Shown: in pieces, positions 1 through 35,804 of the stretch
Numbering within the stretch: position 1 is the first letter of the stretch
Layout: every line of letters begins with the position of its first letter
Source of the DNA: a virus
Length of the DNA stretch: 35,804 nucleotides
Strand: one strand, 5' to 3'
Virus record (IMG/VR): IMGVR_UViG_3300027834_000019
Span: 1-35,804 of that record
Notes under the pieces: generated by a model
What the model saw: only the letters and a program-made list of their open reading frames with translations
What the model was told of the DNA's origin: nothing
The model's database searches: none
Program-made: the position numbers and the translations under genes

Positions 1-5
1 TGAAG

Positions 6-131
6 TTTATTGCTAGTAGGACATAAAAATAAACTTCAAGGTAGGTGTCAATTGTTAAACCTTGATTTTAACGCATACGCCAAAGGTTTTGACGTAGCAT
101 ACAATTCACAATTAAATATTATTACTGGAGA
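6..131. repeat. Terminal direct repeat, left copy (circular overlap)
   Basis: These 126 bases are identical to 35679-35804 at the other end of the window. The frame of the gene starting at 35086 stays open through the right copy and ends at the stop at 136-138 after the left copy. The simplest reading is an assembler overlap from a circular or circularly permuted molecule rather than a biological terminal repeat. Positions 1-5 do not match the corresponding bases before the right copy. Confidence 0.93.
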
Positions 132-138
132 GAAATAA
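6..138 (+). CDS. C-terminal end of the putative annealing protein that starts at 35086
   Basis: This is the 3' end of the gene beginning at 35086: 43 codons and then TAA at 136-138. Read with the right-hand copy it gives a protein of about 241 residues. In the window's own left end, the first in-frame codon (positions 1-3) is TGA, which conflicts with the right copy. Bases 1-5 therefore look unreliable. The next gene starts at 140, one base after the stop, so the two are probably one operon. Confidence 0.85.
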
Positions 139-139
139 A

Positions 140-1168
140 ATGAACGAAGTAAAAGAGTTAGTAGAGTTTGATAAAATCGCGGCTGGCATTGCTGAAATAC
201 AAGATAAAGGTAATTTCATTCCTGATATGTCAACAAAGGAAGGTTATGAAGCAAGTAAGCGCTTTGTGTTGGATATGACAACACCAGCACGAACAAAGCT
301 AAATACGGTGCATAAAAACGCTAAAGCTTATTGGGTTGCTGGTGGCAAAGCAATTGACGCTAAGAAAAATGAAATAATGGACATCCTTGTTGATATTCAA
401 CAGCCACATCAAGAAGCTTACAAAGCTAAAGACCAAGAAGAGAAAGATCGCAAAGCTAAGTTTGAAGCTGACTTACAGGCTCGTATTGATGTTCTGTATA
501 ATTACAGAGTATTACCGAACGGTTCTACATCTCAGCAAATTACCGATTTAATTCAGGAGTGTGGAGAGACTGACACTCAAGACGGTTATTATCACCGCGC
601 AACTGACGCTTTTCAAGTTCGCGCCGAGTCGCTAGATATATTAAATGATGCGCTAATGCAGTGTGTTGCATATGAAGCCGAGCAAGCAAAGCAAGCTGAG
701 TTAGCGGAGCAAAACAGAATACAGCAAGAGCAGCTAGAGGCGCAGCAAGAAAAGATGCGCTTACAGCAAGAAGAAATGGATCGCAAGCAAGCTGAAATTG
801 ACAGAAAAGAAAATGAAGCGGCAGAAGTTATTCGTCAGCAAGAAGCTGAAAAGCAGCGCGTAATTGATGAAAATGCACGTATTGAGCGTGAAAAGCAAGA
901 AGCTATTGAGCGTGAAGAGTACGCAAAGCAACAAGCAGAAATTGCAGCAGAGAACGCAAAGCAAGCCGAGATTCAACGCCAGAAAGAACAGGCAACATTA
1001 GAGCAAGAAGCAGCAGAAAAGCGCGAGGCAAACAAGCGTCATAATGCTAAAGTTCACAACGGAATTTTAGAGGTTTTAACTGCTAACGGTATCAGCGAAG
1101 AAGATGGTAAAACAATGATAAAATTAGCCGCTAAACGTGAATTACCTAACCTACAAATTAACTATTAA
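140..1168 (+). CDS. Coiled-coil protein of the recombination cassette
   Basis: This 342-residue protein has a globular N-terminal part (about 1-165), a long charged Gln/Glu/Lys-rich coiled coil (about 170-300), and a short basic C-terminal segment. It starts one base after the stop of the putative annealing protein, behind GGAGAG, and is followed by a small N/Q-tailed protein, a YbcO-like nuclease and RusA. That context suggests a role in DNA recombination or replication. I do not recognise a named family, and the coiled coil alone does not give a function. The minus-strand open frame inside it mirrors the repetitive coiled-coil codons and is not a gene. Confidence 0.85.
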   Translation: MNEVKELVEFDKIAAGIAEIQDKGNFIPDMSTKEGYEASKRFVLDMTTPARTKLNTVHKNAKAYWVAGGKAIDAKKNEIMDILVDIQQPHQEAYKAKDQEEKDRKAKFEADLQARIDVLYNYRVLPNGSTSQQITDLIQECGETDTQDGYYHRATDAFQVRAESLDILNDALMQCVAYEAEQAKQAELAEQNRIQQEQLEAQQEKMRLQQEEMDRKQAEIDRKENEAAEVIRQQEAEKQRVIDENARIEREKQEAIEREEYAKQQAEIAAENAKQAEIQRQKEQATLEQEAAEKREANKRHNAKVHNGILEVLTANGISEEDGKTMIKLAAKRELPNLQINY

Positions 1169-1186
1169 CAGAGTAAAGGAAAGAAA

Positions 1187-1522
1187 ATGACAAACGTACA
1201 ATCTAAAGAAAATATGACTATCGCAATTCGCGAGTACACCGACAACCAAGGACAGCAAAAAAAGGTCTGGAAAACTATTGGCGAATTAATTACATGGGAT
1301 GATGGAAGTAAGTCATTTGAGTTATGGGGTCCAACTGGTTCAACTAAAGGCAATGTATTCGCTAAAGATGATAATAACCAACAAGTAGCGCCTCAACAAG
1401 GTGGCTACCAGCAGAATGCACCACAACAAAACGGCGGCGGCTTTCAGCAAAGCAACAATAACAACAACCATAGCCAACACGCACCACAGAACCATCCGCA
1501 AAACAACAGCCGTCAATTTTAA
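1187..1522 (+). CDS. Small protein with low-complexity N/Q tail, possibly ssDNA-associated
   Basis: This 111-residue protein has an N-terminal ordered part of about 60 residues carrying the pattern IGEL-x5-DG-x-KSFELWG, then a disordered tail rich in Asn, Gln, Gly and His ending in SRQF. Its place between recombination genes and its tail (resembling the linker of SSB proteins) suggest single-strand DNA binding. However, the acidic SSB tip is absent and I cannot identify an OB fold with certainty. The start follows AAAGGA. Treat the SSB role as a hypothesis. Confidence 0.82.
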   Translation: MTNVQSKENMTIAIREYTDNQGQQKKVWKTIGELITWDDGSKSFELWGPTGSTKGNVFAKDDNNQQVAPQQGGYQQNAPQQNGGGFQQSNNNNNHSQHAPQNHPQNNSRQF

Positions 1523-1532
1523 TTAAACTAAA

Positions 1533-1549
1533 GCGGCTATAATGGCCGC
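1533..1549. other. Small GC-rich hairpin between two recombination genes
   Basis: GCGGC at 1533-1537 pairs with GCCGC at 1545-1549 around a seven-base loop that contains TATAAT. No T-tract follows, so it is not an obvious terminator. It lies 15 bases before the GTG at 1565 and just upstream of its ribosome binding site. It could tune expression of the downstream gene, or the TATAAT could be a -10 box with a poor -35. Confidence 0.35.
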
Positions 1550-1564
1550 AATAAGGAGAGAGTA

Positions 1565-1858
1565 GTGGCAAAGCAAACTGAAATAACCAAGTCAGCGAAA
1601 GGCGAAGATTGCACGTTATTGCTTGGTAATTGCTCTAGCAACGAAACTGTAGTCCTTTGCCATATCGGAAAGGATAGAGGTATGGCGATTAAATGTAGTG
1701 ATCACTTTGCTGTTTATGCTTGCTCTAATTGTCACGATGTGATTGACGGTAGAGCGCCTGCTTTATACGGGCATGAAATGGTTGATAGTGCTAAAATGAT
1801 GGCACTAGAGCGAACACAGCAAAAGCTAATTGATAAAGGTTTATTGGTGATAGCATGA
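1565..1858 (+). CDS. YbcO-like (DUF1364) nuclease
   Basis: This 97-residue protein matches the DUF1364/YbcO pattern of lambdoid phages and prophages. It has C16 and C23, CH at 32-33, DH at 46-47, then C53-x2-C56-H57-D58, followed by an Ile-Asp. Known members are small zinc-containing nucleases found beside RusA or NinG resolvases. It starts with GTG behind AAGGAGAG, which extends the ordered alignment better than any internal ATG. Its stop overlaps the ATG of rusA by four bases, so translation is probably coupled. Role inferred: nuclease in late recombination or branch processing. Confidence 0.85.
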   Translation: MAKQTEITKSAKGEDCTLLLGNCSSNETVVLCHIGKDRGMAIKCSDHFAVYACSNCHDVIDGRAPALYGHEMVDSAKMMALERTQQKLIDKGLLVIA

Positions 1859-2214
1859 GTTATGAATTCGAAATGCCATGGCCTCCAAGCGTAGGTAGTT
1901 GCTGGAGAGCTTACAGAAACAGGCTGATATTAAGTAAGAGAGGAAGGGATTACAGAAAAAGCGCGATAGAAAAGCTTAAGCAATTAAATTTATTAGACGA
2001 AAACATATCGAAAACTGTTCATGTGTCTCTAGTGTTAAATCCTCCTACGCTAAGGCGGTACGATATCGACAACTTTAATAAAGCCTTGTTTGACGCGTTA
2101 AGTCATGGCGGGTTCTGGATTGATGACGAGCAGGTTACTTCATTATCAATTAAGAAAGGCGTTAAAACTAAAGGCGGTAACGTAATGGTTACTGTTAATT
2201 TAAACAAAAGCTAA
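1855..2214 (+). CDS. rusA: RusA-type Holliday junction resolvase
   Basis: This 119-residue protein is close to the usual RusA length of 120. The acidic residues D70, D72 and D91 and K76 fall at the same positions as the catalytic residues of E. coli RusA, inside the typical DIDN-x2-KAL-x-DAL and DD-x-QV segments. RusA dimers cut Holliday junctions, and in phages they clear branched DNA before packaging. It is translationally coupled to the YbcO-like gene (ATGA overlap). This is the best-supported enzyme in the recombination cassette. Confidence 0.95.
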   Translation: MSYEFEMPWPPSVGSCWRAYRNRLILSKRGRDYRKSAIEKLKQLNLLDENISKTVHVSLVLNPPTLRRYDIDNFNKALFDALSHGGFWIDDEQVTSLSIKKGVKTKGGNVMVTVNLNKS

Positions 2215-2235
2215 AGAGCTTAAAAGGAGAGTAAG

Positions 2236-2397
2236 ATGTTTAGAAGAGCGATGGTAACAATTTTATTTATTTTTGCGTATGTATTCGCTGGGATTGCTTT
2301 GGAGGTGGTTACGACCATACCGGCTTTATTTGCTTTTTACGGGTTTTGCAGTGCTGTAATTTACATGACACTATCCAAGTTGAAATACGCCCTTTAA
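2236..2397 (+). CDS. Small two-span membrane protein
   Basis: This open frame encodes 53 residues: a short basic start (MFRRA), then two hydrophobic stretches (about residues 6-24 and 28-44), and a basic C-terminus. It starts behind AAAAGGAGAG with good spacing. It lies just after rusA on the same strand. I do not recognise a family. It could be a membrane-acting accessory protein of early infection. Confidence 0.65.
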   Translation: MFRRAMVTILFIFAYVFAGIALEVVTTIPALFAFYGFCSAVIYMTLSKLKYAL

Positions 2398-2508
2398 ATG
2401 CATAACAAACTAACTTACATAAACGCCGGTATAACATTAAATCAATTTTGTATCGGCATAATAATTTACAGCTCTATAGGTCTGTTGTGTTTAATTAAAA
2501 TAATTTGA
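2398..2508 (+). CDS. Possible 36-residue single-span peptide
   Basis: ATG at 2398 directly follows the TAA of the preceding gene (TAAATG). The frame encodes 36 residues with one hydrophobic segment in the C-terminal half (pattern IGIIIY..IGLLCLIKII). There is no separate ribosome binding site, so expression would depend on reinitiation. Its size and unremarkable composition make chance possible. Confidence 0.35.
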   Translation: MHNKLTYINAGITLNQFCIGIIIYSSIGLLCLIKII

Positions 2509-2527
2509 AATAAATAACCTTGATGTA

Positions 2528-2555
2528 TTGTATTCTTAAAATAGTTTGATATAAT
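2528..2555 (+). promoter_or_regulatory. Sigma70-type promoter with extended -10
   Basis: TTGTAT at 2528-2533 and a perfect TATAAT at 2550-2555 are 16 bases apart. TG one base before the -10 (TGATATAAT) makes it an extended -10. It sits 45 bases upstream of the ATG at 2600 in an otherwise AT-rich gap and would drive the small-gene run at 2600-3520. Confidence 0.7.
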
Positions 2556-2599
2556 AGTTTCAAGAGTTGAGAAACAAACCAAACAAAAGAGAGAATATT

Positions 2600-2770
2600 A
2601 TGTCAAACGTTGAAACTATGGTTACTTATTCAAGCAAGAAAAATCCTTTCGATATAGTAATGATTAAATCAGATGATTCATTTGTTATTGTTGGTGATCA
2701 CGAACCTACAGATACACAGCTTAAAGACATGGTTAGTTGGCTTGATGTTGAGGGTTATAATGCAGAGTAA
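2600..2770 (+). CDS. Small acidic protein, unknown
   Basis: The start at 2600 is preferred over the upstream in-frame start at 2567 because AAGAGAGAA lies just before it and the extra residues look like translated leader. The resulting protein has 56 residues (MSNVETMV...), is acidic toward the C-terminus and has no recognisable domain. It is the first gene after the 2528 promoter. Its 3' end overlaps the ATG of the zinc-ribbon gene at 2760, so the two are coupled. Confidence 0.7.
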   Translation: MSNVETMVTYSSKKNPFDIVMIKSDDSFVIVGDHEPTDTQLKDMVSWLDVEGYNAE

Positions 2771-2888
2771 ATATAAATGCGCTCATTGCGAGCGCTCAAT
2801 TTCAGAGCTTGCATATAAAATGACTTTAGAAAACAAACCTTATTTATTATGTAAATGCAAAAAGCAAAAAGTTAAGGATTTCAAATGA
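2760..2888 (+). CDS. Mini zinc-ribbon protein
   Basis: This 42-residue protein has CAHC near its start and CKC near its end, separated by about 20 residues, in a highly basic chain. That is the layout of a zinc ribbon. I chose the start at 2760, inside the previous gene's end, because the longer frame from 2673 would run through that gene. The TGA overlaps the ATG of the next gene (ATGA at 2885). Function unknown; small phage zinc ribbons often bind nucleic acid or host polymerase. Confidence 0.65.
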   Translation: MQSKYKCAHCERSISELAYKMTLENKPYLLCKCKKQKVKDFK

Positions 2889-3046
2889 CAGCAAGTAAGC
2901 AAGCTAAAGAGTTAGGTTTAAAATCCCTAACTCAAGTTAGCGAATTAACAGGGCAGAGTTTGCAGACTTTAACTAATTGGTTTAACGATAAGCCTGAATT
3001 ATTTGAAGTTGTGTTGCTTGGTTGCGTTGCTAAATTAAATCTATAG
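2885..3046 (+). CDS. Small HTH-like protein
   Basis: This 53-residue protein carries a pattern typical of short phage helix-turn-helix proteins: SLTQVSELTG then SLQTLTNWF and a C-terminal LFEVVLLG helix. Such proteins are common in phage early regions, but their operators are mostly unknown. It is coupled by an ATGA overlap to the zinc-ribbon gene before it. It may regulate the surrounding small-gene operon. Confidence 0.65.
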   Translation: MTASKQAKELGLKSLTQVSELTGQSLQTLTNWFNDKPELFEVVLLGCVAKLNL

Positions 3047-3080
3047 GGCTATTAAGCTATTTTAATATTAAGGATTACTT

Positions 3081-3326
3081 ATGAGCACATGTAAAGGTGA
3101 AAACTGCAATGCTGTTAATGGCGTTAACCATAGTCAAGAGTGCATTAAAAATCACGATGCAATTTACGATAAAATAAGTAGCGCACCAGCTTGCTTTGAT
3201 AGAGCAGAAAGCGGAGGACGCAGGTTTGATAACTGTAAGTACTATAATGACTGTAAACAAGTTAAGCCAATTTGCGTTAATAATCCGATTAAAAATCAAT
3301 TTAACGCTACTGTGAAAGTTAATTAA
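3081..3326 (+). CDS. Cysteine-rich small protein, unknown
   Basis: This 81-residue protein has seven cysteines spread over the chain (C4, C9, C21, C38, C52, C58, C65), a basic middle, and no signal peptide or membrane segment. An ATG behind AAGGATTACTT is a reasonable start. The even cysteine spacing suggests metal binding. No family recognised. A minus-strand open frame over the same bases is a shadow. Confidence 0.65.
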   Translation: MSTCKGENCNAVNGVNHSQECIKNHDAIYDKISSAPACFDRAESGGRRFDNCKYYNDCKQVKPICVNNPIKNQFNATVKVN

Positions 3327-3346
3327 TTATATTTAGTGAGGGTGAT

Positions 3347-3520
3347 ATGGTTGAGGCAATATTTGAAGTTTTAAAGGTATTTGTTTTGTGCTTTGTTTTT
3401 GCTGGTGCGGTTTGTGCTTTTGCTATGTTTTTGTTTTTTCCTGTAAATGACGATCAGAAACAAGCGCCAGCATTTGTTATTTACAGGTTTTTTAAGCGTA
3501 TTTTTAATTTAGGAGAGTAA
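3347..3520 (+). CDS. Small single-span membrane protein
   Basis: This 57-residue frame begins with ATG behind GAGGGTGAT. It has a short N-terminus, a strongly hydrophobic segment (about residues 10-32) and a basic tail (YRFFKRIF). It lies directly before the putative lysis gene at 3524, only three bases away. By position it may be an accessory lysis or membrane protein, but the sequence does not identify it. Confidence 0.65.
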   Translation: MVEAIFEVLKVFVLCFVFAGAVCAFAMFLFFPVNDDQKQAPAFVIYRFFKRIFNLGE

Positions 3521-3523
3521 AGA

Positions 3524-3949
3524 ATGCAAACAATAATTACTAATGTAGAAGCTTTAAAGATGCCAAAGTTAAAAATTAAACGCTGGTATCATGATGATTG
3601 CACATTAGGTCGCTTAACTTATGGTGATTTACAATGCTTCACACTTGAGTTGCCTTGGTTAGATAATCAGCAGAATATTAGCTGTATACCTGCTGCTGGC
3701 GCGTATCAAGGTCGTAAGCATAAAAGCCCATCTAACGGAGATTGCATAGCCATTGATAATGTATTAGGCCGAAGTCACATACAGATACATAAAGGCAATT
3801 ACACTAGAAATGTTAAAGGGTGCATCCTTGTTGGTGACAGTGTTAGGTTTTTGGATGGCGACAGTATTCCTGATGTTACAAATAGTACCGCGACATTGAG
3901 AAAGCTATTAAAGGTGCTGCCAAGTAAGTTTTTAATTGAAATAGAGTAG
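3524..3949 (+). CDS. DUF5675-family protein; candidate lysis enzyme
   Basis: This 141-residue protein has the features I associate with DUF5675: TLGRL near residue 27, FTLELPW-x-DN at about 39-48, NISCIP, then GRSHIQIHKGN (82-92) and GCILVG (99-104). The His-x-Gly-Asn followed by Gly-Cys (H89, C100) recalls the His and Cys of YkuD L,D-transpeptidase active sites, though the spacing is shorter. It starts behind TAGGAGAG and stands first in a putative lysis block. Since no lysozyme, amidase or transglycosylase was found elsewhere, I infer it may supply the wall-active function. DUF5675 proteins have no proven activity that I can cite. Confidence 0.78.
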   Translation: MQTIITNVEALKMPKLKIKRWYHDDCTLGRLTYGDLQCFTLELPWLDNQQNISCIPAAGAYQGRKHKSPSNGDCIAIDNVLGRSHIQIHKGNYTRNVKGCILVGDSVRFLDGDSIPDVTNSTATLRKLLKVLPSKFLIEIE

Positions 3950-3958
3950 TGTTATAAT
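3950..3958 (+). promoter_or_regulatory. Extended -10 promoter before the microprotein and holin genes
   Basis: TGTTATAAT gives a perfect TATAAT (3953-3958) with the extended TG one base upstream. The -35 region at normal spacing (TTTTAA) is poor. It would start transcripts about 25 bases before the ATG at 3990, separating expression of the holin-like genes from the DUF5675 gene. Confidence 0.5.
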
Positions 3959-3989
3959 TAAATCACCTATTAACCAGTAAGGAAGTGTT

Positions 3990-4034
3990 ATGCCAGGTGG
4001 ACGCGACAAGCCAGATCCAGACGAAGACGAGTAG
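3990..4034 (+). CDS. 14-residue acidic microprotein
   Basis: ATG at 3990 behind AAGGAAG opens a 14-codon frame, MPGGRDKPDPDEDE, ending in TAG. The good ribosome binding site and the position directly after a promoter-like element support translation. Its stop is six bases before the ATG at 4041, which has no ribosome binding site of its own. The peptide may therefore act mainly as a leader that couples translation. A free function is also possible. Confidence 0.45.
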   Translation: MPGGRDKPDPDEDE

Positions 4035-4040
4035 TTATAA

Positions 4041-4568
4041 ATGATTGAATATAAACCACATCTAATAGCGGAAAACTTATCATATCTGTTGTTGGTGTGG
4101 TTTTTTGTTATATCAGTTTTTGGCGGAATAAAAGACTTTGCTGTTTCATGTTGCCTGTGTATTCTTTGGCTAATATATTGTTGGATATTTACTTTTAATT
4201 TGTTTGATCCTTTGTCATACATCGAGCTAACAAATAAAATAATATTAATTGACGGGTCGTTTGCTTTGGCTTGCGCTATGCTCTTAAAGCTAAGCCCTAC
4301 AGCATTAAAGCACTCATTACTACTATGCTTTGCTACATTGTGCCATATCATGATAATATTAAGCCTTAAAACAAAGTCATATGGCTTTTTCTACCTTTGG
4401 TATGACGAGCTAATAATTTTAGTAGGGTTATTACAAATGGTGATCTCATACAATGGATTTACTAAGGCACTTCATAGAATACAGGGACTGTTACGTGGGC
4501 GGAACGTTGATAGTAACTGCGCTAACAAAGGTTTATTTGCACAAAAAACGGGAAAGGCTAAAACGTGA
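4041..4568 (+). CDS. Multi-span membrane protein in lysis region
   Basis: This 175-residue protein has about five hydrophobic segments (near residues 14-30, 34-55, 68-85, 88-108 and 121-138) and a soluble basic C-terminus (LRGRNVDSN... to KAKT). It lacks a ribosome binding site and follows the microprotein by six bases. Its stop overlaps the GTG of the holin-like gene at 4565. Position suggests membrane perturbation or superinfection control, but the family is not recognised. The minus-strand frame at 3932-4351 is a shadow. Confidence 0.72.
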   Translation: MIEYKPHLIAENLSYLLLVWFFVISVFGGIKDFAVSCCLCILWLIYCWIFTFNLFDPLSYIELTNKIILIDGSFALACAMLLKLSPTALKHSLLLCFATLCHIMIILSLKTKSYGFFYLWYDELIILVGLLQMVISYNGFTKALHRIQGLLRGRNVDSNCANKGLFAQKTGKAKT

Positions 4569-4915
4569 AGCAAGAAACATTAAAAGCTTTGGCGGATGGT
4601 GCAACTATATCCGCAATAAGTACGGGCGTTAGTGTTAGAATTGGCTGGCTAGATGTCATTAATGAATACGCCCCAGCAATAGGTGCAATAGCAACTGTAT
4701 TTTTTGGCCTTATAGGCCTTTTGTTTTATTACCTAACCTATAAAAAAGGCACTCAGGCAGATGATAACAAAAGAGATATATCCGACTTAAAGGATGATTT
4801 TGATGTTCACAAACAAGAAACCCTCAAGCAGTTTGATAGCGTTAACTTAGGTATATCTAAAATACTTGAGAACCAAGCAACAAAGAAAAGAAAAACCGAT
4901 ACAGAGGTTGAATAA
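4565..4915 (+). CDS. Holin-like single-span protein
   Basis: This 116-residue protein starts with GTG overlapping the previous stop (GTGA). It has an N-terminal soluble part, one strong hydrophobic span (about residues 35-58, ending YYLTYKK), and a charged helical tail likely to form a coiled coil. This layout is seen in several small phage holin families. It is a better holin candidate than the protein before it, but no family is assigned with certainty. Confidence 0.7.
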   Translation: MKQETLKALADGATISAISTGVSVRIGWLDVINEYAPAIGAIATVFFGLIGLLFYYLTYKKGTQADDNKRDISDLKDDFDVHKQETLKQFDSVNLGISKILENQATKKRKTDTEVE

Positions 4916-5353
4916 ATGCCTTTCTCTCTTCAAATGAAATACTCACAAAATACATTTAGAAAGGGTGACTGTGTAGGTGTAAATCCTGATAGCTTCGCAT
5001 ATTTCAATGGTGACTGTTTATCTAAATGGCTAGAATCTGGATTATCAATAGATGATTGGCGCTACCCGTTCGCTATAATCTATATAACGAATGAAGATAT
5101 GGACGGCACTGAGCCAGAGGTATTAATTTTAACTGAAGAATACCTCCCTAATGAAGATATCGTTGAGCAAGTAAGGCTTGGTAACGATGTAGAGCAGTTC
5201 ATAAAAGATAACAACCCTGAAGAATTCAACCGTAGATATTACATAGACCTACCTGAAGACTACAATCACCCAGTAAGAAAGCAATTACGTGAAGTTGGCG
5301 AAAGCTCAACTACATGGTCAGTTATAGAGCCTTACATCAAGAGGCGTGATTAA
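4916..5353 (+). CDS. Unknown 145-residue protein
   Basis: This acidic soluble protein starts one codon after the previous stop and ends in TAATG with the next ATG. It has no membrane segment or recognised motif; the middle is rich in Asp and Glu (EEYLPNEDIVEQVRLGNDVEQF). Tight coupling to the repeat-bearing protein at 5353 suggests a joint role, perhaps in virion assembly or host recognition. Function unknown. Confidence 0.75.
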   Translation: MPFSLQMKYSQNTFRKGDCVGVNPDSFAYFNGDCLSKWLESGLSIDDWRYPFAIIYITNEDMDGTEPEVLILTEEYLPNEDIVEQVRLGNDVEQFIKDNNPEEFNRRYYIDLPEDYNHPVRKQLREVGESSTTWSVIEPYIKRRD

Positions 5354-6432
5354 TGACGGTCTTATGTGTTGAATCAGGGATAACCTATGCAACGGGTGTT
5401 GCTGCAATAGCTGCTGAAGGTGGCGCTAATAGAACCATGCAGGTAAGTGGCTCTAACTCATTTGCTACAAGTGTTAACGCAGGTCAATACAATCTAGGTA
5501 TAGTTATCATTCCTAACCCTGGCGAAGAAACTCAGGACGATGGTGATATAAATATTGGCGCCCAAATGACGGGTGCATTTTCTTGTGCAGCACCTAGCTC
5601 TGAAATAAGAAACTTAAGAACAAACAATCTAAACCTAACTAGCGCCCCTAATATGACTATCGATGGCTTGATATGTGACGGGCTAGGTAGTGACGGGGTT
5701 ATCTATAATGACACTGTAATAATTAGAAAGCTGATAATACACAATGCAAATGACAGCATTATATCTAGCGCAACAAGGCCAAACTCAGATATATCTGGCG
5801 TTACCTCTGTTGGCGCCACTAGGTTCGGATTTGCCAATGGTAAGTTTAACGATAGTGTCGATGTTGACTCTGCTAACCAAGGTTACTTTGGTGAAATGCC
5901 CGGCTCTGGTAATTTATGGGAGCATGATGGCAGTGGAACAAATACCATAACAGAATCACCGGTAACTGATATCTTTGTTGATTTTGCTGGCGGTAAGTAT
6001 GGGATATTAGCAAGCTCTAGTCCTGGCGCTGCTGGTGCAGGTGGTTTTATATTTACTGTCAGCAGCGGTATAACCGTAACGGCAGAAAGGCAAGATTATA
6101 GTTTAACGTTTAATGATGCTACCGTCGATTTAACTGGCGAGGTTTTAGTTAGTGCTGAATCGCAATTTTACCAAGTTCAGTTTTTTGATGGTCAGGTAGA
6201 TTTAATAGCAGGTATCGATGTATTAGCTCAAACACAAGATTATGATATAACCTTCTTTGATGCTACCGTTCAATTATCAGGCGTGATCAATGTATCTGCC
6301 GGCAATCAATTATATAGCGTCACATTCTACGATGCTTCTGTATCAATTACAGAGCTTTGGACAGACAAACCAAAAGCCGTTACCAACTGGGGCGATAAAT
6401 CTAATGTGGTGACAATTTGGACAGACAAGTAA
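5353..6432 (+). CDS. Beta-rich repeat protein, probably virion-associated
   Basis: This 359-residue protein has a Gly/Ser/Thr-rich N-terminal two thirds that looks like stacked beta strands. Four tandem repeats follow at residues 239-261, 262-286, 287-309 and 310-332. Each has the pattern G-x-h-V-x-A-x2-Q-x-Y-x-h-x-F-x-D-(A/G)-x-V-x-L. The C-terminus repeats a W-x-DK motif three times. Such architecture is common in phage surface or adhesion proteins. It lies just upstream of the terminase and is translationally coupled to the gene before it. Exact role unknown. Confidence 0.8.
   Translation: MTVLCVESGITYATGVAAIAAEGGANRTMQVSGSNSFATSVNAGQYNLGIVIIPNPGEETQDDGDINIGAQMTGAFSCAAPSSEIRNLRTNNLNLTSAPNMTIDGLICDGLGSDGVIYNDTVIIRKLIIHNANDSIISSATRPNSDISGVTSVGATRFGFANGKFNDSVDVDSANQGYFGEMPGSGNLWEHDGSGTNTITESPVTDIFVDFAGGKYGILASSSPGAAGAGGFIFTVSSGITVTAERQDYSLTFNDATVDLTGEVLVSAESQFYQVQFFDGQVDLIAGIDVLAQTQDYDITFFDATVQLSGVINVSAGNQLYSVTFYDASVSITELWTDKPKAVTNWGDKSNVVTIWTDK
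6067..6348 (+). repeat. Four tandem 23-25 residue protein repeats
   Basis: The DNA encodes four consecutive repeats of one beta-hairpin-like unit. The nucleotide sequences have diverged more than the proteins, so the array is not a fresh slippage product. Conserved positions are the opening Gly, Val-x-Ala, Gln-x-Tyr, Phe-x-Asp and Val-x-Leu. Confidence 0.8.
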
Positions 6433-6445
6433 ATAATGTTAAAAT
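6417..6445 (+). promoter_or_regulatory. Candidate promoter for the 6470 gene
   Basis: TTGGAC at 6417-6422 and TAAAAT at 6440-6445 are 17 bases apart. They overlap the end of the repeat-protein gene. The -10 lies 24 bases upstream of the ATG at 6470. It could raise expression of the abundant-looking small protein downstream. Confidence 0.45.
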
Positions 6446-6469
6446 ACTTAAAACTTTAGAGGAATTACC

Positions 6470-6919
6470 ATGGCACTAGGAACAGTTTACGGCTTTAATG
6501 ACGTAACAAAGCAATTAGGTGATGGCTCGTATACTTTAGCTAGTGATACGTTAGCCTTTTATTTTATTACAGAAACAGCAAGCGCTATTAACTTAGATGC
6601 TACCAACCCTGTATTGGCAGACTTTACACAAGTTGCATCAGGTGGTAATTATACAGGCTCATTTGTTGGTGCATCGGTAACATGGACAAGAGCAACAGTT
6701 GCCTCTAAATATGATGCTGCTGATTTATCATTACTTAAAGATGCAAGTAATCCATCTACAGTAAAAACATTAATTGCAGTAGATACAACAGCAAGCAACA
6801 AGGCGTTTTGTGCGTGGGACATGACAACTGATAACGGGGTAACGCCTCCTGATTTAGCTAATAACGATTTCACATTTACAGTAGGTGCTAACGGTTTATT
6901 TCAGGTAGCAAAAGTTTAA
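6470..6919 (+). CDS. Small Ala/Thr-rich probable virion protein
   Basis: This 149-residue protein is soluble, rich in Ala, Thr, Asp and Val, with alternating strand-like stretches (TLAFYFITETASAINL, SFVGASVTWTRATV). It starts behind TAGAGGAA and has a promoter-like element upstream. Its composition and place just before the terminase suggest a head decoration or other virion protein. No family can be named from sequence alone. Confidence 0.75.
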   Translation: MALGTVYGFNDVTKQLGDGSYTLASDTLAFYFITETASAINLDATNPVLADFTQVASGGNYTGSFVGASVTWTRATVASKYDAADLSLLKDASNPSTVKTLIAVDTTASNKAFCAWDMTTDNGVTPPDLANNDFTFTVGANGLFQVAKV

Positions 6920-6965
6920 TTAATTTTAAGTCGAACAACAGTGAATAACCGAGAGGACTCACAAT

Positions 6966-7268
6966 ATGGCTAACAGAAAAGTCACAGCAAGAGAGATAAA
7001 CAGAGAAGAGTTAAGGCGATACTTATCTGAAAGAGGTAAGTTGTCTCATATCTTTGATAACCTTGAAAAACTAGAAGACCAAACAATAGAGATGGATAGT
7101 GTTGCTGTATCTAGAATAAACTCAGCAAATTCAACACGTTTAGCACTCCTTAAAAAATACCTACCCGATGAAAAGTCTGTTGAAATCAAAAACGCTGAAG
7201 GCGAAACATTTAAGAGTGATGGTAAGTGGACAGTGGAGTTTGTGAATGCCACTGTTGAAGATAAATAA
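6966..7268 (+). CDS. Putative terminase small subunit
   Basis: This 100-residue protein has an N-terminal charged helical region and an (RLALLKKYLPDEKSVEIKNAEGE) segment frequently seen at the end of small terminase-like proteins. It sits directly before and overlaps the large subunit gene by 23 bases. TerS proteins bind the packaging site and regulate the large subunit. The assignment rests on position and general features, since a clear HTH is not visible. Confidence 0.65.
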   Translation: MANRKVTAREINREELRRYLSERGKLSHIFDNLEKLEDQTIEMDSVAVSRINSANSTRLALLKKYLPDEKSVEIKNAEGETFKSDGKWTVEFVNATVEDK

Positions 7269-8700
7269 AAAACTAGAGCCATTTATTACTAAGCCTAAAC
7301 AGTTAAAGATTGCTATAGGTGGTCGCGGCTCTGGCAAATCAATTGGAATAGGTGACGCCTTAACATTCAAGATGGCAACCGAAAAGGCTGATATATATTG
7401 TTTGCGTGAGTTTCAGGACTCTATCGCTGATAGCGTACATCGAGTGTTTGAAGGTGCAATTAATGACCGCTTATTCTTAGATGGGTGGAATGTTCAAGAG
7501 AAAAAAATAATATCCCCTGAAGGCGCGCAGACAACATACAAAGGTGCATCAAGAAATCCTAACTCTATTCAATCAGCGCAGGGCTATAAGTACTCATGGT
7601 TTGAAGAAGCACAGACAATGAGCCAAGCATCTATTGATAAGCTTCTTCCAACTATATTAAGAAACCCTGGTGCAGAGTGTTGGTTTAGTGCTAACCCTCA
7701 ATCAAGTGCAGATCCATTTAGTCAAAGATTTATAGTTCCTTACCTTAAAGAGCTAGAAAAACATGGTTATTATGAAGATGATTTACATTTAATCATTGTA
7801 GTTAACTGGCGTGACAACCCTTGGTGGAATAACGAGCAAGAAACCTTAAGGTTATGGGATTACGCCAACCTATCAAGAGCTAAGTATGATTGGATATGGG
7901 AGGGTAAGTTTAATGATGAGGTTGAAGACTCTATCATTAAGGCTGAATGGTTTGATGCTTGTGTAGATGCTCACAAGATAGATAAGTTAAAAGAAGTATT
8001 TAAACCTCTAGGGGCTAAGATAGCGGCACACGATCCAAGCGATACAGGTAAGGATAATAAAGGTTATGCAATGCGGCATGGTTCTATTGTTCAACATATC
8101 TATGAAAAGAATTCAGGTGAGATTGATGTTGGTTGTGATTGGGCCACTAACTTAGCAAGAGAACATAAAGCTGATTGGTTTATATGGGATGGTGACGGAA
8201 TGGGTGCAGGGCTTAAGCGGCAAGTATCTAACAGCCTAGACTCAACTAATACTAAATATCAAATGTTCAAGGGTTCACTGTCAGGTAAAGGACAAGATAA
8301 TGCTGAAAGGCTTTACCAGAAAGATTACGGTGAAAAAAACAATCAACTAACGAACGCTGAAGTATTTAAGAATAACCGCGCTCAATACTATATTGCTTTA
8401 GCTGATAGATGTTACAACACTTACCGATGCGTTGTTAAAGGTGAGTATGTTGATCCTGAAGAAATGATAAGCTTTAACAGTGACGGAATAGAAAGCATAC
8501 CAGCTCTGAGGAGCGAGCTTTGTCGTATACCAAGAAAGAACAATAGTAACGGACTACAGCAAATAATGAACAAGCAAGAAATGAAGAAGCAAGGAATAGA
8601 TTCGCCTGGTATGGCTGACTCAATAATGATGGCAATGTTTACGCCACCACTAAAGAAAGCCAGAAAGAAATTAAACTATGGCAGGTCCAACGTGGTTTAA
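7246..8700 (+). CDS. terL: Terminase large subunit
   Basis: This 484-residue packaging motor has an N-terminal ATPase and a C-terminal nuclease. Walker A is GGRGSGKS at residues 25-32, and a Walker B-like segment is WFEEA at 118-122. Nuclease-domain acidic residues are visible as D263 (AHDPSD), D315/D317 (WDGDG) and D458 (SPGMADS). It resembles the PBSX/Terminase_3 group, used by many headful-packaging phages. The ATG at 7246 lies inside the small subunit gene. The last four bases overlap the stop of a minus-strand gene. Confidence 0.95.
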   Translation: MPLLKINKKLEPFITKPKQLKIAIGGRGSGKSIGIGDALTFKMATEKADIYCLREFQDSIADSVHRVFEGAINDRLFLDGWNVQEKKIISPEGAQTTYKGASRNPNSIQSAQGYKYSWFEEAQTMSQASIDKLLPTILRNPGAECWFSANPQSSADPFSQRFIVPYLKELEKHGYYEDDLHLIIVVNWRDNPWWNNEQETLRLWDYANLSRAKYDWIWEGKFNDEVEDSIIKAEWFDACVDAHKIDKLKEVFKPLGAKIAAHDPSDTGKDNKGYAMRHGSIVQHIYEKNSGEIDVGCDWATNLAREHKADWFIWDGDGMGAGLKRQVSNSLDSTNTKYQMFKGSLSGKGQDNAERLYQKDYGEKNNQLTNAEVFKNNRAQYYIALADRCYNTYRCVVKGEYVDPEEMISFNSDGIESIPALRSELCRIPRKNNSNGLQQIMNKQEMKKQGIDSPGMADSIMMAMFTPPLKKARKKLNYGRSNVV

Positions 8701-8867
8701 CGTGATGAAGGAGATCTCCCCGTTGTGTTTTGAAAGCATTTAGGGGCTGACAACGTGCGATTAGCCAGTCCTTTACACTTACACTCAACCATTAATTTGT
8801 CATCTTCTACCATGCGCTCGAATACAATGCCAGTTTCAGAGCATTTAAAATCTCTAAGTTTTTTCAT
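8697..8867 (-). CDS. Small FmdB-like zinc-ribbon protein
   Basis: Read on the minus strand, ATG at 8867 behind GAGGATAG opens a 56-residue frame. It has FKC near the start, then VECKCKG-x-ANRTLSAPKCF and a C-terminal TTGRSPSS. The pattern matches small zinc-ribbon proteins (FmdB-like) that many phages carry. Function unknown. It follows the HTH gene at 8854-9033 with overlap and converges on the terminase gene. Confidence 0.72.
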   Translation of the reverse strand: MKKLRDFKCSETGIVFERMVEDDKLMVECKCKGLANRTLSAPKCFQNTTGRSPSSR

Positions 8868-9033
8868 TGAATCTATCCTCTAAACCGTTACACATATCTT
8901 CTAATTGCTGAACTAACGAAGGGTTGTTACATCTTGCGTTGTAAGTGGCAATTCTCATGCCCCACCTACTACAAGCTTGCTCAACCGTCCAGCCTTTACC
9001 TGTTAATATTCTTGTTGCTCTGTGTTTTATCAT
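8854..9033 (-). CDS. HTH regulator-like protein
   Basis: This 59-residue minus-strand frame reads MIKHRATRILTG, then GWTVEQACSRWGMRIATYNA, a compact helix-turn-helix, and an acidic C-terminus. It is oriented against all neighbouring virion genes. Its 3' end overlaps the zinc-ribbon gene by 14 bases. The shared upstream region holds divergent promoters and a direct repeat, so autoregulation and control of the portal operon are possible. The ribosome binding site is weak. Confidence 0.7.
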   Translation of the reverse strand: MIKHRATRILTGKGWTVEQACSRWGMRIATYNARCNNPSLVQQLEDMCNGLEDRFNEKT

Positions 9034-9065
9034 TACATACCCGTATAATACGCCTATTCAGTATT

Positions 9066-9091
9066 CGATTATCGCACATTTAAACGATTAT
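9066..9091. promoter_or_regulatory. Direct repeat CGATTAT, possible operator
   Basis: CGATTAT occurs at 9066-9072 and 9085-9091, 19 bases apart start to start, close to two helical turns. The first copy overlaps the minus -10 and the second the minus -35. It lies just upstream of the HTH gene, making it a candidate binding site for that protein. CGATTATCG at the first copy is also an imperfect palindrome. Confidence 0.4.
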
Positions 9092-9095
9092 GCAA
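9068..9095 (-). promoter_or_regulatory. Promoter for the minus-strand HTH/zinc-ribbon pair
   Basis: On the minus strand TTGCAT (9090-9095) and GATAAT (9068-9073) are 16 bases apart, with the -10 about 35 bases before the HTH start codon at 9033. Confidence 0.5.
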
Positions 9096-9107
9096 ACAAG
9101 CTATAAT
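9079..9107 (+). promoter_or_regulatory. Promoter for the portal operon
   Basis: A perfect TATAAT at 9102-9107 is preceded at 17 bases by TTTAAA (9079-9084), a weak -35. It lies 28 bases before the portal ATG and overlaps the divergent minus promoter, so both could be controlled together. Confidence 0.5.
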
Positions 9108-9134
9108 AAGTAAAACAAATTCAAAGGTTCACTA

Positions 9135-11192
9135 ATGGCAACAATGACCGAACACGAGCTATTAAGTTTAGTTAGTGAAGCAGAGCGACAAGCCGCAATA
9201 TTTAGCGGTGACTTAATGCGCGACAATACAAAGTTTCTTGGGGCCTATCTAGGTGATAAGACAGGAGACTTTGCACCAGTACCAAATCAATCAAGTGTAG
9301 TTTCTACAGACATAGCAGATGTAGTTGAAGCTGATATGCCATCACTAGCTAGAATCTTTTTAGGTTCAGGCGATATAATCTCTTTTACTCCTAACACTGA
9401 AAACGAAGTTGAGATAAAAGAAGCTGAAGAAAAAACAAAGTACGTTAACTGGATTGTGCGCAATCAACCAGAAAGCTTTCAAATTGTTCATAACTGGCTT
9501 AAAGATGCAGAGATTCAAAAGAATGGCGTAGTTAAATACTTTATTGAAGAGCAGAAAGATGTTGAAGTCGTAGAGTATGAAGATGTTGACTCTAATGAAT
9601 TAATGGCTATTCGTGATAGTTTGGCTGGCTCTACTATTGATAAGGTTAAAGTAGATATTGCAGAGCAAACTGAAAACGAAGTAGAGCAAACGTTTGATAT
9701 TAAATTTCGTGTAACCACTGAAAAGAAAAAAGTTTGTATTATTAATATACCGCCTGAAAGCTTTTTGATAACTCGTAACGCTACGAGCTTAGAAGAAGCT
9801 GAAATGGTTGGTGATAGAGTCCGTAAAACTCGCTCTGAATTGTTAGCTGATGGATTTGATAAAGAATTGGTTGGTCAGTTACCTACTGTTAGTGATAAAG
9901 CTGTGCAAGAAAGCAATATGGCTAGCGTCAGAAATCAAGATCAAGGTGGTGCATATAAAGAAAGCACTATATCTGAATGGGCTAGTGAATACGTTGAAGT
10001 GTCAGATTTATACATTAAGATTGATTTTGATGGAGATGGCATTGCAGAGCGTAGGCATATAATGATTAGCGGCAATGTAGTTTTAGTCAACGAATACTTT
10101 AATCATGTTCCTTATGCTTCGTTGTCAGCTATTTTAATGCCGCATAAAGCTATTGGTCGTAGTCGTGCAGAGATTACATATCAAACACAATTACAGAAAA
10201 CCGCTTTAGTTCGTGGTATGAATGACAATATTTACATGGTTAACAATCCGCGTAACGTTGTTCATGGTGATGTTGATCTTGATGATATGCTAACAGTTAG
10301 GACTAACGGTATTGTTCGTTTAGATGAGGATTCTAGCGTATTACCTGCGCAGGCTGTTGCGCCTTTAGTCATCCCTTATATTGGCGACCGTACATTACAA
10401 GTGATTCAATATGTAGATCAAGCGCGAGCGCAAACGTCAGGCACATTATTGGCCTCTCAAGGCTTAGATGCTGACGCTATAGGCAAAGAAACTGCGACAC
10501 GCTTTAGTGGTATTCAAGACGCAGGTGCAGCTAAGATAGAATTGATTGCGCGTAATTATGCAGAGACAGGCTTTCGTAAATTATATGAAGGTATTGCTTG
10601 GTTAGTGTCGCGTTACCAAGATACAGCGACAGAGTTTAGAGTATTAGGTAAGGCGTTAACTGTTAACCCTAAAGGCTGGAAGTACAATCACTATGTATCA
10701 TCAAACGTTGGCTTAGGTGCTGGAGATAACGAGCGGTTAATCGAAGCATTGCAGGGTATTTACGGAATTCAACAACAGCTTAAAATGCAAGGCTCAGTGC
10801 TTGTTGATGATGTTGATATTTACAATACATTAAACCGTATTACTGACGGACTAGGATTGCCAAGAACAAACGAATTCTTTAATAATCCTGAAGAGCCTGA
10901 CGAGTTATTGAAAGCTCAAAACGAACAATTAAACCAAATGGTTTTACAGTTACAAGAGCAGTTGCAGCAAATGCAAAACCCGCTAGCTGAAAGTGAGCAG
11001 ATTAAAGCACAGGCTACGTTGATTAAAGCTCAAGGTGATAATCAAGTTAAGTTACTGCAAGAGCAGAATGATAACCAGCAATTTATGATGGAATTCGCGC
11101 AGCAAAATAAAGAGTTCCAAGAAAATATGGCGCGTCAATTGACAGAACTTGAATTAAAATACGGTGCAGATGTGCCGGGGAGTGCTGTATAA
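9135..11192 (+). CDS. Portal protein (P22-like)
   Basis: This 685-residue protein matches the size and layout of P22-type portals: an N-terminal clip/stem part with FSGDLMRDN and ADVVEADMPSLARIF, a central domain, and a C-terminal Gln-rich helical barrel (about residues 590-675). The portal forms the dodecameric ring at one head vertex through which DNA enters and leaves. It is the first gene after the minus-strand island. The next gene starts at its stop (TAATG). Confidence 0.92.
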   Translation: MATMTEHELLSLVSEAERQAAIFSGDLMRDNTKFLGAYLGDKTGDFAPVPNQSSVVSTDIADVVEADMPSLARIFLGSGDIISFTPNTENEVEIKEAEEKTKYVNWIVRNQPESFQIVHNWLKDAEIQKNGVVKYFIEEQKDVEVVEYEDVDSNELMAIRDSLAGSTIDKVKVDIAEQTENEVEQTFDIKFRVTTEKKKVCIINIPPESFLITRNATSLEEAEMVGDRVRKTRSELLADGFDKELVGQLPTVSDKAVQESNMASVRNQDQGGAYKESTISEWASEYVEVSDLYIKIDFDGDGIAERRHIMISGNVVLVNEYFNHVPYASLSAILMPHKAIGRSRAEITYQTQLQKTALVRGMNDNIYMVNNPRNVVHGDVDLDDMLTVRTNGIVRLDEDSSVLPAQAVAPLVIPYIGDRTLQVIQYVDQARAQTSGTLLASQGLDADAIGKETATRFSGIQDAGAAKIELIARNYAETGFRKLYEGIAWLVSRYQDTATEFRVLGKALTVNPKGWKYNHYVSSNVGLGAGDNERLIEALQGIYGIQQQLKMQGSVLVDDVDIYNTLNRITDGLGLPRTNEFFNNPEEPDELLKAQNEQLNQMVLQLQEQLQQMQNPLAESEQIKAQATLIKAQGDNQVKLLQEQNDNQQFMMEFAQQNKEFQENMARQLTELELKYGADVPGSAV

Positions 11193-11494
11193 TGAAGTCG
11201 CCACAACAAGAAACAAATGAAGCTGTAGCAGATATTAGTAGAGCGCATAGAGCTGAAGAGTTATTAAGCAATCCTCTTTATATCGAGGCTATTACAGCAA
11301 TGCAAGCGGCAATGTTTGAGCAGTTTAACGATACAAAACTAGGTGATGAAAGTTTACGCCATGAATTATGGCAAAGAATGCAGTTGATGAAGCAGTTTCA
11401 AGGTAAATTTGAAAGCATAGTAAAGCAAGGCAAAAAGGCACAAGAAACACTGAGTTTATTAGAAAAAGGCAAGCAGTTAATTAATAGAATTTAA
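11192..11494 (+). CDS. Small helical protein between portal and scaffold
   Basis: This 100-residue, almost entirely helical protein has SRAHRAEELLSNPLYIEAITAMQ and a C-terminal coiled coil (about 60-95). It is coupled to the portal by a TAATG overlap behind GGGGAG. Similar small proteins often sit at this place in phages with SU10/P22-like heads, but their role is unclear. It may assist portal or head assembly. Confidence 0.75.
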   Translation: MKSPQQETNEAVADISRAHRAEELLSNPLYIEAITAMQAAMFEQFNDTKLGDESLRHELWQRMQLMKQFQGKFESIVKQGKKAQETLSLLEKGKQLINRI

Positions 11495-11518
11495 CGTCAA
11501 CAACCAATAGGACTGACA

Positions 11519-12493
11519 ATGTTTGAATTTCAACCAGCAATATCAGAGCGTGACGCTCTAAAAGCAAGAATCGACTCTAAATCTACGGACTCACCAGTTG
11601 AGCAACCTGAAAATACAGAAGTCGTTAACGTGTCGGAAGATGCACCAATTGATAATGTAGTAGAACCAGAGGCGAAGGCTAATGAAGAAATTACAGAGGA
11701 AATTGAAGAGTCAGAAGCAGAAGAGGTTATCCAAGCAACTGAGACTGATACAGATGAAGATCTTTACGTTGAATACAAAGGGCGTGAAATAAATCTTCGT
11801 GACGTTGAAGAATGGGAGCAAGGCAACCTAAGACAATCTGATTATACTCGCAAGACGCAAGATCATGCAGAGAATGTAAAAGCATTTGAGGCTGAAAAGG
11901 TGGAATTTAACGCAAAGCAATCTGATTTCGATAACAAACTCGCGCAACTAAACGCGATGATTGAAGAAGATACACCGAGCGCTGAAACGCTGGCGGAATG
12001 GCGAGAGTACGAACCGGAAAAGTACATTGAGCACACTGAAAAGATGAGTAACCGTAAAAAGCTATTAGCAGAGTCTAAAGCAGAGTTGCCAACTAGCAAT
12101 GTGGATATGGCGAAAGTTAGCGCTGATTTGTTTGCTAATCATCCTGAATGGATGGATAACGGCAAGCAGAGCAAGAAATTTACAGAAGATACAAACCTAA
12201 TGACTAGTTATGCAGAAAGTCGCGGATTTGGACAGGCTGAATTATCAACTTTTGAAGCTAAGCATTTTGAAATAATGTTAGATGCAGCTAAATATCAATC
12301 AATAAGCAAAAGCAACGCGGCTATCGAAAAGAAAGTCCGTAAAGCGCCGGTAAGTACAAAACCAAAAGCAAGAACTCAATCTAATTTAACGACTGACATT
12401 GCAGCACTAGAAGCTAAAGTTCGCAATTCAGGCAGAGAAGAAGATTTTGTAAAACTACGACAACTTAAACGACAACTAAATAAAGGAGCCTAA
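11519..12493 (+). CDS. Scaffolding protein
   Basis: This 324-residue protein has a very acidic N-terminal third (Glu/Asp-rich to about residue 85), a coiled-coil middle (DHAENVKAFEAEKVEF...) and a basic helical C-terminus (KLRQLKRQLNKGA). That is the classical scaffold design, in which a basic tail contacts the coat protein. It sits between portal and capsid genes and ends one base before the capsid ATG. No protease motif is seen, so it would exit intact rather than be cleaved. Confidence 0.87.
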   Translation: MFEFQPAISERDALKARIDSKSTDSPVEQPENTEVVNVSEDAPIDNVVEPEAKANEEITEEIEESEAEEVIQATETDTDEDLYVEYKGREINLRDVEEWEQGNLRQSDYTRKTQDHAENVKAFEAEKVEFNAKQSDFDNKLAQLNAMIEEDTPSAETLAEWREYEPEKYIEHTEKMSNRKKLLAESKAELPTSNVDMAKVSADLFANHPEWMDNGKQSKKFTEDTNLMTSYAESRGFGQAELSTFEAKHFEIMLDAAKYQSISKSNAAIEKKVRKAPVSTKPKARTQSNLTTDIAALEAKVRNSGREEDFVKLRQLKRQLNKGA

Positions 12494-12494
12494 C

Positions 12495-13442
12495 ATGGCT
12501 GACGTATTTTCTACCTATGACGCGATTGGTAACCGCGAAGATCTTGCTAATATGATTTATGATATTAGCCCTATGGATACACCTTTTGTAAGTGGTATCT
12601 CTAAAAATTCAGCAACAGCTACTAACCATGAGTGGCAAACTGATAGTTTAAGCGCAGCGGCTAACAACGCGCAAATTGAAGGGGCAGATGCAACGACTAC
12701 TGCATCAACTCCAACAACTCGCTTAGGTAATTACACTCAGATTTCTAGTAAAACACCTCAAGTTTCACGCACACAGCGTCAAGTAGACTCTGCTGGTCGT
12801 GGTGATGAGATGGATTACCAAGTTATGAAGATGGCTAAAGAGCTTAAACGTGATCAAGAAAAAGCGTTACTAGCTAACAAAGCCAAAGTTTCTGGCTCTG
12901 AAGTCTTAGCTCGTGAATTAGCTGGTATTGAATCTTGGTTGGCTACTAACTATGTTGGTGGTGTTGGTGGTTCCGCTCCTACTGGTGATGGTACTGATAC
13001 TCGAACTGTTGGTGCTAACACAGCATTCTCTGAAGATAAGCTTAAAGCTGTTCTAGCTTCATGTTGGGATGAAGGTGGTAATCCAGATATGATTATGGCT
13101 GGTTCATTCAACAAGCAAGCAATGAGTGCTTTTGTTGGTGGCGGCAATAGTGGCCCTGCACAACGTATTGTTGATGGTGACTCTACACGAGTTAATACAG
13201 CTATTGATATTTATGTTAGTGACTTTGGCTCACTTGCTGTAGTTCCTAACCGTTTCATGCCACAGAACTCAGTTCATGTGCTTGAAATGGATAAGTGGTG
13301 TTTATCAAGCTTGGCTAACTTCCAAGAAACTCCATTAGCTAAAAACGGTGATTCAGATCGCGTTCAATTACTTTCTGAATACACATTAGAAGCTAAGAAT
13401 GAAGCGGCATCAGGTATCATTGCAGATAACACATCGTCTTAA
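12495..13442 (+). CDS. Major capsid protein (SU10/DUF5309-like)
   Basis: This 315-residue protein has the typical start of SU10-type capsid proteins: TYDAIGNREDLANMIYDISP, then DTPF and HEWQTDSL. HK97-fold capsid proteins of this group assemble with a separate scaffold. It starts behind AAAGGAGC and is followed by a hairpin that may trim the transcript, consistent with high expression. The size and context make this call secure. Confidence 0.93.
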   Translation: MADVFSTYDAIGNREDLANMIYDISPMDTPFVSGISKNSATATNHEWQTDSLSAAANNAQIEGADATTTASTPTTRLGNYTQISSKTPQVSRTQRQVDSAGRGDEMDYQVMKMAKELKRDQEKALLANKAKVSGSEVLARELAGIESWLATNYVGGVGGSAPTGDGTDTRTVGANTAFSEDKLKAVLASCWDEGGNPDMIMAGSFNKQAMSAFVGGGNSGPAQRIVDGDSTRVNTAIDIYVSDFGSLAVVPNRFMPQNSVHVLEMDKWCLSSLANFQETPLAKNGDSDRVQLLSEYTLEAKNEAASGIIADNTSS

Positions 13443-13453
13443 TGGTAACTAAA

Positions 13454-13478
13454 GGGGAAAGGATTCCCCACTATTTTT
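13454..13478 (+). terminator. Hairpin after the capsid gene (partial terminator)
   Basis: GGGGAA at 13454-13459 pairs with TTCCCC at 13464-13469 around a four-base loop, followed by ACTATTTTT. It lies between the capsid stop and the next ribosome binding site. It probably lets most transcripts end after the capsid while some read on. Confidence 0.65.
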
Positions 13479-13489
13479 CGGAGTAACTT

Positions 13490-13645
13490 ATGACTGAAGA
13501 AAAGAAAGTAAAAAAAGCAACTAACAAAAAAGCTATAGCATTAAAAAACCTTTGTACCGCTAAAGATGGTAATGTAAAAAAAGGTGAAGAGTGTATTTGT
13601 AACGATAAAGAATACGCGGCATTTAAAAAAGTTAAGGCTATTTAA
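13490..13645 (+). CDS. Small Lys-rich protein after capsid
   Basis: This 51-residue protein has a strongly basic N-terminus (EEKKVKKATNKK) and a short ordered part with two cysteines. It starts behind CGGAGT just after the capsid hairpin. Small basic proteins at this position may bind DNA or act in head completion. No family recognised. Confidence 0.72.
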   Translation: MTEEKKVKKATNKKAIALKNLCTAKDGNVKKGEECICNDKEYAAFKKVKAI

Positions 13646-13646
13646 A

Positions 13647-13988
13647 ATGACTGAGCGCTTTCTTGATATAGATAATCACACAGGTGTAATAGAAACCTTT
13701 CAGCAATACGGAGGTAAAAACATTATACGCAAGCGGCAAGATACTGATGCAATATTTAGTGCTAACACGCAAGAGATAAACAGCCACGCTAGCGGTAATA
13801 ACTGGCAAGGTGATATGCACAAAGTTGCGTCTATACCTTTGATTGTTGTTGATATGTGGCGCGAAGAATTAAAAGCCAAAGGTTTGTCTAACTGCAACCC
13901 TTTGCATAATGATAATAAAACATTTTTGATAGCTAAGATTAATTCTAGCGAATGGTCAAAGCTCAGGACTAAACAAGGGCGCATCTAA
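13647..13988 (+). CDS. Unknown protein in the head-completion region
   Basis: The ATG at 13647, one base after the previous stop, is preferred over the upstream in-frame start at 13584, which would overlap the Lys-rich gene. The 113-residue product (MTERFLDIDN...) is soluble with no recognised domain. Its position after the capsid and before the adaptor suggests a head-associated protein, and its content (KVASIPLIVVDMWREEL) occurs in several phage proteins of that region. Confidence 0.78.
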   Translation: MTERFLDIDNHTGVIETFQQYGGKNIIRKRQDTDAIFSANTQEINSHASGNNWQGDMHKVASIPLIVVDMWREELKAKGLSNCNPLHNDNKTFLIAKINSSEWSKLRTKQGRI

Positions 13989-14611
13989 TGGCATTAACTA
14001 ATTACGATGAACTGGTTAAACAAGTTATTGACTGGTCTCACCGTGGAGATTTACGCACTAAAATACCTGATTTTATAACGCTTGCTGAAAATGCTATGTA
14101 TTCAAATGACGCTGAAGTGCTGGCAGTTCGCAGCATGGAAATTATATCCACTGCATTAACTGCCGGTCAATACTTGAGTTTGCCTGATAATTTTGAGTCA
14201 GCAAGAAGTGTGAGGCTAGATACTGACTCAGGCGGGGAGTTGAAGTTTCAAGCTCCAGAGCAGATGTTTAAAGAGCCATCAACCGGGAAGCCTAATTTTT
14301 TTACTATTGTTGGTAATGAGGTTCAATTTGATCGAACCCCTGATTCTGAATATACAATAGAAATTCAATATTATAGAAAAGCCACACCATTAAGTGATGA
14401 TAACCAAACTAACGAAATCCTTACAAATCATCCTAGTATTTATTTATACGGCGCTTTAGCTCAAGTATTTGCTTACTCACAAGACGATCAGCAATTAAGT
14501 AAGTACGGTCAGTTATTTGTAGGCGCTATCAAAGGCGCAAACAAAGCGGATAAAAAAGGACGTTACGGGCCTGCTCCATCATTATCACTTGATGGGGGTA
14601 TGACTCCGTGA
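13988..14611 (+). CDS. Head-tail adaptor (SU10/gp4-like)
   Basis: This 207-residue protein starts with TNYDELVKQVIDWSHR, contains LPDNFESARSVRLD, and ends with a Gly/Pro-rich tail. These match adaptor proteins of SU10-like phages, which join the portal ring to the tail in the manner of P22 gp4. It starts where the previous gene stops and overlaps the gp10-like gene by four bases. Confidence 0.85.
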   Translation: MALTNYDELVKQVIDWSHRGDLRTKIPDFITLAENAMYSNDAEVLAVRSMEIISTALTAGQYLSLPDNFESARSVRLDTDSGGELKFQAPEQMFKEPSTGKPNFFTIVGNEVQFDRTPDSEYTIEIQYYRKATPLSDDNQTNEILTNHPSIYLYGALAQVFAYSQDDQQLSKYGQLFVGAIKGANKADKKGRYGPAPSLSLDGGMTP

Positions 14612-16026
14612 CATTTCAAACAATACCTGTAAACGTAACAGGGCCATCATATCAAAGCCGCTCTAGACCTCTGTCTAGCCAGCGCACACAGAATTGGTAT
14701 CAGCAACTTACCGAGCAAGGTAAAGATAACTATGTTCTTATGCCTTTTCCTGGACTTGAATTATTAGGCAATGAAGCAGGAGTAGACCGTGGCTTTCACC
14801 GGATGGATGAAAAACTATATCAAGTAAAAGGCACTAGTCTTTACCTTATTGACAAGCAAGGAAATCACACATTAAAAGGTACAATCCCCGGCACTGATTA
14901 CACAATTATTGCTGACGATGGTGTTAATATGTTTATCGTGTCAGATTTAAAGGTGTGGCAATACTCAACAGATTCTGATTCAGTAACAGAAGTTACCGAC
15001 CCGAACATCACCGGCTCTAAATCAGTTGATTTCTTTAACAATCAATTTATTTACACTAAAGATAAATTTTCCACCGTGTCAGATGTTGGTAACGGTGCTT
15101 CAGCTAGCGGTTTAAATGTAGTTGGTGAAGAAACATTGCCTGACGACCTAGTGAGAGACTATGTTTTTGATGAGGTTATATATCGTTGCGGAATTCGCTC
15201 AATTGTTGGTTGGTATAACTCTGGCGTAGGTGCTCCACCTATAGAAAAGTTACAAGGTAGGATTTTTACAGTAGGCTTAGCGGCTATAAACTCTATTGCA
15301 GAGACAGATGAGGCGTTTTACTGGATGGGTGATGACCATGCAATATATAGAGCATCAGCCGGAAGGAGTGAAAGGGTTAGCTCTTATGCGATATCTAACG
15401 AATTACAAAAGCACGAAGATTTAAGCGACTCTATCGGCCATACATTTACGTTTGAAGGGCAGAATTTTTACGCTATATCCATTCCTGCTGCAAATAAAAC
15501 ATTTGTAATGAGTGAGGTTTTAGGTGTTAGTGGTTGGTATGAAATATCAAGCGGTGTCGATTCAGGGATTTATCAAGGGCAATCTTTTGTAAGCGCATAT
15601 GGAGAAACATTTGTAGCAGATAAAGATAATGGTAACATTTACAAATTAGATTTAACTACGTATAAGAATAATTCGGAGCCATTACAAAGGGTGCGTGTAA
15701 CCCAGAGCGCCAACGGTGATTTATTGGGTGCAAAAGGTAAGCGAGTTCAAATGTCAGAGCTTAAGCTTATTATGGAGACTGGCGTTGGTGTCATATCAGG
15801 ACAGGGGGATAATCCTCGCATAATGATTGAATACTCTGATGATGGTGGTAATACGTGGAATGGTGGATCATGGCCTCGCGTTGGTCGCTTAGGTGAATTT
15901 ACGTTACAAGTTGAATGGTATAATTTAGGTTCTTTTTATGATCGCATCTTTCGTATATCAACTACTGACCCTGTGAACTACTCTATTTATTCCGCGACTA
16001 TTGATTTGCGTTTGGCTGGTAAATAA
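14608..16026 (+). CDS. P22 gp10-like packaged-DNA stabilisation / tail hub protein
   Basis: This 472-residue protein has the same length as P22 gp10 and begins with the typical IPVNVTGPSYQSRSRPL segment and QNWY. The rest is strand-rich, as in a propeller-like tail hub. It starts with GTG overlapping the adaptor's stop and ends with a TAATG overlap into the next gene. gp10 plugs the portal channel and holds the tail needle and spikes. Confidence 0.88.
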   Translation: MTFQTIPVNVTGPSYQSRSRPLSSQRTQNWYQQLTEQGKDNYVLMPFPGLELLGNEAGVDRGFHRMDEKLYQVKGTSLYLIDKQGNHTLKGTIPGTDYTIIADDGVNMFIVSDLKVWQYSTDSDSVTEVTDPNITGSKSVDFFNNQFIYTKDKFSTVSDVGNGASASGLNVVGEETLPDDLVRDYVFDEVIYRCGIRSIVGWYNSGVGAPPIEKLQGRIFTVGLAAINSIAETDEAFYWMGDDHAIYRASAGRSERVSSYAISNELQKHEDLSDSIGHTFTFEGQNFYAISIPAANKTFVMSEVLGVSGWYEISSGVDSGIYQGQSFVSAYGETFVADKDNGNIYKLDLTTYKNNSEPLQRVRVTQSANGDLLGAKGKRVQMSELKLIMETGVGVISGQGDNPRIMIEYSDDGGNTWNGGSWPRVGRLGEFTLQVEWYNLGSFYDRIFRISTTDPVNYSIYSATIDLRLAGK

Positions 16027-16502
16027 TGGCTAACCCAGTAAATCCGCCACCACAGTTAAGAATACCAAGGTCTTTTTTGGGCGATCCAGAAGTTAAGTCA
16101 TTTGTAGAACAAACCAATACTATATTATTTCAGTTATGGCAAAGGACAGGCGGAACAACAGATATAATAGAAGATAGTCAACAAAACATAACTAGCTCCT
16201 CTAGTCGTGTAAGCCGTAACGCTGCACGAATAAACTCTTTAGAATTAAAGGAGTTTGAAATAGTAAATACGACCACAAGTGTTACGGCAGAAGAGTTTCA
16301 AATTATAATTTGCAAAAACGTTTCTAGTATAGATGTAACGCTAAGCCCTCAAGCCGTAGAAAATGACGAGGTTCACATTAAGAGAAGAGGCGGCCCAATT
16401 AATGTTATAGGCTCGATAGATGGATTTACAGATAAGTTAATTAATGTTTTAAATTACAGTATGCATTTAGTTTTCGATGGTACAGATTGGAGTGAGATTT
16501 AA
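16026..16502 (+). CDS. Candidate tail needle or fibre protein
   Basis: This 158-residue protein has a Pro-rich N-terminus (PVNPPPQLRIPRS), a coiled-coil-like segment at about residues 45-75 (SQQNITSSSSRVSRN...), and a beta domain ending in FDGTDWSEI. P22 carries its needle gene (gp26) in the same place after gp10, and this layout could serve as a short needle. The link is by position and architecture only. Confidence 0.65.
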   Translation: MANPVNPPPQLRIPRSFLGDPEVKSFVEQTNTILFQLWQRTGGTTDIIEDSQQNITSSSSRVSRNAARINSLELKEFEIVNTTTSVTAEEFQIIICKNVSSIDVTLSPQAVENDEVHIKRRGGPINVIGSIDGFTDKLINVLNYSMHLVFDGTDWSEI

Positions 16503-17306
16503 ATGAGTAACAATGCTTTTCCTGATGAAATAGATGTAAACCCAATAACAAATTGGGAGCTAGAGGTGGCTGCTGGTCGTATACCGGGAATGTCGGTTAT
16601 ACATAAGTTTGGCAGAAACCCAGATATTGATTCAGGACCAGGATTTGAAGATTTATGGAATGACACGGCAGGAGCAGGGCATTACACAGGTCAAGATGCA
16701 ACGGTTGCAGAGATTGTATCTGTAGTTTCTACTAGTGCTAATGATTCAGCCGCGGGGACTGGAGCTAGAACACTCATGCTTATTGGTCAAGGTGCTGGGT
16801 ATGTAGAGCAAACCGAAACAATAACACTTAACGGGCTTACTCCTGTGCTTTCTACGCTATCATATCTCCGCTTAGATCGGGCTATAGTTTTTACAGGGGG
16901 CTCACCTTTAGCAACTAACGAAGGTGTTATAACTGGAGGTCAATCAGTCACTATTGCTAATGTATTTTTCAATATACCTATCGGCGTAAATAGAACAACT
17001 ATAGCCGCTTACACAATACCAGCAGATAAAGTCGGCTATGTAAAAAGCATGTTTTTCACTCTCGCCAAAAAAGGCAATGCAGGGGTAGAGCCTAGGGCAC
17101 TAGTTAGGTTTCCCGGTAGCGTTTGGCAGGTTGTCGAATGGCTTGCGTTGTCAGGTTCAGGGAGTTCTGATTTGGATAGGCAATTCAACGTGCCATTGAT
17201 CCCAATACCTACCGGAACAGATATAAAGCTACAAGCAGACTCTGACACAAATAATGTAGGTGTCGCTGGCGGGTTCGAGGTTTACTTAGAGGACGTAATT
17301 GCATGA
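16503..17306 (+). CDS. Virion-associated protein, unknown
   Basis: This 267-residue protein is strand-rich and carries the segment VIHKFGRNPDIDSGPGFEDLWN, which I recall from virion proteins of many marine podoviruses. It has no membrane span or enzyme motif. It starts one base after the previous stop and overlaps the next gene (ATGA). A tail or head surface role is likely. Confidence 0.7.
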   Translation: MSNNAFPDEIDVNPITNWELEVAAGRIPGMSVIHKFGRNPDIDSGPGFEDLWNDTAGAGHYTGQDATVAEIVSVVSTSANDSAAGTGARTLMLIGQGAGYVEQTETITLNGLTPVLSTLSYLRLDRAIVFTGGSPLATNEGVITGGQSVTIANVFFNIPIGVNRTTIAAYTIPADKVGYVKSMFFTLAKKGNAGVEPRALVRFPGSVWQVVEWLALSGSGSSDLDRQFNVPLIPIPTGTDIKLQADSDTNNVGVAGGFEVYLEDVIA

Positions 17307-17581
17307 CCGATATTGCCATAATAACCAGTTCGACTTACATTAAAGCCGAGCCAGGGTTAAGCGAAAAAAACATATTAAAATCCTTTAGGTCATTAAGAAC
17401 GATGGAATCTGTGACTTTATTCACTGGCAGCAAAGGAACTTATGTTGAAGTTAGATTTTCAAGTGGTGATCACTGGACTTTGGATGTTAACAAAAAAAGA
17501 GGTTCAGATGTAACATTAAACGGAATAGTGCCGGCGGATAATGACGCACTAACCGAAGCCTTATCCAATCTATTAGTATAA
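17303..17581 (+). CDS. Small virion-region protein
   Basis: This 92-residue protein has alternating charged and strand-like segments and an (SSGDHWTLDVNK) motif, with no recognisable family. Its start overlaps the previous stop by four bases (ATGA), indicating coupled translation with the virion protein before it. Confidence 0.7.
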   Translation: MTDIAIITSSTYIKAEPGLSEKNILKSFRSLRTMESVTLFTGSKGTYVEVRFSSGDHWTLDVNKKRGSDVTLNGIVPADNDALTEALSNLLV

Positions 17582-17592
17582 AGGAGTAAATA

Positions 17593-17937
17593 ATGGCAAC
17601 AACACCACTTCAGCCAATTGTATTTGCTGGTAATTTAACTACGGCATTTCAAGATTTATATATAGTGCCAGCAGGAAAGGTAGGAATAGGAATTGACGCT
17701 GCTGTTTTTAATAATTACTCAACAAGCACAGCTAATTATACAGTCAGGTTAATACAAGCAGGAGTTTCAGGTGTGCTAAATGAAATTATAACGGAGAAAA
17801 ATATCAGGGCCAAATCAAATGATTTAGCCCCTGCAATGATAGGGCAGGCACTCGTAACAGGCGGTATAATACAGGCAAAAGCAAGCGCTAACGGTGCTAT
17901 AAATGTAAATATAACCGCAACGATAATTGATTCATGA
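17593..17937 (+). CDS. Small Ala/Gly-rich probable virion protein
   Basis: This 114-residue protein is rich in Ala, Ile and Val with regular strands (LYIVPAGKVGIGIDAAV) and a C-terminal INVNITATIIDS. It starts behind AAAGGAG and overlaps the next gene. The composition resembles decoration or tail-tip proteins, without a named family. Confidence 0.7.
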   Translation: MATTPLQPIVFAGNLTTAFQDLYIVPAGKVGIGIDAAVFNNYSTSTANYTVRLIQAGVSGVLNEIITEKNIRAKSNDLAPAMIGQALVTGGIIQAKASANGAINVNITATIIDS

Positions 17938-18362
17938 TAGTTAAAGAAACGACAGATTTAGACGAGATTAAAGCGGTGTTATGCGATCCCGCTATCTATG
18001 ATACAATAACAGACGATAACAGCGGATTAATTGAAGATTTTAAACCTACGCTAGAAGATCATTTATATGTAGGTGGTTACGTTAATGGCGAGATAGTGGC
18101 CTTAATGGTTTATCATAAATATTTAGACGGTAATAAATGTCATGTACAAGTATTGCCGGAGTTTAGAAAAGAATACGCGCTAAAATTTGGAGAACAATCT
18201 CTTTTATTTCGGGGAACTCTGCCACTTTATGCTGTAATTCCAGATTTGTACAAAAATGTTTTAGAATTTTCTTTCTTATTTGGCTTTAAAACCATAGATA
18301 AAACAGAAAATACTTACGTTAAAAATGGCAAATCATACAATGACAATATACTGAGGTTATAA
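17934..18362 (+). CDS. DUF2824 / P22 gp14-like GNAT-fold protein
   Basis: This 142-residue protein has acetyltransferase-like features: a long N-terminal helix, a sheet with VGGYVNGEIVALMVYH, and QVLPEFRKEYALKFGEQS, the pattern of a GNAT fold. I recognise it as DUF2824-like, a family some of whose members are annotated as P22 head assembly protein gp14. It lies directly before the three ejection genes, exactly as gene 14 does in P22. Its function is unproven; it may modify or help load ejection proteins. Confidence 0.78.
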   Translation: MIVKETTDLDEIKAVLCDPAIYDTITDDNSGLIEDFKPTLEDHLYVGGYVNGEIVALMVYHKYLDGNKCHVQVLPEFRKEYALKFGEQSLLFRGTLPLYAVIPDLYKNVLEFSFLFGFKTIDKTENTYVKNGKSYNDNILRL

Positions 18363-18363
18363 A

Positions 18364-19221
18364 ATGGGTTTTTTACGAGATAGTGGACTAGGTGCAGCAA
18401 CGCCAGGAACATTGACATCACTAGTGGATCCAGGTGATTTAGCCGGAACAGATAGAGCGAAGCGCGCTAAAGAAGCTAGCAAGCTTGCAGAGGCAGAGCA
18501 GCGAGACGCACTAGACAGAGCAATAGCTGAAACACAAAGGGCTACAGCAGAAGGTCAAGGGTTTTTACAGCCTTTTGGTAGTGTAGGTTTAACCGGGGTT
18601 GAGCAGGCTGGATTTTTAACTGACCCACAAGCTCAGTTTGATTTCCTGCAAAACAACCCTTTGTTTCAAATGGGGCTAGATAACGCTAATCGACAAACAT
18701 TACAAAGTGCAGCAGCAAGAGGCCGATTGTCATCAGGCGATACACTTCAAAGGTTAAATGAAAACGCGTTGCTTACTGCACAACCTTTAATTGGACAGCA
18801 AAAACAATCAATTGCTGACCTGTTAAACTTTGGTTCTGGTATCGCACGATCACAATCGAATACAGCGCTAGGTCAAGGCTCATCAGTATCTAATTTAATA
18901 CAAGATCAGGGTAATGTTGCAGCAGCAGGTATTCAAGGCCGCAACCAAATTCAAGCAGACACAACCGCAAATCAAAACCAATTAGCTGCACAGATATTTG
19001 GATCATTTTCTGACCCAGCACTAAAAACCAATATCAAAAAGACAGGCTCAAAGAATGGCTTTAACACTTATTCATGGGATTGGAACGAGCTAGCTAATAA
19101 GATTGGCTTAAGTGGCTCAGATACTGGTGTTATGGCTGATGAAGTAAAAGCAATCAAGCCTGAAGCTGTAGCTATTGACCGTGGGTTTATGAAAGTTAAC
19201 TATTCAATGATAGGGTTTTAG
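18364..19221 (+). CDS. Ejection protein, gp7 position, with C-terminal S74-like domain
   Basis: This 285-residue protein has an Ala/Gln-rich helical body, then from about residue 214 a domain with SDPALKTNIK (S216, D217), YSWDWN, GVMADEV and VNYSMI. That pattern is the peptidase S74 intramolecular chaperone, which cleaves itself before Ser-Asp in tailspikes. The body sits in the gp7 slot of the P22-like ejection set. If active, the tail domain would cut itself off after folding. The exact function of S74 here is inference. Confidence 0.82.
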   Translation: MGFLRDSGLGAATPGTLTSLVDPGDLAGTDRAKRAKEASKLAEAEQRDALDRAIAETQRATAEGQGFLQPFGSVGLTGVEQAGFLTDPQAQFDFLQNNPLFQMGLDNANRQTLQSAAARGRLSSGDTLQRLNENALLTAQPLIGQQKQSIADLLNFGSGIARSQSNTALGQGSSVSNLIQDQGNVAAAGIQGRNQIQADTTANQNQLAAQIFGSFSDPALKTNIKKTGSKNGFNTYSWDWNELANKIGLSGSDTGVMADEVKAIKPEAVAIDRGFMKVNYSMIGF

Positions 19222-19222
19222 T

Positions 19223-20494
19223 ATGGCTATTGATCATCGTATACTCCAACAAATAGGCGTTAGAGATAATGCGCCTGTTTTAAATATGTTTCAGAATGCT
19301 TTATCTGCTAATCAAAACAGAGAGATACAGCAACAGCAAGCAGATCAACAAGCGGCATTACAACCTTTTAGAGAGCAATTACTTCAGCAGCAAGTGGCAC
19401 AGGGTGAGCAACAAGCCCAGTTAGGGCAACAGCAGCGAGTGCTAAAAAGTGTAAATGATTTTGCAGTAGGTAATGCTTCTTTAATTCAAAATGCACAAGC
19501 TACTGGTGATTACACTGGTTTACGTGGTGCTTTAGAGCAGAGAAAGGCGCAGCTAATCCAGCAAGGCTTGCCAACTGAAACAACTGACGAAGGTTTGGCG
19601 CTTATTGATGCAGGTCAAGGTCAGCAGGTTGTATCTGCATTAGGCGACTCTGTTAATTTGTTTAATCAACAGCAAGGGCAGCAGCGCAGGGTTGTATCAT
19701 CAAAAATACTAGATGACGGAACAACTATACAATCATTCAACACTGGCGGGACTAATGTTATTTCTCCATCAGGTCAAGTGCTTACCGGCAGCGAGAGAAC
19801 TGACGCTTTAAACAAGTCATTAGCTGCAAAAGTTCAGCAAAAAGGTGATATTGCTCAAGCTGTTTCTGATGTAAAAATAGGCGAAGTTGTTGCTCTTGAG
19901 ACAGAGTCTGAGCAGATAGCTCAGGATATAGCCGCTAAGAAAGTAACTATTGATGAGACAAAGATAAAAAATGAAGAAAGGCGAGATCAGGTAATTAACG
20001 CCAAAAATGCAAGAAGAAAGGAGGCTGATTCAGCGCAACTTCAAATTGATAGTTTATTGACTGGCGATAGGTTTTCCAAAGCCTTCGGTAAGTTGGTTAC
20101 TACTACGCCAGAATTATTAAGGTCTCAAGAATCAATTGATGCAATAGCAGATGTAAATCAAATAAAAGGATTGATTACTTTAGAGTCTAGGCAGAAACTA
20201 AAAGGACAAGGAACGATAACAGACAGCGAGCAAAAAATACTTGCTCAGTCTGCTACCGTTTTAGATAACCCTTTAATTAGTGATGATCGCGCACGTAGAG
20301 AATTAAGAAAAATTAAACGCGTATTTGAAGATGCTAGCGACAGAAACCAATTGAAACGAGAAACCAAAGATCGCATTGAGACGGAAGCGAGTCAAGAAGC
20401 TGCTCAACCCTCAAGATTCAAAGAAGGTCAAACAGCAACAGGCCCGAACGGCGAGAGGATAATATTTACTAATGGTCAATGGGCGAGATTATAA
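19223..20494 (+). CDS. Ejection protein, gp20 position
   Basis: This 423-residue protein is Gln-rich and helical, with an N-terminal segment VRDNAPVLNMFQNALSANQ and a long coiled coil (about 25-75 and 215-265). P22 gp20 is of similar length and sits in the same gene order. Such proteins leave the head before the genome and help build the channel into the cell. Its stop overlaps the start of the next gene (TAATG). Confidence 0.8.
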   Translation: MAIDHRILQQIGVRDNAPVLNMFQNALSANQNREIQQQQADQQAALQPFREQLLQQQVAQGEQQAQLGQQQRVLKSVNDFAVGNASLIQNAQATGDYTGLRGALEQRKAQLIQQGLPTETTDEGLALIDAGQGQQVVSALGDSVNLFNQQQGQQRRVVSSKILDDGTTIQSFNTGGTNVISPSGQVLTGSERTDALNKSLAAKVQQKGDIAQAVSDVKIGEVVALETESEQIAQDIAAKKVTIDETKIKNEERRDQVINAKNARRKEADSAQLQIDSLLTGDRFSKAFGKLVTTTPELLRSQESIDAIADVNQIKGLITLESRQKLKGQGTITDSEQKILAQSATVLDNPLISDDRARRELRKIKRVFEDASDRNQLKRETKDRIETEASQEAAQPSRFKEGQTATGPNGERIIFTNGQWARL

Positions 20495-22266
20495 TGGCTG
20501 ATGAATTACCACAAGGTTTTACTCTAGACGCTCAGGCTAAAGCATTGCCTGATGGATTTACTTTAGACGATCAAGAAATAGAGGTGAAAAATGATCTTTC
20601 CACAACTGAGCAAATTATTGGGGGAGTCAGTGGTGCAGCTACTTTGGCTTCTGACGTTGGCGGCACTATTGTTGGCGGCTTAACTGCGCTTGTAGATGTC
20701 CTAAATCCTTTTACTGACAACGATCCTGCGCAAATGATAAAAAGAATACAAGACAAATTCAGGATTGACCCGACCATTGGTGGGGAGGCTGCGTTAAACC
20801 AGTTGGCTGAAGTAATAAAGCCAGCCGAACCTCTGATTAATGCCGTAAAGCAATTTAAAGACGAGGCGGGGCAACAAGGCTTGGATTTAACTGGTAGTCC
20901 AGCATTTGCAACATTTGTTAATATTATACCTGATATTATCGCTGAAGTTGGTGGTGCTGGTCTTGGTAAAAGACTGGCAAAAGGGCAGGGAATATCACCT
21001 GTAACATCTCAAGCCAAAAGGACGGCGCTGTCAGAAGTGTCAAAGGCTGATGAACTGACAGGAATAACCCAATTAACTAGTGATGTATTGCCGCCAGAAA
21101 CCAGACTAGGAAAGCTTTTGCAGTCACAAGGGGAGCTAGTGGCAGGATTTCAAAGAAAGGGGCAGCAAGGGCAGAGAGTAAAGGCCATTGAAAACTTAGT
21201 TAATAAATTTGATGTTGCTGAAGGTGTGGGGTTTGAGGCTAAGGTAGTCAAAGGCTTAAAGGACTCAATTAGCGAAAGTAAAAAGGCTATTGGCGCGCTA
21301 TATGATGAGTCGACATCTAAGCTTGATCAGCTTGGCAGTGTACCATTATCTAAAACAAAAAAGTTTGCTCAAGAGGTTATAGATAGAGAGCTAAAAAAAG
21401 GAACTAAAGCAAATCAATCTGTTATTGATGATATGCAAAGCTTTGTTGATGCTCCTGATGACTTGTCGTTTGAGTTAGTAAAAGAGATCCGCACAGGTGT
21501 AGGAGCCAATCTTGAGAAAGTAAACAGAGGCGCGCCAGTACAGGGAAATACTGATACAGGACTATTAAAAAGAACTTACGCCCAACTAACTAATGATATG
21601 ACGGGATTTGCAGAGGCGGCAGATCCAAAGCTAGCGGCTAACTGGAAAAAAGCCAACGATGTGGTATCTGAATTTGCAACAGGAACAAGTAAGCGCGGTG
21701 CTAAGTCTGTAATTAAAAACGGTGATGCAACTCCCGAAATTATTGATAGCTTGTTATTCAGTAACAAAAACTCTGACTTAGAATTTCTATCTTCTAATTT
21801 GGATGTAGCAGGTAAACAAGCCGCCAAACAAAGAATATTACAAAGAGTTTTAGAGAAATCCTCTATTGATGGCGATGACATAAACCCTAATAAGTTTCTA
21901 ACTCAGTTAAATAAAAACAGAAACCAGATAGGAAAGATGTTTAACCCAGAAGAAAGAAAAGCTATTTTCGCCTTAAGAGATCAGCTAGGTAAAACTAGGC
22001 GCGCACAAGACGCTTCAGTTGCAACACCAACAGGACAGCAGTTAACTATAGGTGCAGCACTGGCATTACCACAAGCTTTAATACCAGGCGTTGCACAAGG
22101 GTTTATTGAATCAAAACCGATTAGAAATTTATTAATAAAACGGAAAGCAGCTAAAACAGCAAAGCAAAGGGTTTCTATAACAAAAGAAATTCAAGAGCAA
22201 ATAAATAAATCTGGTTTAACAGGGGCAGCCTTGACGGGCGCAGCAACAACAGGGCAGGATAAATAA
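20494..22266 (+). CDS. Ejection protein, gp16 position
   Basis: The ATG at 20494 overlaps the previous stop, giving 590 residues; the upstream ATG at 20479 would only add five residues. Two N-terminal imperfect repeats of LPxGFTLDxQ(A/E) are followed by a Gly/Ala-rich amphipathic and hydrophobic segment (about 45-70 and 140-160), which could insert in the membrane, and a long helical part. P22 gp16 (about 600 residues) occupies the same position and is needed for genome delivery. Confidence 0.8.
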   Translation: MADELPQGFTLDAQAKALPDGFTLDDQEIEVKNDLSTTEQIIGGVSGAATLASDVGGTIVGGLTALVDVLNPFTDNDPAQMIKRIQDKFRIDPTIGGEAALNQLAEVIKPAEPLINAVKQFKDEAGQQGLDLTGSPAFATFVNIIPDIIAEVGGAGLGKRLAKGQGISPVTSQAKRTALSEVSKADELTGITQLTSDVLPPETRLGKLLQSQGELVAGFQRKGQQGQRVKAIENLVNKFDVAEGVGFEAKVVKGLKDSISESKKAIGALYDESTSKLDQLGSVPLSKTKKFAQEVIDRELKKGTKANQSVIDDMQSFVDAPDDLSFELVKEIRTGVGANLEKVNRGAPVQGNTDTGLLKRTYAQLTNDMTGFAEAADPKLAANWKKANDVVSEFATGTSKRGAKSVIKNGDATPEIIDSLLFSNKNSDLEFLSSNLDVAGKQAAKQRILQRVLEKSSIDGDDINPNKFLTQLNKNRNQIGKMFNPEERKAIFALRDQLGKTRRAQDASVATPTGQQLTIGAALALPQALIPGVAQGFIESKPIRNLLIKRKAAKTAKQRVSITKEIQEQINKSGLTGAALTGAATTGQDK

Positions 22267-22267
22267 A

Positions 22268-23563
22268 ATGGCTTTTTCACCTATCGCTTTCACGGCGGCA
22301 AATTACAGAGATTATAAAAACAACTGGATCAAAGCATACGAACCAGGCACAACAACGCCAAAGGAAATGGCTACAGATTCAACCTTAAGCACATTAATAG
22401 CCAAGGCTGAGATTAATAAAGATGGCTTTATTGTTAGCGCTGGACAGGCATTAATAACGCCATACATTGAAGACACTTATGATTTATGGATGTTTCCAAC
22501 GGAGGCGGAGGCTGATACTAACGATACATCTAACGCTTTGCGTTTAGCTGATAACATGAGATCAGCAGATGTAAGTTTAATCAACAACCTATCACAAGCT
22601 TATGATTTTTCATCTATTGCTTTGATGTTATCGAGCGCTATTGTCTTTCCTGTAGGTAAGGATTTACAAGTGTTTGACGAAACAACAGAGCTACATTCTA
22701 ACTATAAAGTTACAGCCGCAGTGACAGATCTTCCACTTGCTGCTGGGCTATATGCTTTACCATTGGGCTCATCTTTTGATCCATCGTTAACAACGAACCA
22801 AGCAATAAACAATAATACTTTTAACAACTCAAATCCTCGTGGAAACAAGTTGCAAGTATTCGCGCATAGAGGCATGGCCTTTCAGTTCCCAGAAAATACA
22901 ATGGTCGCGTGTTCAGCCTCGATAAACCTTGGAGTTGATGGTTTAGAGCTTGACGCAGCTGTTAGTTCAGACGGTGTTACTTACTTATTTCATGACGAAA
23001 CGGTAGACGCGCTAACTGATGGCACTGGAACATTTACTGCATTAACTTCAGCATATATTGATACGTTAAAATTCACTTCTACAGTTGGGACAATACTAGT
23101 TGATGAAAAAATACCGAGATTAATTGATGTATTAACACTGGCTAGGAGTCACGGCACTTATGTAATGTTAGAGCTTAAATTGATAACAAGTAACGCTGAT
23201 ATTGATTTAATAATTTCTGATATTGTAGCTTCAGGAATGGAGCATTTAGTTTCATTACAAAGCGGAAATTTAACTAATGTTCAGTATGTTAGAGGGGTTA
23301 ATTCAGTTATAAATGTTGGATACATAACTGCTGATCCTGCTTTTTCTGCTTACATAGATTCATTGGTTTTACTTGGTAACGCAACAGTAACGGCGCAGCA
23401 TGACATGATTTTTGCCAATCAAGGCATTGTAAAATACGCTAGAGATAGAGGTGTCGATTTAGTCGCGTATACTGTAAACGATAATATTTTCGCAAAAAGA
23501 ATTCAAAAAACAGGAGTTAACAAAATAATGTCTGACAGACTAACAGGGGAGATTTTACGATGA
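22268..23563 (+). CDS. Tailspike with glycerophosphodiester phosphodiesterase domain
   Basis: This 431-residue protein has an N-terminal attachment-like domain (about 1-100, with YEPGTTTPKEMATDS), a linker, and from about residue 195 a GDPD domain. H200-R201-G202, PEN at 208-210, E227-x-D229, H242 and E302 match the metal- and substrate-binding residues of that family. The C-terminal YTVND and MSDRL are also typical. GDPD enzymes cut phosphodiester-linked glycerol or sugars, so it likely depolymerises a phosphate-containing surface polysaccharide. Only the enzyme fold is recognised; the substrate is inferred. Confidence 0.88.
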   Translation: MAFSPIAFTAANYRDYKNNWIKAYEPGTTTPKEMATDSTLSTLIAKAEINKDGFIVSAGQALITPYIEDTYDLWMFPTEAEADTNDTSNALRLADNMRSADVSLINNLSQAYDFSSIALMLSSAIVFPVGKDLQVFDETTELHSNYKVTAAVTDLPLAAGLYALPLGSSFDPSLTTNQAINNNTFNNSNPRGNKLQVFAHRGMAFQFPENTMVACSASINLGVDGLELDAAVSSDGVTYLFHDETVDALTDGTGTFTALTSAYIDTLKFTSTVGTILVDEKIPRLIDVLTLARSHGTYVMLELKLITSNADIDLIISDIVASGMEHLVSLQSGNLTNVQYVRGVNSVINVGYITADPAFSAYIDSLVLLGNATVTAQHDMIFANQGIVKYARDRGVDLVAYTVNDNIFAKRIQKTGVNKIMSDRLTGEILR

Positions 23564-24327
23564 TTAGAATTACGCCAAGCGACACATGGCAGGGTTTAGA
23601 CGAAACAATTTCTGGTGATGGTGTTATTGCGATTACAGGCAAAGTATTAAATTTGCAAAGTGGAACACTAAGCGGCACAGCTCAAGTATCGAAACGTATT
23701 GATGTCCGACCTGGTGAAGTTATCAACGTGCGATGCTTAGCGCGCAAAATATCAGGCGCTGCGGGGGAAGAGGGGCGCATTGCAATATCATATCCAACTT
23801 CTGATTCACCAAAAAACCAAATAAAAATAGAATCTGAAAATTGGGAGAAATATTCGCTAAGGTTTGCCGTACCGATAACACATGATAATTCATCTGATCT
23901 TATAAACTTGATTTTCAGAACTAATAACGAGGATGGTGGTGAATTTGAGTTTACAGAATTAGAAGTAACAAGTGAATCTTCAGGGTTGCCAGCGCCTAGT
24001 ATCACAGCAATGGGTAAAGTGACAATGACTAGCGGAGTTCCTTCTTTACCTATTAGTTATAGAAGCCATGGAGTAGTAAGTATAGGTTATGCTGGCGTGT
24101 TGTTAACCATTCAAACCGATTATACATACCCTATCAACCGTGGTTTTATACCTATTGTACAGGTTACACATGATGGGCAGACAAACCGCAACATAACAGT
24201 TGGCGCGACAATGGACACTTCAGGGCTAGGTAGAATTTACGTTGTGTTTGCTGATGCCACCACGGGCGTAGCTATAGATATGACAACTATAGCTAACCTT
24301 TCATTTACATTCGCCGTATTTAATTAA
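23560..24327 (+). CDS. Tail-associated protein with carbohydrate-binding-like modules
   Basis: This 255-residue protein has an N-terminal half like a carbohydrate-binding module (ITGKVLNLQSGTLSGTAQVSKRI, then NWEKYSLRFAV) and a second strand-rich half. It overlaps the tailspike stop by four bases and is the last gene of the late operon. It could be a second spike part or adhesion tip. The module assignment is an impression from the jelly-roll-like pattern. Confidence 0.72.
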   Translation: MIRITPSDTWQGLDETISGDGVIAITGKVLNLQSGTLSGTAQVSKRIDVRPGEVINVRCLARKISGAAGEEGRIAISYPTSDSPKNQIKIESENWEKYSLRFAVPITHDNSSDLINLIFRTNNEDGGEFEFTELEVTSESSGLPAPSITAMGKVTMTSGVPSLPISYRSHGVVSIGYAGVLLTIQTDYTYPINRGFIPIVQVTHDGQTNRNITVGATMDTSGLGRIYVVFADATTGVAIDMTTIANLSFTFAVFN

Positions 24328-24360
24328 AATCGTATTCTAATACATTATTAATTTTTACCG

Positions 24361-24409
24361 TTAAAATTAGCGCGCAGAGAATTTATCTTTGCGCGCTTAA
24401 TATTTTAAA
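24361..24409. terminator. Bidirectional terminator of late and minus operons
   Basis: AGCGCGCA at 24369-24376 pairs perfectly with TGCGCGCT at 24390-24397. The stem continues with AT pairs and a two-base bulge out to TTAAAAT and ATTTTAA. T-runs lie on both strands. It separates the plus-strand late genes from the minus-strand genes that end at 24471. Confidence 0.85.
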
Positions 24410-24419
24410 CTCTATAAAT

Positions 24420-24425
24420 CCTCCT
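24420..24425 (-). other. Orphan Shine-Dalgarno sequence
   Basis: On the minus strand, AGGAGG at 24420-24425 lies downstream of the last minus gene, but no start codon follows at normal distance. The next bases run to the terminator. Together with the truncated repeat copy at 24445-24475 it looks like the remains of a lost gene. Confidence 0.45.
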
Positions 24426-24444
24426 GCTTTTAACTTTTATTTCT

Positions 24445-24475
24445 TCACAATCAGCCCTTATATTCTAAAATTAAA
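24445..24475 (-). repeat. 31-bp direct repeat, copy 1 (downstream of the small-gene cassette)
   Basis: This is identical to 25004-25034. In both copies the minus-strand stop codon TAA sits 26 bases from the left edge of the repeat, followed by an AAGGG ribosome-binding-like element and a GTG. In this copy the GTG is followed within three codons by a stop, so no gene starts here now. Confidence 0.85.
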
Positions 24476-24656
24476 CCAAAATAGTTCGCTCTATCCACCT
24501 AAACCCTGCACTGTGAAGCAATCTAATACGCTCACAGTGTAGGTGCCTATAAGTCTTTCTAGTTAATGCCACCTCATCACCGCTATGCAATAAGCTTTTA
24601 CACTCAGGGCATTCATGCTGGCGGTTAGTGGTGGCGTATAGCTTAACTATTTTCAT
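24471..24656 (-). CDS. Small zinc-binding protein
   Basis: The start at 24656 is chosen because it overlaps the end of the membrane-protein gene and avoids a longer frame across it. The 61-residue product reads MKIVKLYATTNRQ, then CPEC, and RHLHCERIRLLHSAGFRW. CPEC with a second His/Cys pair suggests a zinc finger. It is the last gene of the minus operon and ends inside the 31-bp repeat. Function unknown. Confidence 0.68.
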   Translation of the reverse strand: MKIVKLYATTNRQHECPECKSLLHSGDEVALTRKTYRHLHCERIRLLHSAGFRWIERTILV

Positions 24657-24804
24657 TTTTAAAGCTTTTACTATGCATATACACGCCGACATATAGAGGT
24701 GCAATGGTAGTCCACCACTGCCACATATCAACCGTGTAGCCAGCTATAACAGTTGGCACAACACCTATAACAGCAAAAATAAAAAACCTAAAAAAATATT
24801 TCAT
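24643..24804 (-). CDS. Small membrane protein
   Basis: Behind AAAGGAGGGAAGTG, an ATG at 24804 opens a 53-residue frame with a hydrophobic stretch (about 4-24, IFAVIGVVPTVIAGY) and a second around 31-42. The ribosome binding site is strong. It overlaps the zinc-protein gene by 14 bases. No family recognised. Confidence 0.72.
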   Translation of the reverse strand: MKYFFRFFIFAVIGVVPTVIAGYTVDMWQWWTTIAPLYVGVYMHSKSFKNENS

Positions 24805-24833
24805 CACTTCCCTCCTTTAACCTGTTAAATTAA

Positions 24834-25007
24834 TTAAGGCTCAATCTTTAAAAATACATTATCCAAAGCAACATAAGACTGGCTTATTTCTTTTTTTCCA
24901 TGCAGTAAAGTAACCTCTAAGTCATTATCACAATCAAGCCTTACTACTAGGTTTAGCTCATCAAAAGCATTACTGATAGCTTGGCTTATTTCTTTCTCAA
25001 TACTCAC
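24834..25007 (-). CDS. Small acidic protein starting in the 31-bp repeat
   Basis: This 57-residue frame starts with GTG inside repeat copy 2, behind AAGGGCTGATT, and reads MSIEKEISQAISNAFDELN... It has an internal near-repeat (KEISQ twice, residues 5-9 and about 39-43). Its stop lies in a gap before the membrane gene. Function unknown. Confidence 0.68.
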   Translation of the reverse strand: MSIEKEISQAISNAFDELNLVVRLDCDNDLEVTLLHGKKEISQSYVALDNVFLKIEP

Positions 25008-25034
25008 AATCAGCCCTTATATTCTAAAATTAAA
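25004..25034 (-). repeat. 31-bp direct repeat, copy 2 (upstream of the small-gene cassette)
   Basis: This is identical to 24445-24475, 559 bases away. It contains the stop of the 154-residue gene and the ribosome binding site and GTG start of the 57-residue gene. Recombination between the copies would delete three small genes and leave one intact junction. Confidence 0.85.
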
Positions 25035-25494
25035 TATTTTGCTGCTCTTCTAGCTTTTCATATTCAGAGCCTCTAGGCTTGAAAAGCACTATTCCTTTTT
25101 CAATACACCAGTTTTCATGTTTACGTAATGCATTAAACCTTTCACCCTTAGTGGCTTTTCGCTGACTGCCAGACTTAGCCCAACTCAAACGATAACCATC
25201 CTCACAAACACCTAGCCATTGACGAGTAAATAATTCGTGAGCGTCGTTAGCGTCAAAAGGTCGCTGACCATACCACTCGCCACTTTCTTTAATCATAAGC
25301 GGCATTATTGCGCCATTGCCTGCCATATATTTTGCAGTAGTTGCCATCCATGACCGCCACAATCTGGCCATACCCCACTTACCAGTACCCGCAGGCTGAG
25401 AGTTGATAATAATTAATTTATCACTATCAATTTCACCTTGGAGCAACAGCATTGTTTCTTGCAAGTTATGATTAGATACTTGATGATCTTTCAC
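25030..25494 (-). CDS. Conserved phage protein, possibly NinB/Orf-like
   Basis: This 154-residue protein has a central helical region, LWRSWMATTAKYMAGNG, then RPFDANDAHELFTRQWLG and SWAKSGSQRKATKGERF, ending LFKPRGSEYEKL. The tryptophan-rich layout is loosely like NinB/Orf recombination proteins of lambdoid phages, but I cannot confirm it. It starts with GTG overlapping the previous stop (GTGA), so it depends on coupling. Likely early DNA metabolism. Confidence 0.65.
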   Translation of the reverse strand: MKDHQVSNHNLQETMLLLQGEIDSDKLIIINSQPAGTGKWGMARLWRSWMATTAKYMAGNGAIMPLMIKESGEWYGQRPFDANDAHELFTRQWLGVCEDGYRLSWAKSGSQRKATKGERFNALRKHENWCIEKGIVLFKPRGSEYEKLEEQQNI

Positions 25495-25994
25495 GAGTGA
25501 AGCGCCACGCCACGACTGCCAATTTTAGGCGCTCGCTGCATTTCTTCAAAGTGGTCATAACAGAATTTATTTTTAATTCCTTCACGTTCGCCACGTTTAA
25601 TAAAAGGCATATCAGCTATTAATTTATAAATAACAGTAGGCGTTACGCCTATGTGCTTTGCTATATCTACAGCCCCGTAAGTGTAAGGAGGTGCAGACTT
25701 AATATAATTACTAACGGCATCACGATTGCACTTTGGCTTTGGACGTATCAGTCCGAAATTAACTTTACATCGATTAATAAACGACTTTGAAACATTGGTC
25801 ACCGCAACTATCTCATCAGCCGTATGACCTTCAACAGCCATAATAACCACTGTGCTAAGTTGCTTTTCACAATTAGCTAGCGTTTCCGCTTGGCTCATTC
25901 GTTTCTTTTTCTTAGGCGTGAGTAATACCACCTCGCACTTTTCTTTAGACTTAAACTCAGGCACTCGCTGAATTGCTCTTAATCCTGCCAACAT
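25491..25994 (-). CDS. Two-HTH regulator-like protein
   Basis: I chose the ATG at 25994, which has TTGAGGG eight bases upstream, over a TTG five codons earlier. The 167-residue product has a basic N-terminus (TPKKKKRMSQAETL), a first HTH around residues 50-75 (HTADEIVAVTNVSKSFINRCK), and a second around 105-130 (YGAVDIAKHIGVTPTVIYKLI). It may regulate the surrounding minus operon or the late genes, but the sequence does not say which. Confidence 0.72.
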   Translation of the reverse strand: MLAGLRAIQRVPEFKSKEKCEVVLLTPKKKKRMSQAETLANCEKQLSTVVIMAVEGHTADEIVAVTNVSKSFINRCKVNFGLIRPKPKCNRDAVSNYIKSAPPYTYGAVDIAKHIGVTPTVIYKLIADMPFIKRGEREGIKNKFCYDHFEEMQRAPKIGSRGVALHS

Positions 25995-25995
25995 A

Positions 25996-26316
25996 CTAAT
26001 AACCCTCAATACATAAAATAAAATTCAAAGTAAACATCAAGGCCACACCGAAAGCGCCAAACATCAACATCAAAATACAACCTCGCATTCTATTTCTTGC
26101 TATCTCAGCGCGGCTATTCTTCCTTCGCTCTTGACGAGACTCACTAACTCTATGAAATAAAGCCCATAAAAAAATACTGACAAATATCGCACAGAAAGAA
26201 CGCATACCAGTTTCACCAAAGCTTTCAACGTAATGTGTATCAAAGAATAAAGGCGGCACGAATAACACCGCAAATACTGCTGATATTGTTATTGCTGCTT
26301 TAGTTGTGCTTTTCAT
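25996..26316 (-). CDS. Three-span membrane protein
   Basis: This 106-residue protein has an N-terminal hydrophobic segment (about 8-25), a second (40-55), a basic loop (ESRQERRKNSRAEIARNRMR) and a third (80-100). It starts behind AAGGAG inside the zinc-ribbon gene and ends one base before the next ATG. Role unknown; membrane exclusion proteins can look like this, but nothing proves it. Confidence 0.7.
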   Translation of the reverse strand: MKSTTKAAITISAVFAVLFVPPLFFDTHYVESFGETGMRSFCAIFVSIFLWALFHRVSESRQERRKNSRAEIARNRMRGCILMLMFGAFGVALMFTLNFILCIEGY

Positions 26317-26437
26317 TTTTCTTCTCCTTAGCTAATCTTCGCTTTTTTCTTTGGCGGCAAGTGCCACCACAAACCTCAGCATCGTTACGCCTTGGTTTAG
26401 TTTCTCCGCATTCGGGGCATTCCAACATTTTAGTCAT
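26300..26437 (-). CDS. Mini zinc-ribbon protein
   Basis: This 45-residue frame has CPEC at its start (MTKMLECPEC), a second pair (CGGTC) at about 23-27, and a very basic tail (RQRKKRRLAKEKK). That is a compact treble-clef or zinc-ribbon with a nucleic-acid-binding-like tail. GGAG lies 11 bases before the start. It overlaps the membrane gene by 17 bases. Confidence 0.7.
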   Translation of the reverse strand: MTKMLECPECGETKPRRNDAEVCGGTCRQRKKRRLAKEKKNEKHN

Positions 26438-26455
26438 TTACTTGTTTACTCCTTG

Positions 26456-26719
26456 TTAAATTTTAACCATAAATAAATCAGCGGCATTTTCACCCAAATA
26501 CTTGTGAGAACCACCGTTAGTATAAAACGGATAAGTACACAAGCCATGGTCGTTATGTATGCCAGCAACTAAACCTTGCTGATAAGTTGAATCAACACCA
26601 TCGTCAAAAATAACATCCTCACAAACCTTTTTAACATTAGATACCTTTCTGCCGTCTCTTGTTTGTACTGGTGCGCCATTTAAAGCATCTGAAAGGTTGA
26701 ATTTAATTAATTCACTCAT
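26456..26719 (-). CDS. Conserved small phage protein
   Basis: This 87-residue protein begins MSELIKFNLSDALNGAPVQTRDG, a pattern widespread in small phage proteins of unknown function, followed by a mixed strand domain with GGSHKYLGENAADLFMV. It starts behind AGGAGGAT with its ATG overlapping the previous TAA (TAATG). It looks like a soluble accessory protein of the early minus operon. Confidence 0.75.
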   Translation of the reverse strand: MSELIKFNLSDALNGAPVQTRDGRKVSNVKKVCEDVIFDDGVDSTYQQGLVAGIHNDHGLCTYPFYTNGGSHKYLGENAADLFMVKI

Positions 26720-26886
26720 TACTTATCCTCCTGTAGTTCTAGTAATTTTTTGGCTGCACTCATCATATCAACAGCTAGCGCTCTTGCTTCTGCATAAGCT
26801 ATCGTTTCAGATACACTAAAACCTTCAGAATCCACGCACTCAACTTCTGCTTCAAACTTTGATAATTTAACTACCTTGATATACAT
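26719..26886 (-). CDS. First small gene of the minus operon
   Basis: This 55-residue frame starts at 26886 behind GGAGAGGAT and reads MYIKVVKLSKFEAEVE, then a helical, Ala-rich C-terminal half (SETIAYAEARALAVDMMSAA). It is the promoter-proximal gene of the minus operon and overlaps the next start. Function unknown. Confidence 0.68.
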   Translation of the reverse strand: MYIKVVKLSKFEAEVECVDSEGFSVSETIAYAEARALAVDMMSAAKKLLELQEDK

Positions 26887-26917
26887 TTTCTAAATCCTCT
26901 CCGTTATTGATAGCTAA

Positions 26918-26945
26918 ATAGTAACACCTATCCGTTACAAGTCAA
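26918..26945 (-). promoter_or_regulatory. Promoter of the minus small-gene operon
   Basis: On the minus strand TTGACT at 26940-26945 and TACTAT at 26918-26923 are 16 bases apart. The first gene starts at 26886. The -35 and following bases (TTGACTTGT) match the minus promoter at 30137-30142. Confidence 0.62.
26921..26938. promoter_or_regulatory. GTAAC-N8-GTTAC palindrome in promoter spacer
   Basis: GTAAC (26921-26925) and GTTAC (26934-26938) form an 18-base palindrome between the -35 and -10 of the minus promoter. That is a typical operator placement for a dimeric repressor. The matching protein could be the two-HTH protein of this operon. Confidence 0.5.
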
Positions 26946-27005
26946 CCACAAATTACAATTAATTTCCATTCATGATAAAATTAACTAAACAGATAAGGGG
27001 TTAAT

Positions 27006-27557
27006 ATGAAACTAGGCGATATACTAAAAACAGTTGGGAGTGGGTTAATTCAAACTCTATTGCCAGGCACTGGATCTTTAATTGTGGCGGGAATAAATGA
27101 ATTTTTACCATCTGGTGAACAATTACCCGAAAACGCAACAGTAGAGCAAGCCAATGACGCTATAAGCAAGTTAACGCCAGAACAGCAAGCAAGTGTATTA
27201 GAAAAGGAATACGACGTTAAAATTGAGGCTTACAACACGTTACAAGTAATGTTACAAGCTAACGCGCAATCAAAGCACACTACACGACCAAAAATAGCTT
27301 ATGAAGCTTTCCTGGTGATAGCCTTTGTTAATATCGTTGCTATATCGCTATGGGCATGGGCTGTTATTAATTCAGATAACCCGCTAGCAAGTATAAATGA
27401 TAGCTGGGCATTTATCGGTACGTTAACCGGTACATTAACAACCTTGCTATACGCTTACTTTGGAATACTACGTGACGAGTCAAAAGATAAAATGAACTCC
27501 GCCCAAGGTCATAAGGTTGACCCTGTAAGCGGATTAATAGGAAAGTTATTCAAATAA
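27006..27557 (+). CDS. 3TM holin-like protein
   Basis: This 183-residue protein has an N-terminal amphipathic part (KTVGSGLIQTLLPGTGSLIVAG), a charged middle (EQANDAISKLTPEQQASVLEKEYDVK), then two clear spans (about 100-122 and 130-152), giving a layout like the 3TM holin family seen with gene transfer agents and phages. It stands alone on the plus strand between two minus operons, behind AAGGGG. It may be a second holin or a regulator of lysis timing. Confidence 0.7.
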   Translation: MKLGDILKTVGSGLIQTLLPGTGSLIVAGINEFLPSGEQLPENATVEQANDAISKLTPEQQASVLEKEYDVKIEAYNTLQVMLQANAQSKHTTRPKIAYEAFLVIAFVNIVAISLWAWAVINSDNPLASINDSWAFIGTLTGTLTTLLYAYFGILRDESKDKMNSAQGHKVDPVSGLIGKLFK

Positions 27558-27716
27558 ATCTCCCTCTAAAAGCTCAGGCCAGCGCTTACCTATCTCAACG
27601 CGAACCTGGGCATCATTCATTCCCATAACATCAACTAAATACGCCTTGAGTTCATCAAACAGCATTTGATTAGTGTAGCCGGTCATATCAACCGGCTTTA
27701 GTTCTTGGTTACTCAT
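27546..27716 (-). CDS. Small acidic protein after the methyltransferase
   Basis: This 56-residue frame starts at 27716 inside the end of the methyltransferase gene (overlap of eight bases) and reads MSNQELKPVDMTGYTNQ..., with a C-terminal LEGDLFE. Its end overlaps the convergent 3TM holin-like gene by twelve bases. Unknown function. Confidence 0.65.
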   Translation of the reverse strand: MSNQELKPVDMTGYTNQMLFDELKAYLVDVMGMNDAQVRVEIGKRWPELLEGDLFE

Positions 27717-28635
27717 TTAAATTCTTAAATATGTGAGATATAACTTTCAAAGTCCAGCCGTTACCGCACATTTTGTATAGTTGCGCATTGCTAATTCCTG
27801 CGCTTAATAGTGTGTTAATATGGTGCTCTGGAACTGTTTGAAGTTTCATATTTTCACGCACAGTTAGCTTTCTATATAAATCAGAATCAACCCTTTTCAT
27901 TCCTACGAATTTACAAGGGCTTCGCACATGAATAAAATTTCCGTTCCAGCTAGCGTACTGCCTAGCCGTCAACGTAATTGCCTTATCTGTCGAACCGTCA
28001 TTACAAATAGCCGAGTATTTCTTTTTTATTTGAAAGTCTTTTTTATCTTCCCACCATTTATGCCAACTATCGGAATTTACATCGCGGCACATGGGGTCAA
28101 CAATGTCCTTGAGAATAATCCCTTTATCATCTGGTTGCTGAACCTCAAAGCTCGTCCAATAATATCTATTGCGATTCTGAGCCGAAACCAGCGCGCTATT
28201 AATTAATATCTTATAAACATGGCCTAAAGCATTTTCAGTGTGCGTTGCAATATATTGCTCGAACTCCTTTTTCATCTTCACGTTTTCAATTAAAAAATCA
28301 GCTTTAGGGTTGTAATGCTTAACGTGCTTCATAATATCCAGCATCGTCCAAAACAACATGCCACGCTCGTCCTTATCCCCTAACTGCTTCCCAGCCATAG
28401 ACCACGCTTGGCAAGGAAAGCCGCCTGTAACTAAATCGATACTACCCCAATCAATATCCCATTCACGCCAATTTAAAACATCACCCAACTGAATTGTGTC
28501 AGGGTAAAGCGCTTGTGCAGCCTGGTTAGCATATTTGTCAATCTCACTAGAATAATACTTGCTAACATTTATATTTAAATCTTCTAACGCCATACGACAA
28601 AAACTCATACCGTTAAATAAACTCAATACTCTCAT
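27709..28635 (-). CDS. C5-cytosine DNA methyltransferase
   Basis: This 308-residue protein has the ordered motifs of 5-methylcytosine enzymes. Motif I is LSLFNGMS; motif IV is GGFPCQAWS with the catalytic Cys at 75; ENV (117-119) is motif VI; QNRNRYYW (153-160) is motif VIII. Motif I's FNGMS and the following KYYSSEIDKYA resemble the DNMT3-like branch. No restriction partner is visible, so it is a solitary methylase that probably protects the phage from host restriction or marks its own DNA. It starts behind AGGAGAG. Confidence 0.93.
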   Translation of the reverse strand: MRVLSLFNGMSFCRMALEDLNINVSKYYSSEIDKYANQAAQALYPDTIQLGDVLNWREWDIDWGSIDLVTGGFPCQAWSMAGKQLGDKDERGMLFWTMLDIMKHVKHYNPKADFLIENVKMKKEFEQYIATHTENALGHVYKILINSALVSAQNRNRYYWTSFEVQQPDDKGIILKDIVDPMCRDVNSDSWHKWWEDKKDFQIKKKYSAICNDGSTDKAITLTARQYASWNGNFIHVRSPCKFVGMKRVDSDLYRKLTVRENMKLQTVPEHHINTLLSAGISNAQLYKMCGNGWTLKVISHIFKNLNE

Positions 28636-28648
28636 TGTTACTCTCCTG

Positions 28649-29044
28649 TTATCTATCTTGCTTAACTCTATTTAAATTTCTTCCAGTTCTAGTTATTGCG
28701 CCTCTAATCTGCCCTAACTTAGTGCCGATAATGCCCATTTCTAATTTTAGCTTTCTTGCTTTTAGGCAATGCTTACAGGCGTACATATGCAAAACTTCAT
28801 CATAACCGTAAGATTCATACTCACAAGCCTCGCTATTTAATACTTGTACAGCCCGATAAGCGTGATTACCACAAGTGCCGTAAATAACGTCCTCATTACT
28901 AAGTGCATCTTTGCCGCTAAACACCTCTTCAAACTCTTTGCTGTATTTATGCTTGGCTAACTCGGCTGATATTTTTCGCTTTAATTCACTTTTTAAATCT
29001 GAATATTTAGCGTGTTTAATTATTAAGTTTTTTAATTTGTCCAC
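28649..29044 (-). CDS. Unknown 131-residue protein
   Basis: This protein starts with GTG behind AGGAGAT. It has a helical basic N-terminus, a middle with several Cys and His residues (GTCGNHAYRAV; YACKHCLKARK), suggesting zinc binding, and a basic C-terminus. It sits between the helicase-loader-like gene and the methyltransferase and probably belongs to the replication operon. Family not recognised. Confidence 0.72.
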   Translation of the reverse strand: MDKLKNLIIKHAKYSDLKSELKRKISAELAKHKYSKEFEEVFSGKDALSNEDVIYGTCGNHAYRAVQVLNSEACEYESYGYDEVLHMYACKHCLKARKLKLEMGIIGTKLGQIRGAITRTGRNLNRVKQDR

Positions 29045-29055
29045 TTGTCTATCTC

Positions 29056-29628
29056 CTACTTAACTCTATTAGCTATTATCTTAGCCATAATATCACCGGC
29101 GTTTTGAACTCCTAGTTGAGCATGCTTTTCTTTATGGTTATGCAGCTCTACCAATCCTGGCAATGAGCTAGGCAGCATTTCAAGCGGGGTGTTTTCATAG
29201 GTAGAATACATACTTATAAATTCTTTTTTAGCCCAAGTTAATTTACTGGCATCCATAGCGCAAAACTCTTTCCATGTAGTAAATGATTTTAATGCGGCTA
29301 TTCCTTGCTTGTCTTCTATGCTTAGCCCTCCATAAGCACCATTTCTGCGTAGGCATTGTTGTATTTCTGCCCAAGCCAATTCTGCTTTTTCTTCAGTTGA
29401 TAATTGACCCGATTGCAAGTGACGAACAATGTCGGCAGGTTTTGGGAAAAATGTTCCATGCTTTGGATCTAGTGCATGCTTACTGACGCCAGATTTAACA
29501 TCATCAATCGAATAGCCTTTTAGTGCATCAAAGTATAATTGAAGTAAGTTTTTAGTAACCGGTTTATCGTAAAGCTCACCAGTACCATAAAATAAAACCG
29601 CAAATTCTTTTTTATCTGAATTATCCAT
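29056..29628 (-). CDS. Helicase-loader-like replication protein
   Basis: This 190-residue protein contains LLQLYFDALKGYSIDDVKSG, HALDPKHGTFFPKPADIVRHL and WAEIQQCLRRNG. The FPKPADI segment and following helix recur in P-type helicase loaders and related phage replication proteins. Loaders place the host DnaB helicase at the origin. It overlaps the O-like gene at 29621. The assignment is from pattern memory, not a search. Confidence 0.72.
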   Translation of the reverse strand: MDNSDKKEFAVLFYGTGELYDKPVTKNLLQLYFDALKGYSIDDVKSGVSKHALDPKHGTFFPKPADIVRHLQSGQLSTEEKAELAWAEIQQCLRRNGAYGGLSIEDKQGIAALKSFTTWKEFCAMDASKLTWAKKEFISMYSTYENTPLEMLPSSLPGLVELHNHKEKHAQLGVQNAGDIMAKIIANRVK

Positions 29629-30082
29629 TTATAAAATCCTCACATGCTGATAGGTTGCCCGATGTTTTACCGGTAAACTGTTTATTTACCCCGCTAGACT
29701 TAACCGAGTTCTGTGCGCGATTAAGCCAACCGTTTAAAAACTTTTTACAGCCATTTACGGTCTTCTTAGGGTTAGATTCAAGCCATGCTACTACCTTGTT
29801 AAGTTCTGCGCCGATATCAACATCAGGGTAAGCTTGTGACCATGTATCAATACTTGATTGCATAACTTCATAGTTACCATTTGAACAAGGAACGTTGCCA
29901 GCAACAGAATCATCACTATTAACCACCTCCTTTTTAACCTTTGGCTTTGCATCTAATTTGAATTGCTTAGTTAAAAAACGGTTAAGCCAATCGCTATCTT
30001 TGCGATCATCATCTAAAGCTTTACTACTAATTGCTGCTATCACTTCTTTACTAAGGTTGTACGATTTAATTTTTTTACTCAT
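29621..30082 (-). CDS. Replication initiator-like (O-like) protein
   Basis: The start is set at 30082 with AAAGGGATAT upstream; the extra upstream residues in the open frame are leader. The 153-residue product has a basic N-terminal part (MSKKIKSYNLSKEVIAAI) and a C-terminal segment LNKVVAWLESNPKKTVNGCK..LNGWLNRAQN, which is typical of the last part of O/DnaD-like phage initiators. It is the first gene of the replication operon behind a strong minus promoter. Confidence 0.75.
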   Translation of the reverse strand: MSKKIKSYNLSKEVIAAISSKALDDDRKDSDWLNRFLTKQFKLDAKPKVKKEVVNSDDSVAGNVPCSNGNYEVMQSSIDTWSQAYPDVDIGAELNKVVAWLESNPKKTVNGCKKFLNGWLNRAQNSVKSSGVNKQFTGKTSGNLSACEDFING

Positions 30083-30113
30083 TGATTTATATCCCTTTGC
30101 TAATCTTTCGTAA

Positions 30114-30142
30114 ATATTAATAAAATTTAATAGACAAGTCAA
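30114..30142 (-). promoter_or_regulatory. Promoter of the replication operon
   Basis: On the minus strand TTGACT (30137-30142) and TAATAT (30114-30119) are 17 bases apart. The O-like gene starts at 30082. It overlaps a divergent plus promoter whose -35 is at 30131-30136. Confidence 0.75.
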
Positions 30143-30159
30143 TAAGTTTATATTAATAT
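30131..30159 (+). promoter_or_regulatory. Plus promoter for the PP-loop gene
   Basis: TAGACA at 30131-30136 and TAATAT at 30154-30159 are 17 bases apart. The predicted start falls in CATCAAC (30166-30172), which also appears just after the 34133 -10. The gene begins at 30189 behind GAGGAGAGAG. Confidence 0.65.
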
Positions 30160-30188
30160 TAATTTCATCAACAACGAGGAGAGAGAAA

Positions 30189-31184
30189 ATGATCAAGGTA
30201 GTTAGCTTTAGTGGAGGGAGAACCAGCGCAAAACTGTGTCACCGTATGATTAAAAAGTTTGGACGAAAGAGAGTTAAGTTTATTTATATGGATACAGGCT
30301 TAGAGCACCCGAAAACATACGAGTTTATAAAAAATGTAAATAAAACCTTTGAATTGAATCTTACGTGCTTACAAGCGGATTTTTCAAAGCCTCTTAACTC
30401 CCCAACTGCATACACTGTTGTCGATATTGAATCACTAAAGACTGACTTCTCAATATTTAGGGCAATGCTGGCTAAGTATGGAGTGCCTTATATTGGCGGT
30501 ATGTATTGCACTAGTCGATTAAAAACAAGGCCATTCAAAGCTTATTGTAAGTCTATATATGGTGATGACTACGAAACATGGTTAGGTATTAGAGCGGATG
30601 AGCCAGCTAGACTGATTGGAGGTAAGAATTACATCGCTGCTAAGAAAGAAATCGGATGCACTCCTGAGATGGCTTTAGATATGTATAGGGACTTTAAAGA
30701 GCACGGTGTCCCTGGCTTGTCTAATCACTTTGTTTTAAGTGAAAAGAGAGAAAGAAAAGTTTTTGATAAAATCTATAAACACTTAGATCAACAAAGAATA
30801 GATAACAAGCACCATTTAGCTGATATATCAGACGATGAAAAATGGGATATAAATAGATTTTGGGAAAGTCAACTATTTGATTTAGAAATAAATGACTGGC
30901 TAGGTAATTGTATGTTTTGCCCTAAAAAATCAGATCTAAAGCTTGTTGCTGCTAGCATGGATGAAGAGGGATACTACAATAAATACGTAGAGATGGTGAA
31001 ATCTGAACATGTAAGGATTGATGGGATACAAGGTAGGGAATCAAAAATGTACCGAGGGAAGCAGTCAATTGATAATTTGATCGGTAAATTTGACGGAGTA
31101 ACTGGTGAAGAAATAAAACAAAGAATTAAAGGCGAGCATAGAACGGACACGGGTTCGTGTTCTGAAAGTTGTGAGTTACTATAA
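30189..31184 (+). CDS. PP-loop ATPase, PAPS reductase-like protein
   Basis: This 331-residue protein has the PP-loop SFSGGRTS at 6-13, a second conserved block with YMDTGLEHP, and cysteines at C107, C241-x2-C244 and a C-terminal C324-x3-C328. These match phage homologues of PAPS reductase and related sulfurtransferase-like proteins. Such proteins may activate ATP and transfer sulfur or form an adenylate, but the phage role is unknown. It has its own promoter and precedes the structured non-coding stretch. Sulfate assimilation, tRNA thiolation and DNA backbone modification are possible alternatives. Confidence 0.85.
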   Translation: MIKVVSFSGGRTSAKLCHRMIKKFGRKRVKFIYMDTGLEHPKTYEFIKNVNKTFELNLTCLQADFSKPLNSPTAYTVVDIESLKTDFSIFRAMLAKYGVPYIGGMYCTSRLKTRPFKAYCKSIYGDDYETWLGIRADEPARLIGGKNYIAAKKEIGCTPEMALDMYRDFKEHGVPGLSNHFVLSEKRERKVFDKIYKHLDQQRIDNKHHLADISDDEKWDINRFWESQLFDLEINDWLGNCMFCPKKSDLKLVAASMDEEGYYNKYVEMVKSEHVRIDGIQGRESKMYRGKQSIDNLIGKFDGVTGEEIKQRIKGEHRTDTGSCSESCELL

Positions 31185-31373
31185 ACTAAACTTGAAAACA
31201 AAGAGGTAAAATAATACAATAGTATTTGTCAATTGAAGTTTAATTGATAGCAGAGTGAAGACTGCTTAGAAAGTAAATTGAATGAGGGTATTTAGAACTG
31301 TGATCTTTGGTGGGTTTTTTCTCATTGAATTTCGCCCCTCTTCAACAGAGGTCATAGTTTTAAGTGCCCTTTT

Positions 31374-31447
31374 TTGTGTCTGTTAGTTAGGTTCATAGCT
31401 TAGTAAGTAATATCTTTCACAGTAGATATATTCACTAACAGACACAA
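31374..31447. repeat. Perfect 14-bp inverted repeat with nested hairpin
   Basis: TTGTGTCTGTTAGT (31374-31387) and ACTAACAGACACAA (31434-31447) pair perfectly across 46 bases. Inside, AATATCT-like bases (31410-31415) pair with AGATAT-like bases (31424-31429). No T-run follows. The repeat could be a large RNA stem or the ends of a short inserted element. Confidence 0.75.
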
Positions 31448-31601
31448 CCCCTTTCAAAGCATCTTCAATCTGCCGAACAAACAAACCACTAGTCGTAAGG
31501 ATGCGACCGATAAACGATGTGAATCAGGTATTGAGAAGTACGGTGGCCTAACCCCTAACTTAGCCGTGGGGTGGTGGATAAACGAATTAAAACCTTGGTA
31601 A
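31407..31601 (+). pseudogene. Start-less coding-like fragment
   Basis: The frame from 31407 to the TAA at 31599-31601 contains no stop for 64 codons and ends with ...TPNLAVGWWINELKPW, a protein-like tail. It has no ATG and no ribosome binding site. It could be the end of a decayed gene from an inserted element or a chance open frame in structured DNA. Confidence 0.35.
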
Positions 31602-31799
31602 GATCATTATAGAGATAAGCAGAAGTTGAAGCTGCATTAACAAAACAAGAAGCTCATTAATGTTACCCGTCCTGATATGACGATAAACTATGTTCGATAA
31701 ATTTGTTTGTAATTGACTAGCTAAATATAAATTAATAATAAGTATCTTTCTTGGCTTACCAAGTAACGTACTTAAATGTCACCCTATGGGAAAAATATA

Positions 31800-32246
31800 A
31801 TGTATGTTTACTTAATACAAAGCGGTAAATCAAATAACTCTTCTGTAAAAATCGGAGTAGCTAAAGAGCCTGAAAAAAGAATTTTAGAATTACAGGTCGG
31901 CAATGCTTACTTGCTAACTCTTATAGGAAAAATACCAGCTAACAGTCGAAAGCATGCTGAATACCTTGAGTCTAGATTGCACAAATACTTTTCCAGATAT
32001 CATATACGGGGTGAATGGTTTCAGGGTAAGAAGATAAACATAAAGCAGGCTATTGATTATATTGGTAATGACTGTTTGAAGTATGAGGACTTGAAAGGTA
32101 GTGCAATACACGGCTCTAAGAAAGAGCAGAGAATAGAGAGGTTATCGAGCGAAAATAAAAGTCTACATACGGCTATAGGCTTGTTGAATGAATCAATTGA
32201 CGAAGAGCTTGATCGCCAATCAATGGCTAATATGCCAGAACTATAA
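31800..32246 (+). CDS. GIY-YIG/T5orf172-type nuclease-like protein
   Basis: Starting at the ATG at 31800 (the MYVYLIQ start typical of this family, with GGGA upstream), this 148-residue protein has YVYLIQ (2-7), VKIGV (16-20), R27, E57 with LH at 60-61, and GEWF (71-74). These match the T5orf172/MUG113 branch of GIY-YIG nucleases. The C-terminal half is a coiled coil. Such proteins can be free-standing mobile endonucleases or regulators. A longer start at 31776 has no ribosome binding site. Confidence 0.8.
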   Translation: MYVYLIQSGKSNNSSVKIGVAKEPEKRILELQVGNAYLLTLIGKIPANSRKHAEYLESRLHKYFSRYHIRGEWFQGKKINIKQAIDYIGNDCLKYEDLKGSAIHGSKKEQRIERLSSENKSLHTAIGLLNESIDEELDRQSMANMPEL

Positions 32247-32287
32247 ATCTAATGACCCTAATATTTAAAATAAAGAGGAGAGAAGTA

Positions 32288-32572
32288 ATGAAAGACTTAA
32301 AGCCGGAGGTTGGTGACACTGTCAGAGTTCAAAGAAGCTTTTTTGGTTCTGACACTTATTTTACAGAGCACAAAATTGAGGAGATTAATCACTGTTTAGG
32401 CTTTTATGGTGATAGCGAAGGTTTCGGGCCAAGAACTCCTTGTAATTTTACGCCATTATGCGCGCTTTATGATAAAGCCCCAGGTGCAAGAAGAGAATAC
32501 TGGAGTAATTACGGGGAATACTTTAGCGACTATATAAAAACATTTGAAGTGATCAAGTGCGACAATAAATAA
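32288..32572 (+). CDS. Small protein, unknown
   Basis: The ATG at 32288, behind GAGGAGAGAAG, is chosen over the upstream ATG at 32252, which would translate the ribosome binding site. The 94-residue product starts MKDLKPEVGDTVRVQRSFFGSD, which looks like a small beta-barrel, and has a C-terminal Tyr-rich part. Function unknown. Confidence 0.72.
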   Translation: MKDLKPEVGDTVRVQRSFFGSDTYFTEHKIEEINHCLGFYGDSEGFGPRTPCNFTPLCALYDKAPGARREYWSNYGEYFSDYIKTFEVIKCDNK

Positions 32573-32595
32573 ATTTAATAACGGAGAAATAAAGA

Positions 32596-32808
32596 ATGAT
32601 TATCAGAAATAGCAAAAACAATTCTATCGTTAACTTGGGTAGAGTTACTGCGATTTACCCTTCAATCAATGAGGGAAATAAAATATTTAATTTATACTTT
32701 GTTTTTGACTCGATGAATGATGAGCAAATGAACGAGGTTAAGTGGGAGTTTCGTAGTAAAGATGAAATTGATATCATATTAGAGCAACTGAGTGTAGTGG
32801 AAGTATAA
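32596..32808 (+). CDS. Small protein, unknown
   Basis: This 70-residue protein (start behind ACGGAGAAATAA) has strands MIIRNSKNNSIVNLG and FNLYFVFDSM, an acidic helix and a hydrophobic end. It resembles small PH-like single-domain proteins but I cannot assign it. It shares the short intergenic, GGAG-led style of its neighbours. Confidence 0.7.
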   Translation: MIIRNSKNNSIVNLGRVTAIYPSINEGNKIFNLYFVFDSMNDEQMNEVKWEFRSKDEIDIILEQLSVVEV

Positions 32809-32828
32809 ACCAATAAAAGGATAGTACG

Positions 32829-33068
32829 ATGAAAGATTTTGCAAAAACATTTGATACAGAATACGGCCAATTATTAGTAACTAATGATGAAAGGGGTGAA
32901 TTACCCTCTGTTAATTGCTTTTTTAGGATTAACGAGAATTTTGGAATATGTGAGGTTTCTTGTAAGTTCTCCATGGAAAATGCGGATAAATGCGATGAGT
33001 TTTTTGATAACATTACCGTAGAGCAAGCTATTACCATGGCTAAAGAAACCATAATTGCAATGAGATAG
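32829..33068 (+). CDS. Small acidic protein, unknown
   Basis: This 79-residue protein (MKDFAKTFDTEYGQL) is acidic with three cysteines (C30, C41, C45 region) and a C-terminal helix (ITVEQAITMAKETI). It begins behind AAAGGATAG. The minus-strand frame across it is a shadow. No family recognised. Confidence 0.7.
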   Translation: MKDFAKTFDTEYGQLLVTNDERGELPSVNCFFRINENFGICEVSCKFSMENADKCDEFFDNITVEQAITMAKETIIAMR

Positions 33069-33102
33069 GTTTAAATAATTTAACTACCAAAGGAGAGAGA
33101 AG

Positions 33103-33282
33103 GTGAAAGAATATGAATTTAGACAAAGAGCGGCTATAGCATTGCTATCAAATGAGTCGTTTATAGATATAGTAAAAAAAGACCACGCAAGATATACCCT
33201 TGCAAGCTTTCTTGCTGAAGAGGTGAATAAGATAGTTAGTGAGTTACATAACCACAAAGAAAAAGAAGAAACTAGCAATTAA
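33103..33282 (+). CDS. Small helical protein
   Basis: This 59-residue frame starts with GTG behind AAGGAGAGAGAAG and reads MKEYEFRQRAAIALLSNESF, then a helical middle and a charged Lys/Glu-rich end (HKEKEETSN). It is the last gene before the terminators at 33304-33388. Unknown function. Confidence 0.68.
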   Translation: MKEYEFRQRAAIALLSNESFIDIVKKDHARYTLASFLAEEVNKIVSELHNHKEKEETSN

Positions 33283-33303
33283 AACAATAAAGAGTTAATA
33301 TAA

Positions 33304-33334
33304 TGAAAACTTAACTCCTAACCTTAAGTTTTCA
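33304..33334. repeat. 11-bp perfect inverted repeat
   Basis: TGAAAACTTAA (33304-33314) and TTAAGTTTTCA (33324-33334) form a perfect 11-pair stem with a nine-base loop, directly after the last plus gene. It may stabilise the transcript end before the terminator. Confidence 0.75.
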
Positions 33335-33360
33335 CTTCTACTCTCCAAGTATTAAGTGCT

Positions 33361-33388
33361 AGCCCCTTTCGAAAGATTGGGGTTTTTT
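33361..33388 (+). terminator. Rho-independent terminator of the plus operon
   Basis: CCCC (33363-33366) pairs with GGGG (33379-33382), with TC and GA pairs around a GAAA tetraloop, followed by six Ts (33383-33388). Confidence 0.8.
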
Positions 33389-33405
33389 ACTTTATGGCAG
33401 GCAAT

Positions 33406-33425
33406 AAAAAACCACCTTAAGGTGG
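33406..33425 (-). terminator. Terminator of the minus microgene operon
   Basis: The palindrome CCACCTTAAGGTGG (33412-33425) forms a five-pair stem with a TTAA loop on either strand. On the minus strand it is followed by six Ts (33411-33406). It closes the operon that ends at 33476. Confidence 0.8.
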
Positions 33426-33475
33426 CTCATTAAATATTGGTATCCAGGATAGAATTATTTCTGTTAGTTCATCCA

Positions 33476-33664
33476 TCATAATGCACTATACTGTGCCATT
33501 AAAGATTCGGCGCTAATATTTATATCACCTTGATTGTTTTTCTTTAATGCTTGCCATTCATAAACGTAATATTCCTCACCGAACTCAGTGCATTTGTTGT
33601 TAACGCATTTAACAGTTACATTAACGCGCGGGTGCTTGTTGCATCTAGGGCAGTTATTAATCAT
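33476..33664 (-). CDS. Small zinc-ribbon protein, Lar-like
   Basis: This 62-residue protein has CPRC near its start (MINNCPRC), KC and CTEFG in the middle, and EWQ, the layout of Lar-type restriction-alleviation zinc ribbons that many phages encode. The C-terminal part is helical. ATG at 33664 overlaps the stop of the previous gene. The Lar role is a guess by pattern. Confidence 0.68.
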   Translation of the reverse strand: MINNCPRCNKHPRVNVTVKCVNNKCTEFGEEYYVYEWQALKKNNQGDINISAESLMAQYSAL

Positions 33665-33809
33665 TGTTTAAGCTCTCCATAAGTTGATTGAATGATAATC
33701 CGCAAGATACATGGCTTTCTTTTCTTGATGCTGTACGGTCTAGTTTTGCTATTGCCATTCTTATTTGCTTTCTGCTCATTGGCATTGCTTTTTTATCGTT
33801 TGGGTGCAT
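33657..33809 (-). CDS. Small basic protein
   Basis: This 50-residue frame starts at 33809 behind GGAGATAAATA and reads MHPNDKKAMPMSRKQIRMAIAKLDRTASRK..., a basic helical protein. It is coupled on both sides by stop/start overlaps. The plus-strand open frame 33688-33879 covers the same bases but lacks its own signals. Function unknown. Confidence 0.68.
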   Translation of the reverse strand: MHPNDKKAMPMSRKQIRMAIAKLDRTASRKESHVSCGLSFNQLMESLNND

Positions 33810-33892
33810 TATTTATCTCCAGTATTTATATAAGTATCACAGCCTAAAAATTTATTTAATGCTTCATTCCATCTGTTGAATAGGTTAATCAT
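33809..33892 (-). CDS. 27-residue microprotein
   Basis: ATG at 33892 overlaps the previous stop (TAATG) and the frame of 27 codons ends in TAATG with the next gene. The peptide is MINLFNRWNEALNKFLGCDT... Position in a chain of coupled genes and AAGG upstream support translation. Such a short peptide could also serve only to pass ribosomes on. Confidence 0.5.
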   Translation of the reverse strand: MINLFNRWNEALNKFLGCDTYINTGDK

Positions 33893-34044
33893 TACTTGGT
33901 TACCTTTTTGTATTTAGCCATAATCATTTCATTTACAACCGATTGCTTGTTAGCTCCAAGGTTGCCGTTATTTTTCTCATGCTTAACTATCTCTTCTAGC
34001 ATTTCATTTACATTTTTTAATAATTTAATTTGTTTAAGCGCCAT
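33892..34044 (-). CDS. Ribbon-helix-helix-like small protein
   Basis: This 50-residue frame (start 34044 behind AAGGAATAGA) reads MALKQIKLLKNVNEMLEEIVKH, then NKQSVVNEMIMAKYKK, the spacing of a ribbon-helix-helix DNA-binding protein. It is the first gene of the minus microgene operon and may bind the nearby divergent promoter region. Confidence 0.65.
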   Translation of the reverse strand: MALKQIKLLKNVNEMLEEIVKHEKNNGNLGANKQSVVNEMIMAKYKKVTK

Positions 34045-34096
34045 TTCTATTCCTTGTGTATATATGATGAATTAAGTTTACTCCAATCAAAATTAA

Positions 34097-34115
34097 AGTC
34101 AAATAAAAGTTGACT
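34097..34115. promoter_or_regulatory. AGTCAA-N7-TTGACT inverted repeat at divergent promoters
   Basis: AGTCAA (34097-34102) and TTGACT (34110-34115) form an inverted repeat seven bases apart. The right half is the -35 of the plus promoter. The left half, read on the minus strand, is TTGACT too, but no good -10 follows at 17 bases; a TTGATT with a CATATA-like -10 further left fits the minus direction better. Confidence 0.5.
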
Positions 34116-34138
34116 CGATGATTAAAGTAAATTAATAT
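34110..34138 (+). promoter_or_regulatory. Early plus promoter
   Basis: TTGACT (34110-34115) and TAATAT (34133-34138) are 17 bases apart, the same boxes as the replication-operon promoter. The start falls in CATCAAC (34144-34150). It drives 34178 onward. Confidence 0.78.
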
Positions 34139-34177
34139 TACTACATCAACAGCGAATCAGCTCAAACAGGAAGTAAA

Positions 34178-34366
34178 ATGAAAGTATTAAATAAAATGAA
34201 AACATTCGCAGTGATCTGCATAGAAAAAAACAAAACAATGCAAGATGCTAACGCCAGATTTAAAGAGCTTGGTCATTTTCTTTCTGAGACTGGTGAAGAG
34301 CTTGCAGAAAAAGCGGTTTTTAACCGTGACTTATGGCGCGTTTGTGTTGTTGCTGAAGTTTACTAA
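34178..34366 (+). CDS. Small helical protein, first gene of the early plus operon
   Basis: This 62-residue protein starts behind AGGAAGTAAA and reads MKVLNKMKTFAVICIEKNKTM..., with a helix (ARFKELGHFLSETGEELAEKA) and a C-terminal LWRVCVVAEVY. An in-frame ATG at residue 7 is possible. A terminator follows, so part of transcription may end here. Function unknown. Confidence 0.68.
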   Translation: MKVLNKMKTFAVICIEKNKTMQDANARFKELGHFLSETGEELAEKAVFNRDLWRVCVVAEVY

Positions 34367-34386
34367 TAAATCCCGCCACCAGAATA

Positions 34387-34408
34387 AGCCGCTTAATTGC
34401 GGCTTTTT
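34387..34408 (+). terminator. Terminator after the first early gene
   Basis: AGCCGC (34387-34392) pairs with GCGGCT (34399-34404) around a six-base loop, followed by a run of Ts (34404-34408). It would limit read-through into the recombination operon. Confidence 0.82.
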
Positions 34409-34479
34409 GGGTGAAAATACTCGGTTAAGCGTTTACTAATTACCCCATCAACCGACTAATTTTAATTTGGAGAGATTAA

Positions 34480-34683
34480 ATGAAATTTTTAACACTATCG
34501 ATTAGCCCGCCTGAGGAGATTAAGCCGATACTTACAAAGCTTGTTAGTAGTCACGGCTACCCTGATAGTTACGAGGTTGTAGATTTAGATCCTGAAACAT
34601 CAACACTTAACTGTTTGATGATGGCGATTGAAAATACTAGTGCAACACACTGGAATTACATCGAGGATGAAGGAAATGATTAA
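34480..34683 (+). CDS. Small acidic protein, unknown
   Basis: This 67-residue protein starts behind TTGGAGAG and reads MKFLTLSISPPEEIKPILTKL, a compact strand-helix start, then an acidic C-terminus (NYIEDEGND). It overlaps the next gene by eight bases. A minus-strand frame over it is a shadow. Confidence 0.7.
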   Translation: MKFLTLSISPPEEIKPILTKLVSSHGYPDSYEVVDLDPETSTLNCLMMAIENTSATHWNYIEDEGND

Positions 34684-35086
34684 TGAATTAAGCGTTAACT
34701 TTGTCAATAAGTTCTTTGACCGCATCACTAAGCTAAATGCTGAAGGTGTAAATCTTATTTGTGATGCTAAAGATATAAATATTGATAAAGCTGTTATTTG
34801 CATTTTGCCTGTACCAAATTCAAATGATGATGTAATAATTCTAATGCGCCACATTGCTCAAATACAAATTAGACTAAGTGAATTTATGCAAGGTGTAGAG
34901 TTGTGGGATGAAAACGCCGCTTGGGCTTATTCTATGGCTAATACGGTCGTAAAGGTTGTTAGTGTTAGACGTAAAGAGTGTTACATACAGCTTAAGAAGA
35001 ATCGAGGTGACGTTCTTGGTTTTGGTCATGATGAGCAAGGTGTTTTTGCTAAAAATATTCCTGGTGTTACTGGAGGTAGAGATTAA
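34676..35086 (+). CDS. Unknown 136-residue protein before the annealing protein
   Basis: The start at 34676 has GAGG nine bases upstream; ATG at 34667 (three residues longer) is possible, and the far start at 34628 would overlap the previous gene heavily. The product reads MINELSVNFVNKFFDRI..., with a central VICILPVPNSNDDVI, and ends in TAATG with the next gene. It is probably part of the recombination operon, but no family is recognised. Confidence 0.72.
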   Translation: MINELSVNFVNKFFDRITKLNAEGVNLICDAKDINIDKAVICILPVPNSNDDVIILMRHIAQIQIRLSEFMQGVELWDENAAWAYSMANTVVKVVSVRRKECYIQLKKNRGDVLGFGHDEQGVFAKNIPGVTGGRD

Positions 35087-35804
35087 TGAATAACTTAGAC
35101 TTTTGGAATTCAGTTTCAAAAACAGACCCGTCTTTTACTAAAAAGGCAAGCAAGGGCGCGCACAACTTTACCTCTGTTGCTCCTATGTACCAAAACAAAA
35201 AGGCAACTGAAAAGTTTGGTATGCAAGGCATTGGGTGGGGTGTTGTAGTTGGTAGCGAGGTATTTCAAGAAAAAGAATACGGAACCACAACTATATTGTC
35301 ATACGATGCAACATTGTTTTTCATTTGCCCTAAGTCTGGTGAGCGTGGAGAGATACCAATTCATGCTAGTGAAAAATCTTGCTATATGACTAATGGATAC
35401 AAAGGCAAAGAAGGTTATATGAAGATTGATGACGAGGTTCGTAAAAAAGTTGTCACCAACGCAAAAACAAAAGGGCTGTCTGAGTTAGGTTTTAGCGCTG
35501 ATATCTTTATGGGTCTTTTTGATGATCCGAATTATGTTGACTACCTTAACTTTGAAATGTCACTAGAAAAAGCTGATGATTTTGAAAAAGAATCAAACGC
35601 AAAAATTGAAGAGTTGAAAGATTGGTGTAGAAAAGAATCATCGGTTTACTCAGCAATCAAAGAAAAAAGAACTTTAGATTTATTGCTAGTAGGACATAAA
35701 AATAAACTTCAAGGTAGGTGTCAATTGTTAAACCTTGATTTTAACGCATACGCCAAAGGTTTTGACGTAGCATACAATTCACAATTAAATATTATTACTG
35801 GAGA
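35086..35804 (+). CDS. Putative single-strand annealing recombinase, N-terminal part (runs off the window)
   Basis: The frame begins with ATG overlapping the previous stop (TAATG) and stays open to the window end. It completes at 138 via the terminal overlap, for about 241 residues. The segments TKKASKGAHNFTSVAPMYQ, KATEKFGMQGIGWGV and GLSELGFSADIFMGLFDD are those I associate with Rad52-like single-strand annealing proteins of phages. It lies with RusA and a YbcO-like nuclease, so it probably promotes annealing recombination. The family link is from pattern memory. Confidence 0.72.
   Translation, partial: MNNLDFWNSVSKTDPSFTKKASKGAHNFTSVAPMYQNKKATEKFGMQGIGWGVVVGSEVFQEKEYGTTTILSYDATLFFICPKSGERGEIPIHASEKSCYMTNGYKGKEGYMKIDDEVRKKVVTNAKTKGLSELGFSADIFMGLFDDPNYVDYLNFEMSLEKADDFEKESNAKIEELKDWCRKESSVYSAIKEKRTLDLLLVGHKNKLQGRCQLLNLDFNAYAKGFDVAYNSQLNIITG
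35679..35804. repeat. Terminal direct repeat, right copy
   Basis: These 126 bases are identical to 6-131. The coding frame at 35086 uses this copy without a stop. See the left copy for the reading of the overlap. Confidence 0.93.

Follow-up and report, generated by a model that had tools for sequence, protein, structure and literature searches.

A structured phage RNA with a GOLLD-like layout, embedded tRNA genes and homing-type nuclease genes in its 3' tail, predicted from comparison of marine phage genomes

Introduction

What does a phage keep in several hundred bases that encode no protein? The window analyzed here, a 35,804-nt stretch of viral DNA (IMG/VR record IMGVR_UViG_3300027834_000019), raises this question at positions 31185-31799, between a PAPS-reductase-like gene whose stop lies at 31184 and a GIY-YIG (T5orf172/MUG113) nuclease gene on the + strand (31800-32246, ATG at 31800; Pfam PF10544, 8e-11, and PF13455, 9e-12). 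A first-pass annotation, made from the sequence alone, had described this interval as free of genes, and no ORF of 60 a.a. or more indeed lies within it. A large structured RNA, a replication origin and the trace of a nuclease insertion had been considered as explanations. The interval had also been called the most unexplained part of the genome, which is fair, although the window holds other gene-poor gaps, for example at 8701-9134. That gap, 434 nt without an ORF of 60 a.a., is located directly upstream of an SU10-type portal gene.

Large RNAs are known from phages. GOLLD and ROOL, both encoded near tRNA genes, form cages with kissing loops and with the linker inside (PMC12286853). In GOLLD, the 5' and 3' regions form distinct domains, tRNAs are sometimes found in the linker, and kissing loops join chains (PMC12286853). 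In the Vibrio cholerae phage ICP1, a non-coding RNA in the gap between ORF139 and ORF140 is the most abundant transcript (PMC7567579). Genes for homing endonucleases of the T5orf172/GIY-YIG and HNH types are known to lie at phage recombination boundaries (PMC10448857).

Results

The gene-free stretch belongs to a family of phage loci

The predicted fold of the + strand reached -164.8 kcal/mol, compared with -129.4 kcal/mol (sd 6.3) in 20 shuffles (z = -5.6), while the - strand gave a z of only -1.4. The shift in base composition noticed earlier in the middle of the stretch is real but modest, the GC skew changing sign around 31325-31474. Searches with Rfam models, which covered GOLLD, ROOL and group I introns, were negative: no Rfam family, tRNA or tmRNA matched within 31185-31799. 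These searches were run at the gathering threshold and at relaxed thresholds, and the latter produced only chance eukaryotic matches, which were discarded.

Chained searches combined with IMG/VR pattern scans yielded a set of 51 loci in similar gene gaps, from Vibrio and Pseudoalteromonas phages and marine viral contigs; many pattern-scan matches were dropped on inspection as chance. Among distant relatives, blastn with the stretch detected only a 5' core of ~130 nt, in Vibrio phages NF and 1.054.O and Pseudoalteromonas phage HS2, where the cores lie within intergenic gaps of ~550-650 nt. Pq0 and vB_VaM_H2 join these three as cultivated phages (Vibrio, Pseudoalteromonas) carrying the family. 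The 5'-domain model scored 124 bits on the + strand and 20 on the - strand. R1, a covariance model of the 5' core, recovered 5' subtypes on which it had not been trained, with E-values of 1e-12 to 1e-17 in one group, 2e-8 to 6e-3 in more distant ones and 0.035 in the weakest. Three matches emerged from a pattern scan of a genome collection, one of which, a 38.5-kb Colwellia MAG contig, was confirmed by R1. Among bacterial genomes, R1 matched 1 of 297 in the family-level set and 4 of 395 in the order-level set (two of these four weakly). Because matches in bacterial genomes are nearly absent, we regard the RNA family as phage-borne. Its members extend over ~400-780 nt from the first hairpin to the next gene and occur in mutually unrelated genome contexts. 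The family is absent from RNA databases and common to many marine bacteriophages, and no earlier description of the RNA was found in the literature that was searched.

A 5' domain with a pseudoknot and a kissing loop

All features described below lie on the + strand. The stretch begins with a promoter-like site, TTGAAA-17-TACAAT (31192-31220), which has 10 of 12 matches; the number of such sites found in the region is not above that in shuffles. A -10 element ends 5-8 nt upstream of P0, the first conserved hairpin, in 23 of 36 members (shuffle mean 4.4, maximum 11). Just upstream of the RNA, five members (L054, L055, L061, L064 and L065) share a conserved CCCACTTTGCATTTGTG.GGAGTGGGTATAAT segment, common in Vibrio phages, which is an inverted repeat across the likely promoter and a candidate operator.

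An extra hairpin at 31229-31247 (TCAATTGAA/TTAATTGA) characterizes the window's subtype and is likewise present in L037 and L101. P0 follows at 31249-31266 (stem 31249-31253/31262-31266), with 100% of cells paired and compensatory changes in three of its five pairs. Its loop contains the 5' strand of the kissing interaction K (TGAAGA, 31256-31261), whose partner is TCTTCA at 31339-31344, and the compensatory changes in K are repeated ones (GC21/AU4, GC14/AU10 and UA13/AU11/CG1). P3 is a 25-pair helix (31285-31309/31346-31370, spanning 31285-31370), and its loop carries the 3' strands of both K and the pseudoknot P2 (31275-31284 with 31323-31332, one G.G mismatch). A U-tract with T columns that are invariant in alignment A4 directly follows P3 (31370-31375).

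We evaluated the covariation of P0, K, P2 and P3 on 25-36 sequences. In a permutation test, the strands of each sequence were paired with each other or with the strands of other members; the own strands were more stable in P2 (-9.5 versus -7.0 kcal/mol), K (-8.7 versus -6.1) and P3 (-30.4 versus -18.1), and this was reached in 0 of 2000 permutations for each. Counted by columns, 87.7% of the cells in the 5' domain are paired and 25 pairs changed on both sides, which occurred in 0 of 500 shuffles. P2 is misplaced in the MAFFT columns, so its support comes from the permutation test. Kinship of the sequences inflates the shuffle tests, but two further observations agree with them: sliding the register by one to three columns lowered the pairing from ~88% to below 50%, and K shows the two-sided changes (GC/AU, UA/AU/CG) repeatedly. 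In the nested 5' helices, G-U cells outnumber A-C cells by 123 to 9, an excess that a DNA cruciform would not give, indicating that selection acts on the + strand RNA.

The helix P1 (31264-31273, GCTTAGAAAG, with 31451-31460, CTTTCAAAGC) seems to close the linker and would thereby join both halves of the RNA. The pairing is present in most members, including the tRNA-bearing L004; its covariation, measured on own versus cross-paired strands, was not significant (152 of 2000 permutations).

A separately closed 3' domain exchanged between phages

The 3' domain (31477-31710) is predicted from alignment A5 to be closed by P5 (31477-31485/31702-31710). Inside it, P6 (31486-31546; stem 31486-31490/31542-31546) pairs CCAC with GTGG in the window and is GGAT/ATCC, CACC/GGTG or CTCC/GGAG elsewhere, with 100% pairing. 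The alignment and covariation further support P7 (31551-31572, ACCCC/GGGGT), with the conserved loop TAACTTAGCCGT, and P9 (31668-31682, CGTC/GACG). In A5, P5, P6, P7 and P9 together have 96% of cells paired and 15 pairs with double changes, compared with 0 of 500 shuffles and at most 46% pairing when slid. Two more hairpins were taken from the alignment and inverted repeats: P8 (31619-31635, GCAG/CTGC), which is provisional, was read from A5 and lies outside the covariation test, and the terminal P10 (31739-31774), an inverted repeat of 81% complementarity with a conserved loop around TTACCAAGTAAC, is also found in L039, L081, L191, L192 and L195. The boundaries drawn by the first-pass annotation therefore fit well, since the promoter-like site lies just inside the left one and 31774 is the final base of the last conserved hairpin. 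An intrinsic terminator was not seen where the window's RNA ends; this RNA extends up to the next start codon, and in nearly all members the gene that follows has the same orientation.

The window's 3' type recurs in L039, L081, L141, L191, L192 and L195, and other members have other 3' types. L002 and L065 share a 3' domain that is 95.5% identical over 290 nt and differ in their 5' domains. Comparison across the phages shows that the two domains are exchanged freely. The Colwellia contig (JAESPR010000055.1, 38.5 kb) holds two RNA copies, L188 and L183, with different 5' domains and ~15 kb apart; the second copy is followed by an HNH gene between two versions of the RNA tail. In Vibrio phage vB_VpP_BT-1011, a decayed copy (L058, 1986-2300) consists of an intact 5' domain, then the beginning of a tRNA-Met-like sequence, then a protein gene, and its 3' domain appears to have been lost.

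The linker position is occupied by a hairpin or by tRNA genes

Between the two domains, the window has a variable linker hairpin (31374-31447) in the position where other members have tRNA genes. This is the 14-pair stem reported earlier, and its pairing (31374-31387/31434-31447) is perfect. We searched the 51 loci (406 kb) with ARAGORN and found 11 canonical tRNA genes. All 11 are located inside the RNA and on its strand, after the 5' domain and before the 3' region. Six are Arg-TCT. In L004, the genes for tRNA-Trp and tRNA-Arg begin exactly where the linker hairpin of the window begins. Most members have no tRNA.

Other elements were also seen. In the linker of Vibrio phage 242E40-1 (L054, 1679-1781) lies a tRNA-like element, annotated as tRNA-Und, whose anticodon arm is expanded and which may be a decoy or a non-decoding tRNA mimic; a second tRNA-like remnant is present in L021. 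In some members (L012 at 7112-8221, L039, L028 and L035), a large branched hairpin is added after the linker and before the 3' domain, apparently another insertable module.

Homing-type nuclease genes occupy the 3' tail

We examined 30 downstream genes. T5orf172/GIY-YIG genes follow the RNA in L037, L077, L097 and L099 as well as in the window, and HNH/AP2-type genes follow it in L065, L188 and L192 (Pfam), in L081 and L195 (weak AP2 matches) and in L064 (annotation). Other genes that follow the RNA encode methylases, phosphoesterases or DnaT-like proteins. Many members have no nuclease, and unrelated nuclease families occupy the same place.

Several of the nuclease stop codons are followed immediately by the RNA tail that precedes the next gene in nuclease-free members. 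In the window, this leftover 3' tail of another RNA copy (ATCTAATGACCCTAATATTTAAAATAAAGAGGAG, 32247-32282) starts directly after the GIY-YIG stop codon. An nhmmer profile built from six nuclease-free RNA tails and run against 159 kb matched right behind the nuclease in L037 (2e-8), L188 (2e-6), the window (32247-32276, 0.0016) and L192 (0.004), and more weakly in L077 (0.18). The most likely history of the window's GIY-YIG gene is therefore insertion into the 3' end of an RNA locus, which left one RNA copy ahead of the gene and the recipient's tail behind it. With its insertion site visible and its nuclease domain present, the gene looks like a homing insertion. The earlier idea of an insertion trace is thus half right: the nuclease downstream appears to have been inserted into the 3' end of such an RNA gene, displacing the tail that survives at 32247-32282, whereas 31185-31799 is no scar and holds an RNA gene that is intact. 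In L140, the RNA tail (3718-3741) lies right behind a non-nuclease ORF with a weak DUF1133 match, and non-nuclease cargo may enter the same tail site.

Discussion

The proposal that the stretch encodes a large structured RNA is strongly supported by the homologues, by covariation that includes the pseudoknot and the kissing loop, by the strand-specific G-U wobble and by the promoter position. The stretch is almost certainly the gene for a structured phage RNA, and it very probably makes one two-domain RNA. Comparison of the members shows a 5' domain with a predicted kissing loop and pseudoknot, a linker and a separately closed 3' domain; it likewise shows domains that exchange freely, tRNA genes only inside the RNA, and homing-type nuclease genes in the 3' tail, including that of the window.

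As a whole, we consider it reasonably probable that the locus produces a two-domain non-coding phage RNA of ~500-550 nt, transcribed rightward from its own promoter, with a GOLLD/ROOL-like action. The RNA would be made as a single transcript and kept as a stable RNA during infection, and would act as GOLLD and ROOL do: the two rigid domains would build a compact, probably multimeric particle via contacts of the kissing-loop type, and the particle would shelter the linker, whether this is the hairpin or phage tRNAs awaiting processing or protection. The more speculative part, which we rate as slightly less likely than not, is a particle of the GOLLD kind that acts for the linker or the tRNAs. 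Several observations weigh against the whole explanation: the RNA of the window has no intrinsic terminator at its 3' end and the downstream genes are almost always co-oriented, as a long leader would also have it; the permutation support for P1 is weak; and most members lack a tRNA.

GOLLD assembles as a 14-mer nanocage. Like GOLLD (RF02032), the new RNA is large and phage-encoded, with two domains, a variable linker that sometimes contains tRNAs, pseudoknots and kissing loops, here predicted from sequence. It differs in that it spans ~400-780 nt to the next gene, whereas GOLLD often exceeds 800 nt, and in that many members carry homing nucleases in the 3' tail. The RF02032 model (gathering score, E<=1) found no match in the window and 11 named member phages; control genomes were also silent, so this indicates only that no match is detectable. 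By such comparisons the new RNA resembles GOLLD in layout and is not a member of it, with no detectable sequence relationship. It shares with ROOL (RF03087) a similar size (659 nt in the env-120 example), multiple pseudoknots, a disordered linker, occurrence in phages or prophages and frequent proximity to tRNAs. However, the 5' and 3' regions of ROOL are intertwined and co-evolve, whereas the 5' and 3' types here recombine freely. The RF03087 model gave no match over whole phage records, where again the control genomes were silent and the result speaks only of detectability. The abundant ICP1 RNA resembles the new one in being large, non-coding and encoded between genes of a Vibrio phage, but it has a terminator-like end and ICP1 lacks tRNAs (PMC7567579). 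We rejected it as a relative, since R1 with filters off gave no detection.

The leading alternative, which we consider unlikely while giving it real weight, is a long structured 5' leader or processive-antitermination element, in which P3 and the U-tract would form a conditional terminator and pseudoknot folding would decide on read-through downstream. P3 with the conserved U-tract directly behind it is shaped like an intrinsic terminator, and an own promoter upstream, the missing 3' terminator and a co-oriented next gene in nearly all members fit a leader as well. Co-orientation, however, is normal in phage operons, and the genes downstream (GIY-YIG, HNH, methylases, phosphoesterase, DnaT-like) are unrelated; past the U-tract follows a second domain, the 3' one, which is conserved in its own right, and the tRNA genes lie behind the would-be terminator.

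The placement of every tRNA gene of the loci inside the RNA, and of the tRNA 5' ends of L004 at the hairpin start, would also fit a tRNA-delivery cassette, that is, a precursor scaffold for the expression and processing of embedded tRNAs, with hairpin-only members as remnants whose tRNA is gone. The tRNA-like element in L054, with its expanded anticodon arm, and the second remnant in L021 point the same way, but the tRNA-free majority keeps both domains under strong structural constraint, and we judge a mere cassette improbable.

GIY-YIG and HNH genes adjoin the RNA in many members, as they do with intron-borne homing endonucleases, which would suit a mobile element of the ribozyme type (a group I/II intron or an OMEGA/HEARO-like RNA) that relies on the nuclease next to it. 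This is very improbable: no Rfam model of such families matched in the window up to E 10, the two flanking genes are distinct and no split exon was seen, many members are nuclease-free, and unrelated nucleases occur at the same place. A group I intron in particular was rejected, given the lack of a model match at E<=10 and the position of the stretch between the PAPS-reductase-like and GIY-YIG genes, neither of which appears to be split. A DNA-level element with cruciforms (a replication origin, as first suggested, or a packaging or recombination site) is least credible of all: recombination around the locus is frequent, but G-U far exceeds A-C, the fold and its conservation are specific to one strand, relatives embed tRNA genes on that strand, and the genome contexts are unrelated.

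Returning to the two-domain RNA, we tentatively suggest a broader reading, to which we give less than even confidence: a third class of 'ornate' phage RNA, with a sequence unrelated to those of GOLLD and ROOL, would follow the same logic of exchangeable domains that form a particle with the linker, often phage tRNAs, inside. Its gene would be a shared homing site for unrelated nucleases, which would spread the RNA between phages and shuffle its domains, and the particle would perhaps shield phage tRNAs from host tRNA-cleaving defence. The nuclease families that adjoin the RNA are those of free-standing phage homing endonuclease genes (T5orf172/GIY-YIG, HNH); what differs here is the site, a non-coding RNA gene's 3' tail, which at least two unrelated families use. 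Repair after homing would be a natural cause of domain shuffling (cf. PMC10448857).

The function of GOLLD and ROOL is an open question, for which an independent family with the same layout would be a convergent case. The presence of the RNA in cultivated Vibrio and Pseudoalteromonas phages offers easily grown systems in which to ask what such RNAs do with tRNAs, and the finding that tRNA genes are placed nowhere else in the loci than inside the RNA is a sharp clue that can be tested. The insertion of homing nucleases into a gene for a non-coding RNA, finally, would explain how RNA domains may be shuffled among phages.
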